Origin: Neptunicoccus cionae
GTDB lineage: Bacteria; Pseudomonadota; Alphaproteobacteria; Rhodobacterales; Rhodobacteraceae
DNA length: 64,000 nt
Direction of reading: 5' to 3'
Assembly: GCF_014643735.1 (NCBI RefSeq)
Contig: NZ_BMKA01000002.1
Location: forward strand, 868,001-932,000
Part shown: positions 1 through 64,000 of the stretch, piece after piece
Numbering within the stretch: position 1 is the stretch's first letter
Layout of the letters: each line of letters begins with the position of its first letter
The notes under the pieces: model-generated
The model's database searches: none
The model's input: the letters and a program-made list of their open reading frames with translations, nothing else
Told to the model about the DNA's origin: nothing
Program-made: the position numbers and the translations under genes

Positions 1-2456
1 GTGATAATCCCACCGACCCGCAGGACCGCCAACGGGCAGCGGCGCTTGCGTTTACTGCGAAATGGGCCGACACCCCGCCGGAGCATCCTGTCATTGCCAT
101 CGGCTCTACCGGATCGCGCGCAGAGACCGCACTGTTTATGCGCGCCGTTGCTGCCTTGCCCCAAGGGGCTGTGGTTTTGCCCGGCCTTGATCGTGCGCTG
201 AGTGTGGAAAACTGGGATGCGCTCGGCGGGGAGTTCGTGTCTCTTGATAACCCGCAATCCGCGCTGGCTTATTTTTGCAGACAGGCAGGGGTTGCGCTGG
301 AAGATATTGCCGACTGGTCGGATCACACGCCCGCCAATCCGGAACGCAATGCGCTGGTGTCGCTGGCGTTGCGCCCCGCCCCCTTCACCGATCAATGGCT
401 GGACGAGGGACCAAAGCTGCTGCCCGCATTGGATAAAGCGATCGAAGGTTGGACACTGATAGAGGCGGAAACCCCCAAAGAAGAGTCGATGGCACTGGCG
501 CTGCGTCTGCGCGCCGCGCTGGAACAGGGCAAACGCGCTGTGCTGATCACACCAGACCGGACCCTGACCCGCCGTGTCAGTGCCGTATTGCAACGCTGGA
601 ATATTCTGCCCGATGACAGTGCGGGGCGACCTTTGCACCTGACTCCTCCGGGTATATTTCTGCGTTTGGTGGCCAACTGCATGGGGCAACGGCTAACGCC
701 GTTGGACCTGATCGCGCTGCTGAAACATCCGCTGACGGATAGCGGCGTTCGGGAAGGGGACAGCCGCCGTTTCGCCCGCGAATATGAAAAGCAAAAACTG
801 CGCGGCGGTGCGCCTTTCATAGATTTTGATGGCCTGCGCGACTGGGCCGATAAGGACACGAAAAACCCCGCCCGTCGCGTTTGGGCGGACTGGATCGTGC
901 GCTGCCTTGCGCCGCTGGAAACTATGGCAGAGGGTGATCTGCCTGCGATGTTGGAACTGCATCTTGCAACAGCCGAAGCCTTGGCCGCCGGACCATCCCA
1001 AGAAAGCGAACACGAACTGTGGAAGATGGAAACCGGCGAGAAAGCCACGCAGGTTTTCAACACGTTAGCTAAGGATGCTGATGCCGCCGGACCGCTGAGC
1101 ATTGCGGATTACCGCGCACTTTTTTCCAACGTTCTAGGCTCTGAAACCGCGCGGGAGGCTCGTGCCTCCCACCCAATGGTGGCGATCTGGGGCACGCTTG
1201 AAGCCCGCGTTGAAACGGCCGATCTGGTGATCCTTGGCGGTATGAATGATCCGGTCTGGCCCGGCGTAGAAAGCCCTGATCCGTGGTTGAACCGTGCCAT
1301 GCGCAAGCAGATCGGACTGCCGCCGCCTGAACGGCTGATTGGCCTGTCCGCCCATGACTTCCAACAGGGCTGCGGTGCGGCCGAACTGGTGCTGAGCCAC
1401 TCCTTGCGGGACGGGGATGCGCCGACCGTGGCCTCCCGTTGGATCGTGCGGATTTTAAACCTGATGAACGGTTTGGGGGATACTGGCAAAGCTGCTGTTA
1501 AGACCCTGACGGAGAACGGTCAGCACTGGATTGATCTCGCCCGCCAGATGGACCGCCCCGCCACAACGGTCCCCCCCGCGCCGCGTCCGGCCCCGATGCC
1601 GCCCGCAGGCAAGCGATTGAAACAACTGTCAGTGACACAGGTAGAACGGCTGATCCGCGATCCTTATGCGGTTTATGCCCAGAAGATTCTGCAACTCAAA
1701 CGGCTGGACCCGCTGGGACGTGAACCGGATGCCTTGATCCGTGGGATCGCGCTTCATAAAGTGGTTGAAGTGTTCGTCCACCGCTACCCCGACAGCCTGC
1801 CCGATGACGCCCGTAAAGCGCTTCTTGATGTGGCCGAAGAGGTGTTACGTGACAAAGTGCCATGGCCCGCGATGCAACGGATATGGCTGGCACGACTGGC
1901 GCGAATTTCCGGCTGGTTCGTCGCACAGGAGGCCGAACGGCGTCTGCGGGGCGGGTCCACTGCGCAGGAAATAGAAGGCGCGCGCGAGATCGAATCTCTC
2001 GACTTCAAGCTGGTGGCCAAAGCGGACCGGATCGACACGGATGAAGCCGGTAACTTTCTGATCTACGATTATAAATCCGGCTCTCCACCGACCAAAGCGC
2101 AGACGGATTTCTTTAACAAACAGCTTCAGTTAGAAGCCGCAATTGCAGCGACCGGCGGGTTTGAGAAAATTGGTCAGGGAATGCCCGTTGCGCTGGAATA
2201 CATCGGGTTAAGCGGCGCGGCGCAGGACACCAAGGGCAAAACTCTGTCACTTGACGTAACGCCCGCCGAAATAGATGCGGTCTGGCAGGAATTTGTCGAA
2301 CTGGTGCAATCCTATCAATCCACCGAAAAGGGATTTCCAGCCCGCACGCGAATGCAGCAAATGAGCTTTGCCTATGAATTCGACCATCTCGCCCGCAAAG
2401 GCGAATGGGAAGAAAGCGATGCGCCGGTGGAAATTCCCGTGGGGAGAAACGACTGA
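1..2456 (+). CDS. addB: AddB, double-strand break repair subunit (5' truncated by window edge)
   Basis: Partial gene: the reading frame is open from base 3 to the TGA at 2454-2456, giving about 817 codons; the N-terminus lies outside the window. AddB pairs with AddA to process double-strand breaks for RecA loading (the alphaproteobacterial counterpart of RecBCD). The C-terminal part shows a PD-(D/E)xK nuclease signature: a LIRGIALHKVVEVF segment followed by KADRID and then YDYKSG (around 2060-2080). The downstream partner addA starts inside the stop codon (TGATG), so the two are translationally coupled. The identity rests on the nuclease motif and on pairing with addA. Confidence 0.93.
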   Translation, partial: DNPTDPQDRQRAAALAFTAKWADTPPEHPVIAIGSTGSRAETALFMRAVAALPQGAVVLPGLDRALSVENWDALGGEFVSLDNPQSALAYFCRQAGVALEDIADWSDHTPANPERNALVSLALRPAPFTDQWLDEGPKLLPALDKAIEGWTLIEAETPKEESMALALRLRAALEQGKRAVLITPDRTLTRRVSAVLQRWNILPDDSAGRPLHLTPPGIFLRLVANCMGQRLTPLDLIALLKHPLTDSGVREGDSRRFAREYEKQKLRGGAPFIDFDGLRDWADKDTKNPARRVWADWIVRCLAPLETMAEGDLPAMLELHLATAEALAAGPSQESEHELWKMETGEKATQVFNTLAKDADAAGPLSIADYRALFSNVLGSETAREARASHPMVAIWGTLEARVETADLVILGGMNDPVWPGVESPDPWLNRAMRKQIGLPPPERLIGLSAHDFQQGCGAAELVLSHSLRDGDAPTVASRWIVRILNLMNGLGDTGKAAVKTLTENGQHWIDLARQMDRPATTVPPAPRPAPMPPAGKRLKQLSVTQVERLIRDPYAVYAQKILQLKRLDPLGREPDALIRGIALHKVVEVFVHRYPDSLPDDARKALLDVAEEVLRDKVPWPAMQRIWLARLARISGWFVAQEAERRLRGGSTAQEIEGAREIESLDFKLVAKADRIDTDEAGNFLIYDYKSGSPPTKAQTDFFNKQLQLEAAIAATGGFEKIGQGMPVALEYIGLSGAAQDTKGKTLSLDVTPAEIDAVWQEFVELVQSYQSTEKGFPARTRMQQMSFAYEFDHLARKGEWEESDAPVEIPVGRND

Positions 2457-5400
2457 TGACCGCCAAACCAATGAACGATGCGACCCTTGCGCAGGTCCGC
2501 GCCGCCAATCCTGACGCCTCTACCTGGGTGGCGGCCAATGCCGGTTCGGGCAAGACCCGCGTGCTGACGGACCGCGTGGCGCGGCTGTTGTTGAATGGAA
2601 CGCAGCCGCAGAAAATCCTGTGTCTGACCTACACCAAAGCCGCCGCAGCCGAGATGCAGAACCGCCTGTTCAAACGACTCGGCGAGTGGGCCATGATGCC
2701 CGATGACGCCCTGCGCGAAGCCCTGTCCGAACTTGGCGAAGGCGAAGCGTTAGACCCTGTTGCCATGCGCAAGGCCCGCACCCTTTTTGCCAACGCGCTT
2801 GAAACACCCGGTGGTCTTAAAATCCAGACGATCCACTCTTTTTGCGACAAGCTACTGCGCCGTTTCCCATTGGAGGCAGGTGTCTCTCCGCAGTTTGAAG
2901 TGCTGGAGGATCGTCAGGCGAAATTGATGCGGGCGGAAATCCTCGAAGGACTTGCCGACGGGGACGGTATCACCGCTGTGGACCGGCTGGCGCGATTTAT
3001 GTCGGGGCTGGAACCGGATGCCTTGCTGGCAGAAATCGCCTCTAAACGGGATGCGTTGGACATAAAAGCCGTGCGCGCGTTGTTCCCGTCCACAAACAGC
3101 GAAAATCCTGCCGATATGCTGGCCTATGTACTGGACCGCGACAGCCGCGAAGTGCTGCTAGAAGCCGCGCGCGTGGTCAATGCCGAACAGTCTAACAAGG
3201 CGGATGCGCCCAAGCTGGAACAATTGGCAAACGCCACCAGCATAGAGTCTTATTTGAAGGGTGCAGGCGGCTTGCTGCTGTTTGGTCCGACGGCCAAGGC
3301 CGGTCCCTATTCGGCGAAACTGGACAAGCTGCCTTCGCAGAAACCTTGCCGTGAAAACCACCCCGAACTGGTGCAAGCGCTCAACGAAATTATGGAGCGC
3401 ACAGAGGAAGTTTACTGGCTTTACGTGAACCATCTTGCACTGGAACGGGCCGAGGCAATGGCAGCGTTTTCCACAGCATTCCTAGAGCGTTACGACCAGT
3501 TGAAAACCCAGACGGGCCGGCTGGATTATGACGACCTGATCGCGCGCGCCGGACGTCTTTTGTCAGGCTCCAAGGCGGCGGAATGGGTTTTATACAAGCT
3601 TGATGGCGGCATTGATCACGTTCTTGTGGACGAAGCACAAGACACCAGCCCGAGCCAGTGGGATGTGGTCAAGCTGCTGACCGATGAGTTTACCTCCGGT
3701 GACAGCGGCAAGGACACCAACCGCACTATTTTTGTCGTCGGGGATGAGAAGCAGTCGATCTATTCGTTCCAAGGCGCTGATCCGGCGGAATTTGACGTGA
3801 TGCGCCAACGGTTTTCCAACCGTCTGAATGCGGTTCAGAATAGGCTGGAAGAAGTCGAGCTGTCCTTTTCCTTTCGCTCATCCGAGCCGGTGCTGCGACT
3901 GGTGGACAAGGTATTCGAAGGCCCCGCCGGTGCCGGTTTTCTGAAACAGGCGCTGCACCGTCCCTTTAAGACAGACCTGCCGGGACGTGTCGATCTCTGG
4001 CCGTTTATCGAAACAGAAAAGACCAAGGATGACACCCCGTGGTATAAACCGGTCGACACCCCCGCGCCGGACAATCCCCAGACAATCCTTGCCCGCCAGA
4101 TCGCGGCGTGGATCAAACATGTGCTCGACAGCAAGCAGGAACTTCCTGGTCAGAATCGCCCCGTAAAGGCAAGCGATTTTCTGATACTGGTGCAGGGCCG
4201 CCGCCCGATTTTTCACAGCATTATCAAAGAACTCAAGACCCTTGAATTGCCCGTTGCAGGCGCTGACCGGCTGGATGTGGGGCAGGAACTCGCTGTGCGG
4301 GATATGCTGTCGCTGCTGAAATTTGCCGACCTGCCGGAGGACGATCTTTCACTGGCAGAGGCACTGCGTTCCCCGCTGCTCGGCTTTGGTGAGGCTGAAT
4401 TGTTTCACGTGGCACAACCGCGCGAAAAGGGCAAAACCCTATGGCAGGCGCTGCGAGAGGCTGAAACACACTATCCCGCGCAATTGGCGATCCTGCGGGA
4501 TGTGCTGAAGCAAGCGGATTTCCTGCGCCCGTACGAATTGATCGAACGTATCCTTACCCTTCACAACGGGCGCGAGAATATCCTCGCGCGGTTGGGTGCC
4601 GAGGCCGAGGACGGGATCGACGAATTGCTGTCCCAAGCCATGCGATACGAACAACTCGAAGCGCCCAGCCTTCCGGGGTTCCTGAACTGGTTTGCTGCGG
4701 GGAAGGTTGAAATCAAACGGGAAATGGACAGCGGCGCGGGGCAGATTCGTGTGATGACGGTGCACGGTTCCAAGGGTCTCGAAGCGCCGATTGTGATCTT
4801 GCCGGATACCGAAGTGCGCAAAGGGAACAGCGATTCTTCCCAGATACTTGCGCTGAAAACGGGTGGTTTCTTGTGGAAATCCCCCGAAGATATGTCCCCG
4901 ATGGTTCAGAAAGAGGCCAAGGAAGCCGCCAAGGAATTTGCCGATCAGGAACGGATGCGCCTGCTTTATGTGGCTTTGACGCGGGCCGAACAATGGCTGG
5001 TCGTCGCCGGTGCAGGGGATCGCGGCAAAGAAGGTGCGAGCTGGTATAATCTGGTGGCCGAAGCGATGGAACAAAGCGATTGGATGCCAGTCACTCCGAC
5101 AGAGCTTCCTGCCGTCGGGACCGGTTTGTCGGTCCTGCACAACTGGAGCGAAACGCCGGTTGAAGCGCAAGCCACGGCACCGCGGCAGACACCCGGCTTG
5201 CCGGATTGGGTGGATCACCTGCCCCCCGCCCCAAAACCGGCTGCGGAAGTCCTGTCTCCGTCAAAATTTGAGGGCAACAAAATCGTGTTTGGCGGTGTGG
5301 AAGGGGCTGATAAGGAAAGCGCCATGCGCAAGGGCACGCAGGTGCATCTGCTGCTTGAACATCTTGCGAAGACACCGCAGGCGGCGCGCCGCACAAAGGC

Positions 5401-5836
5401 CGCACAACTGCTTGTCGGTTCGATAGCGCCGCAAACGCCAGAGGAATTCGACCGTATCTTTACCGAAGCTACTGCGGTTCTGGATGACCCTGCCCTGTCC
5501 CATGTTTTTAAAGACACCGTGCTGGCTGAAGTGGGCGTGTCTGCGCCGCTTGAAGCCTTTGGCGGGCAGCGGATGGAGGGGATTATCGACCGGCTGATCG
5601 TATCACCGGACAAAGTCACTGCCATCGATTTCAAGACGAACGCGACCCTGCCAGAGCGTCCGGAGGATATCCCGCTCGGTATCCTGCGCCAGCTTGCGGC
5701 TTATGACAGCGCTCTGAGACAGATTTATCCCGACCGCACCGTCGAGGTCGCCGTGCTTTGGACCGTGAACAGGCAGATCATGACAGTGCCGCACGACATT
5801 GTGAGGAATGCCTTCCAAACCGTCGCGACAGCTTGA
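2456..5836 (+). CDS. addA: AddA, UvrD/Rep-type helicase-nuclease
   Basis: Encodes 1126 aa from the ATG that overlaps the addB stop; an upstream in-frame ATG at 2405 is less likely because it would intrude on addB. A superfamily 1 helicase: Walker A AANAGSGKT at residues 26-34, the Walker B-like DEAQDTS near residue 391, GSKGLEAPIVIL near 770, and a C-terminal nuclease motif AIDFKTN near 1056. With AddB it unwinds and degrades DNA ends until a recombination hotspot is met. Length is usual for the family. A near-match to the parS palindrome lies inside it at 4401-4416. Confidence 0.96.
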   Translation: MTAKPMNDATLAQVRAANPDASTWVAANAGSGKTRVLTDRVARLLLNGTQPQKILCLTYTKAAAAEMQNRLFKRLGEWAMMPDDALREALSELGEGEALDPVAMRKARTLFANALETPGGLKIQTIHSFCDKLLRRFPLEAGVSPQFEVLEDRQAKLMRAEILEGLADGDGITAVDRLARFMSGLEPDALLAEIASKRDALDIKAVRALFPSTNSENPADMLAYVLDRDSREVLLEAARVVNAEQSNKADAPKLEQLANATSIESYLKGAGGLLLFGPTAKAGPYSAKLDKLPSQKPCRENHPELVQALNEIMERTEEVYWLYVNHLALERAEAMAAFSTAFLERYDQLKTQTGRLDYDDLIARAGRLLSGSKAAEWVLYKLDGGIDHVLVDEAQDTSPSQWDVVKLLTDEFTSGDSGKDTNRTIFVVGDEKQSIYSFQGADPAEFDVMRQRFSNRLNAVQNRLEEVELSFSFRSSEPVLRLVDKVFEGPAGAGFLKQALHRPFKTDLPGRVDLWPFIETEKTKDDTPWYKPVDTPAPDNPQTILARQIAAWIKHVLDSKQELPGQNRPVKASDFLILVQGRRPIFHSIIKELKTLELPVAGADRLDVGQELAVRDMLSLLKFADLPEDDLSLAEALRSPLLGFGEAELFHVAQPREKGKTLWQALREAETHYPAQLAILRDVLKQADFLRPYELIERILTLHNGRENILARLGAEAEDGIDELLSQAMRYEQLEAPSLPGFLNWFAAGKVEIKREMDSGAGQIRVMTVHGSKGLEAPIVILPDTEVRKGNSDSSQILALKTGGFLWKSPEDMSPMVQKEAKEAAKEFADQERMRLLYVALTRAEQWLVVAGAGDRGKEGASWYNLVAEAMEQSDWMPVTPTELPAVGTGLSVLHNWSETPVEAQATAPRQTPGLPDWVDHLPPAPKPAAEVLSPSKFEGNKIVFGGVEGADKESAMRKGTQVHLLLEHLAKTPQAARRTKAAQLLVGSIAPQTPEEFDRIFTEATAVLDDPALSHVFKDTVLAEVGVSAPLEAFGGQRMEGIIDRLIVSPDKVTAIDFKTNATLPERPEDIPLGILRQLAAYDSALRQIYPDRTVEVAVLWTVNRQIMTVPHDIVRNAFQTVATA

Positions 5837-5897
5837 CCTATCCGCCGCCGGTTCCTAGGTTGCGGTTAACATTCAGATACCCTTATGGAGAAAATTA

Positions 5898-6218
5898 ATG
5901 GCAACTGTAGCTGTAACTGACGCGACCTTCGAAGCCGAAGTCACCAACGCCGATCTGCCCGTTGTGGTGGATTTCTGGGCCGAATGGTGTGGTCCTTGCA
6001 AACAAATCGGTCCGGCACTGGAAGAATTGTCTGACGAGCTGGCCGGCAAGGTCAAAATCGTCAAAGTAAATGTGGATGAAAACCCGGGCTCTCCGGCACA
6101 ACTCGGCGTGCGCGGCATTCCGGCCCTGTTTCTGTTCAAAGACGGCGCAGTTGTGTCCAACAAGACCGGTGCAGCCCCGAAAGCAGCGCTTCAAGGCTGG
6201 ATCAACGAAAGCCTCTAA
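5898..6218 (+). CDS. trxA: Thioredoxin
   Basis: 106 aa, standard thioredoxin size, with the active site WCGPC at residues 30-34 (C31, C34) and the cis-proline region RGIPALFLF. It reduces cytoplasmic protein disulfides using thioredoxin reductase. The start is supported by GGAG about 7 nt upstream. It follows addA by 61 nt, probably with its own promoter, and ends before a bidirectional terminator. No signal peptide is present. Confidence 0.97.
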
Positions 6219-6236
6219 GCCGCTTGATGCAATACA

Positions 6237-6273
6237 AAAACGCCACGGCCTGTTGCTAAGCCCGTGGCGTTTT
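6237..6273. terminator. Bidirectional Rho-independent terminator, trxA/folC
   Basis: Perfect 12-bp arms AAAACGCCACGG (6237-6248) and CCGTGGCGTTTT (6262-6273) with a 13-nt loop. A-run and T-run flank the stem, so it can work for trxA from the left and for folC from the right; the two genes converge here. Confidence 0.9.
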
Positions 6274-6300
6274 CCATTTTCTGAAAATATCCCCGCGCGG
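6274..6300 (-). repeat. Intergenic GGGATATTT/CAGAA motif, reverse copy
   Basis: Read on the minus strand this gives CCGCGCGGGGATATTTTCAG followed by AAAATGG, resembling the plus-strand copies at 6311, 29593 and 44569. It lies downstream of folC in folC's own reading direction. Confidence 0.5.
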
Positions 6301-6310
6301 CGCGCAGGGA

Positions 6311-6348
6311 ATTTGGCCTCCGGCGGGGATATTGATCGCCAGAAGAAG
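6311..6348 (+). repeat. Intergenic CCTCCGGCGGGGATATT...CCAGAAGAAG motif, copy A
   Basis: Contains CCTCCGGCGGGGATATT and, 5 nt later, CCAGAAGAAG. The same two blocks recur at 44569-44607 and, more loosely, at 29608-29639. All plus-strand copies follow the 3' end of a plus-strand gene. Function unknown. Confidence 0.75.
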
Positions 6349-6351
6349 GCC

Positions 6352-7638
6352 CTAGCCGTTCTCCCGCAAGACCCGTCCTGCTAGATAAAGTGATCCGCAA
6401 ATCAGGATGCGCGCTGCGGCGTCTCTGGCTTTGATGGTCTCGATTGCTTCCTGAACAGAGTCAGCCACCGTTGCATCCATGCCAACCGAACGGGCAGCCT
6501 CCACTGTTTCTGCGGCGCTAAGCGTGGCGGCCTCTCCGGGGATAGAGACGCCTTGGAGTGACACGGCTTTATCAGCGAGCGGGCGCAGATAGCCTGTGGC
6601 GTCTTTTGTGTTCAACATACCCGTGATCATGTGCAGCGGACGTTGCGGCAGACGGTCCAATGCCTCAGACAGGGCTTTGCCAGCAGCAGGGTTGTGCCCA
6701 CCGTCAAGCCAAAGCTCGCACTGTTCAGCGGTTTCTACCAATGGGCCGTGCCGCAGATGTTGCAGGCGGGCGGGCCAGGCAGCTTTGGTCATCGCATCAG
6801 AGGCGGCGTCTTCTGAAACCCCGAGAATGCGCAGCGTTGCGATGGCGGCACCGGCGTTTTGCACCTGATGGCTGCCGATCAATGCGGGCATGGGCAAATC
6901 CCACAATCCGTTTTCATCCTGATACAACAAGCGTCCGTTTTCTTCCCAGACGTGCCAGTGTTGCCCGTGGATTTTCAAGGTCGCGCCGACTTTGGCAGCC
7001 TGACGTTCAATCACTTCAAGTGCTTCGTCTTCTTGCGGTCCGACCACTCCAAAAGTGTTTCGCTTCAGGATGCCCGCTTTTTCAAAGGCAATCTTGCCCA
7101 GTGTATCACCCAGGTACTGTTCGTGGTCGATAGACACCGGCGTGATGACGCAGACTTCGGGTTTGTCGATCACATTGGTCGCATCCAGACGCCCGCCAAG
7201 ACCGACTTCCAGAAGGGTATAATCCGCAGGGGTGTTGGCAAAGGCCAGCAAAGCCGCGCAGGTGGTGATTTCGAAATAGGTGATCGGCGTGTCACCATTG
7301 GCTGTTTCGCAAGCCTCAAGCGTTTTGATCAGGTCTTCTTCGCTGATCAGGTCGCCTGCAACACGAATCCGTTCATGAAACCGCGCCAGATGGGGCGAGG
7401 TATAGGCGTGGACCGCGCTGCCTTGCGCCTCTAGCCCTGCACGGATCATCGCCTGTGTGGAGCCTTTGCCGTTGGTTCCCGCAATATGAATCACCGGAGG
7501 CAGATGGCGTTCAGGGTTGCCCAGCGCATCGAGAAGACGGGTCATACGATCCAGCGTCAGGTCGATAATCTTGGGATGAAGCGACATCAAGCGGTCAAGC
7601 ACGATGTCGCTATGGGCCGTCTCTGCCGGTGATGTCAC
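6352..7638 (-). CDS. folC: Bifunctional dihydrofolate/folylpolyglutamate synthase
   Basis: 428 aa Mur-ligase-family enzyme that adds glutamate to dihydropteroate and to reduced folates. The ATP-binding loop GTNGKGST sits at residues 54-61; DATNVID and the downstream DGGHNPAAGK segment are typical of FolC. The start codon is GTG and shares 4 nt (GTGA) with the accD stop, indicating coupled translation of accD-folC. The accD-folC pairing is common in proteobacteria. Confidence 0.96.
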   Translation of the reverse strand: MTSPAETAHSDIVLDRLMSLHPKIIDLTLDRMTRLLDALGNPERHLPPVIHIAGTNGKGSTQAMIRAGLEAQGSAVHAYTSPHLARFHERIRVAGDLISEEDLIKTLEACETANGDTPITYFEITTCAALLAFANTPADYTLLEVGLGGRLDATNVIDKPEVCVITPVSIDHEQYLGDTLGKIAFEKAGILKRNTFGVVGPQEDEALEVIERQAAKVGATLKIHGQHWHVWEENGRLLYQDENGLWDLPMPALIGSHQVQNAGAAIATLRILGVSEDAASDAMTKAAWPARLQHLRHGPLVETAEQCELWLDGGHNPAAGKALSEALDRLPQRPLHMITGMLNTKDATGYLRPLADKAVSLQGVSIPGEAATLSAAETVEAARSVGMDATVADSVQEAIETIKARDAAARILICGSLYLAGRVLRENG

Positions 7639-8558
7639 GTGGCAGCTTCCTCTTTCGCCGCTTCTTTGCGCTCTGACGCGGGCGCAGGAAGATCGGCGGC
7701 GACGGGAGGCGTTTGCTTGGTCAGCAACCGCACGATTGAAATCAGCTCGTCCCGCATATCCTTGCGGTGGGTCACGCGATCCAGCATACCGTGATCCAGC
7801 AGGTATTCCGCACGCTGAAAGCCTTCGGGGAGTTTTTCACGAATGGTCTGTTCGATTACACGGGGACCGGCGAAACAGATCAGGGCGTTCGGTTCTGCGA
7901 TTTGCACATCCCCGAGCATGGCATAACTGGCCGTCACACCACCTGTGGTGGGATGGGTCAGCACAACAATATAGGGAAGTCCCGCTTCTTTGAGCATCTG
8001 AACCGCAACCGTGGTGCGGGGCATTTGCATCAGCGAGAGAATACCCTCCTGCATCCGCGCACCACCGGCGGCAGAAAAAAGGATCATCGGGCATTTCTTC
8101 TTAACGGCACGTTCGGCGGCGGCAATAATCGCATTGCCGACGTACATGCCCATAGACCCGCCCATGAAGGAAAAGTCCTGACCGGCGGTAACAACATGGG
8201 TGCGTCCCATTTTGCCTTCCGCCACCAGCATGGCTTCTTTTTCGCCGGTTTGCTTTTGGGCCGCTTTCATCCGTTCAGGATATTTCTTCTGGTCACGAAA
8301 CCCGAGCGGGTCTGCATTCGGCTCTGGCACCTCGACTTCGCTGAACAAGCCACCATCATAAAGCGCATGGAACCGGTCACGGGGGGTGATCAGCATGTGG
8401 TGATCGCAATTGGAGCACACGTTCAGCCCGTCTGCCAGTTCACGGTGGAACAGCATGGTGTCGCACTCGGGGCATTTGGTCCACAAGTTGTCCGGCACCT
8501 CGCGGCGGGAAAACAGAGAGTTGATCTTCGGGCGAACGTAGTTCGAAATCCAGTTCAT
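7635..8558 (-). CDS. accD: Acetyl-CoA carboxylase carboxyltransferase subunit beta
   Basis: 307 aa. An N-terminal zinc ribbon with C29, C32, C48 and C51 precedes a crotonase-fold carboxyltransferase domain (GGSMGMYVG, GGARMQEG, PTTGGVTASYAMLGD). With AccA it transfers the carboxyl group from biotin to acetyl-CoA, the first step of fatty acid synthesis. AGGA lies about 7 nt before the ATG. The C-terminal tail of about 20 residues is Ala/Glu-rich. Confidence 0.97.
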   Translation of the reverse strand: MNWISNYVRPKINSLFSRREVPDNLWTKCPECDTMLFHRELADGLNVCSNCDHHMLITPRDRFHALYDGGLFSEVEVPEPNADPLGFRDQKKYPERMKAAQKQTGEKEAMLVAEGKMGRTHVVTAGQDFSFMGGSMGMYVGNAIIAAAERAVKKKCPMILFSAAGGARMQEGILSLMQMPRTTVAVQMLKEAGLPYIVVLTHPTTGGVTASYAMLGDVQIAEPNALICFAGPRVIEQTIREKLPEGFQRAEYLLDHGMLDRVTHRKDMRDELISIVRLLTKQTPPVAADLPAPASERKEAAKEEAAT

Positions 8559-8615
8559 GGGTGTGTCCTGATTTGACTGTTGTCCCTATTTAATTCCGCA
8601 ACGCACTGATTGCAA

Positions 8616-9539
8616 TCACCGCCGCTCCTGCCAGCGCATCACCAGTAGGTAGCAGGCGTAAATAACTAAAAGTGCAGCGATGTCGATCAACAGCAACTGG
8701 CGCACAGCTTCGTGATCAGAGACATGAATGCGGGTCACGAAAAGGGACAGCCCGTTAAGCGTGCCATCCATCGACACCAGCATCATCGCCAAAAAATTGT
8801 TCATTAAGTGCAAGCCGATCGCCGCCCCGAGATTACCTGTCCGCACTGTTACATCCGCAGCGATCACCCCGAATAGCGTCGTCGCCGCCACAATTAATAC
8901 GCTGTTTGAACCAAAACGGGCAGGATCAAAGTGCAAGCTGCCAAAGATGATCGAGGGCAAAACCAGCCAAATCCAGCGGTTCTGAAATCGCGTTGCGAAC
9001 TCTTGTAGGAGATAGCCGCGAAACACCAGCTCCTCGGCGGAGACCTGTATCAACAAGAGAGGCAATGCCGGTAGCATCCATAACAGCCATTCCGACAGGG
9101 GCAGGTTCGGCACCGTTTCCCCGCCACTGAGCGCCAGTGTGAAGGCAATCGCTTGCAAGGGGGCGACGATTGCACAGGCCAGAAGAAAATTCCTTAACAC
9201 CCCATTTCTGCCCAGCAATGCGGTGATGGGTTGGCCGCGAAACAATCCGACCGTTAACCACACGGCAGCCAGCATAGCGACGAAAGACAACAAAACCCCA
9301 ATCATCGCTGCCGGTGTTTCAGGGGCCGCGATATGGGCCGAAACTGTTCCCATCGCCTCGGCAAGGGCGATGTTCTGCGCAACAGAAAGGGCGATGCTGA
9401 ACAGGGCAACAAAGCCGAATGTGATCTCTGTATAGGCCAACAGCAGGAACAGAACCGCGCCAAAAAATAGCAACCCGCCGCGATGTTTACGGGCGGGTGC
9501 AATGAATGCGTCAAATTTTTCGTTCATTTGTGGCAGCAT
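8616..9539 (-). CDS. CPBP-family intramembrane metalloprotease
   Basis: Multi-pass membrane protein of the CPBP (Rce1-like, Abi) family. All three motifs are visible: EELVFRG (E169-E170), FGSLH (H203) and HLMNN (H244, N248), numbered from the start chosen here. That ATG at 9539 has GGAGG 10 nt upstream. The frame stays open to ATG 9605 and GTG-type starts further up, but those would abut or overlap the start of the divergent lipoprotein gene at 9607 and lack a ribosome site. Substrate unknown; family members act in prenyl-protein processing, bacteriocin immunity or stress responses. Confidence 0.85.
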   Translation of the reverse strand: MLPQMNEKFDAFIAPARKHRGGLLFFGAVLFLLLAYTEITFGFVALFSIALSVAQNIALAEAMGTVSAHIAAPETPAAMIGVLLSFVAMLAAVWLTVGLFRGQPITALLGRNGVLRNFLLACAIVAPLQAIAFTLALSGGETVPNLPLSEWLLWMLPALPLLLIQVSAEELVFRGYLLQEFATRFQNRWIWLVLPSIIFGSLHFDPARFGSNSVLIVAATTLFGVIAADVTVRTGNLGAAIGLHLMNNFLAMMLVSMDGTLNGLSLFVTRIHVSDHEAVRQLLLIDIAALLVIYACYLLVMRWQERR

Positions 9540-9606
9540 CTGCTGTATTCCTCCGCCGGTGCCAAGAAGCAATCCTGCTGTGGTGCGTGGTTTAGAGGGT
9601 GACATA

Positions 9607-10242
9607 GTGACAATCAACTGCCTGTCCCGATTGCGTCTTGGATTTGCCTGCCTTGTGGCGGTGCTTCTTGCGGGGTGCGTCAATGCACCGGAGTTTGGTC
9701 TGTCGGCTTCTGCCTCCGAAGTGCCTCAGGATACCAAGGTTGTGAAAGTCGCCGGTCAAACGGTCACGTTGGGCCGCGCCGCTGGTTATTGCTTTAATGA
9801 CAAGCAAAGCCGCAGCTCTGCCAGTGGTGCCTTTGTGGTGATGGGCCCTTGTGATACCGGCAACTCTGAAAACTCTGCTAAAGGCTTGGTAATCATTAAT
9901 GTTCTGGCTGAAACTGGCATTCAGAAAGCGATTGCGGATCAGGATCTTGAGGGCTATTTCCAGTCCGAGAAGGGTCGCGCTGCGCTAAGCCGTAAAGGCA
10001 ACCCGGACCGGCTCCGTATTCTTGGAACCATGCAGGACGATGGTATCTTTTACGTCCATACACGGGATGCGGACGGTCCGGTGATACCGGATACCACCGC
10101 CGAACAATGGCGCGTGTTCTTCGTCGTTTCTGATCGGCTGGTTTCCGTTTCAGTGGTGAATTTCATCGACAGTCTGATGCCCGACGGTGACGTTTTCGCC
10201 CAGATGGAAGAGATCGCTCGCCGGATAAAATCCCTGAACTGA
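9607..10242 (+). CDS. Uncharacterised lipoprotein
   Basis: 211 aa from a GTG preceded by GAGGGTG. The N-terminus has basic residues, a hydrophobic stretch and a clear lipobox LAGC (C24), so export and lipidation are predicted. The body has no domain I recognise. It ends 141 nt before a DUF6478 gene and has no obvious partner. The frame continues upstream to 9502 but that extension would lack the signal-peptide arrangement. Confidence 0.75.
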   Translation: MTINCLSRLRLGFACLVAVLLAGCVNAPEFGLSASASEVPQDTKVVKVAGQTVTLGRAAGYCFNDKQSRSSASGAFVVMGPCDTGNSENSAKGLVIINVLAETGIQKAIADQDLEGYFQSEKGRAALSRKGNPDRLRILGTMQDDGIFYVHTRDADGPVIPDTTAEQWRVFFVVSDRLVSVSVVNFIDSLMPDGDVFAQMEEIARRIKSLN

Positions 10243-10383
10243 TCCCCTGCCAGTGCTATAAAAGACTGCTGGTTTCACTGAAGTTCATAACCGGCAACGA
10301 ATTATTTCCATATTGGGCGTAATGCCGTTAACACCGCAGTCATGAGCCTTCCAAGTCAGATCCAGCCAGTGTAACGAAACGGC

Positions 10384-11157
10384 ATGTTTGAACGATTGAA
10401 AAAAATAAAGGAAGACAGGCGCCACCGGCAGAGCCTGCGCTTCTGGCGGGCGCACAGTACAACGGTGCAGAACATGCCCTTGTCGGAGCTTCGCGGTCTG
10501 CGCAAAAAAGCCAATCAGGCCCGTCGTTTGATTGACCGGATTAACCATGTCGCTGTCTCTCGATTGACGCTGCCCGTGATCGGGTCAAACGCCATACGTA
10601 AACCGCCCCGTACGGAGTGGGCCTACCGTCCACAGGCTTGGGCCGGTCCGGTTTATCCATCCGGTTTGGCAGCGGTGGCCAGCAAACAAAAGATCGGCGA
10701 CGAGGTGACAATCTTTCACGATTGCAGTCAATCCGAACTCGCCTTTAGGCAAGTGCGCAACACCAGCGAGGAAGACTTTGCCCCCTTCGGCCTGCGCATG
10801 GACGTGTTTAATTTCGACGGCTCTTTCCTGTCGCTTGCAGTGGAGATGCCGCCCGCTGCGCTAGAAGGTCTGAAACGCAGCCATATCCTGCGGCTGGATA
10901 TGCGGATCGAAAGTGAGAGGCCGCAGGAAATGTTCGCGCGGCTGAACATTCGCCACGGGCCGAACACCGAACAGATCGTGCGGGAGCTGGATATGGGGGG
11001 GCAGAATTTCTATGTGGAATTTGACCTCTATTACACGCAGTTCAATGAAGATCGCGGCGATAGCATGTGGGTGGATCTTATTTTTGAAGGGCCTTCGATG
11101 AATCAGGTAACAATCCGTGACGTGACAATGATTCGACGCCCACGCGCATCGATTTAA
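10384..11157 (+). CDS. DUF6478 family protein
   Basis: 257 aa. The basic N-terminus (residues 1-55) is followed by a conserved block containing IGSNAIRKPPRTEWAYRPQAW, EVTIFHDC, PFGLRMDVFNFDGSFLSLA and a C-terminal DLIFEGPSMNQVTIRDV. I recognise this as the Rhodobacteraceae DUF6478 pattern, from memory. No signal peptide. The second half looks beta-rich, perhaps a carbohydrate-binding-like fold, but that is a guess. The next gene starts 9 nt downstream, so the two are probably cotranscribed. Confidence 0.75.
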   Translation: MFERLKKIKEDRRHRQSLRFWRAHSTTVQNMPLSELRGLRKKANQARRLIDRINHVAVSRLTLPVIGSNAIRKPPRTEWAYRPQAWAGPVYPSGLAAVASKQKIGDEVTIFHDCSQSELAFRQVRNTSEEDFAPFGLRMDVFNFDGSFLSLAVEMPPAALEGLKRSHILRLDMRIESERPQEMFARLNIRHGPNTEQIVRELDMGGQNFYVEFDLYYTQFNEDRGDSMWVDLIFEGPSMNQVTIRDVTMIRRPRASI

Positions 11158-11166
11158 GGGGGCAGT

Positions 11167-11553
11167 ATGGCCAAGAAATTCCTGCTGAACAAAAAACACA
11201 TCGTCGGTGGAAAATACATCGGGTTGATGCGGGCACGGGGTAAGGGAAATCCGACACCCGCGCTGGAAATGCTGCATCTGGGAACCGTTGTCGGGTCTGT
11301 AACGGTTGAGCCGGTCGGGTCGGATGGCGACAATTGGGAAGTCGCCGCGACCATACCGACAGAATTGCTAACCGACGGTGTGCAAACCTTTTTGCTGGTT
11401 GTGGAAGGGGACACGGAAATCCTCGACCGGTTTTCGATCATTACCGGCGAACCGCTTGAAGAAGACCTGCGGGCGGAAATTGAACTGCTGCGGGCCGAGC
11501 TTGATATGTTGAAACGGGCCTTCCGCCGTCACTGCACGGAAACAATGGGCTAA
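11167..11553 (+). CDS. Conserved hypothetical protein, partner of the DUF6478 gene
   Basis: 128 aa, cytoplasmic. It begins with Lys-rich AKKFLLNKKHIVGGKY, has a beta-rich centre, and ends with a predicted coiled coil (about residues 98-122: EEDLRAEIELLRAELDMLKR). GGGGG lies just before the ATG. I do not recognise the family. Its position 9 nt after the DUF6478 gene and the hairpin after it suggest a two-gene operon. Confidence 0.7.
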   Translation: MAKKFLLNKKHIVGGKYIGLMRARGKGNPTPALEMLHLGTVVGSVTVEPVGSDGDNWEVAATIPTELLTDGVQTFLLVVEGDTEILDRFSIITGEPLEEDLRAEIELLRAELDMLKRAFRRHCTETMG

Positions 11554-11555
11554 CC

Positions 11556-11570
11556 GGCACGCAACGTGCC
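11556..11570 (+). terminator. Short hairpin after the DUF6478 operon
   Basis: GGCACG, loop CAA, CGTGCC: a perfect 6-bp stem starting 3 nt after the stop codon. There is no adjacent T-run, so it may be an mRNA 3' stabiliser or Rho-associated end rather than an intrinsic terminator. Confidence 0.4.
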
Positions 11571-11606
11571 TGCCAGTATTAACGTGGGGTTTTTCGTGAC
11601 AATTGA

Positions 11607-13694
<2,088 letters not shown>

Positions 13695-13695
13695 T

Positions 13696-13720
13696 CCGAG
13701 TATTTTTGGAACATTAAAGC
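13696..13720 (+). repeat. Intergenic CCGAGTATTTTTGGAACA motif, copy D
   Basis: Begins at the fadH stop and reads CCGAGTATTTTTGGAACATT then AAAG. It resembles the other intergenic copies (CCGG.G.TATTT...) but lacks the CCAGAAGAAG block, so it is a divergent member at best. A weak GC hairpin follows at about 13721-13738. Confidence 0.4.
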
Positions 13721-13785
13721 GAGGCGGGGTTTTCCTGCCTTGTCGGAGCGTCTAAGCCTTGGGCATTCACAATGTTCGAGGTCCC

Positions 13786-14925
13786 ATGCGCGCGTCCATT
13801 ATTATTTCAGCAGTTGTTGCAGCGCTTGTCGGCTTTGGCGGGTCTCTGGCGGTTATACTAGCCGCCACCGAAGCTGTCGGCGCGACGCAGGCGCAGACCG
13901 GTTCATGGGTCGCAGCACTGTGTATTTCCATGATGGCGACCTCTGCCATTCTGAGTATCCGGCACAAAATGCCTATCATCACCGCATGGTCTACACCCGG
14001 CGCAGCGCTGATTGCGGCAAGCAGCGGGATCGGGTTTGAAGCAGCGGTCGGGGCGTTTCTGTTTGCAGCGGTTCTGGTGCTGCTCACGGCCTGTTTTCGG
14101 GTTGTTGCCGAGCTGATAGAGCGGATTCCAGCCGCGCTGGCCTCTGCCATGCTGGCAGGCGTATTGTTTGAATTTGTGGTCGCAATTTTCGAGCACGCGG
14201 CGGCGGTTCCGGCCCTTGTCCTGCCGCTGATTGCCGGTTTCCTTGTGCTGCGGTTGTTTTCCGCTATGTGGGCTGTGCTGGGGGTGCTTGCGCTCGGCAT
14301 TGGATTGTCTTTCATGCTGGGGATGCTGCAACCGGTAGAGAGTTTGCAGATTTCGACGCTGGTCTGGGTCACGCCAGTCTTTGATCTGCCGGTGATGCTG
14401 GGGCTGGGTCTGCCGCTTTATCTGGTGACGATGGCATCGCAAAACCTGCCCGGTTTTGCAGTTTTGCGGGCTTCGGGGTATCAGGCGCCGAGTCGTTCGA
14501 TTCTGGGCGTCACCGGCATCGCATCGGTTTTGACCGCCTTTGCCGGCGCGCATACTTCCAATCTTGCGGCGATTACTGCATCGATTTGCACAGGGCCGGA
14601 CACCCATCCCGATCCGGATAAACGCTGGTTGACGGGTCCGGTTTACGCGCTGACCTACGCGGTACTTGCGCTGTTTGGCGCATCGCTGGTGGGGATGTTT
14701 GCAGGCTTTCCCCCTGCGCTGGTGGCCACTGTCGCCGGTGTCGCGCTGCTCGGCCCGTTTATTGGTGCGGCCAGTGCGGGATTTGGCGAAAAAGACCATT
14801 TGTTTCCGGCCGCGCTTACCTTTGTGGTGACAGCGTCCGGCGTCAGTGTTTTTGGGATCGGTGCAGCCTTTTGGGGGTTGGTCGCCGGACTGTTCGCGCT
14901 GGGGCTGGAGCGGTTGAAGCGCTAG
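13786..14925 (+). CDS. benE: BenE-family benzoate/H+ symporter-like transporter
   Basis: 379 aa, about 11-12 hydrophobic segments, inner membrane. Motifs typical of BenE are visible: an N-terminal GFGGSLAVIL segment, ITAWSTPGAALIA, and GAHTSNLAAITASIC in the second half. The family moves benzoate with protons, though no benzoate-degradation genes are nearby, so the substrate is open. ATG 13786 follows a GAGG at short spacing; an upstream TTG at 13759 is possible. The stop codon abuts the stop of the convergent pip gene with no base between. Confidence 0.85.
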   Translation: MRASIIISAVVAALVGFGGSLAVILAATEAVGATQAQTGSWVAALCISMMATSAILSIRHKMPIITAWSTPGAALIAASSGIGFEAAVGAFLFAAVLVLLTACFRVVAELIERIPAALASAMLAGVLFEFVVAIFEHAAAVPALVLPLIAGFLVLRLFSAMWAVLGVLALGIGLSFMLGMLQPVESLQISTLVWVTPVFDLPVMLGLGLPLYLVTMASQNLPGFAVLRASGYQAPSRSILGVTGIASVLTAFAGAHTSNLAAITASICTGPDTHPDPDKRWLTGPVYALTYAVLALFGASLVGMFAGFPPALVATVAGVALLGPFIGAASAGFGEKDHLFPAALTFVVTASGVSVFGIGAAFWGLVAGLFALGLERLKR

Positions 14926-15891
14926 TCAGGACAATTCATCCATGATGGTGATCAGCGCCGAGGTGATGCCCGGTTCAGACAGGGAGTGCCCCGCATCCGG
15001 TACCGTAAACAGCCGCGCTGCCGGCCAGTTATCCCGCAGGCGATAGGCGGTTTGCGGCGGGCAGATCATATCGTAACGCCCTTGCACAATAGAGCCTGGA
15101 ATGTGTTCGATTTTGTGCAAATCCTTAAAGATCTGCCCGTTTTCGCGCAGGAAACCGGCGTTATGGAAATAATGGTTTTCGATCCGCGCAAAAGCCAGCG
15201 CATAGGCCGCCGGCACAACACCGCGGTTGGGGGATTGTTCCAGCGCAGCAAGCGCGCTTTCCCATTCGGTCCAAGCGCGGGCAAAGCGGACCTGAACGTC
15301 TTCGTTGTTGGAAAACAATCGCTTGGCGTAATTTCCAATGACATCATCCCGTTCTTCGCGGGGCAGCAATCCGGCGAAATGTTCCCATTCATCAGGGAAG
15401 AACGCCGCTGCGCCGCCACCGTAAAACCAGTCCAGTTCGGCCTTGGTCATGGTAAAGACGCCGCGCAGCACCAAATGGTTCACACGGTCGGGATGGGTCT
15501 GCGCATAGACCAGCGCCAGCGTTGCCCCCCATGACCCGCCAAAAACGATCCAGTTTTCGATGCCGAGTTTCTGGCGGATCAGTTCGATATCCGCGACCAG
15601 ATCCCAAGTGGTGTTATTTTCCACGCTGGCGTGGGGACGGGAACGCCCGCACCCGCGCTGGTCAAACAGGATGATACGGTAAAATTCCGGATGGAAAAAC
15701 CGCCGCATCCCCGGACTACACCCGCCCCCCGGTCCGCCATGAAACACGACGACAGGGATGCCGTTGGGGTTTCCACATTCCTCCACATAGATCGTATGAT
15801 CGCCCGGAACCTCCAGCATCAACTGGTTGAACGGCTGGATCACAGGGTAAAGGTTTCGGGATGCGCCAATTTGGCTCTCGGAATTTCGCAT
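14926..15891 (-). CDS. pip: Proline iminopeptidase (alpha/beta hydrolase, S33)
   Basis: 321 aa. The oxyanion-hole segment HGGPGGG lies at 51-57, the nucleophile S120 in GGSWGA, and the catalytic His in [10 protein letters not shown] near the C-terminus. It releases N-terminal proline from peptides in the cytoplasm. DQRGCGRS and the long cap domain fit this family well. It is divergent from ubiG, 52 nt away. Confidence 0.93.
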
Positions 15892-15943
15892 ATGTGGTCT
15901 ATATTATTTCTTGGTTGATCCCCAACCTTGGCAGTTCGAGGAC

Positions 15944-16696
15944 ATGAGTGCAATGGCAGCAGCGACAACAATTGACGATCACGAAGTCGCCAAGTTTGAG
16001 GCGATGGCCGCAGAGTGGTGGGATGAAAACGGCAAGTTCAAACCGTTGCATATGCTGAATCCCTGTCGTCTGGGCTATATCGTGGACCAGATCACGGCAG
16101 AGTTCGGGCGGGACAGGGATGCGCTCGACAGTCTGAAGGGTCTTCGTATCCTCGACATTGGGTGTGGTGGCGGCTTGCTGTCCGAGCCGATGGCCCGCCT
16201 GGGCGCGACTGTCGTCGGGGCTGATGCGGCTGCGGGCAATATTCCCGTGGCACAGGTGCACGCCCGCCAGATGGGGCTTGATATCGACTATCGCCACACG
16301 ACGGCCGAAGACCTCGCCGCCGCTGGAGAACAGTTTGACGCGGTTCTGAATATGGAAGTGGTGGAGCATGTTTCTGATCCGCAAGCCTATCTGACCGCCT
16401 GCCAGCAATTGCTGAAACCGGGCGGGATCATGATCTGTTCGACCCTGAACCGGAATCCCAAAAGCTATATGATGGCGATCATCGGGGCAGAACATGTGAT
16501 GCGCTGGTTGCCGAAGGGTACCCATGATTGGGCGAAGTTCGTCACACCGGACGAGTTGTACAAACTGATTGAGCAGGCCGGACTAACCCCTGTAGATCGC
16601 AAGGGTTTTGTATTCAACCCGCTGCTGTGGAACTGGTCCATATCAGAGCGGGATCTGAGCGTGAATTACGTCACAGCAAGCACTAAGCCCGCCTGA
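15944..16696 (+). CDS. ubiG: Ubiquinone biosynthesis O-methyltransferase UbiG
   Basis: 250 aa class I SAM methyltransferase with the SAM-binding loop DIGCGGG at residues 71-77 and the UbiG N-terminal signature [20 protein letters not shown]. It carries out both O-methylations in ubiquinone synthesis. Start uncertain: ATG 15944 lies 2 nt after GAGG, while ATG 15953 lies 11 nt after it; an upstream TTG at 15911 is unlikely. It converges with marR. Confidence 0.95.
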
Positions 16697-16700
16697 CAGT

Positions 16701-17138
16701 TCAGGTGCCCAGCGCTGTGCGAAAGGCCCGCAGAACAGGCAATGTCTGACGGATCTTCTGCTCACCCAGATCTGCGATGATTTTTTCAAACTCCGGCACC
16801 AGTTGCTCTAGCGCCAGTTCGCGGGCCACTCGGCCTGCGTTGCTGATAGACACTTGTTTGCGCCGTGCATCGTCCCAATCGGGGCGGATATGGATATATC
16901 CGGCGTTCTCAAGTTTTTTCAGCGTATTGGTCATCGCACCTTTGGTCAGATGAAAGTTCCGCGCAAGCTGTGCCGGGGTCTTTTCACCGGAGTTGCTGAG
17001 GTGGTTGAGAACAGAAAAATGGGACATCTCCATCCCCTTTGGCAACCGGCGGGACAGTGTGCCTTTGATCAGTTGATCCGCTGCAACAACCTCTGACAAA
17101 AGGCCGATTGCAAGGGAGATATCGGGATTGTCGCTCAT
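16701..17138 (-). CDS. MarR-family transcriptional regulator
   Basis: 145 aa winged-helix regulator. The recognition region (TPAQLARNFHLTKGAMTNTLKKLE) and the wing with DDARRKQVSI are typical of MarR. It shares 4 nt (ATGA) with the end of the upstream Nit-type hydrolase gene, so it is the last gene of the grxC-nit-marR operon. Ligand and targets unknown. Confidence 0.9.
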   Translation of the reverse strand: MSDNPDISLAIGLLSEVVAADQLIKGTLSRRLPKGMEMSHFSVLNHLSNSGEKTPAQLARNFHLTKGAMTNTLKKLENAGYIHIRPDWDDARRKQVSISNAGRVARELALEQLVPEFEKIIADLGEQKIRQTLPVLRAFRTALGT

Positions 17139-17977
17139 CCTCGATCCAGCCGGAAGGGCCGGTCATGGCTGAGGGACGGTACCCGTTTGCGGGCAACTTC
17201 TACCTGTCCGAGGTCTAGGTCGACCACATAGGCACCCTCTTCCGCTCCGGCGTCGAGAAGAACCTCTCCCCAAGGGTCTACCACCAGCGAATGCCCGTAG
17301 GTGGAGCGGGGCTTGCCCTTGCGGATATCATGGTCACCAGTCTGAGCCGGTGCAATCACGAAACAGCCGTTTTCAATGGCCCGCGCGCGCAGCAGACTAT
17401 GCCAGTGGGCCGCACCGGTCACGGGTGAAAATGCAGCTGGGGCGGTCAGGATGGTGGCTCCGGCCTGCGCAAGTTGGCGGTAGAGATGGGGAAACCGCAT
17501 ATCATAGCAGATGCTCATCCCAACGGTGCCAAAGGGCGTTTCTGCCAGTGTCGCCGTTTCACCGGGGCGATAACCGTCACTTTCCCGGTAGGTCTCGCTT
17601 TCAGTCACTTGTACGTCAAACATGTGAATCTTATCGTACCGTGCTTTGATTTTCCCTTGCGGATCAATCAGAAAGCTGCGGTTTGCAAAGCGCCCGTCCG
17701 TGTCTTCCGTCAACAGCCCGATAGATCCGATCAGCAGCCAGATGCCCAGATCAGCTGCCTGTTTACGCAGGGTGGCAAGGGTCTGATCCTGCTCTTCATG
17801 TTGCAGCACAGACTTTTGATGACTGCGGCTGGTGGACAGGACATTGGTCACTTCGGGGGTGGCAACGAATTTCGCACCCTGCCCCACCGCCTGCGCAATC
17901 AGCCCCTGCGTGCGGGGCAGATTGGCAACCGGATCGTCGCTGCTGTTGAGCTGGATCAGACCGGCGCGCAGGGTCAT
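17135..17977 (-). CDS. Carbon-nitrogen hydrolase, Nit1/Nit2 type
   Basis: 280 aa nitrilase-superfamily amidohydrolase with the full triad: E42 (TPEVTN), K116 (YDKIHMFD) and C157 (SICYDMRFP). The IHMFDV segment fits the Nit branch, whose members deaminate damaged glutathione or hydrolyse omega-amides. It lies directly downstream of glutaredoxin with a 4-nt overlap, consistent with a glutathione-repair role; this is inference from context. Confidence 0.88.
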   Translation of the reverse strand: MTLRAGLIQLNSSDDPVANLPRTQGLIAQAVGQGAKFVATPEVTNVLSTSRSHQKSVLQHEEQDQTLATLRKQAADLGIWLLIGSIGLLTEDTDGRFANRSFLIDPQGKIKARYDKIHMFDVQVTESETYRESDGYRPGETATLAETPFGTVGMSICYDMRFPHLYRQLAQAGATILTAPAAFSPVTGAAHWHSLLRARAIENGCFVIAPAQTGDHDIRKGKPRSTYGHSLVVDPWGEVLLDAGAEEGAYVVDLDLGQVEVARKRVPSLSHDRPFRLDRG

Positions 17978-18231
17978 CCTGCTAACAATGCGTCGAGTTT
18001 GCCTTGCCGTTCCAGCAGGTTAAGGTCGTCAAAGCCGCCGACATGGGTTTCACCGATAAAGATTTGCGGCACAGTCCGCCCGCCATTCGCGCGCTGGATC
18101 ATTTCGGCTTTCTTTTCTGGGTTCGTCATCACGTCAATTTCCGCAAAAGACACGGATTTCCCGTTCAGCAGACGTTTGGCCGCAGCGCAATAACCGCAGA
18201 TTGGTGTGGTGTAGATTTCAACGTTTTTCAT
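17974..18231 (-). CDS. grxC: Glutaredoxin 3
   Basis: 85 aa, typical of GrxC, with the active site CGYC (C12-C15) and the glutathione-binding TVPQIFIG and GGFDDL segments. It reduces disulfides with glutathione. ATG 18231 is preferred over an upstream in-frame start at 18300, which would add residues overlapping comF. First gene of grxC-nit-marR. Confidence 0.95.
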   Translation of the reverse strand: MKNVEIYTTPICGYCAAAKRLLNGKSVSFAEIDVMTNPEKKAEMIQRANGGRTVPQIFIGETHVGGFDDLNLLERQGKLDALLAG

Positions 18232-18268
18232 CGTGGCATTCCTATTGTTTGCCACAATATATAAGGCT

Positions 18269-18985
18269 TTACGCCAGCCTTGCAACGCGGGCAAAGACAA
18301 GAACGCTCACAGATTTGGCACCAGCTTCGAAACAGGCCTCTGTGCAGGCAGACAGGGTTGCGCCTGTGGTCATGACATCATCCACAAGAACCACGGGCCT
18401 GTCGGCAAGCAAGGCGCTGCGTTTGGTATGGGGCCGGATCGCACTGCGCTGGTTTTCAAATCGTTCTGTACGGCGCATGTCTTTCTGGCTTTTGGTGGCG
18501 CGCACCCGTTGCAAACCATCCGGCACCACCTCCCCCCCCGACTCTCGGGCCAGCGCGCGGGCCAGCAGTACAGACTGATTGTACCGCCGCCGCACCATCC
18601 TGCCCCAGTGCAGCGGTACGGGAACCAGCAGGGATTCGTCGCTAATCAACCCTTCCCCCGCTGCCGCCATCCAGCGAGCCATATGCTGCGCATTATCCTG
18701 ACGGTCGCCATGTTTCAGCGCCAGAACCATCCGGCGGAGCGGGCCTTCATACAGGCCAACAGACCGGCCACGGGACCAAGGCACCGGATGCGCGTGGCAC
18801 GATTCACACAAGTCAGTCTCCTCTACCTGTCCCGGCAACGGCACCCCGCAGCCGTTGCAGACGCTGCCCGCGAAAAAATGCGCCTCGGGCCAACAGGACT
18901 GGCACAGCATATTATCCGTTCCGGTTTCCACACCGCAGGACAGACAGCGGGGCGGATAGGCCAGATGCACCAATTTACGGGCCAC
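18269..18985 (-). CDS. comF: ComF-family phosphoribosyltransferase-like protein
   Basis: 238 aa. The N-terminal half has cysteine pairs (CLSC, CQSC, CNGC, CESC) that look like a zinc ribbon; the C-terminal half has the PRPP-binding loop VVLVDDVMTTGATL. ComF homologues assist DNA uptake in naturally competent bacteria; the biochemical role is unsettled. The start is GTG. It is divergent from the methyltransferase gene, 62 nt away. Confidence 0.9.
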   Translation of the reverse strand: MARKLVHLAYPPRCLSCGVETGTDNMLCQSCWPEAHFFAGSVCNGCGVPLPGQVEETDLCESCHAHPVPWSRGRSVGLYEGPLRRMVLALKHGDRQDNAQHMARWMAAAGEGLISDESLLVPVPLHWGRMVRRRYNQSVLLARALARESGGEVVPDGLQRVRATKSQKDMRRTERFENQRSAIRPHTKRSALLADRPVVLVDDVMTTGATLSACTEACFEAGAKSVSVLVFARVARLA

Positions 18986-19047
18986 ATGCAGGATAGGCTT
19001 TTCCTTTCACCCTTTGGACGTTAGGTCTGCGGCAGGAGATTTGCCAG

Positions 19048-19878
19048 ATGGACCCAACCCCGACATTGTTCGATCCGCAAGCACTGGACCAGCACCGCGC
19101 CCGCGTTACCGGCACTGATGCGCTGTTCCTCCATGACTTTGCAGCCGATGAAGTTTCAGAAAGACTGAAAGACGTTAATAGAACCTTTACAGATCCGGTG
19201 TTTATTGGCTGGCAAGGGTCTTATTGGGCGGAAAAGACGGGTTTGGACGCCCGCGTGATACCGGATGCCGAGACACTGGATCTGGAACCTGAAAGCTGCG
19301 ATCTCATCGTGCATTGCCTTTCGCTGCACTGGGCGGGTGATCCGGTCGGTCAGTTGATCCAGATGCGCCGCGCCTTGCGCCCCGATGGGTTGATGATTGC
19401 AGTGATGTTTGCGGGCGAAACCCTGCATGAATTGCGCCACAGCCTGACAGAGGCCGAAGCAGAGCTGCGCGGCGGCATCCGTCCCCATGTGGCGCCGATG
19501 GCGGAACTACGCGGCTTGGGCGCTTTGCTGCAACGGGCGGGGTTCGGACTGCCGGTTGCGGATCTTGAACCGGTGCGCGTGGCTTATGAAACCCCGTGGC
19601 ACCTGATGCGCGAATTACGTGCGATGGGGGAAACCAACGCGCTGTCTGACAGAAGCCGCCAGTTTGCCCGCCGCGATGTGTTTGTGCGCATGGCAGAACT
19701 CTATGCACGCGACCACATGGTTGACGGTCGTATGATGGCTACGTTTGAACTGGCCTTCCTGACCGGATGGGCCCCATCGGAAACACAGCAGAAACCCCTG
19801 CGCCCCGGATCGGCCCAAACCCGACTGGCGGATGCGTTGGGTGTGACAGAATTTCCCGCTCCTGATAAAAAGACTTGA
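19048..19878 (+). CDS. SAM-dependent methyltransferase, NDUFAF5/BioC-like
   Basis: 276 aa. The N-terminal LFDPQALDQHRARV and the central DLIVHCLSLHWAGDPVGQL are characteristic of the BioC/NDUFAF5 group. The SAM-binding glycine motif is degenerate: the usual GxGxG is replaced by FIGWQGSYW. In mitochondria NDUFAF5 hydroxylates an arginine of complex I; whether this protein does so is unknown. AGGAG precedes the ATG. The next gene, hemH, follows after 48 nt. Confidence 0.82.
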   Translation: MDPTPTLFDPQALDQHRARVTGTDALFLHDFAADEVSERLKDVNRTFTDPVFIGWQGSYWAEKTGLDARVIPDAETLDLEPESCDLIVHCLSLHWAGDPVGQLIQMRRALRPDGLMIAVMFAGETLHELRHSLTEAEAELRGGIRPHVAPMAELRGLGALLQRAGFGLPVADLEPVRVAYETPWHLMRELRAMGETNALSDRSRQFARRDVFVRMAELYARDHMVDGRMMATFELAFLTGWAPSETQQKPLRPGSAQTRLADALGVTEFPAPDKKT

Positions 19879-19926
19879 TTGCACCCGCCTTTGCGATACC
19901 TGCGCACAGGATCAGAAAGAGATACC

Positions 19927-20970
19927 ATGACCGCACAAAAGCCAGTCCATGCCGCCGCCGACCATCCTGCTGTAAACTTTGGCAAGGTCGGGGTGATCAT
20001 TTCCAACCTCGGAACGCCGGACGGCACGGATTACTGGTCCATGCGCCGCTATCTGAATGAATTTCTGTCAGACCGCCGCGTCATCGATTACGCACCGTGG
20101 AAATGGCAACCACTGTTGCAGCTTATTATTCTGACGAAACGGCCCTTCACCTCTGGTGAGGCGTATCGCGGGATCTGGAACACCGAAAAAGACGAGAGCC
20201 CGCTTCTAACCATCACCCGCAACCAGAGCGAGGCTTTGGAGAAGACGCTGAAGGATCTTTACGGAGACCGTGTCGAGGTGGATTTCTGTATGCGCTACGG
20301 CAATCCCTCTACCCGTTCCGTGATTAAGAAGATGAAGGAAAAGGGCTGTGACCGGATCGTGTTTTTCCCGCTTTATCCACAGTATTCCGCACCAACAACG
20401 GCGACAGCGAATGACGAAGCCTTCCGCGCGCTGATGGACATCAAATGGCAACCTTATATCCGGACGGTGCCAGCTTATTACGAGAACCCGCTTTATATCA
20501 AAGCTTTGGCTGCTACGGTTAAGGAGGCCTACGCCAAATTGGATGTGGAACCGGATGTTCTGGTCACGTCCTATCACGGCGTGCCGATCCGGTATCTGAT
20601 GGAAGGCGACCCGTATCACTGCCACTGCCAGAAAACCACGCGCCTGTTGCGCGAGGAACTGGGTCTGCCCGACGACAAGGTTCAACTGACGTTTCAGTCG
20701 CAATTCGGACCCGAAGAATGGTTGCAGCCCTACACAGTAGAAGACGTGGCCCGTCTGGCGCGCGAAGGTAAAAAGAACATCGCGGTGATGGCGCCGGCGT
20801 TTTCGTCGGATTGCGTTGAGACACTGGAAGAGATCAACGAGGAAATTCAGGAAGCCTTTATGGAGGCAGGTGGCGAGACGTTCACCTACATTCCCTGCCT
20901 GAACGAGCGTCCCGACCACGTTGAAATGATTGCGGAAATCATCAAAAATGAAGCGAGCGGCTGGCTATAG
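19927..20970 (+). CDS. hemH: Ferrochelatase
   Basis: 347 aa. Catalytic His in TSYHGVPIRYL, plus NLGTPDG and FFPLYPQYSAPTTAT, are hallmark ferrochelatase segments. It inserts Fe2+ into protoporphyrin IX, the last step of haem synthesis. ATG 19927 is preceded by AGAGA; an upstream in-frame TTG exists at 19879. Its 3' end overlaps the convergent mutT gene by 6 bp. hemJ and hemW also lie in this window but are not linked to it. Confidence 0.96.
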   Translation: MTAQKPVHAAADHPAVNFGKVGVIISNLGTPDGTDYWSMRRYLNEFLSDRRVIDYAPWKWQPLLQLIILTKRPFTSGEAYRGIWNTEKDESPLLTITRNQSEALEKTLKDLYGDRVEVDFCMRYGNPSTRSVIKKMKEKGCDRIVFFPLYPQYSAPTTATANDEAFRALMDIKWQPYIRTVPAYYENPLYIKALAATVKEAYAKLDVEPDVLVTSYHGVPIRYLMEGDPYHCHCQKTTRLLREELGLPDDKVQLTFQSQFGPEEWLQPYTVEDVARLAREGKKNIAVMAPAFSSDCVETLEEINEEIQEAFMEAGGETFTYIPCLNERPDHVEMIAEIIKNEASGWL

Positions 20971-21363
20971 CAGGTCCCGCAACATTGCGATCAGCGGAAT
21001 ATCCGCTGGTGGCATCGGATAGCCCGACATCTCGTTCGGGCGCACCCATTTTAATACCTGATTTTCCTGCGGAGTCGGGATGCCATCCCATTTGCGACAG
21101 GCATAGAGCGGCATCAGCAGATGGAAATCGTCGTAGCTGTGACTGGCAAAGGTCAACGGCGCCAGACAACTGGCCCAAGTGTTAATGCCCAGTTCTTCTT
21201 CCAGCTCGCGGATTAAAGCGTGTTCAGGGGTCTCCCCTACTTCCACCTTGCCGCCCGGAAATTCCCACAAACCGGCCAGCGACTTGCCCTCGGGCCGTTG
21301 CGCCAGCAGGACGCGGCCGTCCTTGTCGATCAGGGCGACCGCAGAAACCAAAAGTGTCTTCAT
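20965..21363 (-). CDS. mutT: 8-oxo-dGTP diphosphatase MutT (Nudix)
   Basis: 132 aa with a complete Nudix box from G38 (GGKVEVGETPEHALIREL, then EEELG). The surrounding FPGGKVE and the LAQRPEGKSLAGLWEF lead-in fit MutT, which removes oxidised guanine nucleotides. It overlaps argJ by 4 nt, so it is the distal gene of a PPIase-argJ-mutT operon. Confidence 0.93.
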   Translation of the reverse strand: MKTLLVSAVALIDKDGRVLLAQRPEGKSLAGLWEFPGGKVEVGETPEHALIRELEEELGINTWASCLAPLTFASHSYDDFHLLMPLYACRKWDGIPTPQENQVLKWVRPNEMSGYPMPPADIPLIAMLRDLL

Positions 21364-22706
21364 GAACGGTAATCAGCGTTGATGGTGATATAGCCGTGGG
21401 TCAGGTCACAGGTCCATACCGTCGCCGTGCCGTCCCCGATACCCAGATCGGTGGCGATGCGCAGGTCCTGTTGCTTCATGTAATCAACCCCCTGCTGTTC
21501 GGTATAATCAGGCGACACCCACCCGTTTTCCGCCACCAGAATATCCCCGAAATGGATTGCAATCTTATCCCGATCCGCAGGTTCGCCGGATTTACCAACC
21601 GCCATGACAACACGGCCCCAGTTCGGATCTTCCCCCGCAACAGCCGTTTTCACCAGTGGAGAGTTCGCAATCGCCAGCGCCACAATCTGCGCCGAGGCAT
21701 CATCCGCTGCACCGGTCACGGCGACTTCTAGGAACTTGGTCGCCCCTTCGCCGTCTCTAACCACAAGATGGGCCAGATCCCGCATCACGGATTGCAAAGC
21801 CGCGCCAAGGGCCTGCCCTTGCGTGCTCTGCGCATCGGTGATTTGTGTATTCCCTGCGGCACCCGTGGCAAAGGCCAGCAAAGTGTCAGAGGTGGAAGTA
21901 TCGCTGTCCACTGTAATGGCGTTGAAGGTGGTCTTGTTGTGATCCGAAATCAGCGACTGAAACGCGGAAGATGTGATCGCAGCATCTGTAAAAATATAGA
22001 CCAGCATGGTAGCCATATCTGGTGCAATCATGCCGGAACCCTTGGCAAAACCGGCGATATTCACCTGTTTTCCATCAATTTCCACCGTGGCGGCAACGCC
22101 CTTCGGGAAAGTGTCCGTTGTCATGATCGCAGCAGCCGCATCGGCCCCTTTCGCCGGATCAAGACCCTTGGAAAGGTCACCCAGAACAGCTGTAATCCTG
22201 TCGTGGGGCAGAGGCTCCCCGATAACACCGGTCGATGATGTCAGCACATTGCCCGCGCCGATCCCAAGGGTGTCTGCCGCGGCCTTGCAGACAAATTCAA
22301 CCGATTGCGCCCCGACCTTGCCCGTGAAGGCGTTGGAATTGCCGGAATTCACCACAACCCCCATCGCCTCTTCGACAGTATCGGTTTTTTGCAGATCAAC
22401 CAGTTTGGCCTGACAATCCAGCACTGGTGCCGAACGGGTAGAGGACCGTGTGAACACACCAGCAACAGCGCTGCCTTTGGCCACACGGGCCAGCATAACG
22501 TCGGTACGGTTCTTGTATTTCACTCCGGCTGCACCGGCGGCGAATGTTACGCCGCCGATTTCCGGCAGTTCGGGAAACCCGTCAGTGGGGGCAAGGGGCG
22601 ACACCGGAGAAAGCGCTGGCTGCGCTTTCAATTCGGCCTTCAACCCTTTGACCTTTTTCTTTAACTTGCTGACCTTACGCTTCAGCTTTGCTTTTGATTT
22701 GGCCAT
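21360..22706 (-). CDS. argJ: ArgJ, bifunctional ornithine/glutamate N-acetyltransferase, with Lys-rich N-terminal extension
   Basis: 448 aa, longer than the usual ~400. The self-cleaving precursor makes N-acetylglutamate and ornithine; the autoproteolysis nucleophile is T233 in GMIAPDMATML. Residues 1-27 contain 12 lysines and look like a short amphipathic or coiled segment, followed by a Pro-rich linker to about residue 42, where ordinary ArgJ homology begins (EIGGVTFAAGAAGVKYK). I recall similar tails in other Rhodobacteraceae. A G-run precedes the ATG. It lies 17 nt after the PPIase gene. Confidence 0.95.
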   Translation of the reverse strand: MAKSKAKLKRKVSKLKKKVKGLKAELKAQPALSPVSPLAPTDGFPELPEIGGVTFAAGAAGVKYKNRTDVMLARVAKGSAVAGVFTRSSTRSAPVLDCQAKLVDLQKTDTVEEAMGVVVNSGNSNAFTGKVGAQSVEFVCKAAADTLGIGAGNVLTSSTGVIGEPLPHDRITAVLGDLSKGLDPAKGADAAAAIMTTDTFPKGVAATVEIDGKQVNIAGFAKGSGMIAPDMATMLVYIFTDAAITSSAFQSLISDHNKTTFNAITVDSDTSTSDTLLAFATGAAGNTQITDAQSTQGQALGAALQSVMRDLAHLVVRDGEGATKFLEVAVTGAADDASAQIVALAIANSPLVKTAVAGEDPNWGRVVMAVGKSGEPADRDKIAIHFGDILVAENGWVSPDYTEQQGVDYMKQQDLRIATDLGIGDGTATVWTCDLTHGYITINADYRS

Positions 22707-22723
22707 TTCTGCCCCCCAAGGGA

Positions 22724-23566
22724 TTATTTATCCAACAATTCGGTGTTGCGGATAATGGACGGATCGAATTCGATTTCAACCCGATTAATCTCCGCAGAGT
22801 CTTCGATTGTTTTCATGTGCTCTGCGACGGCTTGGGTTTTCAGTTGATCCACCAGTTCCGCGCGCACTTCGTCCAGTGTCGGCTTTGGTGCTTCACGGGT
22901 CTCAGCCAGCTTGATGACGTGCCAGCCGAACTGGGATTGCACCGGCGCGGATACTTCACCCGGCTCAAGTGCGATCATTGCGTTTTCAAACTCTGGCACG
23001 GTGCGGCCTTTGGCCATCCACCCCAGATCACCGCCGTTTGGACCGGAGGGGCCAGTGGAGTTATCCTTGGCAGTTTCCGCAAAATCAGCGCCGCCGTTCA
23101 GCGTTTCCACCAGTTCTTTAGCCTCTTCTTCGGTTTCTACCAGAATATGGGAGGCTTTGTATTCCATTGCCGCCGGTGCAGCTGCATAAATTTCGTCGTA
23201 GGCTGCCTGTACCAGCGCATCGGTAACGGCTTCGTTTTCGATCTGGGTCAGGGTTTCAGACGCCAGAAGCGCGCGGGTTTCGTTTTCAATCGCGATCTGG
23301 ATAGACGCTTTTGAAGTGTCCACATCAGAGGCCAAGGCGGTTTGCTGGATCAACTGGTCGAGCACTCCTTGATAGAGATCCTTGTCTTCAAGCTGCTGGA
23401 ACCGTTCGGGCAGACGCCGTGTCAACGCGATCACATGACCTACGGTGATGTCTTTCCCGTTCACTGTTGCCAGAACAGTCTGTGCGGTCGGTTCTTCCTG
23501 TGCGGGGGCGACGGTCGCCATCATTACGGCAACGGAAGAGGCGGCAATTAGTCGTGTGAATTTCAT
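22724..23566 (-). CDS. Exported parvulin-type peptidyl-prolyl isomerase
   Basis: 280 aa. A signal peptide (residues 1-22, ending APA) is followed by a SurA/PrsA-like N-terminal helical region and a parvulin domain (KASHILVETEEEAKEL, DLGWMAKGRTVPEFENA, SQFGWHVIKL). It should help fold outer-membrane or periplasmic proteins. AGGAG lies 7 nt before the ATG. It is divergent from secA across 256 bases, linking secretion and folding genes. SurA itself usually has two parvulin domains; only one is present here. Confidence 0.88.
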   Translation of the reverse strand: MKFTRLIAASSVAVMMATVAPAQEEPTAQTVLATVNGKDITVGHVIALTRRLPERFQQLEDKDLYQGVLDQLIQQTALASDVDTSKASIQIAIENETRALLASETLTQIENEAVTDALVQAAYDEIYAAAPAAMEYKASHILVETEEEAKELVETLNGGADFAETAKDNSTGPSGPNGGDLGWMAKGRTVPEFENAMIALEPGEVSAPVQSQFGWHVIKLAETREAPKPTLDEVRAELVDQLKTQAVAEHMKTIEDSAEINRVEIEFDPSIIRNTELLDK

Positions 23567-23642
23567 GTTCTTGCTCCTGTTTTCTGGCCTGTTTTCCTAC
23601 AGACACGTCATGTATTTGTGGTGCCGAACGTTTGGGGCAACG

Positions 23643-23671
23643 TTGACAGTGCGAACAGACCCGCTTAGATG
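23643..23671 (+). promoter_or_regulatory. Candidate sigma-70 promoter for secA
   Basis: TTGACA at 23643-23648, a 17-bp spacer, then TAGATG at 23666-23671 (3 of 6 with TATAAT). The start of transcription would be near 23678, about 145 nt before the secA ATG. Confidence 0.5.
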
Positions 23672-23683
23672 CCAATCTGGCAT
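23669..23683. promoter_or_regulatory. Perfect dyad at the secA promoter
   Basis: ATGCCA-ATC-TGGCAT, 6-bp arms with a 3-bp spacer, overlapping the candidate -10 element and start site. It could be an operator; the binding protein is unknown. Confidence 0.35.
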
Positions 23684-23822
23684 GAATGCAAGGACGATCC
23701 GGCGTTGCAGCAGCTTTACGCTGACAAGACCCCCGCCACAAGGCAGGCTTTGGCACGTTCTTTCACAGTCACGTCAGTTTTTTGCCGCCATTCGCGCGGC
23801 GTAGAAAATATACGGAGCAGCT

Positions 23823-26672
23823 ATGCTGGGCTTGGGCACTATTAGTAGAAAAATCATTGGGACGCCCAATGATCGCAAGATCAAATCGGTGAAATCACTG
23901 GTCGCCAAAATCAACAGTCTGGAACCGGATTTTGTAGCGCTCAGCGATGAAGGCATCACAGCTAAAACAGAAGAATTCAAGGAACGCTATAAAAACGGCG
24001 AAACGCTGGATTCCCTTTTGCCAGAGGCATTTGCCAACGCACGGGAAGCCGCGAAACGCACGCTTGGCCTGCGTCCTTTTGATGTTCAGCTGATCGGCGG
24101 TATTTTCCTGCACCGGGGCAATATTTCAGAAATGAAGACCGGTGAAGGCAAGACGCTGATGGCGACCCTGCCCGTGTATCTGAACGCGCTTGCGGGACGC
24201 GGCGTGCATGTGGTGACGGTGAACGATTATCTGGCGCGGCGTGATGCGGAATGGATGGATCAGGTGTACTCCTTCCTCGGGATGAGCACGGGTATCGTCG
24301 TTCCGAATATGCCCGAAGACGAAAAAATCGCCGCCTATCGCGCCGATGTGACCTACGCCACGAATAACGAGCTCGGGTTTGACTATCTGCGCGACAATAT
24401 GAAGTCGGAACTGTCCCAAATTGCCCAACGCGATCACTTCTTTGCGATTGTGGATGAGGTCGACTCCATCCTGATCGACGAAGCGCGCACACCGCTGATT
24501 ATCTCTGGCCCGTCCGAAGACCGCTCTGATCTCTACGTCAAAGTGGATCAGTTGATCCCTTCCCTGAAAGAAGAACATTACACAATCGACGAGAAAGCCC
24601 GCTCGGCCGTTCTGACCGAAGAAGGCAACGAATTTGTGGAACAGCAGTTCCTGGCCCAAGGCCTGATGGAAGAGGGCGCGTCCCTTTACGATCCGGAAAG
24701 CACAACGCTGGTGCATCACGTGAACAACGCCCTGCGCGCCCACGTCCTGTTCAAACGCGAAAAGGATTACATCGTCAAAGACGGCGATGTCATGCTGATT
24801 GACGAATTCACCGGACGTATGATGCAAGGCCGCCGTCTGTCTGATGGTCTGCATCAGGCGATTGAGGCGAAAGAGGGCGTGAATATCCAGCCTGAAAACG
24901 TCACGCTGGCCTCTGTTACTTTCCAGAACTATTTCCGCCTTTACGACAAACTGGCCGGCATGACAGGGACCGCCCTGACCGAAGCCGAAGAATTTGCCGA
25001 AATCTATGGTCTGGGCGTTGTGGAAATTCCCACCAACAAACCCATTGCGCGGATTGACGAACACGATGCGATCTACCGCACCGCCAAAGAAAAATTCACC
25101 GCCATCGTTGAGGAAATCGCCAAAGCCTATGTGAAGGGTCAGCCGACCCTTGTGGGCACGACCTCTATTGAAAAGTCGGAATATCTGTCGAACCTTCTGA
25201 AAGACACTGCGCTGCTGAAGCAGATTGCAGCGAACCTGCGCACGCGGGCGGAAGGGATGAAAAAGGAAGAGAACAAGATCAAGTTCAACGCCGATGCTGA
25301 TGCGATCGACGCTTTGGCGGCCCGTCCAGAAGGCATCCCCCACAACGTACTGAACGCGCGCTTCCACGAACAGGAAGCGGCTATCGTTGCGGATGCCGGT
25401 AAACTGGGTGCTGTGACAATCGCCACCAACATGGCTGGTCGCGGGACCGACATTCAGCTGGGCGGTAACGTGGATATGCGCGTGCTGCAGGCCATCGAGG
25501 CCGCAGGCGAGGGTGCCGATCCCGTTGCGATCCGTGAACAAATTCTGGCGGAAGTCGCTGCTGACAAAAAGAAGGCGCTGGAAGCGGGCGGTTTGTTCGT
25601 TCTGGCGACAGAACGTCACGAAAGCCGCCGGATCGACAACCAGCTGCGTGGTCGTTCGGGGCGTCAGGGCGATCCGGGTAAATCCAGCTTCTTCCTGTCT
25701 CTCGAAGACGATCTGATGCGGATTTTCGGATCGGAACGTCTGGACAAAGTGCTGTCTACACTCGGCATGTCCGAAGGCGAAGCCATCATCCACCCTTGGG
25801 TTAACAAATCGCTGGAAAAAGCGCAGGCCAAAGTGGAAGGTCGCAACTTTGACATCCGCAAACAGCTTCTGAAATTCGACGATGTGATGAACGACCAGCG
25901 TAAAGCCATCTTCGGCCAGCGCTTTGAAATCATGGAAGCGGACGATCTGTCCGAAACCGTGAAGGATATGCGCGATCAGGTGATCGACGATCTGGTGGAT
26001 GAATGTATTCCGGCCAAATCCTATCCCGATCAGTGGGATGTCGAAGGGCTCTACGGCAAGGTTATCGAACACGTCGGGATCGATGTGCCGATTATCGAAT
26101 GGGCCAATGAAGAAGGCATCGATGACAGCGACCTGCGGGAGCGGATCAGCGATGCCGCCGACGAGGCGATGGCCAAAAAGGTCGAACAATTCGGCGCAGA
26201 ACAGTTCCGCGGCATCGAAAAGCAGATCCTGCTGCAAACCATCGACAAGAACTGGCGCGAGCATCTTATCACTCTGGAACACTTGCGTTCCGTCGTGGGA
26301 TTCCGCGGCTACGCCCAGCGCGATCCGTTGAACGAATACAAGACGGAATCCTTCACCCTGTTTGAAGCCATGCTTGAAAGCCTGCGGGCCGATGTGACCG
26401 GCCAATTGGGCCATGTGCGGATGATGACCGAGGAAGAGCGCAACGAGATCATCGCCCAGATGCAAGCCGAAGCCCAAGCCGCGCAGGCAGCACAGGCGGC
26501 GACAATGCCACCTCCGGCAACAGACCCGGATGCGCAATCACAGCAAGAACCAACGCCTGCTGCGGTCGACTTCGACGAGAACGACATTTCGACATGGGGC
26601 AACCCCGGCCGCAATTCTCTGTGCCCTTGCGGGAGCGGGAAAAAGTTCAAACATTGTCACGGCGCACTGTAA
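23823..26672 (+). CDS. secA: Preprotein translocase ATPase SecA
   Basis: 949 aa. Walker A MKTGEGKT near residue 102, Walker B/DEAD-like [16 protein letters not shown] near 211, [13 protein letters not shown] in the second motor domain, and a C-terminal SEC-C zinc motif ([14 protein letters not shown]). It drives post-translational export through SecYEG. GGAG is 5 nt before the ATG. An Ala/Gln-rich linker precedes the zinc motif. SecB is also encoded in this window (50831), so the zinc tail likely binds it. A long minus-strand open frame inside is a shadow. Confidence 0.98.
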
Positions 26673-26683
26673 TTAAGACAATT

Positions 26684-26716
26684 TGTGGCGGGAAAGTGTT
26701 ATTCCTTCCCGCCACA
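26684..26716 (+). terminator. GC-rich hairpin after secA
   Basis: TGTGGCGGGAA (26684-26694) and TTCCCGCCACA (26706-26716) form a perfect 11-bp stem with an 11-nt loop, starting 11 nt after the secA stop. No T-run follows, so termination efficiency is uncertain. Confidence 0.65.
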
Positions 26717-26843
26717 CCGCTGACTCCGCTCTGCTGACAAAGATTCGCCAGATTTCACCGCCGGAAAACGAATCGAATAGGGCAAAAACGCCTGCAAACT
26801 TCCCCTTTGATCGCCAAATACCGACAAGATTGATTGCTAATTT

Positions 26844-26866
26844 TCGATAAGTTTAACGCTTATCGA
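26844..26866. promoter_or_regulatory. Perfect 8-bp dyad before the exported-protein gene at 26874
   Basis: TCGATAAG, spacer TTTAACG, CTTATCGA. The right arm runs into the GAGG ribosome site (26865-26868), and the ATG follows 7 nt later. It could be a protein-binding operator or an mRNA hairpin that limits ribosome access. Confidence 0.5.
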
Positions 26867-26873
26867 GGTTATC

Positions 26874-28061
26874 ATGGCTCTTAACGACAAACTCCTGACA
26901 GTAGCAACCGGTGTGGTTCTGGCGGTCGGCGGTGCGGCTGCCAGCCTGCTTCTTGGCGATCATGGCACCCACGGGTATCAGCCCAACCTGACCGTCGCTG
27001 CAAACCTCTCTGCGCCGCAAATTCCTACAATTACAGACATCCGCCCCACCGCGCTGATCTCTGATGCGCCTGTTCGCATCGCTGCCGGGGCCCAACCTGC
27101 CAAACCCGAACAGCCCCAAGACGACACTGGACGGATGATCTTTGCCGCTGTCGAACCTGCAACGCGGACGATTCCTTCTGTTGTCCGCAGCGATGTGATC
27201 ACCATTGCCGTTCAGGACGGTGCGCCGGAACTGGCCACGCCTGCAGACTTTAGCGATATTGTGCTCACACGTTCCATAGCCACCGTGCCAGCACCCAAAG
27301 TGTCCGGTTTGACGAACGGCCTGTCCGTTACGATGACAGATTTTAAGGATGCCCTGCGCATTCCACAAACTCCGAAGGTGAGCTGCGCGCTGGACCTGCG
27401 GGCTACGCCGATTTTTGGCGCGCGCGTAAAGCTGAAGCTGAAAGCGCCCTGCCATCCGAATGTAAATGTCACGATCCGGCATGGCGGCTTGCAGTTCAAA
27501 GAAAAGCTGGATGCTGCGGGACGGCTGGAACTGAAAGTGCCAGTCTTTGCCGAATATTCCCGTTTTGATGTGGAGCTTTCTGATGGCACGCAATCCACTG
27601 TCGGCGCGTATATTGCCGGTCTCTCCAGTCTGGAACGGGTCGGGATTTCATGGAAAGGCGCAAACGACACATTTCTTCACGCATTTCAAAACGGCGCGGG
27701 CATGGGCGAAGCGGGCCACATCTGGCGCTTGAACCCAAGCGATTTTGCGATGTCCCGCATGGAAGGCGGGGGGTATCTTGCACAACTGGGTAATGCCGGT
27801 CTGTCCGAACCGCAAATGGCGCAGGTTTATACTTTGCCGTTGCGGATGACAGCGGGCCAGCAAATTGTGTCCTTCGCTGTGGAAACACTGCGCGGCGAAA
27901 CAGCTTGTGGCGCTGCGATGAAGATCCAGACCGCCCGTCATCAACCCAACGCGAAAGCCGGTTCTAAAAAATTATCCCTGCGTTTACCGGAATGTGGTGC
28001 TGTGCAAACCAGTCTCCTGTTGAAAAACGCGCTGAAAGACATGAAAGTGGCCCGCAAGTAA
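26874..28061 (+). CDS. Exported or membrane-anchored protein of unknown function
   Basis: 395 aa. A hydrophobic segment at about residues 8-28 could be an uncleaved anchor or a signal peptide. A low-complexity Pro/Ala region follows, then a beta-rich domain from about 160 (VSCALDLRATPIFGARVKLKL, then CHPNVNVTIRHGG) and a C-terminal region with two cysteines. I do not recognise the family. It lies 15 nt before an OmpA-domain gene and is likely cotranscribed with it, suggesting a joint envelope role. Confidence 0.7.
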   Translation: MALNDKLLTVATGVVLAVGGAAASLLLGDHGTHGYQPNLTVAANLSAPQIPTITDIRPTALISDAPVRIAAGAQPAKPEQPQDDTGRMIFAAVEPATRTIPSVVRSDVITIAVQDGAPELATPADFSDIVLTRSIATVPAPKVSGLTNGLSVTMTDFKDALRIPQTPKVSCALDLRATPIFGARVKLKLKAPCHPNVNVTIRHGGLQFKEKLDAAGRLELKVPVFAEYSRFDVELSDGTQSTVGAYIAGLSSLERVGISWKGANDTFLHAFQNGAGMGEAGHIWRLNPSDFAMSRMEGGGYLAQLGNAGLSEPQMAQVYTLPLRMTAGQQIVSFAVETLRGETACGAAMKIQTARHQPNAKAGSKKLSLRLPECGAVQTSLLLKNALKDMKVARK

Positions 28062-28076
28062 CCAGCGAGGGTTTTC

Positions 28077-29579
28077 ATGTTCCGTTCACTGCTATGCCGC
28101 ACAGGGCTGGCGGCCCTTTTATTGGGCGCTCCGGCTGGTTTGGCCGCACAAGAGCTCACTCTATCCGCAAAATCCGGTGATCTGAAGGTCGAAGGCACCT
28201 TGTTAGAGTACGACGGAGAGTTCTACAGGGTCGAAACCGAATTCGGCCCACTCACCGTAGATGCCCGCACCGTAGACTGTGCCGGTGACGGTTGTCCGAC
28301 GCCTCAGGAAACCTCAGCCCGTTTTGCAATTGCCGGAGACAGCACTGTCGCCCTTCCCCTCATTGAAGCTTTCGCAATTTATCAGGGTGCAGAAGTCGAG
28401 ATTATCACCGGTGCAGAAGGGGCACAAACCGTCGAAATCGCGTCCGAAGCCGCCGGACCACTAGCGACGATCGAGCTTGCACCGCAAGACGATGGCGATC
28501 CCTATAGCGCCATGCGCGATGGCAGTGACACGCTGGTGTTTTCTACACTGCAATCTCCCGATCCGGCCCGTACACAGGTGATAGGACTGGATGCCGTTGT
28601 GGTCGCCGCGTCGGACGTAAATCCTGTGGACGGGATCACGATGGACCAGATGCGCCGTGTGCTGGCGGGCGAGATTTCCAACTGGAAAGACCTCGGCGGC
28701 AGCGATAGCGCCCTGACACTTCATGTTGCTAATGGCGACGGATCATTTCAGGATCGGCTAGCCACTTTGGGTCTGGCCCCGCAGAAGGGTGTGGCCGTGC
28801 AAGAACACGCACGTCTAAAAGACATGGCGGATGTGGTGGCGAATGATCCTTTCGGGATCGCAGTGCTGCCGTTTTCACAGCTGCGCACGGCCCGTCCGAT
28901 GGGTTTGCGCGGGTCCTGTGGCATGTATAACGCCGCCAAGGCATTCACTCTGCAATCGGGCTCCTATCCGATGACATACGGGCTGTCCGTGACCCGCCCC
29001 GCAAAGCGTATGCCCCTGTTCGCACGCGAATTTTTAGAGTTCCTGCGCAGCCCACAGGCGCAGGCGGTCATGACCGATTTGGGATTCGCAGACATGGGGA
29101 TCGCCACGCTTGGGCTGGATGAACAGGGCCAGCGGCTTGCCAATTCCCTGATGATTATCGGCAAGGAAGTACCCTTGTCAGATGTGCGCGAAATGACCGG
29201 CATCATGTCAGGCGCAAAACGCCTGTCCGCCACATTCCGCTTCCAACCCGGGTCAACCCGACTGGACGCCCAATCCCGCGAGAACGCAGAACATCTGGCC
29301 GCCGGTTTGATCCTTGGAAATTATGCCGACAAGATCGTCTATCTGATGGGTTTTTCAGACGGGGATGGCCGCGCGAGGCAGAATAAGTCTTTGTCAAAGA
29401 AACGGGCCGAAGCTGTTCAGGCAGCCCTGATCGCAGCGGCGCCTGATGGTTCGCTGGAAGATGTGGATTTCCGCGTTCATGGCTATGGCGAGGCTTCCCC
29501 GCTGGTTTGTGAGGACACCGCCGCTGATGCAGAGATCAACCGTCGGGTTGAGGTCTGGGTGAAAGACCGCGAAGAGTGA
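28077..29579 (+). CDS. Periplasmic phosphate-binding-like domain fused to OmpA-like domain
   Basis: 500 aa. A signal peptide ends near residue 24 (GLAAQ). Residues about 80-340 resemble PstS-type substrate-binding proteins (IAGDSTVALPLIEAF, IGLDAVVVAAS, NDPFGIAVLPFSQLR). The C-terminal 120 residues are an OmpA-like peptidoglycan-binding domain (FQPGSTRLDAQSRENAEHL, LMGFSDGDGRARQN, NRRVEVWV). This suggests a wall-tethered binding protein rather than an ABC transporter subunit; no permease or ATPase is near. Ligand unknown. Confidence 0.82.
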   Translation: MFRSLLCRTGLAALLLGAPAGLAAQELTLSAKSGDLKVEGTLLEYDGEFYRVETEFGPLTVDARTVDCAGDGCPTPQETSARFAIAGDSTVALPLIEAFAIYQGAEVEIITGAEGAQTVEIASEAAGPLATIELAPQDDGDPYSAMRDGSDTLVFSTLQSPDPARTQVIGLDAVVVAASDVNPVDGITMDQMRRVLAGEISNWKDLGGSDSALTLHVANGDGSFQDRLATLGLAPQKGVAVQEHARLKDMADVVANDPFGIAVLPFSQLRTARPMGLRGSCGMYNAAKAFTLQSGSYPMTYGLSVTRPAKRMPLFAREFLEFLRSPQAQAVMTDLGFADMGIATLGLDEQGQRLANSLMIIGKEVPLSDVREMTGIMSGAKRLSATFRFQPGSTRLDAQSRENAEHLAAGLILGNYADKIVYLMGFSDGDGRARQNKSLSKKRAEAVQAALIAAAPDGSLEDVDFRVHGYGEASPLVCEDTAADAEINRRVEVWVKDREE

Positions 29580-29592
29580 CTGGGGCGTGACG

Positions 29593-29639
29593 TGGGGGCG
29601 CTGCCCCCAAACCCCCGGGATATTTTTAGCCAGAAGAAG
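29593..29639 (+). repeat. Intergenic hairpin plus CCCCCGGGATATTT...CCAGAAGAAG motif, copy B
   Basis: A tight hairpin TGGGGGC-GCT-GCCCCCA (29593-29609) leads into CCCCCGGGATATTTTTAG and CCAGAAGAAG. It sits between convergent genes. It shares the GGGATATT and CCAGAAGAAG blocks with the copies at 6311 and 44569. Confidence 0.75.
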
Positions 29640-29645
29640 CGGTCG

Positions 29646-30404
29646 TCAGAGCAGGCCGAGTGCGCGGAAGCTGCTGTCTGTTTCAGCGCCGATGATAACG
29701 TGGTCGTGGATCGTGACACCGATGGCGCGCACCGCCTGTTCGACCAGCAAGGTCATGTCGATATCTGCCTGTGAAGGTTCGGGATTACCAGAGGGGTGGT
29801 TGTGGACAAGGATCAACGCGCTGGCGTTTAGTTCAAGGGCGCGTTTGGCAACCTCTCGCGGGTAGACAGGGACGTGATCAACGGTGCCTTTTTGTTGTTC
29901 CTCATCTGCGATCAGCACATTTTTGCGATCCAGAAACAGGATACGGAACTGTTCAGTCTCGCGGTGGGCCATTGCGGTTTTGCAATAGATCATCAACGCG
30001 GACCAGCTGGACAAAACATCTGTGTTCAGCACTTTCGCCTGTGCCAGCGAATGGGCCGCTGCTTCAACTATTTTAAGTTCCTGAACCACCGCCTCCCCCA
30101 CACCGTCCACGTCCATCAGGAGTGCGGGGCGGGCCGAGATCACGCGGTTAATATCACCGAACCGTGCCATCAGCCTTTTGGCCAGCGGTTTTACGTCACG
30201 CCTATGTATTGCGCGAAACAGGATCAGTTCGAGAAGTTCGTATTCATTCAGCCCCGCAGCACCCGCACGCATGAACCTTTCACGCAATCGTTTGCGGTGG
30301 TCCCTGCTGAATTCCGGCGTGTCGCGATCATAGGGGGCCGTGGTTTCCACCACGGCAAACCCCAGTTGTGGCTGTTCTTCAAAGGCGCGTTTTGACTCGG
30401 TCAT
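29646..30404 (-). CDS. radC: RadC-family JAB/MPN domain protein
   Basis: 252 aa from ATG 30404; a GTG at 30419 would add five residues. A helix-hairpin-helix region (ISARPALLMDVDGVGEAVVQEL) precedes a JAB1/MPN metalloprotease-like domain with HNHPSGNPEPSQADI. RadC was once linked to DNA repair, but the function remains unproven. The N-terminal 45 residues are poorly conserved in general. It is convergent with the OmpA-fusion gene. Confidence 0.9.
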   Translation of the reverse strand: MTESKRAFEEQPQLGFAVVETTAPYDRDTPEFSRDHRKRLRERFMRAGAAGLNEYELLELILFRAIHRRDVKPLAKRLMARFGDINRVISARPALLMDVDGVGEAVVQELKIVEAAAHSLAQAKVLNTDVLSSWSALMIYCKTAMAHRETEQFRILFLDRKNVLIADEEQQKGTVDHVPVYPREVAKRALELNASALILVHNHPSGNPEPSQADIDMTLLVEQAVRAIGVTIHDHVIIGAETDSSFRALGLL

Positions 30405-30453
30405 GGGACCAGTTTGCACGCCAATGGTTAATCAGTGGTAAATCCCGTGGGGA

Positions 30454-31308
30454 TCAAGGTTGGGTCGGGTGGAACAATCCCGCAGGGGATTCCGTGAAGA
30501 TTTCAAACCCGTCCGCTGTCACACCGAGGGAATGTTCGAACTGCGCCGACAGTTTCTTGTCCCGCGTGATCGCGGTCCAGTCGTCCGCAAGAACTTTGGT
30601 TTCTGGGCGCCCCAGATTGACCATCGGTTCAATGGTAAAAAACATGCCTTCTTCCAGCACAGGACCAGTGCCCCAGCGCCCGTAGTGCAACACGTTTGGC
30701 GGCGAATGGAACACCCGCCCAAGTCCGTGACCGCAGAAATCCCGCACCACAGAGCAGCCTTGCGCCTCTACATAACGCTGGATTGCTGCGCCAATGTCGC
30801 CGAACGTATTGCCCGGTTTCACCTGTTCGATCCCGATCATCAACGCATCATGGGTGACTTGGATCAGACGCTCTGCATAAGGTTTCGGCTTACCAGCCAC
30901 ATACATGCGGGAGTTATCGCCAAACCAGCCGTCCAGAATACAGGTCACATCAATGTTCAGGATGTCACCGTCAAACAACGTATCATCCGTGCGCTTGTGT
31001 TTGTCGTTCTTCCACATCGGAATTTTGCCGCCTGGAATTCCGTGACACACTACGTGGTTCACCGAAATGCAGGAAGACTTCGGATAGCCTTTGTAATCCA
31101 GCGTGGCAGGAACGGAGTTATTCGCGATCATGAAATCATGGCAGATCTGGTCCAGCTCGTCGAGCTTTACGCCCGGCACCACATGGGGTGCGATCATGTC
31201 GAGAATTTCAGCGGCCAGACGGCCTGCGCGGCGCATGCCTTCGAACTCTTCCGCAGAGTGAATGGTAATACCGTCTTTATTGAGCCTTGGGGCTTGGCGT
31301 CCTTCCAC
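30454..31308 (-). CDS. map: Methionine aminopeptidase, type I
   Basis: 284 aa. It carries the five-ligand metal site of MetAP: D residues in NIDVTCILDGWFGDNSRMY, H in GHGLGRVFHSPP, and E residues in FFTIEPMVN and QFEHSLGV. It removes N-terminal Met from nascent proteins. The start is a GTG with GGAGG 5 nt upstream. It lies 67 nt downstream of sfsA in the same direction. Confidence 0.96.
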   Translation of the reverse strand: MEGRQAPRLNKDGITIHSAEEFEGMRRAGRLAAEILDMIAPHVVPGVKLDELDQICHDFMIANNSVPATLDYKGYPKSSCISVNHVVCHGIPGGKIPMWKNDKHKRTDDTLFDGDILNIDVTCILDGWFGDNSRMYVAGKPKPYAERLIQVTHDALMIGIEQVKPGNTFGDIGAAIQRYVEAQGCSVVRDFCGHGLGRVFHSPPNVLHYGRWGTGPVLEEGMFFTIEPMVNLGRPETKVLADDWTAITRDKKLSAQFEHSLGVTADGFEIFTESPAGLFHPTQP

Positions 31309-31375
31309 GGGGACCTCCGATCTGTGAATGGCTGGCGTATTAGGACAATTAATGCCTTTTTGCCAGTCATCCCGT

Positions 31376-32083
31376 TCAAATTTGTTCTACAGGCAGTGCG
31401 GTGCCGAGATTTATGCCCAACGGCGTAATATCACAAGCGTAACATAACATTTCAACGCCCGCAGCATGCGCTTTGCGGTAGGCTGTGGCATACGCAGGAT
31501 CAAGCGACTCTGCCAGACGGAAGCGTGTGCAATCTGTCCGCTGCACCAGATAGAGCATAACCGCGCGATGTCCCTGTGCCACCATCTCTGTAAGTTCACC
31601 AAGATGTTTGGTGCCCCGCGCTGTCACGGTGTCGGGAAACTCCGCCCTGTCCGGCGCGCTGTGCAGGGTGACGCTTTTCACCTCGATATAGGTATCGGGA
31701 CGCCCGTCAGAGGTAAGCAAGAAATCAATGCGGGAATTCTGGCCGTATTTCGCCTCTGCACGGATGTTATCATAGCCGTTAAGTTCTTTGATCCGACCCG
31801 CATCTAGGGCTTCGCGCACCAGACGGTTGGCCAATGCGGTATCAATTCCGGCAAAATGCCCGCCCGCAAGTTCGACAAATTTCCAACTGTAGTTCAGCTT
31901 GCGCTTGGGATCGTCATTCGGCTCCAGCCAGATGCCCTGCCCTTCCTGCTTTAATCCGGTCATGGCGCCCGTGTTGGCGCAATGGGCGACAACCTCTTGA
32001 CCGTCTTCAAGTCGGCAATCCGCCAAAAAGCGTTTGTAGCGGCGGATCAGGGTGGCGCGGATAAGTGGGCTGGAAAACTTCAT
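31376..32083 (-). CDS. sfsA: SfsA family DNA/RNA-binding nuclease
   Basis: 235 aa. The SfsA N-terminal OB-like segment (RRYKRFLADCRLEDG), CANTGAMTGL and the C-terminal nuclease-like block (SRIDFLL then YIEVKSVTL) are visible. It was first described as affecting sugar-fermentation gene expression in E. coli; the physiological role is unclear. Divergent from cinA, with 40 nt between. Confidence 0.93.
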   Translation of the reverse strand: MKFSSPLIRATLIRRYKRFLADCRLEDGQEVVAHCANTGAMTGLKQEGQGIWLEPNDDPKRKLNYSWKFVELAGGHFAGIDTALANRLVREALDAGRIKELNGYDNIRAEAKYGQNSRIDFLLTSDGRPDTYIEVKSVTLHSAPDRAEFPDTVTARGTKHLGELTEMVAQGHRAVMLYLVQRTDCTRFRLAESLDPAYATAYRKAHAAGVEMLCYACDITPLGINLGTALPVEQI

Positions 32084-32123
32084 CGACCGAGCCTAAAACG
32101 ATGGAAACATAAGGACAAGCGAT

Positions 32124-32849
32124 ATGGCGAACCCCACGGCGGCACTATTGGTGATCGGTGATGAAATCCTTTCGGGACGGACGCGGGATGCGAATATGTA
32201 TCACCTTGCCGGACGGCTGACGGCGGTAGGGATCGACCTGAAGGAAGTGCGCGTGGTCTCTGACGAAGCTCAGGAAATTCAGGAAGCGGTCAACGCGCTA
32301 CGGGGCAAGTTCGATCACGTCTTTACCAGCGGCGGCATCGGGCCGACTCACGATGATATTACTGCGGATAATGTCGCGGCCGCCTTCGGGATTGGCATTG
32401 ATGTGCGCGAAGATGCGATGGAGGTGCTTGCCACCAACTACCCTGACGGACGCGCATCCATCAACGAGGCGCGGATGCGGATGGCGCGGATACCGGACGG
32501 GGCGCGGTTGATTAATAACCCTGTTTCCAAGGCCCCCGGTTTTTCGGTGGAAAACGTGCATGTGATGGCAGGCGTACCAAAGATATTTGAGGCAATGCTG
32601 GATTCACTGCTGCCGGAATTAGCTGCAGGGCAGCCGTTGCTGTCGGAAACCGTGCGCGTAGACCTGCCGGAAGGTGAAGTTGCCGGACCGCTTGGTGAAA
32701 TTGCAAAGGTGTTTGCGGATGTTTCGATCGGGTCCTATCCGTTCACCACGCCACAGGGTTTAGGCAGCAATGTAGTGATGCGCGGTACGGATGCGGCGCG
32801 GATTGCAGCGGCAACCGCGCAAGTGCGTGACGCTTTCGGGGTGAAATGA
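32124..32849 (+). CDS. cinA: CinA N-terminal-type molybdopterin-binding domain protein
   Basis: 241 aa, containing only the MoaB/MogA-like domain of CinA (LLVIGDEILSGRTRDAN, TSGGIGPTHDDIT). The C-terminal nicotinamide-nucleotide amidase domain of full-length CinA is absent, which is usual for the short form. The COG1058-type domain hydrolyses ADP-ribose-like pyrophosphates in some bacteria. The following GNAT gene overlaps by 4 nt. Confidence 0.9.
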   Translation: MANPTAALLVIGDEILSGRTRDANMYHLAGRLTAVGIDLKEVRVVSDEAQEIQEAVNALRGKFDHVFTSGGIGPTHDDITADNVAAAFGIGIDVREDAMEVLATNYPDGRASINEARMRMARIPDGARLINNPVSKAPGFSVENVHVMAGVPKIFEAMLDSLLPELAAGQPLLSETVRVDLPEGEVAGPLGEIAKVFADVSIGSYPFTTPQGLGSNVVMRGTDAARIAAATAQVRDAFGVK

Positions 32850-33559
32850 TGCAGATGCCCACGGAAGACCAGCTCTTTGCAGCGGTGGATGCAAGCTGGC
32901 CAGCGCATCGCACTCAGGAACTCGGCGGTTGGACCCTGCGCGAAGGACGCGGTGGCGGGCAGCGGGTTTCGGCTGCCTCAGGCGAAGGGGATATTGCGCA
33001 GGCCGAAGCAGCGATGGAGGCGATGGGGCAGGACAAACTGTTCATGATCCGCGGCGACCAATCCGATCTTGATCAGGAACTTGCCGCGCGGGGCTACGTT
33101 ATCAAGGATCCTGTTGACCTGCTGGTCGGGAGCGCTCGCGACATTGCGCAAGGGTATGATCCGAAAAAACAGGCGATCTTTACCGGGCTGCCGATGGCAA
33201 TACTGACCGAAATCTGGGCCGCAGGTGGCATCGGGCCGGAACGTATCAACGTGATGGAGCGGGCCAGTTGTGCCAAGTCCTACGTTCTGGGACGGTTAAA
33301 CGCCCGCGCCGCAGCGGCGGCATTTGTGGGCAACCACGACGGGGTGACAATGGCCCATGCGGTCGAGGTTCTGGCCCCTGTCCGGCGCAACGGCATGGCT
33401 GAAAGCATGATGCGTGCGGCGGCCGGTTGGGGTGTCGAAAACGGCGCAGAGGTTTTCGCCGTTCTGGCCACACAGGCGAACACCGGCGCGCAATCGCTCT
33501 ATCGTAAAATGGGCATGGAAACCGCGACGCAGTATCACTATCGTATCAATACACCCTAA
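32846..33559 (+). CDS. GNAT-family N-acetyltransferase
   Basis: 237 aa. The acetyl-CoA-binding region VEVLAPVRRNGMAESMMRAAAGW and the C-terminal AQSLYRKMGMET are the GNAT hallmarks, in the C-terminal half. The N-terminal 100 residues look like a degenerate second GNAT-like half. It starts in the cinA stop (ATGATG), so the two are coupled. Substrate unknown. Confidence 0.85.
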   Translation: MMQMPTEDQLFAAVDASWPAHRTQELGGWTLREGRGGGQRVSAASGEGDIAQAEAAMEAMGQDKLFMIRGDQSDLDQELAARGYVIKDPVDLLVGSARDIAQGYDPKKQAIFTGLPMAILTEIWAAGGIGPERINVMERASCAKSYVLGRLNARAAAAAFVGNHDGVTMAHAVEVLAPVRRNGMAESMMRAAAGWGVENGAEVFAVLATQANTGAQSLYRKMGMETATQYHYRINTP

Positions 33560-33574
33560 CCGGAGCATTTGATT

Positions 33575-34144
33575 TTGACCAAACCCCTTGTGACCGCCCT
33601 GAACCTGCCACAGATGGATCCGCTTCCGCCGGAGACCCAGCGGTATTTCGATATCTGCGTGGAAAAACTGGGATTTATCCCGAATGTGCTGCAATCCTAC
33701 GCCCATAACGCAGACAAGCTGAATGCCTTTAGTGGCATGTATAACGATCTGATGCTGGGCGACAGCGGGCTGAGCAAACTGGAACGGGAGATGATCGCCG
33801 TTGTGGTCAGTTCCCATAACAAATGTTTCTACTGTCTTGTGTCCCATGGGGCCGCCGTGCGCCAGCTAAGCGGTAAGCCCGAACTTGGCGAAGCCTTGGT
33901 GATGAATTACCGCGTGGCTGATCTGTCAGCGCGCGAACGGGCGATGCTCGATTTTGCGGTAAAGATGACCGAAGCCAGCGCCAAGATCGAAGAACCGGAT
34001 CGACAGCTCTTGCGGGATGCGGGCCTGTCTGATGCAGATATCTGGGATGTGGCCGCGGTTGCAGCTTTCTACAATATGTCGAACCGCTTTTCTTCGGCTG
34101 TAGCGATGGAACCCAACGCGGAGTATCACAGCGCCTACCGATGA
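33575..34144 (+). CDS. Peroxidase-related enzyme, AhpD/carboxymuconolactone decarboxylase fold
   Basis: 189 aa. The redox motif CFYCLVSH (C84, C87, H91) is the AhpD signature. Such proteins accept electrons for peroxide reduction or act as small alkylhydroperoxidases. The start is taken as TTG 33575, which has GGAG 9 nt upstream; an alternative TTG at 33569 is only 3 nt from it. The stop overlaps the start of the next OmpA-like gene by 4 nt. Confidence 0.88.
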   Translation: MTKPLVTALNLPQMDPLPPETQRYFDICVEKLGFIPNVLQSYAHNADKLNAFSGMYNDLMLGDSGLSKLEREMIAVVVSSHNKCFYCLVSHGAAVRQLSGKPELGEALVMNYRVADLSARERAMLDFAVKMTEASAKIEEPDRQLLRDAGLSDADIWDVAAVAAFYNMSNRFSSAVAMEPNAEYHSAYR

Positions 34145-35082
34145 AAGCTGTCCGCACGCTCCGATCCTCACTGATTTGCACCTTACTTTGCGGCTTGCCC
34201 CTGTCCGGCAACGCTGCAGAGTTCGTGCTGCAACTGCCGCTCGGGGCGAAGGCGACTTATTCGCAGGTTGAAACCACCCTGCCCGCCCTTGTGCCAACAG
34301 GTCCCTTCAAGGACGGGAAAATACCCAAAGTCGAAGCACCGAAAAACATTCAACGCACCGTCTGGGTTATGGGCGGTGAAAGCACTGTATCGCAGGTGCA
34401 GGCAGGTATTCTCGGCCAACTTGAAACGGCGGGATATGAACCGCTGTTGTTCTGTGTCGCCAAGGAATGCGGCGGTTTCGACTTTCGTTTCGGGATCGAC
34501 GTGGTGGATGAACCGATGATGCGGGTGAACCTGCGCAACTATCGTTTCATTAGCGCCAAGCAGACGGTTTCGGAAAATCCTGCCTATGTGACCTTCCTAC
34601 TCAGCCGCTCTCCGGTGGCGGTTTATGTGCAGATGACGGAATACAGCCCCGGCGCACGGTCCATAGAAGGTGGAGAGCCCGCGCTGAAACCACCTGAAAC
34701 ACTGGTAGAACCGGCAGAGGTCGCTGGCCAGATCGGGCCGGTGTCTCTTGTGTTGGAGGGGCTGGAGTTTGAAACCGGCAGTGCTGAACTTGGCAATGAC
34801 CCCACTGGATCGCTCAGCAAACTGGCGGATCTGCTGAAACAGGACCCCGACGTTAAAGTTCTGTTGGTCGGGCATTCTGATATGTCAGGTTCGGTAGAGG
34901 CAAATATCGCTATATCGACCAAGCGGGCCGATAGCGTGCGCCGCGCCCTGATCCGCGATCACGGTATTGATGCGGGTAGGCTTTCAGCCCACGGTGTCGG
35001 CTTTTTGTCTCCGCGCGCAGACAATGCAACCGAGGCCGGACGCCAGAAAAACCGCCGTGTCGAGGCGGTTTTCTCTAGGTGA
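34141..35082 (+). CDS. Exported OmpA-like peptidoglycan-binding protein
   Basis: 313 aa. A signal peptide ends near residue 25 (SGNA-A). The middle (30-190) is unrecognised and has two cysteines (FCVAKECGG). The C-terminal OmpA domain (about 205-313) shows LEFETGSAEL, VGHSDMSGSVEANIAIS and NRRVEAVF. Cotranscribed with the AhpD-like gene by a 4-nt overlap, which is unusual company for an envelope anchor. It converges with lysR, with 31 nt between. Confidence 0.87.
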   Translation: MKAVRTLRSSLICTLLCGLPLSGNAAEFVLQLPLGAKATYSQVETTLPALVPTGPFKDGKIPKVEAPKNIQRTVWVMGGESTVSQVQAGILGQLETAGYEPLLFCVAKECGGFDFRFGIDVVDEPMMRVNLRNYRFISAKQTVSENPAYVTFLLSRSPVAVYVQMTEYSPGARSIEGGEPALKPPETLVEPAEVAGQIGPVSLVLEGLEFETGSAELGNDPTGSLSKLADLLKQDPDVKVLLVGHSDMSGSVEANIAISTKRADSVRRALIRDHGIDAGRLSAHGVGFLSPRADNATEAGRQKNRRVEAVFSR

Positions 35083-35113
35083 TCTGGAAAAGACGCAAAA
35101 GCGCCCGGAAAGC

Positions 35114-36019
35114 TTACCAGCTTTCTGGACCTTTGCCTTTGAAATGCTCCACCAGAAAATCGATGAAAGCCCGCAGCTTTGGCTGGGTGTAAAGCCCCGG
35201 CGGATAGACGACGTGGATGCCAAGTTGTTCCACCGGCAGGTCAGGCAGGACCGCTTTCAAGCGTCCATCTTCCACAGCGTCGTGGTAAAGAAAACTGGGC
35301 AGGTAGGCGATGCCAAGACCGGCCTCTGCCGCTTGCAACAGAGATTGCCCGTCGTTCACAGTCAAGCTGCCGCCCGCGCGGATCAAACGCTTTTCGCCGG
35401 TGCTAGAGGTAATTTTCCACGAATTGCCCGATGACTGGTTTGAGAAATGCAGCAGTTTGTGTTGCGCCAGATCGTCAATCCGCTTTGGAATACCATTGTC
35501 CTGAAAATATTTCGGAGATCCGATCACCCGCATATTGGTTTCCGCCAGTTTGCGGGCCCGCAAGGAACTGTCCTGCATTTCTCCGATGCGGATCGCAAGG
35601 TCGAAACCTTCAGACAACAGATCAACATTCCGGTTGGACAGGACCATGTTCACGTTAATTTCCGGATAACGGTTGAGGAAAGCACCGAGCGCCTTTGAAA
35701 TGTGGTTCACACCGAAATCGGTTGTCGCGGACAATCGCAAGGAACCGCGCGGCGTGGATTGCATGGATGTCACCATCGCATCCGCCTCGCCCGCATCGTC
35801 GAGAACCTGACGGGCCTTATCATAATAAGCGAGACCGATTTCTGTAGGGCTGACACGGCGGGTTGTGCGGTTGAGCAGACGCGCACCGAGCCGGGCTTCC
35901 AAAGAGGAAACATGCTTCGAAATCGCCGATTTCGACAAGCCCATCTTACGAGCTGCATCCGTGAAACCACCCAGATCTACAACACTGGCAAAGGCTTCCA
36001 TTTCGGTCAAACGGTCCAT
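35114..36019 (-). CDS. LysR-family transcriptional regulator
   Basis: 301 aa. The N-terminal helix-turn-helix (FTDAARKMGLSKSAISKHVSSLE) and a C-terminal substrate-binding-type domain (LRLSATTDFGVNHISKALG) define the class. GAGG lies 9 nt before the ATG. It is divergent from the glutamine-synthetase-like gene over 379 bases, so it may control that gene. Within 40 nt of its start codon, CTCAATACC and CTCAATGCC form an imperfect direct repeat. Confidence 0.92.
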   Translation of the reverse strand: MDRLTEMEAFASVVDLGGFTDAARKMGLSKSAISKHVSSLEARLGARLLNRTTRRVSPTEIGLAYYDKARQVLDDAGEADAMVTSMQSTPRGSLRLSATTDFGVNHISKALGAFLNRYPEINVNMVLSNRNVDLLSEGFDLAIRIGEMQDSSLRARKLAETNMRVIGSPKYFQDNGIPKRIDDLAQHKLLHFSNQSSGNSWKITSSTGEKRLIRAGGSLTVNDGQSLLQAAEAGLGIAYLPSFLYHDAVEDGRLKAVLPDLPVEQLGIHVVYPPGLYTQPKLRAFIDFLVEHFKGKGPESW

Positions 36020-36398
36020 TACTCAATACCTCGATATTATTATTGCTCAATGCCGGTCGTTATGGTCCGCAAATGCGTCACGAATTGGGAGATAAAGGGA
36101 CATTCACCCGTCAGATTCAGGTATTGTTGGGGCATTGGACACAATGAAACAATCTTTTTGCACGTAGAAACAAAGGTGTACCCACCTGGTGTTGAGAATT
36201 TTCGGAAACTTGTCATGAAATTTCCCAAGCAGGCGGCAGGGGGTGCCACTAGTGCGTTCTGCGCGATCACTACGCTGATTCCCTGCCCCTGCTGTGGCCA
36301 AACAGGCGTGTAAATCGCCAGCGCACCGATGATTTCAGTTGACGCCTCACAGCGCATGGATCACCCATTTCACAAGCAAAAGGAATAATCGTGAATTT
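36020..36398. other. Intergenic region between lysR and the glutamine-synthetase-like gene
   Basis: Near the lysR end are direct repeats CTCAATACC (36022-36030) and CTCAATGCC (36046-36054), 24 nt apart, and an inverted pair CAATA/TATTG (36024-36028, 36041-36045). These are plausible LysR-type operator sites. A 32-codon frame at 36214-36312 ends in Cys-rich CPCCGQTGV but lacks strong support as a gene. No convincing promoter was identified. Confidence 0.4.
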
Positions 36399-37742
36399 AT
36401 GACTACGGCAAAGATGGCCTCCCATTGGATAGAGCAAAACCCTGATGTGACCTCTGTGCAAGCGGGTTCTTACGATCTGAACGGACAGCTCAGGGGAAAA
36501 CGGATGCCAATCTCCAGCCTTGAGAAAGTTCTCGACGGGAGTTTGCGGATGCCCTTGTCGCTGGCAGTGGTAGATGTCTGGGGCCACGATGTGGAAGAAA
36601 ACGCGCTGGTTTTTGAATCCGGTGATGGTGACGGTTTGTGTCTGGCAACTGAGCGGGGCGTCACTCTGTCCAGTCTTGGCGAGGAACCGACTGCCTTTGT
36701 GCAACTAATGTTCGCCAATGAGGACGGCACCCCGTTTATGGCCGATCCCCGTCAGGCGTTGGGTCAGGTGGTTCAGGAATACGCCGACCGCGGGTTAACC
36801 GTTGTCGTGGCGACCGAGCTGGAGTTTTACGTCACCGATCCCGGTTCGGATTTCGCCACCAGCCAAATGTCAGACCGCATTTCGGAAACCTATGCCACGG
36901 TGTCTCTGGACGAGTTGGATCATTTTGAACCCTTCCTGAACGAAGTTTACCGCCAGTGCGAAGAACAGGGTGTTCCCGCTGATGCCGCGATTTCGGAAAA
37001 TGGTACGGGACAGTTTGAGATCAACCTCAACCATGTGCCGGACCCGCTGCGCGCGGCAGATGATGCGATGATGTTCAAACGGATCGTGCGCGCGGTGGCC
37101 CGTAAACACGAACGATCGGCTACCTTCATGGCGAAACCGTTTGGTGACAGATCGGGCAGCGGACTGCATGTGCATTTCTCGGTTTTGGATGCGGAAGGGA
37201 ATAATATCTTCGCCAATGGCACCGAGGAAGGCTCGGACACGCTGTTACATGCGGTGGCCGGATTGCTCGACACCATGCCGGAGTCGATGGCGATCTTCGC
37301 GCCCCATCTGAATTCCTACCGCCGTTTTGCCCCGATGAGCCACGCCCCAAGTGCTGTGGCTTGGGGATATGAAAACCGCACCGTTGCTGTGCGTATTCCC
37401 GGCGGACCGGACGAAGCGCGGCGGATTGAACATCGGGTATCTGGCGCTGACGCCAATCCGTATCTGGTGCTGGCCACCATACTCGGCGCGGCCCTGCGGG
37501 GGATAGATCGCGCAAAGATGCCCCCTGCCCCGACTGTGGGTGACGGCTATGATCCGGACCTGTCACAACTGCCCAAAGTCTGGGACAGCGCGGTGGACGC
37601 CTTTGAACAGAGCACCCTGATTGCCGAGATTTTCGATCCGCTGCTGATTACATCTTTTGTACTGGCGAAACGGCAGGAAATGGCAAAATTTGCAGCCGTG
37701 GTGAGCGATTTTGAAATGCGCACTTATGTAGACGCAGTTTGA
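36399..37742 (+). CDS. Glutamine synthetase family protein, probable gamma-glutamylpolyamine or related ligase
   Basis: 447 aa. It has the glutamine synthetase fold: N-terminal beta-grasp (YDLNGQLRGKRM), ATELEFYV, NGTGQFEINLNH, HVHFSV and RIPGGPDEARRIEHR. The sequence looks closer to the PuuA/GlnT group that glutamylates amines than to GlnA, which has an adenylylation loop I do not see. The start chosen is ATG 36399; upstream in-frame TTG 36339 and downstream ATG 36414 are alternatives, and the AGGA at about 36381 is far. Divergent from the LysR regulator. Confidence 0.85.
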   Translation: MTTAKMASHWIEQNPDVTSVQAGSYDLNGQLRGKRMPISSLEKVLDGSLRMPLSLAVVDVWGHDVEENALVFESGDGDGLCLATERGVTLSSLGEEPTAFVQLMFANEDGTPFMADPRQALGQVVQEYADRGLTVVVATELEFYVTDPGSDFATSQMSDRISETYATVSLDELDHFEPFLNEVYRQCEEQGVPADAAISENGTGQFEINLNHVPDPLRAADDAMMFKRIVRAVARKHERSATFMAKPFGDRSGSGLHVHFSVLDAEGNNIFANGTEEGSDTLLHAVAGLLDTMPESMAIFAPHLNSYRRFAPMSHAPSAVAWGYENRTVAVRIPGGPDEARRIEHRVSGADANPYLVLATILGAALRGIDRAKMPPAPTVGDGYDPDLSQLPKVWDSAVDAFEQSTLIAEIFDPLLITSFVLAKRQEMAKFAAVVSDFEMRTYVDAV

Positions 37743-37809
37743 CGAACGCCCTGCCCCGTCTATTTCAAGGGCGTGCCCTGTCGGGGCATAGCACTCGAAA
37801 GGGCTGAAA

Positions 37810-38277
37810 ATGGTTTCGGTAAAATCCAACCTACTGTCACTTGTGGTTTTTGTCACCGGCGTGGTTGTCTGTGGCGCATTGATTGGGGTTTCAACAGCCC
37901 CCGGTCCGTGGTTTGACACATTGGTTAAACCCCCGTTTAATCCACCAGCTTGGGTGTTTGGTCCGGTTTGGACGACGCTATATATCTTAATCGGGATTGC
38001 GGGCTGGCGCATTTGGCATCTTGATCGCAGCAGCACCGCGATGAAATTGTGGTTTGCCCAGATGTTTCTGAACTTCGCTTGGTCGCCCTTGTTCTTTGGC
38101 GCACACCGTTTGGATCTCGCGCTTGGGGTGATCCTTTTGATGCTGGCCGCGATCTTCGGCTTTATCCTGACAAGCTGGAACAGAGACCGGATTTCGGCCG
38201 TTCTGTTCCTCCCCTATGCCGCGTGGGTCAGCTTTGCGACTGTGCTGAACGCTTCGCTGCTATACCTCAACCCATGA
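37810..38277 (+). CDS. tspO: TspO/MBR-family tryptophan-rich sensory protein
   Basis: 155 aa, five transmembrane segments. WFDTLVKPPFNPPAWVFGPVW and the FAWSPLFFG segment are typical of TspO. In Rhodobacter sphaeroides TspO modulates pigment gene expression in response to oxygen and binds porphyrins. The stop codon overlaps the next gene's ATG by 4 nt. Confidence 0.94.
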   Translation: MVSVKSNLLSLVVFVTGVVVCGALIGVSTAPGPWFDTLVKPPFNPPAWVFGPVWTTLYILIGIAGWRIWHLDRSSTAMKLWFAQMFLNFAWSPLFFGAHRLDLALGVILLMLAAIFGFILTSWNRDRISAVLFLPYAAWVSFATVLNASLLYLNP

Positions 38278-38951
38278 CCGACTCAGCCGCAAAACGTGCG
38301 TTGGTTCTGGGTGGCTCCGGTGGCATCGGCCGCGCGCTGGCGGAAAAGCTGCGTGCTGATGGCCATGATGTCACCACCCTGTCCCGCAGCGCTGACGGGT
38401 TTGATATTACCGATGAAACCGCAATCGAACAGGCGCTGGGCCGGCTCGACGCACCGTTCCATTTGATCATCACCGCTACAGGGGCACTAACCTCTGACAA
38501 TCTGGAACCGGAGAAGTCGCTAAAGGCGCTTGATCCCGAAACGCTCGCCGCGCAATTCGCGGTGAACGCTACAGGACCAGCACTGGTGCTGAAACATGCA
38601 CAGCGCCTGTTGCCAAAGAGGGAAAGAGCTGTGTTCGCAGCGCTTTCGGCGCGGGTCGGTTCTATCGGGGATAATAGTCTTGGGGGCTGGTATTCTTACC
38701 GTGCGTCCAAAGCGGCGCTCAACCAGTTGATCCACACGGCGGCGATTGAACTTGGCCGCAGTCACAAGCAGGCGATCTGCGTTGTGTTGCATCCCGGAAC
38801 AGTTACCACGCCGTTTACCGAAAACTACCGCAACCACGCTTCGGTCCCGCCCGAAGACGCCGCCGCCAATCTGATCCGCGTGCTGGACGATCTGACACCC
38901 GATCAATCCGGACAATTCTTCGACTGGGCCGGAAAACCAGTGCCGTGGTAA
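38274..38951 (+). CDS. Short-chain dehydrogenase/reductase, C-factor-like
   Basis: 225 aa. The Rossmann motif is LGGSGGIGRAL near the N-terminus; catalytic YRASK sits in WYSYRASKAALNQL. The C-factor/CsgA-like shape (short form, NATGPALVLKHA) is suggested by sequence. The start is the ATG that overlaps the tspO stop; a longer frame upstream would run through tspO. Substrate unknown. Confidence 0.87.
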   Translation: MTDSAAKRALVLGGSGGIGRALAEKLRADGHDVTTLSRSADGFDITDETAIEQALGRLDAPFHLIITATGALTSDNLEPEKSLKALDPETLAAQFAVNATGPALVLKHAQRLLPKRERAVFAALSARVGSIGDNSLGGWYSYRASKAALNQLIHTAAIELGRSHKQAICVVLHPGTVTTPFTENYRNHASVPPEDAAANLIRVLDDLTPDQSGQFFDWAGKPVPW

Positions 38952-38994
38952 CAGGCAACAGATCGCGCCCCGTTGCTTATTCTGAAAGCGTGGC

Positions 38995-39023
38995 TTGCCT
39001 TTTCCGATTCGCAAGCGTATATC
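38995..39023 (+). promoter_or_regulatory. Candidate promoter for rimP-nusA-infB
   Basis: TTGCCT (38995-39000), a 17-bp spacer, TATATC (39018-39023). Each hexamer matches the sigma-70 consensus at 4 of 6. Transcription would start near 39030, upstream of the terminator-like hairpin at 39079. Confidence 0.45.
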
Positions 39024-39078
39024 CACTTCAACAGCGGTAAGACTGGCCTCCAACCCCAGACTTCCATCGGATTTCACG

Positions 39079-39101
39079 ACGGGCCGCGCGCCCGTTTTTT
39101 T
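39079..39101 (+). terminator. Intrinsic terminator or attenuator before rimP
   Basis: ACGGGC-CGCGC-GCCCGT stem (39079-39095) with the final T starting a run of seven Ts to 39101. It may end the tspO-SDR transcript or, if the promoter at 38995 is real, act as an attenuator in the rimP leader. Confidence 0.8.
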
Positions 39102-39150
39102 GTGCCTGACACATCCTGTGCCCGACACCGTAGCCTAAGGGACCATATCC

Positions 39151-39714
39151 ATGTCTGATCTGATCGCGAAAGCGGCCATCGACAAACGATTGGCAGAAAT
39201 TGTCCAGCCCGTGATCGAAGATCTCGGGTACGAATTGGTGCGCCTGCGCCTGATGAGCGGCAAGCAAACCATTCTGCAAATCATGGCCGAACGCCCCGAA
39301 GGCGGTATCGAGGTTGATGATTGCGCCAAAATTTCGACCGAGGTTTCGGCCATTCTGGACGTGGAAGACCCGATTGACGGGGATTACGCGTTGGAAGTAT
39401 CGAGCCCCGGTATCGACCGCCCCCTGACGCGGCTGAAAGACTTCGACGCATGGGAAGGCTATGAAGCCAAGATCGAAACCAGCGAATTGATCGACGGCCA
39501 GCGCCGCTTCAAAGGTGAAGTGCGCGGGACGCAAGACGGCGAGGTGCTGATCGAAATTCCCCAAGGCATCATCGGTCTAAAATTTGAATGGCTGTCCGAC
39601 GCCAAGCTGGTTCTCAGCGATGCGTTGATCGCAGAAAGTTTAAAAGCCCGCAAAGACGGTGGGCTGGATGAAAGCAAGTTTGACGATATTGAAACCGAAG
39701 AGGACGCGTCATGA
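39151..39714 (+). CDS. rimP: Ribosome maturation factor RimP
   Basis: 187 aa. [36 protein letters not shown] and [14 protein letters not shown] are conserved RimP segments. It aids 30S subunit assembly. AAGGGA lies 8 nt before the ATG. First gene of the rimP-nusA-ylxR-infB operon; nusA overlaps it by 4 nt. Confidence 0.97.
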
Positions 39715-41336
39715 GCATTACCAGTGCGAACCGTTTGGAGTTGTTGCAAATCGCTGATGCGGTTGCCCGCGAAAAAATGATCGACCCCGATCTGGTGTTG
39801 CAGGCGATGGAAGAATCTTACGCCAAAGCCGCCAAATCGAAATACGGCCCCGAACTGGACATCCGCGCCAAGATCGACCGTAAATCCGGCGAACTGGAAA
39901 TGACCCGCGTGCGCGAAGTCGTGGGCGAGGTTGAAAACCACTTCATCGAGATGACAGTTGAAGAGGCCCGCGCCCATCTGGACAACCCCGAAGTGGGTGA
40001 CTGGGTGATCGACGATCTGCCGCCAATGGATTTTGGCCGGATTGCTGCACAGTCTGCGAAACAGGTTATCCTGCAAAAAGTGCGCGAAGCAGAGCGTGAG
40101 CGTCAGTACGACGAATTCAAAGACCGCGAAGGCACCATCATCAACGGTCTGGTCAAACGTGTGGAATACGGCAACGTGATTGTGGATGTGGGCCGCGGCG
40201 AAGCCGTGCTGCGCCGCGACCAGCTGATCAACCGCGAATTGTTCCGCAACGGTGACCGCATCCGCGCCTACATCAAAGAAGTCCGTTCCGAAATGCGCGG
40301 TCCACAAATCTTCCTCAGCCGCACCTGCCCTGAATTCATGGCAGAGCTGTTCAAAATGGAAGTTCCGGAAATCTATGATGGCATCATCGAAATCAAGGCG
40401 GTTGCCCGTGATCCGGGTTCCCGCGCCAAGATCGGTGTGATCTCGTTTGATAACTCCATTGATCCGGTCGGTGCCTGTGTTGGTATGCGCGGTAGCCGCG
40501 TTCAGGCAGTTGTGAACGAACTGCAAGGTGAAAAGATCGACATCATTCCTTGGAACGATGACGCGCCGACCTTCCTTGTGAACGCTTTGCAGCCTGCAGA
40601 GGTTTCCAAGGTTGTTCTGGACGACGATGCGGAACGGATCGAAGTTGTGGTGCCGGACGATCAACTGTCCCTCGCCATCGGCCGTCGCGGTCAGAACGTA
40701 CGACTGGCAAGCCAGCTTACCGGTCTGGACATCGACATCATGACCGAAGCCGAAGAATCCGAGCGTCGTCAGAAAGAGTTCGAAGAGCGCTCCAAACTGT
40801 TCATGGACACGATGAACGTAGACGAAGTTGTGGCACAGCTTCTGGTTTCCGAGGGCTTTGCCACATTGGAAGAGGTTGCCTACATCGAAATCGAAGAACT
40901 GCTGTCGATTGAAGGCTTTGATCAGGACACCGCCGAAGAATTGCAGGCCCGTGCCCGTGAATCTCTGGACGAAATGAACGCCAAGGCGCTTGAAGAAGCC
41001 AAGGAACTGGGTGTTGAACAATCCCTGATCGACTTTGAAGGTCTGACACCGCAAATGATGGTCGCTCTGGCCAAAGACGGCGTGAAAACGCTGGAAGATT
41101 TTGCAACCTGTGCTGACTGGGAACTGGCCGGTGGCTATACCACAGTAGATGGTAAACGGGTCAAGGACGAAGGTCTGCTGGAAACATTCGATGTGGGTCT
41201 GGACGAAGCACAACAACTGGTGATGACAGCCCGCCTGATGCTGGGTTGGGTCACAGAAGAGCAACTTGCCGAAGATGCGGCCGGCGATGAAGTCGAAGAA
41301 GACGACGCCGAAACAGCCGAGGAGTCCGAAGTCTGA
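39711..41336 (+). CDS. nusA: Transcription termination/antitermination factor NusA
   Basis: 541 aa. N-terminal RNA-polymerase-binding domain, S1 domain (about 130-200), two KH domains ([42 protein letters not shown]), and C-terminal helix-hairpin-helix acidic repeats (about 370-500) ending in a Glu/Asp-rich tail. It modulates pausing and termination and works with Rho, also encoded here. Its 3' end lies 18 nt before the ylxR start. Confidence 0.98.
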
Positions 41337-41354
41337 TGCGTCAGATTTCGGGAT

Positions 41355-42002
41355 ATGCCATTGGGTCGCGCTGGACGAAAGACACAAACCGATGAAACCA
41401 CCCGCCGCTGCATAGCGACGGGAGAGGTTCAGCCCTGCAAAGGGCTCATTCGGTTTGTCCTCTCGCCAGACGGCGTGGTGACACCTGACTTGGCCGAACG
41501 CCTTCCCGGGCGTGGCATGTGGGTCAGCGCAGAGCGATCTGCGCTGGAACTCTCTATTAAGAAAAATCTGTTCTCTAGGGCGGCAAAAGCGCGGGCAACT
41601 GTGCCGGATGGCTTGCTGGACTTGTTGGAACAGCTCCTGGTTCAGCGGCTTGTGGACCTGATTTCCCTTGCCCGCAGGGGTGGAAATGCTATTTGTGGGT
41701 TTGAAAAGACCAAAGGCGCGCTAATTTCCGAAGCTGCCTTGGTTCTGCTGCAGTCAAATGACGGCTCGGAATCCCAAAAACGCAAGCTTCGCCCGCCGAA
41801 CGGCCAGAATACCTATATTTCCTGCCTGACAGCCTCCGAATTGGGTTTGGCTTTTGGGCGCGACTATGTGATACATGCGGCGCTTGTCGGCGGGGGTTTG
41901 ACAAAATCGGTCAAACGCGATGCGACAAGGCTTGCCGGACTACGCGGCAGGGATGCCATAACAGAGGCAAAGCAGCCGGACGATCCGGCGGTGAAAGGTT
42001 AA
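41355..42002 (+). CDS. ylxR: YlxR-type (DUF448) RNA-binding domain with C-terminal L7Ae-like domain
   Basis: 215 aa. N-terminal DUF448 motif (RRCIATGEVQPCKGLIRFVL, then GRGMWVSA) followed, from about residue 95, by an L7Ae/Rpl30-like region (LISLARRGGNAICGFEKTK). YlxR in other bacteria affects RNase P or transcription; the fused form is typical of alphaproteobacteria. The TGA of nusA and an in-frame stop upstream leave ATG 41355 as the first start. The infB ATG follows 6 nt after its stop. Confidence 0.9.
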   Translation: MPLGRAGRKTQTDETTRRCIATGEVQPCKGLIRFVLSPDGVVTPDLAERLPGRGMWVSAERSALELSIKKNLFSRAAKARATVPDGLLDLLEQLLVQRLVDLISLARRGGNAICGFEKTKGALISEAALVLLQSNDGSESQKRKLRPPNGQNTYISCLTASELGLAFGRDYVIHAALVGGGLTKSVKRDATRLAGLRGRDAITEAKQPDDPAVKG

Positions 42003-42008
42003 AGACGA

Positions 42009-44507
42009 ATGAGCGACGACGATAAAAAGCCATTGGGGTTGGGCGGTAGCCGACCATCTACAAGCCGTGTACGGCAGAGTTTTTCCCATGGGCGCACTAA
42101 ATCGGTTGTGGTCGAGAAGAAGCGCAAGCGTGTGATCGTGCCAAAACCGGGCACATCCGGCGGCGGTTCTGGTGGTAAATCCGGTGGCGTGAACGCACCG
42201 GGCATTTCCGACGTGGAAATGGAGCGCCGTAAGAAGGCGTTGCTCGCGGCCAAGGCACAAGAAGCCGAGCGCGCTGCCAAAGAGGCAGAAGAAACCGCAC
42301 GCCGCGAGGCAGAGCGGGACGAGCGCCGCCGTGATAAAGAAGAAAAAGAACGGGCCGAAGAGGAACGCGCAGAACGTCTGCGCGCCAAGGAACAGGCCGA
42401 GAAGGACGCCAAGGAAGCAGCGAACAAACCCGCGGCCAAGGCGAAACCCGAAGCCAAACCTGCGGATACCGTTGCTCCGGTTGATCCGGCTGCTGTAGAA
42501 GCCGCCGCTGCCAAGGCACCGGCCAAAGGTCCGAAACGGGACGACAAAGGTCCATCCCGCGCTGACGACAAAAAACCTGCTCGTGGCAAAGGCGGCGATG
42601 ACCGTCGCAGCTCTGGCAAGTTGACAATCAATCAGGCTCTGTCGGGGCGCGAAGGTGGACGCCAACGCTCTATGGCCGCGATGAAACGCGCACAAGAGCG
42701 GGAACGCCGCAAAACAATGGGCGGCAACCAAGAGCGCGAGAAGATCATTCGCGACGTGCAGGTCCCAGAGGCGATTACCGTTCAGGAACTTGCCAACCGT
42801 ATGGCCGAAAAGACCGCTGCTGTTGTTAAGTCTTTGATGACAAACGGTATCATGGCGACGCAGAACCAGACAATCGACGCAGATACTGCGGAATTGATTG
42901 TGGAAGAGTTCGGCCACAAAGTGGTGCGTGTTTCTGACGCTGACGTTGAAGAAGCGATCATCACTGTTGAAGACAAAGCCGAAGATCTGGAGCCGCGCGC
43001 CCCTGTCATCACCATCATGGGCCACGTTGACCACGGGAAAACTTCCGTACTCGACGCGATCCGTAAAACCAACGTTGTGTCAGGCGAGGCCGGTGGCATC
43101 ACCCAGCACATCGGTGCGTATCAGATCACCACGGATGACGGCACGTTGTTGTCCTTCCTCGATACACCGGGCCACGCGGCGTTTACGTCGATGCGGGCAA
43201 GGGGTGCGCAGGTCACAGACATCGTGGTTCTGGTTGTGGCTGCTGACGACAGCGTCATGCCCCAAACGATTGAGGCGATCCACCACGCCCATGCGGCCAA
43301 AGTGCCGATGATCGTGGCGATCAACAAAATGGACAAACCCGGTGCGGACCCTGATGCGGTCCGTGCAGAACTGCTGCGTCACGAAGTGATCGTAGAAGCT
43401 ATGTCCGGTGATGTTCAGGACGTTGAGATGTCTGCGCTGAAAGGCGAAGGGCTCGACAAATTGCTCGAAGCTATCTCGCTGCAATCCGAACTGCTGGAAC
43501 TGACAGCCAACCCCAACCGCAATGCCGAAGGCGCTGTGATCGAGGCGAAGCTGGACGTAGGCCGCGGCCCTGTTGCCACGGTTCTGGTGCAAAACGGTAC
43601 ATTGCGCAAAGGCGATATCTTCGTTGTGGGTGAGCAGTACGGTAAAGTTCGTGCGTTGATCAACGACAAGGGTGAACGCGTGGACGAAGCCGGACCATCT
43701 GTTCCGGTAGAGGTTCTGGGCCTGAATGGTGCACCTGAAGCCGGTGATGTTCTGAACGTTGTATCCAGCGAATCAGAAGCGCGCGAAATTGCGGACTACC
43801 GCCACAGCGCGGCCAAAGACAAGAAAGCCGCAGCTGGCGCCGGTACCACGCTGGATCAGTTGCTTGCCAAAGCCAAAGCAGACGAAAACGTTTCCGAACT
43901 GCCAATTCTGGTGAAAGCGGACGTGCAAGGTTCTGCCGAAGCGATTGTTCAAGCGATGGAAAAAGTCGGCAACGACGAAGTCCGCGTCCGGGTTCTGCAC
44001 TCCGGCGTTGGCGCCATCACAGAAAGCGACGTGACACTGGCCGAAGCCTCTGGCGCGCCGATCATCGGCTTTAACGTACGGGCCAACGCGCCAGCACGGA
44101 ACAGCGCCAACCAGAAGGGTGTGGAAATCCGCTATTATTCCATCATCTACGATCTGGTTGACGATGTGAAAGCTGCGGCCTCTGGCCTTCTGTCTGCCGA
44201 GATCAAGGAAACCTTCATCGGTTACGCATCCATCAAGGAAGTCTTCAAGATTTCCGGCACAGGCAAGATTGCCGGTTGTGAAGTCACCGAAGGTGTTGCC
44301 CGCCGCTCTGCAGGTGTGCGTTTGCTGCGTGACAACGTTGTGATCCACGAAGGCAAACTGAAAACCCTGAAACGCTTTAAAGACGAAGTGAAAGAAGTTC
44401 AGGGCGGTCAGGAATGTGGTATGGCCTTTGAAAACTACGAGGATATCCGCGAAGGTGACGTGATCGAGATCTTTGAAACCGAAGAGATCGAACGCAAACT
44501 GGATTAA
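42009..44507 (+). CDS. infB: Translation initiation factor IF-2
   Basis: 832 aa. A charged Lys/Glu/Ala-rich N-terminal region (residues 1-250) is followed by IF-2N ([19 protein letters not shown]), the GTPase domain with G1 GHVDHGKT near 337, DTPGHAAF and NKMDKPGAD, and C-terminal domains. It brings fMet-tRNA to the 30S subunit. Last gene of the operon, followed by a strong terminator. Confidence 0.98.
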
Positions 44508-44524
44508 TCCGGACCCGTTTGAGC

Positions 44525-44554
44525 AAAAGGGCGCGCGCAAGCTGCGCCCTTTTT
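44525..44554 (+). terminator. Rho-independent terminator after infB
   Basis: AAAAGGGCGC (44525-44534) and GCGCCCTTTTT (44544-44554) pair across a 9-nt loop; the stem ends in a T-run. Confidence 0.92.
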
Positions 44555-44568
44555 CGTTTCGGCTGGCC

Positions 44569-44607
44569 ATTTGAGCCTCCGGCGGGGATATTTGAAACCA
44601 GAAGAAG
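44569..44607 (+). repeat. Intergenic CCTCCGGCGGGGATATTT...CCAGAAGAAG motif, copy C
   Basis: Follows the infB terminator and runs directly into the hslV start region. CCTCCGGCGGGGATATT is identical to copy A for 17 bases, and CCAGAAGAAG is identical for 10. Confidence 0.75.
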
Positions 44608-44620
44608 AATGGTGACATAC

Positions 44621-45184
44621 ATGAGCGAAGATAAATTTCCAGGCTGGCACGGCACAACGATTGTCGGCGTGCGCAAGGGCGGTGAAGTGGTTCTGGCAGG
44701 CGACGGTCAGGTTTCACTGGGGCAAACTGTAATCAAAGGCACAGCACGCAAGGTGCGCCGGATTTCGCCCGGTGGCCATGATGTCGTTTGTGGCTTTGCC
44801 GGATCGACAGCGGATGCCTTTACCCTGCTGGAGCGGCTTGAAGCCAAGCTGGAGGCCTCTCCGGGGCAACTGGCGAAAGCCTCGGTCGAGTTAGCCAAAG
44901 ACTGGCGCATGGACAAATATCTGCGCAATTTGGAAGCCATGCTGATTGTCACGGATGGCACGGATTTGTTTGTGATTACCGGCGCTGGTGATGTGCTGGA
45001 ACCCGAGAACAACGTGGCGGCCATTGGGTCTGGCGGCAATTTCGCGCTCGCCGCGGCGCGCGCTATGGCGGACAGCGATAAATCCGCAGAAGAGGTGGCC
45101 CGCCGCGCCTTGGAAATTGCCGCAGAAATTTGCGTCTATACCAACGGCAATATGACGGTTGAGAAGATTTCCGGTTCGGCGTGA
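44621..45184 (+). CDS. hslV: ATP-dependent protease subunit HslV
   Basis: 187 aa. Ntn-hydrolase peptidase of the HslUV complex; T12 in HGTTIVGV becomes the catalytic N-terminal threonine after removal of an 11-residue leader. In E. coli only Met precedes it. ATG 44621 matches the alphaproteobacterial N-terminus pattern (FPGWHGTT); an ATG at 44609, 1 nt after the repeat, is possible. hslU lies 92 nt downstream. Confidence 0.95.
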
Positions 45185-45276
45185 CCGGCGACGGTCTGCG
45201 CGCTAGTGGAGCGAACTGGCCCCTAATGCGCTGTTGGCCGTTAAACGAATTGCAGATTAATTAAGGCGACGAGTGA

Positions 45277-46584
45277 ATGACTGATTTGACACCACGCGAA
45301 ATAGTAAGCGAACTGGACCGGTTTATCATCGGACAGAAGGATGCCAAGCGGGCAGTGGCTGTGGCCCTGCGCAACCGTTGGCGGCGCAAACACCTGTCTG
45401 ACGACCTGCGCGATGAAGTGTATCCGAAAAACATCCTGATGATCGGCCCGACCGGCGTTGGGAAAACCGAAATCTCCCGTCGTTTGGCCAAGCTGGCGAA
45501 AGCGCCATTTCTGAAAGTCGAGGCGACCAAGTTCACCGAAGTGGGCTATGTTGGCCGCGATGTGGAACAGATCGTGCGCGATCTTGTGGACAGCGCCATC
45601 GTGATGATCCGCGAACATAAGCGTGAAGAGGTTAAGGCCAACGCCCATGGCGCTGCCGAGGAACGGGTGCTCGACGCACTGACGGGCCCTGAAAGCCGCG
45701 AACAAACCCGCGAGATGTTCCGCAAGAAACTGCGTGAAGGGTTGTTGGACGATAAGGAAATCGAACTGGATGTAGCTGATACCTCCAACCCCATGCAAAT
45801 GATGGATATTCCGGGCCAACCAGGTGGCAACATGGGGATGATGAACCTTGGCGATATCTTTGGCAAAGCATTTTCAGGCCGCACCCAACGCCGCAAAATG
45901 AAGGTGTCCGACAGCTACAAAGTGTTGATCGACGAAGAGGCCGACAAGCTGGTGGATCAAGAGTCTGTCACCCGCGAAGCTGTTGTTGCCGTTGAAGAAA
46001 ATGGCATCGTATTTCTGGATGAGATCGACAAGGTCTGCGCCAAATCCGATGCCCGTGGCGGCGACGTGTCCCGTGAAGGCGTGCAGCGCGATCTGTTGCC
46101 TTTGATTGAGGGCACCACCGTATCGACCAAACACGGGCCGGTGAAAACCGACCACATCCTGTTCATCGCCTCCGGTGCCTTTCACATCGCCAAACCCAGC
46201 GATCTGTTGCCGGAACTTCAGGGCCGTCTGCCGATCCGTGTAGAGCTTCGCGCGCTGACGGAAGAAGATTTCGTGCGCATCCTGACCGAAACAGACAATG
46301 CGCTGACCCGTCAATATGCGGCGTTGATGGCTACGGAAAATGTCGAGGTCAGCTTTGATGAAAGCGGCATCGCAGCGATTGCCAAGATCGCGGCAGAGGT
46401 AAACGCCTCGGTCGAGAACATCGGGGCGCGGAGGCTTTATACCATCATTGAACGGGTGTTTGATGAACTGGGCTTCACCGCACCGGATCAGGGCGGCAGC
46501 AAGGTGCTGATTGATGCGGATTATGTGGAAGCCAACCTTGGCGAACTGGCCCGCAGCACGGATGTCAGCCGCTACGTGCTTTAG
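45277..46584 (+). CDS. hslU: ATP-dependent protease ATPase subunit HslU
   Basis: 435 aa AAA+ unfoldase. Walker A GPTGVGKT near residue 57, Walker [11 protein letters not shown] near 247, the sensor region [10 protein letters not shown], and the C-terminal RYVL tail that docks into HslV are all present. AAGG lies about 9 nt before the ATG. It unfolds substrates for HslV. A 92-nt gap from hslV may hold an additional promoter. Confidence 0.98.
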
Positions 46585-46622
46585 CGCGTGACCTTTGCGT
46601 TAATTCCTGATTTTTATCGCGT

Positions 46623-47852
46623 ATGACCACACTCCAGTTCATACGCGATAATCTTCGGTGGTTGGCAGCCGGTGTGCTACTGACCTTCCTGTCCAGCTTT
46701 GGACAGACCTACTTCATCTCCATTTTTGCAGGCGAAATACAGTCCGCCTTCGACCTGTCCCACGGGGATTGGGGTGGTCTCTATTTCCTTGGGACAATGG
46801 TTTCAGGGATGCTAATGATCTGGGCTGGCAGCTCGGCGGATCATTTTCGGGTGCGTGTGCTTGCCGTGATGGTAATGGCGACGCTTGCGGTGTTGTGCAT
46901 TGCCATGAGCCGGATCAGCGCGGTCTGGCTGCTTCCGTTTTTGGTGTTCGGGCTGCGGTTTACGGGGCAGGGGATGCTGTCTCATATCGCTGTTGTTGCG
47001 ATGGCGCGCTGGTTTGTGCGCGCACGGGGTAAGGCGATTTCCTACGCGGGGCTAGGTTTTGCGCTGGGGCAGGCGATCCTGCCCGTCGTCTTCGTCGCGC
47101 TGATGCTGCACTACGACTGGCAAAGCCTCTGGCTGATCTCTGCCGTCTTCCTGATCCTCTGTATCCCGTTGTTATTGTGGCTTTTAAAGGCGGAGCGCAT
47201 TCCGTCTGATGTGTCTACTTCATCGGATGCGACAGGCATGTCAGCCCGACACTGGACCCGAAAAGAAGTCCTGTCAGATTGGCGGTTTTGGGGGCTGATC
47301 CCGATCGCAACATTGTCGAGCACATTTGGCACCGCCCTGTTCTTTCAACAAGTGCATCTGGCAGAGGTCAAAGGCTGGAGCCATGTGGAACTGGTCGCCC
47401 TTTTCCCGATTTACACAGCCACGCTGGTGGTCTCGGGACTGTTTGGCGGCTGGGCTGTAGATCGTTGGGGCAGCGTCCGGTTGCTGGCCTTTTCGCAAAT
47501 TCCGATGGCCATCGGGTTTGTCATGCTCGGCATGTCCGACAGCCTACTTGTTGCCGCCATAGCCTTCGCAATTGTCGGTGTCGGCGGCGGAGCCTATGCC
47601 ACGATTGGCGCGTCTTTCTGGCCAGAGGTTTATGGAACCCGAAGTATCGGGTCGATCAAGGCACTGGCAACGGCACTAATGGTGTTTGGCTCTGCTGTGG
47701 GGCCGGCGTTTACCGGCTGGGGCATTGATCTGGGCGTGAATTTCCCTGACCAGATGGTGGCTTACGCGGTTTACATGGTGCTGGTGTCCCTGTGGACAGC
47801 CTATGTGACCCGTCGCATCCGCGTTGATATCACCGCGCCCGTTGCCGCCTGA
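46623..47852 (+). CDS. Major facilitator superfamily transporter
   Basis: 409 aa with about 12 hydrophobic segments in two halves separated by a hydrophilic loop near residues 185-220. No substrate-specific motif stands out. I see no ribosome site before the ATG, which follows a T-rich stretch, so the start could be leaderless or misplaced. It overlaps the convergent Smr gene by 23 bp. Confidence 0.85.
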   Translation: MTTLQFIRDNLRWLAAGVLLTFLSSFGQTYFISIFAGEIQSAFDLSHGDWGGLYFLGTMVSGMLMIWAGSSADHFRVRVLAVMVMATLAVLCIAMSRISAVWLLPFLVFGLRFTGQGMLSHIAVVAMARWFVRARGKAISYAGLGFALGQAILPVVFVALMLHYDWQSLWLISAVFLILCIPLLLWLLKAERIPSDVSTSSDATGMSARHWTRKEVLSDWRFWGLIPIATLSSTFGTALFFQQVHLAEVKGWSHVELVALFPIYTATLVVSGLFGGWAVDRWGSVRLLAFSQIPMAIGFVMLGMSDSLLVAAIAFAIVGVGGGAYATIGASFWPEVYGTRSIGSIKALATALMVFGSAVGPAFTGWGIDLGVNFPDQMVAYAVYMVLVSLWTAYVTRRIRVDITAPVAA

Positions 47853-48432
47853 GGTAAACGTAATAGGCCCCGCCGCCGCCATGTTTGCCGTGGGCCTGAG
47901 TGACCTGTAGCACCAGATGGGACACAGGGCCGGTTTTCAGCCATTCCGGCACGCCGGTGCGCAATACACCACTGCGAGGGCGGTTGAATTCGTCCACAAA
48001 CTGTTTGTTTCCCTTGCCGGTAATCACAAGGATCAGCCGGTTCCCCATCCGGTTTGCGTTCTGCACGAACATCTGCAACTGCATCCGCGCTTGATCCGCT
48101 GTCAGACCGTGCAGATCCAACGTGGCGTCAATCTCCAGCTGGCCTTTCAACAGCCGCTGAAAGTTGCGCCGGTCCATATTGGGGGAGGTCTGGTTCGGGC
48201 GATCGACAAAAGACGGCGGCTTGGCACGAGTGCTCGCCTTGGCCTGTGCCTTCGCACCGATTTTGAAGGGCTGGATATCCGGCGCTGGTGCGGTCGGCTT
48301 CTTTTTTGCCGGTTTGGAATTGGGCTGCGTGATCAGGGGCGGCATAGATTCGATGGATTCCACCTGCTCCACAACCTTGTTCCAAAGAGTCTGTTCATCA
48401 TCAGTCAGAGCGCGTCTTTTCTTGCGGGCCAT
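47830..48432 (-). CDS. Smr-domain protein
   Basis: 200 aa. A Lys/Pro-rich N-terminal region (1-100) precedes a small MutS-related (Smr) domain: LDLHGLTADQARMQL and ILVITGKGNKQF. The domain has endonuclease activity in characterised members. Stand-alone Smr proteins may act in ribosome rescue or DNA repair. It follows mltA by 3 nt, so the tim44-mltA-smr genes form an operon. Confidence 0.92.
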   Translation of the reverse strand: MARKKRRALTDDEQTLWNKVVEQVESIESMPPLITQPNSKPAKKKPTAPAPDIQPFKIGAKAQAKASTRAKPPSFVDRPNQTSPNMDRRNFQRLLKGQLEIDATLDLHGLTADQARMQLQMFVQNANRMGNRLILVITGKGNKQFVDEFNRPRSGVLRTGVPEWLKTGPVSHLVLQVTQAHGKHGGGGAYYVYLRRQRAR

Positions 48433-48435
48433 AGG

Positions 48436-49491
48436 CTAGCCCTCCGGCAGCAGGCGTTTGACGGAAGCGTGGGGCAGTAACGTGTACATCCGCCCACCAT
48501 CCTTGATGCGCCCTGCGGTACGGCCCGCTTCGGCCCCCGAACCATAGTAAATATCTGCCCGTTGCGCGCCTTTGATGGCCGATCCCACATCTTGGGCCAC
48601 CATAAGGCGGCGGATCGGGTCTTTGCCCTTCTTATCAATCCAAACAGGCGCACCGAGCGGGATGTAATCGTCGTCCACGGCGATGGTCCGCCCCGTGCTA
48701 ACAGAAACCCCCATCGCGCCGGGGGGGCCGGCTTCGACGTCCAGACCAGCCAGTTCACGGAAAAAGACAAAAGAAGGGTTGTGTTGAAGGATACGACGGC
48801 CGTCATTGGGGTTCTTGCGCACCCACGCCTTAATCCGTCCCGCCGAAGCCTTATGGGCAGAAAGGATGCCGCGACGCACCATTTCTTTCCCGATAGACCG
48901 ATAGGGTTGGCCGTTCTTGCCATCAAAGCCAACACGCATGGCGCCGCCTTCGTTCAGTTTGATCCGGCCGGATCCCTGCACATGCAGAAAGAAATTCTCA
49001 ACCGGATCGGACAGCCATGCCAGTTCCAGCCCGCGACCGGCCAAAGCACCGGATTCGATCTCGGCACGGGTTTTCCACGGCTTGCCGAGGGTCATTTCGC
49101 GGGGACGTTTATAAAGCGGGTACTGGAATTTACCGGCCCGATACCGCGACCCGACGATTTCCGGTTCGTAATATCCGGTAAAAAGCGTGTGCTTGCCGTC
49201 CTCTATCAGGACCGGTTGGAAGAAAAGTTCAAAAAACGCCCGCGCGTCTGTGGTTTTCTTGGCAAAGGCACAAAGCTCGGACCAGTCTTGCGCCTGTGTC
49301 TGGTTGTTCACGCGGATTTTATCGCATGATTGGACAAACACAGCCAGCGCCGCGCCGTGATCATCCGTTTCCCAGTCTGGTAATTCTGAAAAGGAAACGG
49401 CTTTAACGGTCATCGTATCTGCCTGTGCTGTTTGTGTCAGCGCACCGATTGCAAGAACGGCAGCCCGTAGAAATTCTGCCGTTCGTTTTAT
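48436..49491 (-). CDS. mltA: Membrane-bound lytic transglycosylase MltA, probable ATA start
   Basis: Murein transglycosylase A: FTGYYEPEIVGSRY, YKRPREMTL, SGRIKLNEGGAMRVGFDGKNG and a C-terminal 3D domain (DVGSAIKGAQRADIYYGSG) are typical. The first ATG (49413) would give 325 aa with no signal. The frame remains open upstream and encodes KRTAEFLRAAVLAIGALT then QTAQA-DT, a good Sec signal peptide with an AQA cleavage site. No ATG, GTG or TTG precedes it; ATA at 49489-49491 lies 7 nt after GGAG. I therefore start the 351-aa form there. A G-to-A base error is the alternative. No lipobox cysteine is seen. Confidence 0.85.
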   Translation of the reverse strand: MKRTAEFLRAAVLAIGALTQTAQADTMTVKAVSFSELPDWETDDHGAALAVFVQSCDKIRVNNQTQAQDWSELCAFAKKTTDARAFFELFFQPVLIEDGKHTLFTGYYEPEIVGSRYRAGKFQYPLYKRPREMTLGKPWKTRAEIESGALAGRGLELAWLSDPVENFFLHVQGSGRIKLNEGGAMRVGFDGKNGQPYRSIGKEMVRRGILSAHKASAGRIKAWVRKNPNDGRRILQHNPSFVFFRELAGLDVEAGPPGAMGVSVSTGRTIAVDDDYIPLGAPVWIDKKGKDPIRRLMVAQDVGSAIKGAQRADIYYGSGAEAGRTAGRIKDGGRMYTLLPHASVKRLLPEG

Positions 49492-49493
49492 CG

Positions 49494-50153
49494 TTACTCT
49501 CCGGTTGCAACCAGTTGCCAGTTCGGATCGTCACTTCCCATAATTCTGGCGAAAGTCCAAACATCTTTTTGACGTTTGATCACTTTGGGGTCGCCCTCGA
49601 TGATCTCACCAGAGCCGTCTTTGACACAGGACGTGATTTCAGCAACGAATTTCATGGTGATTTCTGCTTCGTTGTTGGCGGGATCGAACATGGCATCCAT
49701 CAGCTTCAATTCACGCATACCAATGAAATTAGCTTCTACTTTCAGACCCTTGGCCTGACGTTCTTCAACAACAGCGGCGAAGCTTTCGTAGACATCCGGT
49801 GACAGAAACCCCTTCAGCGTGTCCAGATCATCCCCTTCAAAGGCCATCAAGATCATTTCATAGGCCTGACGGGCGCCGGACTGGAATTCAGATACAGAGA
49901 AATCGGATTCTATGCGCTTCATTGCAGCAAAAGCCTGACCGGCGCGGCTGTCAGGATCGACGTGATCCGCGATGTCCGGATCAGGGCCGCCTTCGATCAC
50001 TTCGAAGTCGCGGGCAGGGCCGCCAGTGGTTGGGCCGGTGCGTTCTGCTGGCGGTTCGTATCCGTCGCGTGTTCCAAGAACATTACGCAACCGCAACACT
50101 AGAAATACGGCGATAGCCGCCAGAACAAGCAACTGAATTAGGGCGGAGTTCAT
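49494..50153 (-). CDS. Tim44-domain protein
   Basis: 219 aa. One N-terminal transmembrane helix (residues 5-23), a linker, and a C-terminal Tim44-like domain (QAFAAMKRIESDFSVSEF, FEGDDLDTLKGFLSPDVYESF). Bacterial Tim44-like proteins bind the inner membrane; roles in protein insertion or assembly are proposed. It starts the operon that continues to mltA, 2 nt after its stop codon, and smr. It is divergent from fxsA. Confidence 0.9.
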   Translation of the reverse strand: MNSALIQLLVLAAIAVFLVLRLRNVLGTRDGYEPPAERTGPTTGGPARDFEVIEGGPDPDIADHVDPDSRAGQAFAAMKRIESDFSVSEFQSGARQAYEMILMAFEGDDLDTLKGFLSPDVYESFAAVVEERQAKGLKVEANFIGMRELKLMDAMFDPANNEAEITMKFVAEITSCVKDGSGEIIEGDPKVIKRQKDVWTFARIMGSDDPNWQLVATGE

Positions 50154-50181
50154 GGAACCTCTTTCATATTTTTACAGAGAC

Positions 50182-50234
50182 GGTGGAATTCACCGCGTGT
50201 CACACTTATTTAGGACACAGTGGGGTTCAAGTCC
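50182..50234 (+). other. tRNA-Leu-like fragments in the tim44/fxsA intergenic region
   Basis: GGTGGAATT (50182-50190), TTTAGG (50209-50214) and GGGGTTCAAGTCC (50222-50234) occur in the order of D-arm, anticodon loop and T-arm of tRNA-Leu(UAG). The spacings are wrong (about 13 nt short between anticodon and T-arm) and no acceptor stem is seen. GTGTC and GACAC also pair within it. It is either a decayed remnant or a coincidence. Confidence 0.2.
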
Positions 50235-50266
50235 ACCGAATGCGAAAAGAGAGAATGTGAGGCCAG

Positions 50267-50758
50267 ATGCCGCTTTTAATCCTGTTTATTGCCATTCCGA
50301 TCATCGAGATCGGCCTGTTCATTCAGGTCGGCGGCTGGCTGGGTCTGTGGCCAACGCTGGCGATTGTCATTCTGACAGCGATTATCGGCACCTATTTGTT
50401 GCGTTTGCAGGGGATGGCGGCACTAGCGCGATTGCAAAACAATCTTAAAACCGGACAAAGCCCGATGGACCCGATCGTCAACGGTGCGATGATCCTTGTG
50501 GCTGGAGTGCTCCTGCTGACGCCGGGTTTCTTTACTGATACGGTTGGGCTGATCCTGTTAACGCCACCGATGCGTGCTATGCTTATCCGTTGGGGTGCTG
50601 CACGTTTTGTTAACAAAAGCACTGTTATTTTTACCAATAGCAGCGCCGCACGGTCCCGGCAGAGCCCTGACAACGGAACGGTTGAGGGGGATTTCGTCGT
50701 GCTTGATGACGACGAGACACAGCAGCCCGGAAACTCCGGTTGGACAAAGCCGGATTAG
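50267..50758 (+). CDS. fxsA: FxsA family membrane protein
   Basis: 163 aa. The N-terminal two-thirds is hydrophobic (about four segments: LLILFIAIPIIEIGLFIQVGG, then WPTLAIVILTAIIGTYLL) with the FxsA signature LRLQG after it; the tail is hydrophilic. FxsA overproduction relieves F-plasmid exclusion of phage T7 in E. coli; its normal role is unknown. GAGG is 5 nt before the ATG. secB follows after 72 nt. Confidence 0.92.
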   Translation: MPLLILFIAIPIIEIGLFIQVGGWLGLWPTLAIVILTAIIGTYLLRLQGMAALARLQNNLKTGQSPMDPIVNGAMILVAGVLLLTPGFFTDTVGLILLTPPMRAMLIRWGAARFVNKSTVIFTNSSAARSRQSPDNGTVEGDFVVLDDDETQQPGNSGWTKPD

Positions 50759-50830
50759 GGGCTTATTGCCGTTGTTCTATAGCGGTAAAATTGGTACCAC
50801 CGCGCAGATTTATGAATTGGGAGTTTAGGC

Positions 50831-51316
50831 ATGGCCGAAGAAAATAACGGCGCGGCACAAGAAGCAAAGCCCGTCGCAATGAAGATCGTTAACCAGTACA
50901 TCCGAGATCTTTCGTTTGAGAATGTTGCAGCACAGAAAAATCTGGGCGGCGATCTGAAACCGGAAGTGAATGTTCAGGTTAATCTGGACGCTGCCAAAAA
51001 GAGCGAAAACGGCTACGAAGTTGCCCTAAAGCTGAACGTCAGCGCCAAATCCGATGAGCAGGCTGTCTTTCTGTTAGAAATCGACTATGCCGGTCTGTTC
51101 CAGATTGAAAACATCCCCGAAGACCAGTTGCACCCGTTCCTGATGATCGAATGCCCGCGCATGATGTTCCCTTTCGTGCGCCGTATAGCACGGGACGTGA
51201 CAGCAGACGGTGGCTTCCCGCCGCTGAACATCGACAACATTGATTTCATGCAGCTTTACCGTTCTGAACTGATGCGCCGCCAGCAGGCCGCCGCTGAACA
51301 AGCGCCTACGAATTAA
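50831..51316 (+). CDS. secB: Protein-export chaperone SecB
   Basis: 161 aa. INQYIRDLSFE-like NQYIRDLSFENV and FLMIECPRMMFPFVRRIARDVT are classical SecB segments. It keeps precursors unfolded and delivers them to SecA, whose gene and zinc tail lie at 23823. GGGAG lies 7 nt before the ATG. Its end overlaps the convergent dnaQ by 11 bp. Confidence 0.97.
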   Translation: MAEENNGAAQEAKPVAMKIVNQYIRDLSFENVAAQKNLGGDLKPEVNVQVNLDAAKKSENGYEVALKLNVSAKSDEQAVFLLEIDYAGLFQIENIPEDQLHPFLMIECPRMMFPFVRRIARDVTADGGFPPLNIDNIDFMQLYRSELMRRQQAAAEQAPTN

Positions 51317-51995
51317 GCCACGCTGCATCAGGACCAAGGGTCTTGATGAACGCATCATGGTTATCTTTTTCCGCCTCGGTTATCCGGGGCGGAAGTGTTT
51401 TTGGGCGCGCTGGAACTGTCCAGTTGCTCGCCGATCCTGCCTTGTCACTGTCGGTCCCCCCGACAATCCCAAGCGCAAAGTCCGGTTGCCGACCGCCGAT
51501 CAGTTCCAGATAGACTTCCGCCAGAATTTCACTGTCGAGCAATGCCCCGTGCAGTGCGCGTTCTGTCGTGATCCCAAACCGGCGACACAGTGCATCAAGG
51601 GAGTTTTGCGCACCCGGAAATTTCCGCCGCGCAATGTCTAAGGTATCAATCGCTTGTGAATAGGGCAGTTGGGCCATGTTCAGCCAGCCCAGCTCCGCGT
51701 TCAGAAACTTCATGTCGAATGCCGCGTTGTGGATCACCAGCTTGGCATCCCCGACAAAATCCAGAAACTCCTGCGCGATCTTGGCAAAAACCGGTTTGTC
51801 CCGCAAAAAATCAATCGACAGCCCGTGCACATCGAACGCTTCTTGCGGCATGTCCCGTTCTGGATTGATGTACTGGTGGTAGGTCTTGCCGGTGGGCAGG
51901 TGATTCCAAAGCTCCACGCCACCAATTTCCACGATCCGGTCGCCGGTTCTCGGGTCCAGTCCGGTGGTTTCCGTATCCATCACGATTTCACGCAT
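51306..51995 (-). CDS. dnaQ: DNA polymerase III epsilon subunit
   Basis: 229 aa. 3'-5' exonuclease with D7 and E9 in DTETTGLDP, ExoII HNAAFDMKFLN, and ExoIII HGALLDSEILAEVYLEL. It proofreads during replication. ATG 51995 is chosen to match the usual MREIVMDTETTG start; an upstream frame to 52019 exists. It overlaps the coaE end by 8 nt. It belongs to the maf-aroE-coaE-dnaQ leftward block beside the probable origin. Confidence 0.96.
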   Translation of the reverse strand: MREIVMDTETTGLDPRTGDRIVEIGGVELWNHLPTGKTYHQYINPERDMPQEAFDVHGLSIDFLRDKPVFAKIAQEFLDFVGDAKLVIHNAAFDMKFLNAELGWLNMAQLPYSQAIDTLDIARRKFPGAQNSLDALCRRFGITTERALHGALLDSEILAEVYLELIGGRQPDFALGIVGGTDSDKAGSASNWTVPARPKTLPPRITEAEKDNHDAFIKTLGPDAAWLNS

Positions 51996-52596
51996 TACAA
52001 CTGTCCTTAATCTTCGCAATCACGGCGTCTACCTGCCGTTCTGCGGCCTCTGGCGTGGTGGTTTCAACGATGAAATCCGCCCGTTTGCGTTTCTCGGCGT
52101 CCGGCATCTGTTTTGCAAGGATGATTTCCAGCGTTTTTTCGTCCATTGTGCCACGTTCCAGGACACGGCGGCGTTGTTCTGCGGCGTCGATCGTCACCAC
52201 AAGAACCCCGTCACAATAGCGTTCCGAACTGCTTTCCAGCAAAAGCGGGTGGTCGATGATGACAATATCGACGTCATTATCCCGTGCTTCCGCCACAAAA
52301 TCTGCGCGGCTTTGGGCGATCAGAGGCTGTACGATCTGCTCCAGTTTTTTCAGGATGCTTTGGTCTTTGGCGATTGCAGCCTTCAGCGTGTCACGGTTAA
52401 CCGTCTTGTTTTCCACCGCCTCCGGCAGCATTTCAGCAATCTGGCGCACTGCGGGGGTGTCGCCAGAATAAAGCTGATGCACAGTGGCATCCGCATCCCA
52501 CACAGGTATCCCGCGATCCGCAAACCGCTCTGCAGTAGTGGACTTTCCCATGCCGATAGAGCCTGTAAGCCCAAGTATATACGGTCTTTGCTTCAC
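51988..52596 (-). CDS. coaE: Dephospho-CoA kinase
   Basis: 202 aa. P-loop GSIGMGKST at residues 12-20, and DADATVHQLY after it. It phosphorylates dephospho-CoA in the last CoA step. Starts with GTG sharing GTGA with the aroE stop; a longer frame to 52650 would overlap aroE more and lacks the conserved start. Coupled to both neighbours. Confidence 0.95.
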   Translation of the reverse strand: MKQRPYILGLTGSIGMGKSTTAERFADRGIPVWDADATVHQLYSGDTPAVRQIAEMLPEAVENKTVNRDTLKAAIAKDQSILKKLEQIVQPLIAQSRADFVAEARDNDVDIVIIDHPLLLESSSERYCDGVLVVTIDAAEQRRRVLERGTMDEKTLEIILAKQMPDAEKRKRADFIVETTTPEAAERQVDAVIAKIKDSCNA

Positions 52597-53423
52597 TTCA
52601 AAACAACCTCTCGCAGGGTCTCGGTTACTTGCGGGCGAACCCCGAACCACGCTTCAAACCCCGGAACAGCCTGATGCAACAACATTCCCAGCCCGTCCAC
52701 CGTTTGCAGGCCCTTATCCTGCGCCTGTTGCAACAGATCAGTTGTCATCGGCACATAAACCAGATCGGTCACCAGCGCACCCGCCGCGCAATTAAGCGTA
52801 ATGTCCAAAGGCGGTTGATCCCGCATCCCAAGAGAGGTCGTGTTAACCACCAAAGCCGCCTCACGGGTGGCTTCAGAAATATCATCCCACCCCAAAACAC
52901 TGATTTTTGGACCAAATTCGTCTGCCAAAGCCTCTGCCCGGCCCCGTGTCCGATTGGCGAGCAGGATTTTCGGCACGCCCGCATCCAGCAGCGACCACAA
53001 AACCGCGCGGCCTGCCCCGCCTGCGCCCAGAACCAGCGCCGGACCTTTGCCAGCGTCCCAATCCGGCGCATTCTGGCGCAGATTATTGATAAAACCGATC
53101 CCGTCCGTGTTATCCGCCCGAAACCCGCCGTCCGGTAGAAATTCCAGCGTGTTCGCCGCACCAATCATCTTGGCACGGGGCGTGACCTCTGCCGCCAGCT
53201 CCAGCGCTGTTTCCTTATGAGGAATCGTTACATTCGCCCCGACAAATCCCAGCTTTGGCAGCTGTTGAATCATTTCTTCAAAATCCGCCGGTTCGATGCC
53301 AAGCGGCACATAGTGCCCCGCGATATCATGTTGCGCGAGCCAATAGCCGTGAATGCGCGGGGATTTACTGTGAGAAATTGGCCACCCAATTACGCCGGCC
53401 AGTGGCACACGGGGGTTCTTCAT
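52593..53423 (-). CDS. aroE: Shikimate dehydrogenase
   Basis: 276 aa. The substrate-binding SHSKSP near residue 17, catalytic K70 in NVTIPHK, and the NADP Rossmann loop GAGGAGRAV are present. It reduces dehydroshikimate in aromatic amino acid synthesis. It shares 4 nt with maf upstream and with coaE downstream. Confidence 0.96.
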   Translation of the reverse strand: MKNPRVPLAGVIGWPISHSKSPRIHGYWLAQHDIAGHYVPLGIEPADFEEMIQQLPKLGFVGANVTIPHKETALELAAEVTPRAKMIGAANTLEFLPDGGFRADNTDGIGFINNLRQNAPDWDAGKGPALVLGAGGAGRAVLWSLLDAGVPKILLANRTRGRAEALADEFGPKISVLGWDDISEATREAALVVNTTSLGMRDQPPLDITLNCAAGALVTDLVYVPMTTDLLQQAQDKGLQTVDGLGMLLHQAVPGFEAWFGVRPQVTETLREVVLK

Positions 53424-54016
53424 GATTGGATCGCTCCTCTACTGCGCAAGAAATCGAGAACCTCTAACAGGGGCAGGCCCAGAATGGTAAAATAGTCGCC
53501 CTGCACCCGTGAGAAAAGCGTAACTCCAATGTTTTCAAGCTGGTAGCAACCGACTGAAGACAAAACCGTGTCACCTGCTTTTTCTAGATAATCCTCAAGA
53601 AAATCGTCGGAAAAGTCCCGCATCGCCAGTTGCGCGCGCCCGATATGGCGCCAGACGGGCTTGGTCTCTTCATAGACCACAACAGCGGACAACAACTGAT
53701 GCCCCTGACCGCGCAGGGATTTCAAATGCTCCCGGGCTTCATCGATGGATTTCGGCTTACTATAGACCTGTCCGTTGCAGGTCAGAACCTGATCCGCCGC
53801 GATCACCAGTGACGCAGGATGACGGTCCGCAATCCTGCGCGCCTTATACTCTGCCAATGTATCGGCAATATCACCGGGCTTTGCCCCTTCCGCCTGAAGC
53901 GACAGGAGAATCGATTCTTCGTCCACACGGGGCACATCAGTGGTAAATTCGACCCCTGCATCCCGCAACATGGCGCCGCGAATCTGTGAACCGGAGGCAA
54001 GCACAATCTGGGTCAT
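53420..54016 (-). CDS. maf: Maf-family nucleotide pyrophosphatase
   Basis: 198 aa. The SxSxxR motif S8, S10, R13 (ASGSQIR), DEESIL and AADQVL are Maf hallmarks. It hydrolyses non-canonical or modified nucleotides and has been linked to septum inhibition. First gene of the leftward block; its ATG borders the probable origin. In Caulobacter and Rickettsia a pyruvate-dikinase regulator gene (RP001 type) lies between the origin and maf; none is seen here. Confidence 0.93.
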   Translation of the reverse strand: MTQIVLASGSQIRGAMLRDAGVEFTTDVPRVDEESILLSLQAEGAKPGDIADTLAEYKARRIADRHPASLVIAADQVLTCNGQVYSKPKSIDEAREHLKSLRGQGHQLLSAVVVYEETKPVWRHIGRAQLAMRDFSDDFLEDYLEKAGDTVLSSVGCYQLENIGVTLFSRVQGDYFTILGLPLLEVLDFLRSRGAIQS

Positions 54017-54249
54017 TATTTTTTTTCCACGATGACTGTCATATTTGTGTGCCTAACGCAGTTTAAAACCATGAACCAGAGCCTGTGGACGAATCGGCCT
54101 GAACTCTCTGGAGTTTTCCACGGTTATCCCCCGCACTTTTGGCTCCGTGGATATTCCACGGATTTATCCCCAGTGATACCGAAGTTTTAAACAGGGGGGA
54201 AAGAATACCATAAACGGTTCGATTCTGTGGGCTGAATCCCCTAATCCTT

Positions 54250-54258
54250 TTTTGCACA
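54250..54258 (+). promoter_or_regulatory. DnaA box TTTTGCACA
   Basis: Exact match to the relaxed DnaA consensus TTWTNCACA, 5 nt from the next box and in the same orientation. Confidence 0.7.
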
Positions 54259-54263
54259 CAGAG

Positions 54264-54272
54264 TTATCCACA
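54264..54272 (+). promoter_or_regulatory. DnaA box TTATCCACA
   Basis: Exact match to the strict consensus TTATCCACA, the highest-affinity DnaA site type. Confidence 0.85.
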
Positions 54273-54504
54273 GGACTCACCCTAGACCGTACCTTAAAAA
54301 ACAGGGCTTTTCTGTTGCTGCACACAGGCTGTGGTTGGAAACGTGAGGAGTTATCAATACGGCAGAAAAAAGGCCTTAACCTGTGCATAGAAATTTAATC
54401 CACAGGTTTCGGGTTTCCCTACTCCATAAACATCTTTCTTAAATCTATTATATTTATTGAGTGTGTATCGAACCCGTGTGTAAAACCACTCTGTCCCGTG
54501 AAAC

Positions 54505-54519
54505 TTAAAATTGGCTTAA
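54505..54519. promoter_or_regulatory. CtrA-type motif TTAA-N7-TTAA
   Basis: TTAA-AATTGGC-TTAA, a perfect full-site match, ending 9 nt before the hemJ ATG. In Caulobacter such sites in the origin let CtrA repress initiation. It could also regulate hemJ. The motif has eight fixed bases, so a chance match in AT-rich DNA is possible. Confidence 0.45.
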
Positions 54520-54528
54520 GAAAAGATA

Positions 54529-54981
54529 ATGACTGATCTTCTGGCGACGGTTTACCCGTGGGTGAAAACCCTCCATATCTTATCCGTAATCAGTTGGATG
54601 GCGGGGCTACTGTATCTTCCCAGATTATTCGTGAACCATGTGGAACACGGGCCGGTGGGATCAGAGACAAGCGAAGTCTTCAAAGGCATGGAAGTCCGGC
54701 TTTTACGGCTGATTATGAATCCGGCAATGATCGCCACTTGGGTTTTTGGCCTGATGCTGGCGTTCACACCGGGAATAGTGGATTGGGCTTCGTTCTATCC
54801 TTGGGTCAAAGCTGTGATGGTCTTGGGAATGACCCACTACCACCATTGGCTGGCGAAACGGCGAAAGGAGTTCGCGGCAGATCAGAATACACGCAGCGCG
54901 CGGTCTTATCGGATCATGAATGAACTGCCGACGGTTTTAATGATTATCATTGTCACGATGATCGTGGTGCGTCCGTTTTAA
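54529..54981 (+). CDS. hemJ: HemJ-type protoporphyrinogen oxidase
   Basis: 150 aa, four transmembrane segments. KTLHILSVISWMAGLLYLPRLFV is the HemJ signature; H15 lies in it, and a conserved-looking ELPTVLMIIIV lies at the C-terminus. It oxidises protoporphyrinogen IX before ferrochelatase (hemH at 19927). It occupies the position next to the origin that hemE holds in Caulobacter. Confidence 0.92.
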   Translation: MTDLLATVYPWVKTLHILSVISWMAGLLYLPRLFVNHVEHGPVGSETSEVFKGMEVRLLRLIMNPAMIATWVFGLMLAFTPGIVDWASFYPWVKAVMVLGMTHYHHWLAKRRKEFAADQNTRSARSYRIMNELPTVLMIIIVTMIVVRPF

Positions 54982-54998
54982 GGGGTTTCAGGGCAAAA

Positions 54999-55027
54999 TT
55001 GACAGGACTGGTGTTTTCCCCTAAAAG
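54999..55027 (+). promoter_or_regulatory. Candidate promoter for rho
   Basis: TTGACA (54999-55004), a 17-bp spacer, TAAAAG (55022-55027, 4 of 6 with TATAAT). This would give a leader of about 100 nt before rho. Confidence 0.6.
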
Positions 55028-55131
55028 GCAAAAAAACAGCCTGGTTTCCCCAACCGCGTTATAGGCTGCTACCCCCAGAACACAGAAGTTACACGCAGAC
55101 CGGACCGGTGGGCGTCATAAGGATATTTCAC

Positions 55132-56403
55132 ATGGAACCGGAAAAAGTCTCCCTGTCCGAACTTAAGGCGATGAGCCCGGCAAATCTGCTGAAACAAGCA
55201 GAAGAGCTGGAGATCGAAAACGCATCGACCATGCGCAAAGGCGACATGATGTTCGCCATCCTCAAGGAAATGGCCGAAGACGGTGCCGAGATTTCCGGCG
55301 ATGGTGTGCTTGAACTGATGCAGGACGGTTTTGGTTTCCTGCGTTCCCCTGAATCCAACTATCTCCCTGGTCCTGAAGACATTTATGTAAGTCCTGACCA
55401 GATCCGCAAACACTCGCTGCGGACAGGCGACACTGTGGAAGGCGTCATCAAGGCGCCAGATGAAAGCGAGCGCTACTTCGCGCTGACCAAAGTGACGACG
55501 ATCAACTTCAGCGATCCAGAGAACGCGAAACATAAGGTCCATTTCGACAACCTGACGCCGCTTTACCCTGATGAGCGTCTGAAAATGGAAGTCGAAGACC
55601 CTACGATCAAGGATAAGACACCTCGTGTAATCGACCTTGTTGCGCCAATCGGCAAGGGCCAACGCTCGCTGATTGTGGCGCCTCCGCGGACGGGTAAAAC
55701 GATGATCCTGCAGAATATCGCGGCGAGCATCGAAAAGAATCACCCCGAGTGTTATCTGATCGTTCTGCTGATCGACGAACGGCCGGAGGAAGTTACCGAC
55801 ATGCAACGTTCTGTTAAGGGTGAGGTTGTATCCTCTACTTTTGACGAACCCGCAACACGCCACGTTGCCGTCTCCGAGATGGTTATCGAGAAGGCGAAAC
55901 GACTGGTGGAGCATAAACGGGATGTTGTTATCCTTCTGGATAGCATCACACGCCTTGGGCGCGCCTTTAACACGGTTGTACCGTCCTCTGGTAAGGTTCT
56001 GACCGGTGGTGTGGATGCGAACGCCCTGCAGCGCCCTAAGCGCTTCTTCGGGGCTGCTCGTAATATCGAAGAAGGCGGTTCCCTAACCATCATCGCAACG
56101 GCGCTGATCGATACAGGTTCACGCATGGACGAGGTTATCTTTGAAGAATTCAAAGGGACCGGTAACAGCGAACTGGTTCTTGATCGTAAAATTGCGGACA
56201 AACGGGTTTATCCTGCCATCGACATTCTAAAATCCGGTACGCGGAAAGAGGAGCTTCTGGTGGATAAGGGCGACCTGACAAAAACCTTCGTCTTGCGCCG
56301 TATTCTGAACCCGATGGGCACTACCGATGCTGTTGAATTCCTGCTTGGGAAAATGAAGCAGACCAAGTCCAATGCGGAATTCTTTGATTCTATGAACACC
56401 TAA
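55132..56403 (+). CDS. rho: Transcription termination factor Rho
   Basis: 423 aa. N-terminal RNA-binding OB domain ([22 protein letters not shown]) and RecA-like ATPase with Walker A PPRTGKT at 184-190, [12 protein letters not shown], and the Q-loop/R-loop region. AAGGA lies 8 nt before ATG 55132; a start at 55108 is less likely. It lies directly after hemJ, as in other alphaproteobacteria. Confidence 0.98.
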
Positions 56404-56461
56404 CCAAACAGTGGCAGGGCCATCTCTTCCACATTTAGCCTTTTGATTCAAAGGTTTAAAC

Positions 56462-57739
56462 ATGTCAGATACAATCTATGCCCTTGCTTCGGCGCGGGGT
56501 AAAGCCGGCGTTTCCGTGATCCGTATATCAGGGGACGCCGCTTTTACTGTTGTAGGACAGCTCTGCTCGTCCTTGCCGCAAAGCCGCGGTTTGCGATTGC
56601 TAAAAAGCGTAGACGGTATCGTTTTGGATCAGGCGCTCGTGCTGACGTTTGCAGAAGGCGCCAGCTTTACTGGAGAACCCGTGGTGGAACTCCAATGCCA
56701 CGGCAGTCCTGCAGTCATTGAAGCTGTGCAAGAAGCCTTGTCAAAAACGGGCGCACGTTTGGCAGAACCTGGAGAATTTACCCGCAGAGCCCTCGAAAAC
56801 GAAAAGCTGGACCTTAGCCAGGTTGAGGGCCTAAGCGATCTGATCGAAGCTGAGACTGAAGCACAGCGCCGTCAAGCCTTTGCCTTGATGGACGGTGGGT
56901 TGACTGAAAAAGTAGAGAAATGGCGCGTGGACTTAATCCGCGCTGCTGCCCTTATCGAAGCGACCATCGACTTCGCCGATGAAGATGTACCGGTAGATGT
57001 CAGTCCTGAAGTGGCCGCACTTATGCACAGCGTAAAGGCGGATCTTGAAAAAGAAATCGCCGGAAGTTTTGTGGCCGAACGTGTACGGGACGGCTTCGAG
57101 GTTGCCATCATCGGGCCACCTAACATCGGAAAATCCACCCTCCTAAACGCTTTGGCGGGACGACAAGCCGCGATTACTTCAGAGATAGCTGGAACGACTC
57201 GTGACGTGATTGAGGTTCGAATGAACCTTGAGGGTATCCCGGTCACGGTCCTGGACACAGCCGGCCTGCGGGAAACCGCCGATACGATTGAAGCGCTCGG
57301 AGTTGAGCTGGCACGCAATCGTGCCGAATCTGCGGACCTTAGGATTTTCCTCACAGAACAGGGACACGCCAGGGATTTTGGTATCACAATCCAACCGGAC
57401 GACCTTGTTTTATTAGGAAAAGCAGATTCCGAGATATCGGCAGGCGTATCAGGAAAAACTGGTGCAGGGATGGACCAAATGATACGGCATATAACTTCTG
57501 CGCTGGGCTCTCGCGTGGCGATCACGCAATCGGCAGTGCGGCAACGTCACCGTATTGCGATGAAGCTAGCGACGCGGTATATGAACGCGGCGCAGGAACT
57601 GATAACAAGTGATGGCGAAAGCGAGCTGATTGCGATGGAACTGCATTCAGCGATCCACGCTATGAACTCGATCATAGGTCGTGTTGGGGTTGAAGATCTA
57701 CTAGACGAAATTTTTGCCAGTTTCTGTTTGGGGAAATAG
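56462..57739 (+). CDS. mnmE: tRNA uridine-5-carboxymethylaminomethyl synthesis GTPase MnmE
   Basis: 425 aa. N-terminal domain (IYALASARGKAGVSVIRISG), G-domain with G1 GPPNIGKS near 218, G2 region EIAGTTRD, and DTAGLRE, and the C-terminal FCLGK with the conserved cysteine. With MnmG it modifies wobble U34 of several tRNAs. mnmG starts 15 nt downstream. Confidence 0.97.
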   Translation: MSDTIYALASARGKAGVSVIRISGDAAFTVVGQLCSSLPQSRGLRLLKSVDGIVLDQALVLTFAEGASFTGEPVVELQCHGSPAVIEAVQEALSKTGARLAEPGEFTRRALENEKLDLSQVEGLSDLIEAETEAQRRQAFALMDGGLTEKVEKWRVDLIRAAALIEATIDFADEDVPVDVSPEVAALMHSVKADLEKEIAGSFVAERVRDGFEVAIIGPPNIGKSTLLNALAGRQAAITSEIAGTTRDVIEVRMNLEGIPVTVLDTAGLRETADTIEALGVELARNRAESADLRIFLTEQGHARDFGITIQPDDLVLLGKADSEISAGVSGKTGAGMDQMIRHITSALGSRVAITQSAVRQRHRIAMKLATRYMNAAQELITSDGESELIAMELHSAIHAMNSIIGRVGVEDLLDEIFASFCLGK

Positions 57740-57754
57740 GCGCGAGCAACGGGA

Positions 57755-59635
57755 ATGTTTCACGTGAAACAATGCGATTTTGATGTTGTGGTAATTGGCG
57801 GCGGACATGCTGGGGCGGAGGCCGCCCAAGCCGCGTGGCGTACTGGCGCGCGGACGGCTTTGATCACGCACAGTTTTAAGAAAATTGGAGAGATGTCCTG
57901 CAACCCCGCAATTGGGGGCTTGGGCAAAGGCCACCTCGTCAGAGAGATCGACGCGCTTGATGGAGTCATGGGACGGGTCGCTGACCAAGCAGGCATCCAA
58001 TTCCGCTTATTGAATCGTCGTAAGGGTCCAGCGGTCCAGGGGCCTCGGACGCAGGCAGATCGTTCACTTTATCGCGACGCTATGCAAAAGGAATTTACAG
58101 GCCGTGATGGCTTGGAGGTCATCGAGTCAGAGGTGACAGATTTCTTGATGTCCGGAGATAGTGTAGCCGGTATCGTCTTGGCCGATGGCAGTGAGGTTAA
58201 GTCAGCCGCCGTAGTTCTCACCACGGGAACATTTCTGCGGGGCGTGATCCATATCGGCGACGTCTCAAAACCGGGCGGACGTATGGGTGATAAACCTGCG
58301 CTGGATCTTGCAAGTCGGATGGACAGCTTTGATCTTCCTTTGGGGCGTTTAAAAACCGGCACACCACCGAGACTGGATGGTCGAACGATAAACTGGGATG
58401 GTTTAGAGTTGCAGGCAGCGGATGATGTTCCAAGCCTTTTTTCATTCCTATCGACTAAAGCTATGTCGCCACAAGTATCCTGCGGCATAACGCATACAAA
58501 CAGCCGTACGCATGAGATCATCGAGAAAAACCTCGAAAAATCAGCTATGTATGGCGGACACATCGATGGCGTAGGGCCGCGGTACTGTCCGTCCATCGAG
58601 GATAAAATCGTTCGATTTGGTGAGAAAGACAGCCATCAGATTTTCCTTGAACCTGAGGGTTTGAACGATCCGACAATCTACCCGAATGGCATTTCAACAT
58701 CGCTCCCGGTCGATGTGCAAGAAGCTTACGTGACATCAATTATGGGGCTCGAAAATGTTAAAATCCTCCAGCCCGGATATGCCATCGAATATGATTATGT
58801 AGACCCGAGGGCACTGGACACAACATTGCAGGTTCGCACAGTGCCCGGTCTGTTTCTGGCCGGTCAGATAAACGGTACAACGGGTTACGAAGAGGCAGCA
58901 GCGCAGGGTTTGGTCGCTGGCGTTAACGCCGCGCGGTCTGCGCAACAAAATGGTCCGGTCCATTTCAGCCGCGCCGAAAGCTACATCGGAGTGATGGTTG
59001 ATGACCTCACAACACGCGGCGTCACTGAACCTTATCGAATGTTTACCTCTAGGGCAGAATACAGATTGTCCTTGCGCGCTGACAATGCTGATCAGCGTCT
59101 TACACCAATGGGGATTTCGCTCGGGTGTGTTGGGACTGAACGTGCCAAAGTGTTTGGCGGCAAGATTGGAAAACTGGACGCCGCGAGGGATGAGCTAACC
59201 GAGAGAACGGCTACACCAAACGAAGTTGCCAAGACCGGTGTGAAAATTAATCAGGACGGTGTTCGACGGAATGGCTTGGAACTTCTGTCGTACAAAGACG
59301 TATCGCTGGAAACGCTTGGCCGGCTCTGGCCCGACATGGCGAAATTGGAACCCGCAGTCGCCCAGCAGGTGCAGAACGATGCGATGTACGCCAACTACAT
59401 CCAGCGTCAGGCGTCAGATGTTTCGGCTGTGCAAAAGGATGAGAAATTGCTGATTCCTGCAGATTTTCCTTTTACTGGTATCTCCGGTCTATCGAAGGAG
59501 TTACAATCCAAACTGGAGACAACTAGGCCTGAAACTCTGGGGCAGGCGGGCCGTATCGACGGGATGACACCAGCGGCTCTCACACTTTTGCTTGGCCGTG
59601 TAAAGCAATTTAATGTCGCGAAAACAGCATGTTAA
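57755..59635 (+). CDS. mnmG: tRNA uridine-5-carboxymethylaminomethyl synthesis enzyme MnmG
   Basis: 626 aa. FAD-binding [10 protein letters not shown] near the N-terminus, [48 protein letters not shown]. It is the flavin partner of MnmE. The first six codons contain a parS palindrome (57756-57771), so residues FHVKQ are dictated by that DNA site. It overlaps rsmG by 7 nt. Confidence 0.97.
57756..57771. promoter_or_regulatory. parS: parS site 1
   Basis: TGTTTCACGTGAAACA, a perfect 16-bp palindrome matching the chromosomal parS consensus. It overlaps the mnmG start codon. Confidence 0.9.
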
Positions 59636-60267
59636 GTTCCGTTCTCGACTTGGCAGCCGTCTGCAAGCACTTTAATGTTTCACGTGAAACATTTGAGAGG
59701 CTACACATCTATTCGCAAGCGCTCCAAAAGTGGAACCCGACAATTAATCTCGTTAGCAAATCCACATTAGACAGCGCTGCAGTTCGTCATTTCGCGGACA
59801 GCATGCAGCTCTGGCAGCATCGAAAAGAATTTCAGTCTTGGGTTGATATTGGCTCCGGTGCGGGTTTTCCGGGGCTGGTACTAGCTATTTTAGCAGCCGA
59901 ACAGTCGCTAGGCTCGGACTTCCACTTAGTTGAAAGCGATGCGAGAAAGTCAGCCTTTTTGAGAAATGTTTCACGTGAAACAGGGGTGAAGGTCATCGTC
60001 CATACTATGCGTATTGAGGATTTCGATGCTGTAGAAGCTGATATAGTTTCTGCACGCGCGCTGGCTCCGCTGAGTGATCTCCTTGAGATGTCGAAAACTT
60101 TTCTGAAAAAAGACGGGATATGCCTTTATCTGAAGGGTCAAAATTGCCAAACTGAGATAGGTGGGGCGAGTCGGTTTTGGACATTCGAAGCGGAGCAATT
60201 CGCCAGCGAAACCGATGTAAATGGAACGGTTTTGCGGGTCAAGGAAATCGAGCGTGTCAGAACATAA
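59629..60267 (+). CDS. rsmG: 16S rRNA (guanine527-N7)-methyltransferase RsmG
   Basis: 212 aa. SAM-binding [15 protein letters not shown] near residue 80, [21 protein letters not shown] at the N-terminus. It methylates G527 of 16S rRNA. Two parS palindromes lie inside the gene; both encode the hexapeptide NVSRET. G+C appears low: 26 of 60 bases at 59701-59760 by direct count. Confidence 0.95.
59676..59691. promoter_or_regulatory. parS: parS site 2
   Basis: TGTTTCACGTGAAACA, identical to sites 1 and 3, inside rsmG. Confidence 0.9.
59967..59982. promoter_or_regulatory. parS: parS site 3
   Basis: TGTTTCACGTGAAACA, identical to sites 1 and 2, inside rsmG, 287 bp before the parA start. Confidence 0.9.
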
Positions 60268-61072
60268 CGGCTTAAAGCCGGTCAAAATACTTTCTATCGC
60301 CAATCAAAAAGGCGGGGTTGGGAAAACCACTACGGCAATAAATCTTGGAACAGCACTTGCAGCTGTTGGAAAACGAGTGCTGTTGTTGGACCTCGATCCT
60401 CAAGGAAATGCTTCAACGGGGCTCGGGATAGATCCCACAAAGCGTACGGTCACAATGTACGATGTGTTGGTTGATCAAACACCTATTGAACAAGCAATCA
60501 TGCGAACGCAGGTTCCAAACCTGTTTCTAATGCCGTCATCAGTTGATCTTAGTTCGGCTGACGTGGAGTTGGTTGATGATCAACGACGGGTACTTCGGTT
60601 GAGAAAAGCGCTCGAAGAACTCAACAACTTTGACGACGAATTTGATTATGTTCTGGTGGACTGCCCGCCGTCGTTGAACCTTTTGACATTGAATGCGCTG
60701 GCGGCGAGCCAATCCGTCATTGTGCCTTTACAGGCAGAGTTCTTTGCGCTTGAAGGGCTGTCCCAACTCATGCTGACAATTCGGGAAGTGCGCCAAAGCC
60801 TTAATCCGATCCTCAAAATTGAAGGGATCGTGCTAACGATGTTTGATGGCCGGAATAATCTGTCTCAACAGGTGGAGCAAGACGTCAGGGAAAACCTTGG
60901 TGATTTGGTTTACTCGACGATCATTCCCAGAAATGTGCGTCTGTCCGAAGCGCCATCTTTCGGCATGCCGGCAATTCTCTATGATCATAGAAGTCGGGGC
61001 AGCGTAGCTTATCAGAAATTGGCGGCGGAATTCCTGAGGCGTGAAAACCGACGTGTGCAAGAACCGACGTAA
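60254..61072 (+). CDS. parA: Chromosome partitioning ATPase ParA
   Basis: 272 aa. Deviant Walker A KGGVGKTT at 19-26, DCPPSLNLLTLNAL, and NVRLSEAPSFGMP. The start is GTG 60254 with AAGGA 8 nt upstream (60241-60245), overlapping rsmG by 14 nt; the ATG at 60221 adds residues that disturb the family N-terminus. It forms the nucleoid gradient that moves ParB-parS. parB follows after 18 nt. Confidence 0.96.
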   Translation: MSEHNGLKPVKILSIANQKGGVGKTTTAINLGTALAAVGKRVLLLDLDPQGNASTGLGIDPTKRTVTMYDVLVDQTPIEQAIMRTQVPNLFLMPSSVDLSSADVELVDDQRRVLRLRKALEELNNFDDEFDYVLVDCPPSLNLLTLNALAASQSVIVPLQAEFFALEGLSQLMLTIREVRQSLNPILKIEGIVLTMFDGRNNLSQQVEQDVRENLGDLVYSTIIPRNVRLSEAPSFGMPAILYDHRSRGSVAYQKLAAEFLRRENRRVQEPT

Positions 61073-61090
61073 CGGGTGAGGAAAACTTAA

Positions 61091-61999
61091 ATGAGCAAGA
61101 AGAATGAAAAAAGAGGTCTCGGCCGTGGATTGTCCGCGCTAATGGCAGATATTAATGAACCGACTGCGACACAGGACGTAGCAGGAGAGGGCCCTCGCAG
61201 CAGCGAAAAGATGGTTCCAATTACGAAGGTACATGCTAACCCTGATCAGCCTAGGCGGACGTTTGATCATGTTGAGCTGCGTGACCTGGCTAAATCGATT
61301 TTGGCTAAGGGGATCATTCAGCCTCTCATCGTGCGCCCTGATCCCAATAATAAGGGCGAATACCAGATTGTTGCGGGGGAACGGCGCTGGCGCGCATCCC
61401 AGACTGCAAAGATCGACGAAGTTCCCGTTGTTATCCGTGAGATGGACGATCTGGAAGTCCTTGAAATTGCGATCATCGAGAACATTCAGCGCGCGGATCT
61501 AAACCCCGTGGATGAGGCGTTTGGCTATCATCAATTGATGGAGAAATTCGGCCACACGCAGGAAAAACTTTCCGAAGCGCTTGGCAAAAGTCGGAGCTAT
61601 CTGGCAAATTCTATGCGGTTGCTAAATCTGCCGACTGGCGTGCAAGATATGTTGGTCGACGGGCGGCTGACAGCCGGTCATGCGCGGGCTTTGGTGCCTG
61701 CCGAGAATGCTTTGGAACTGGCACGGCAAGTTGTCGATAAAGGCTTGTCTGTGCGCCAGACCGAAGCGCTGCTCAAAAAGGGGCAAACTCCACCGAAGCC
61801 GAAGACGCCTAAGCTGGCAAAAGACAGTGATACCATATCTTTGGAAACCGATCTTTCAGCAAATCTGGGGATGAAAGTTAGTATTGATCACAAGGCCGGC
61901 ACCGAATCCGGTTCCATTTCAATCAAATACGCATCGTTTGATGATTTGGATGCTTTGTGCCAAATGCTGTCCGCTACCCGTTCGGCCGGGTCCATATAA
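61091..61999 (+). CDS. parB: Chromosome partitioning protein ParB
   Basis: 302 aa. N-terminal RGLGRGLSALM (ParA-interacting), PDQPRRTFDH, the CTP-binding box GERRWRA near residues 96-102, NIQRADLNPVDEA, and the helix-turn-helix LSEALGKSRSYLANSMRLL. It loads at the parS sites and slides as a CTP-dependent clamp. Its end overlaps the convergent DUF454 gene by 26 bp. Confidence 0.97.
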   Translation: MSKKNEKRGLGRGLSALMADINEPTATQDVAGEGPRSSEKMVPITKVHANPDQPRRTFDHVELRDLAKSILAKGIIQPLIVRPDPNNKGEYQIVAGERRWRASQTAKIDEVPVVIREMDDLEVLEIAIIENIQRADLNPVDEAFGYHQLMEKFGHTQEKLSEALGKSRSYLANSMRLLNLPTGVQDMLVDGRLTAGHARALVPAENALELARQVVDKGLSVRQTEALLKKGQTPPKPKTPKLAKDSDTISLETDLSANLGMKVSIDHKAGTESGSISIKYASFDDLDALCQMLSATRSAGSI

Positions 62000-62327
62000 A
62001 CAACATCACGCAGCAAAGCACGGCGAGCTGCGTGATGTATGCCCACAGCGGTACATCCAAAAAGTAAGTCAGGATTGGACTTGCAGCGATGCAAACCGTC
62101 GCTGCGATTTTAGCTGGTTTCCGGATTGCACCTTTTTCGTTCCAGTCTTTGATCGGTGGCCCAAGTCGGGGGTGTTGGGTCAGCCAATCGTGGGCCCGCT
62201 GGGACGATCGGGCGAAGCAGAAAGCCGCAAGTAAAAGAAATGGTACAGTTGGAAGAAGCGGTAGAACCGCGCCGATGAGCGCGGCGAGCAGGCTTAAACC
62301 ACCAAAAATAAACCAAATTCCACGCAT
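61974..62327 (-). CDS. DUF454 (YbaN-like) inner-membrane protein
   Basis: 117 aa with three to four hydrophobic segments. GLSLLAALIGAVLPLLPTVPF and the FARSSQRAHDWLTQHPRLGPPIKDW block are diagnostic of the DUF454/YbaN family. Function unknown. Its ATG overlaps the hemW stop by 1 nt (TGATG). Confidence 0.9.
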   Translation of the reverse strand: MRGIWFIFGGLSLLAALIGAVLPLLPTVPFLLLAAFCFARSSQRAHDWLTQHPRLGPPIKDWNEKGAIRKPAKIAATVCIAASPILTYFLDVPLWAYITQLAVLCCVMLFIWTRPNG

Positions 62328-63499
62328 CAGTTTTGCTCGCCAGCTAAGAGTTTACCAAGAATTGCATTTAGCACCATTTTTCCTTGACCGGTGGTGCGAA
62401 GATGTGAGTTGCTTTGGCTTAGAAACCCGTCTTGGATCAGCTCTCGTGCAGCGTCCAAATCAAGTCTCCGCGGTGAAATTGCCTCCACTCGCTCCAGATC
62501 ACAGCCTTCGGATAGGCGTAAAGACATCATCGCGTATTCAGCTGCCTGATCATCTCGTGAGATTTCTTCTGCTACGCGGTTTGCAGTGCCGTCCCTTTCG
62601 ACCGTTTCAAGCCAGTTTTCCGGTAACAATGGCGCGTCCGTCGCAACCCTGCCTGCGTTAAGGGATAGGCGTCCATGGGCACCAGGCCCAATACCGGCGT
62701 AGTCCCCGTAGCGCCAGTAAATCAGGTTGTGTTTGCACTCAGCCCCGACACGCGCATGGTTTGAGACTTCATAAGCGACCAATCCGTTTTCCGCGCAAAC
62801 GTCTTGGGTCAGATCATAGAGATCGGCTGACAGTTCGTCCGTGGGGAGGCCGCGAAGACGTTTGCGCGCGAAAAGGTCACCGAACCGCGTGCCCTGTTCG
62901 ATGGTCAATTGATACAAAGACAGGTGATCGACCGCCATATCAATGGCTTGCGTCAGTTCTTGTCGCCAATCGGACAGTGTTTGGTTTTGACGGGCGTAGA
63001 TCAGATCAAAGCTGACGTTGTCGAAGTATTTCTTAGCAACGTCAAAGGCTTGTCGGGCTTCTGCAACGCTGTGCATGCGGCCGAGCGCGCGCAGGTCCGT
63101 ATCGTTCAGCGCCTGTATGCCCATAGAGATCCGGTTAACCCCTGCATCCGAGAAGCCCTTAAACCGGCCTGCTTCAACCGAGGTTGGATTGGCTTCCAAG
63201 GTGATCTCTACGTTGGGAGAAAGAGTCCAATACTGGCCGATTTCTTGGATAATAGTGTCTACAGTTTCGGGTAGCATGAGACTGGGCGTACCGCCGCCGA
63301 AGAAAATAGTGTCTACAGTGCGGTTGGGGGTTAGGGCCGCCGTTGCTTTGATCTCTGCAACAAAGGCCCTGACCCATGCGGTCTGGTCTACGGATTGGCG
63401 AACATGTGAATTAAAATCACAATAGGGGCATTTGGCGGCGCAGAAGGGCCAGTGCACATAGACGCCGAAACCGGCGTTTTGCCAATCTTCAGTCGTCAA
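62327..63499 (-). CDS. hemW: Radical SAM haem chaperone HemW
   Basis: 390 aa. Radical SAM cluster [10 protein letters not shown] (C20, C24, C27), GGGTPSL, and [18 protein letters not shown]. HemW is related to coproporphyrinogen III dehydrogenase HemN but lacks its activity and is thought to insert haem. The start is TTG 63499, overlapping the rdgB stop by 11 nt; the nearby ATG is out of frame. HemJ and HemH in this window belong to the same haem supply. Confidence 0.94.
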
Positions 63500-64000
63500 G
63501 ACATCCCGCTTTCAGTTTGGCAAAGGCGACGGTGCGGTGGCTCATCGCGGCTTTTTGTGCGGGATCCATTTCGCCGAAAGTTTCGTCATATCCGTCGGGA
63601 ATGAAGATCGGGTCAAAGCCGAACCCTTGATCGCCGCGCATCGGCCATGAGATACGGCCTTCGACGGTGCCTTCAAACACTTCATCGTGCCCGTCCGGCC
63701 ATGCAATGCAAAGTGTCGCGCAGAAGCGGGCAGTCCGTGGTTCTGCGGCCTGCTTTTCTTCCAGGAGGGACCATACTTTGGTCATGGCCATCGGAAAGTC
63801 GCGACCATTGGGGGTTTCCGCCCAATCCGCCGTGTAGACGCCAGGTTGCTTGTCAAGCGCATCAACCTCAATTCCGCTGTCATCGGACAGGGCTGGAAGG
63901 TTGGCCGCCTTCGCAGCGAAATGTGCCTTGATCCGTGCATTACCAGCAAAGGTGCTTTCGGTTTCTTCCGGCTCTTCCAGACCCAGATCGCCAGCGGAAA
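63489..64000 (-). CDS. rdgB: XTP/dITP diphosphatase RdgB (5' end beyond window)
   Basis: Partial: the frame is open to the window end, about 170 codons. [46 protein letters not shown] and [15 protein letters not shown] are family hallmarks. It removes deaminated purine nucleotides. An internal ATG at 63791 is not the start. The hemW start overlaps its stop. Confidence 0.95.

Follow-up and report, generated by a model that had tools for sequence, protein, structure and literature searches.

A probable chromosomal replication origin in the maf-hemJ intergenic gap of a Rhodobacteraceae bacterium

The intergenic gap between maf and hemJ, at positions 54017-54528 of the 64,000-nucleotide stretch of Neptunicoccus cionae DNA analysed here (the window), is very probably the chromosomal origin of replication, oriC, of this Rhodobacteraceae bacterium. 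The original prediction, made from the letters of the window, had proposed the same placement, which is now supported by a cluster of DnaA boxes, a predicted unwinding core, nearby parS-type sites and parAB, a position conserved among relatives and, in its accessible part, PMC4793288. What is observed directly is a set of sequence elements, their clustering and conservation, the parS-type sites and synteny.

An origin beside maf is already known in the family: according to the available part of PMC4793288, on K. vulgare, this position is conserved in Rhodobacteraceae in DoriC, and the window origin is a further example. For P. yeei the predicted origin is AT-rich, about 406 bp long and near parAB, with three TTWTNCACA boxes (PMC6209633, available text), and in 101 genomes oriC was assigned by Ori-Finder and curated with GC disparity, the local GC minimum and parAB (PMC6699656, likewise in excerpt). 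In the accessible portions of these three sources all origin placements are predictions, and a limited search of the literature, with subscription papers largely outside it, found no experimental origin map for Rhodobacteraceae. The less expected details of the present origin are a non-standard trinucleotide core, a CtrA-type site found in a minority of relatives, and a strand polarity that flips off the gap.

Results

A gene-free, AT-rich gap between divergent genes

The gap and its flanks are as follows.

53420-54016, minus strand: maf, left flank (ORF and Pfam Maf)
54017-54528, no strand assigned: maf-hemJ intergenic gap, predicted chromosomal origin oriC (composition, DnaA boxes, relatives)
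54529-54981, plus strand: hemJ, right flank (ORF and Pfam UPF0093)

The original prediction had described a gene-free, AT-rich stretch of 512 bases with genes reading away on both sides, and each part of this description held. Exactly 512 bases separate the start of maf on the minus strand from that of hemJ on the plus strand (54529), and the two genes, recognised by their Maf and UPF0093 domains, are divergent. The GC content falls to 0.428 in the gap, compared with 0.558 over the window, and is the minimum among the 512-mers of the window taken at 64-base steps. No ORF longer than 74 amino acids was found in the gap; across the window, no Rfam family reached its gathering score and a tRNA search found none. 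A plasmid collection searched with the gap as query in distant mode gave no match at that sensitivity.

DnaA boxes cluster in the gap

The principal DnaA boxes, two of which had been predicted as exact TTWTNCACA matches 5 nt apart, are these.

54164-54172, plus strand: weak DnaA box TTATCCCCA, one mismatch
54250-54258, plus strand: DnaA box TTTTGCACA, exact TTWTNCACA
54264-54272, plus strand: DnaA box TTATCCACA, perfect consensus
54382-54390, minus strand: weak DnaA box CTATGCACA, one mismatch to TTWTNCACA
54396-54404, plus strand: DnaA box TAATCCACA, one mismatch, start of the conserved unwinding core
54477-54485, minus strand: DnaA box TTTTACACA, exact TTWTNCACA

The predicted spacing of the pair at 54250 and 54264 was correct and the count was not, since a third exact box, missed at first reading, lies at 54477-54485 on the minus strand. 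Several one-mismatch boxes had also been claimed, and we counted seven in the gap. Over the window as a whole the enrichment of the exact motif is weak (9 matches against 3.76 expected, with at least 9 in one of 100 shuffles); the clustering in the gap is beyond chance. Indeed, 13 sites with at most two mismatches to TTATCCACA fall in the gap, and the non-overlapping 512-mers of the window hold at most 5 (mean 1.43).

This clustering recurs among relatives, whose gaps contain about seven DnaA-like boxes on average. The gap is the richest DnaA-box window of its own locus in 74 of 79 relatives, and it tops the count within 3.4 kb in 23 of 24 loci held out from the first set. Over 400 kb it ranks first in all four genomes examined, with 9-12 sites against a maximum of 4-7 elsewhere. 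By eye, a DnaA box also lies over the maf start codon in many of the loci L001-L080 (TTATCCACATG, on the maf strand); the overlap suggests that DnaA may control maf as well.

A conserved, probable unwinding core with a CTAC-(CAN)n element

To the right of the box at 54396, the gap contains the following elements.

54405-54418, plus strand: 14-nt spacer from the DnaA box (54396) to the trinucleotide element
54419-54434, plus strand: CTACTCCATAAACATC element, DnaA-trio-like; in relatives, CTAC followed by CAN-type trinucleotides
54434-54459, no strand assigned: AT-rich tract, probable duplex unwinding element, within the least stable 50-mer

The AT-rich tract of the original prediction was borne out: among 63,950 50-mers the least stable in the window, by stability calculated from stacking energies, starts at 54419 and spans 54419-54468. 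The gap is likewise the site of lowest 50-mer stability in 76 of 79 relatives' loci.

The relatives share a core near hemJ made up of a TAATCCACA-like DnaA box, a spacer, CTAC, CAN-type trinucleotides and a T-rich AT tract. A composite pattern describing it was applied to the window and the 79 loci together, and matched 61 of the 80. Its reverse complement matched 2 and the reversed pattern 0, with an average of 1.8 in shuffles; elsewhere in the gap the pattern matched 2 of the 80 in the first 140 bp and 6 in the middle 140 bp. Since the pattern had been composed after reading these same sequences, we tested it on the 24 held-out loci, which give the fair count. It matched 18 of them, with 1 for the reverse complement, 1 for the reversed pattern, 0 in the first 140 bp and 0.56 in shuffles. 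A stricter version searched against 16 whole genomes matched 7, once each and always in the maf-hemJ gap, with 0 matches for a backward control; it found no match in the other 9 of the 16, the close relative G003 among them.

A conserved position for the probable origin and a probable loss of its old neighbours

Loci were fetched from 80 relatives by means of HemJ, the closest being those of Neptunicoccus sediminis, a Rhodobacteraceae MAG and Amylibacter cionae (L001-L003; 95-97% HemJ identity). In 79 of the 80, maf and hemJ bound a gap of 378-512 bp (mean 420 bp, about 90 bp shorter than the 512 bp of the window); these 79 were analysed together and the exception, L065, was set apart. One of the contigs with a typical Rhodobacteraceae origin block, L011, is labelled as a Flavobacteriia MAG and is likely mislabelled or contaminated.

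L065 has the order maf, ppsR (Kinase-PPPase), a 415-bp gap, hemE, putative hemH (read from the ORF) and hemJ. The gap between ppsR and hemE has 4 DnaA-like sites, more than any other window of that locus, and visual inspection suggests a CTAC element resembling that of the core. The segment, L065:6560-10450, comes from a MAG labelled Rhodospirillaceae and has an apparently ancestral layout, with ppsR, gap, hemE and (hemH) between maf and hemJ. In all nine relatives searched, hemE is located elsewhere. Because L065 still has both hemE and ppsR, we infer that the Rhodobacteraceae origin stayed in place and its old neighbours departed, so that maf and hemJ now abut it.

The original prediction had also noted that dnaA is not nearby, and a tblastn search of the window with a relative's DnaA indeed gave no match at E 1. 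In the three relatives whose contig includes both, dnaA lies about 83-166 kb from the gap, and it was not found within 200 kb of the gap in G001 or G003. A distant dnaA is normal in these relatives; in P. yeei it lies 965 kb from the predicted origin, according to the available text of PMC6209633.

parS-type sites and parAB lie to the right of the gap

The segregation features on the hemJ side are these.

57756-57771, no strand assigned: putative parS-type site TGTTTCACGTGAAACA, within the first codons of mnmG (ORF 57755-59635)
59676-59691, no strand assigned: putative parS-type site within rsmG (ORF 59629-60267)
59967-59982, no strand assigned: putative parS-type site within rsmG (ORF 59629-60267)
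60221-61999, plus strand: parA and parB, chromosome segregation (ORFs, Pfam)

The sites were called against the parS consensus. The window contains 3 exact matches against 0 expected, 3.2-5.5 kb to the right of the gap. All three lie inside coding sequence (the mnmG start and rsmG), and relatives seem to carry parS-type copies at similar places. All 16 relatives' genomes scanned contain the exact 14-mer GTTTCACGTGAAAC in 1-3 copies, confined to the block that carries these sites beside the gap; 78 of 79 loci have it, the exception (L005) being a short piece. In R. sphaeroides, imaging work marked OriC1 by ParB1 (PMC6315104, accessible part).

A CtrA-type site in some lineages

Near hemJ the gap contains one further element.

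54505-54519, no strand assigned: TTAAAATTGGCTTAA, putative full CtrA-type site TTAA-N7-TTAA (exact sequence match)

We used the CtrA consensus TTAA-N7-TTAA as given in the available part of PMC1914354. It is present in 19 of the 79 gaps, where each of the other spacings (N3-N6, N8-N12) gives 0-2. Such sites occur at 0.572 per kb in the gaps and at 0.0026 per kb in the remainder of the loci. Allowing one mismatch nearly abolished the excess (N7 in 38 loci, 16-35 at other spacings). Three of the 19 are L001-L003, which share with the window the exact site near hemJ. In the held-out set the site occurred in 2 of 24 loci. CtrA-type sites as a family-wide feature did not hold up on these two counts, and the held-out figure therefore points to a trait of some lineages. 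No match to the IHF consensus WATCAANNNNTTR was found in the gap within one mismatch. In the Rhodobacteraceae studied so far ctrA is non-essential, by the available account in PMC8116508; the CtrA-type sites make CtrA gating of replication in this family a testable question.

The strand-polarity boundary appears as a zone left of hemJ

Chromosome-scale polarity was examined in the relatives' genomes from 20 stretches sampled in each and divided into two sets by the gap. In each of the three genomes treated in this way, the KOPS octamer GGGCAGGG had the strongest strand bias of any 8-mer (70:2, 53:9 and 60:9). In G005 the sign of the sampled GC skew changed no further than one sampling step from the gap; in G003 the skew drifted from negative to positive across some 30-150 kb, and in G007 it had no clean sign change. 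The original prediction placed the minimum of cumulative GC skew at the gap. Run over 400 kb in each of four relatives, this check had a mixed outcome: the minimum lay 18-107 kb to the left, although the value at the gap stood only 1-19% of the range above the 400-kb minimum.

Positions of the best KOPS switch, given relative to the gap with negative values to the left, were -16.1 to -17.3 kb in G003 (64 of 77 sites concordant, 61 if the switch is set at the gap), -7.7 to -19.5 kb in G006 (48 of 60; 45 at the gap), -7.1 to -16.5 kb in G001 (53 of 69; 52 at the gap) and about -75 kb in G007 (83 of 98; 63 at the gap). Moving the switch leftwards thus gains 1-3 of 60-77 sites in G001, G003 and G006 and 20 of 98 in G007. 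In G007 (Pseudooceanicola spongiae, L156-L175) the switch of KOPS and that of GC skew lie about 75-79 kb to the left, an offset that is perhaps a lineage-specific rearrangement. In the window the switch falls between 37756 and 46965; two sites on the left side of the gap have the opposite polarity, and none on the right side does.

The block immediately left of the gap (-8 to 0 kb, window 46623-54016) has right-arm polarity, with KOPS at 98:18 over the 79 loci (L065 excluded). The flip in KOPS polarity thus seems to lie close to hslVU or further left, not at oriC. Codon usage as the full cause of this bias was rejected by synonymous shuffling, in which the MFS-to-maf segment had 83 sites observed against 36.0 expected on one strand and 7 against 19.1 on the other. 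Skew at four-fold sites is leading-like to the right of the gap (plus genes 0.109, minus genes -0.148). To the left it is lagging-like for hslV (-0.181) and hslU (-0.106), leading-like for the plus genes MFS (0.116) and fxsA (0.102), and averages 0.007 for the minus genes.

To the left of hslV, the order of genes changes in the two further genera compared, G006 and G007. Of the orthologue pairs between these two, 82 are inverted and on opposite sides and 4 are inverted on the same side; the strand is unchanged in 57 pairs on the same side and in 21 on opposite sides. This is consistent with inversions about the origin. The pattern was less clear for G001-G006 (51 opposite-inverted, 18 same-inverted, 48 same-same, 24 opposite-same) and for G001-G007 (16, 12, 65 and 28, respectively). 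Most G006-G007 inversion axes fall at -40 to +4.5 kb, and some at +52 to +75; since they scatter in this way, synteny cannot choose between 0 and -10 kb.

These data place the compositional boundary in a zone left of hemJ, not base-exactly at the gap. An origin 8-17 kb further left, near hslVU, with the gap as a DnaA-binding control region for titration or sensing, would account for the best KOPS switch in G001, G003, G006 and the window and for the right-arm KOPS of the -8 to 0 kb block in 79 loci. We consider this very unlikely: the leftward switch gains just those 1-3 sites in the three genomes, four-fold-site skew assigns hslV and hslU themselves to the left arm, and the maximum of DnaA-like boxes outside the gap over 400 kb is 4-7 against 9-12 within it in four genomes. 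Moreover, gene order left of hslV varies (G006, G007) and the gap persists in 79 of 80 loci, with the unwinding core inside it and the parS-type sites to its right. It is hardly credible that the gap is just a divergent, DnaA-autoregulated maf/hemJ promoter with no origin function, for although both promoters are expected there and a DnaA box seen by eye overlies the maf start in many relatives, some seven DnaA-like boxes, a conserved core, a tract of low stability and parS-type sites would be superfluous for a promoter, and L065 retains its DnaA-like sites, with what looks by eye like the CTAC element, between ppsR and hemE. Boxes, core and conservation are combined only at the gap.

Discussion

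With oriC placed in the maf-hemJ gap, what we infer from its elements (DnaA binding, melting, initiation, and the action of ParB and CtrA) can be arranged into a working model. DnaA-ATP would occupy the strong boxes (54264 and its neighbours) and then spread to the weaker sites. A DnaA filament starting at the 54396 box would extend past the spacer, engage a single strand of the CTAC-(CAN) element and melt the AT-rich tract at 54434-54459, where helicase would be loaded and from which two forks would depart. ParB, bound to the three parS-type sites 3.2-5.5 kb to the right of the gap, would help to separate the new origins, and the CtrA-type site at 54505 may restrain initiation in the lineage of the window.

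A broader reading joins three propositions: a family-specific unwinding module whose CTAC-(CAN)n strand is read by DnaA in place of the 3'-GAT-5' trio, CtrA gating in some lineages including that of the window, and a KOPS axis some 8-17 kb off the origin. We put it forward tentatively, and as a whole it is rather doubtful. If true, the hslU-maf block, on the origin side, would be pumped as part of the other arm, and CtrA gating would operate at oriC as in Caulobacter, although the Rhodobacterales studied can do without ctrA. Should the distance between the origin and the KOPS switch prove general, skew alone would be an unsafe guide to oriC in Rhodobacteraceae. More widely, the work places a probable origin for a little-studied marine lineage and makes its family-wide anatomy open to testing.

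Comparison with known origins

Caulobacter Cori lies in the same gene block as the gap. The original claim that the maf and rho blocks flank oriC in Caulobacter and Rickettsia needs correction for the direct flanks, which in both organisms are hemE and COG1806, as far as the available part of PMC1914354 goes. The same source describes for Cori DnaA boxes, an AT-rich stretch and a TTAA-N7-TTAA site, all of which recur here. In contrast, Cori is flanked by hemE and COG1806 (ppsR) and the present gap by maf and hemJ, and Cori contains an IHF site and five CtrA sites, where the gap has one CtrA-type site and no IHF match (PMC1914354, same portion). The ppsR-gap-hemE arrangement of L065 is the Caulobacter layout of that account.

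The origins predicted for Rhodobacteraceae by Ori-Finder and DoriC resemble the present one in being intergenic, next to maf and near parAB; the window gap differs in its greater length and in its exact CtrA-type site near hemJ (PMC4793288 and PMC6209633, accessible parts).

Finally, the core can be set beside the BUS of the B. subtilis type, for which the rule, in the available text of PMC8287927, is a DnaA box, a spacer of at most 16 bp and at least three DnaA-trios. The present core likewise has a DnaA box, a 14-nt spacer, a period-3 repeat and AT-rich DNA after it, and its first trinucleotide, CTA, is 3'-GAT-5' on the opposite strand. The later units in relatives are CAT or CAA and not CTA, so that only the first is a consensus trio. 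Read in another register, ATC units would satisfy the loose central-A rule, and the departure is therefore from the GAT consensus. The CTAC-(CAN)n core is a candidate for the deviant DnaA-trios that, in the part of PMC8287927 available to us, are suspected yet unfound.
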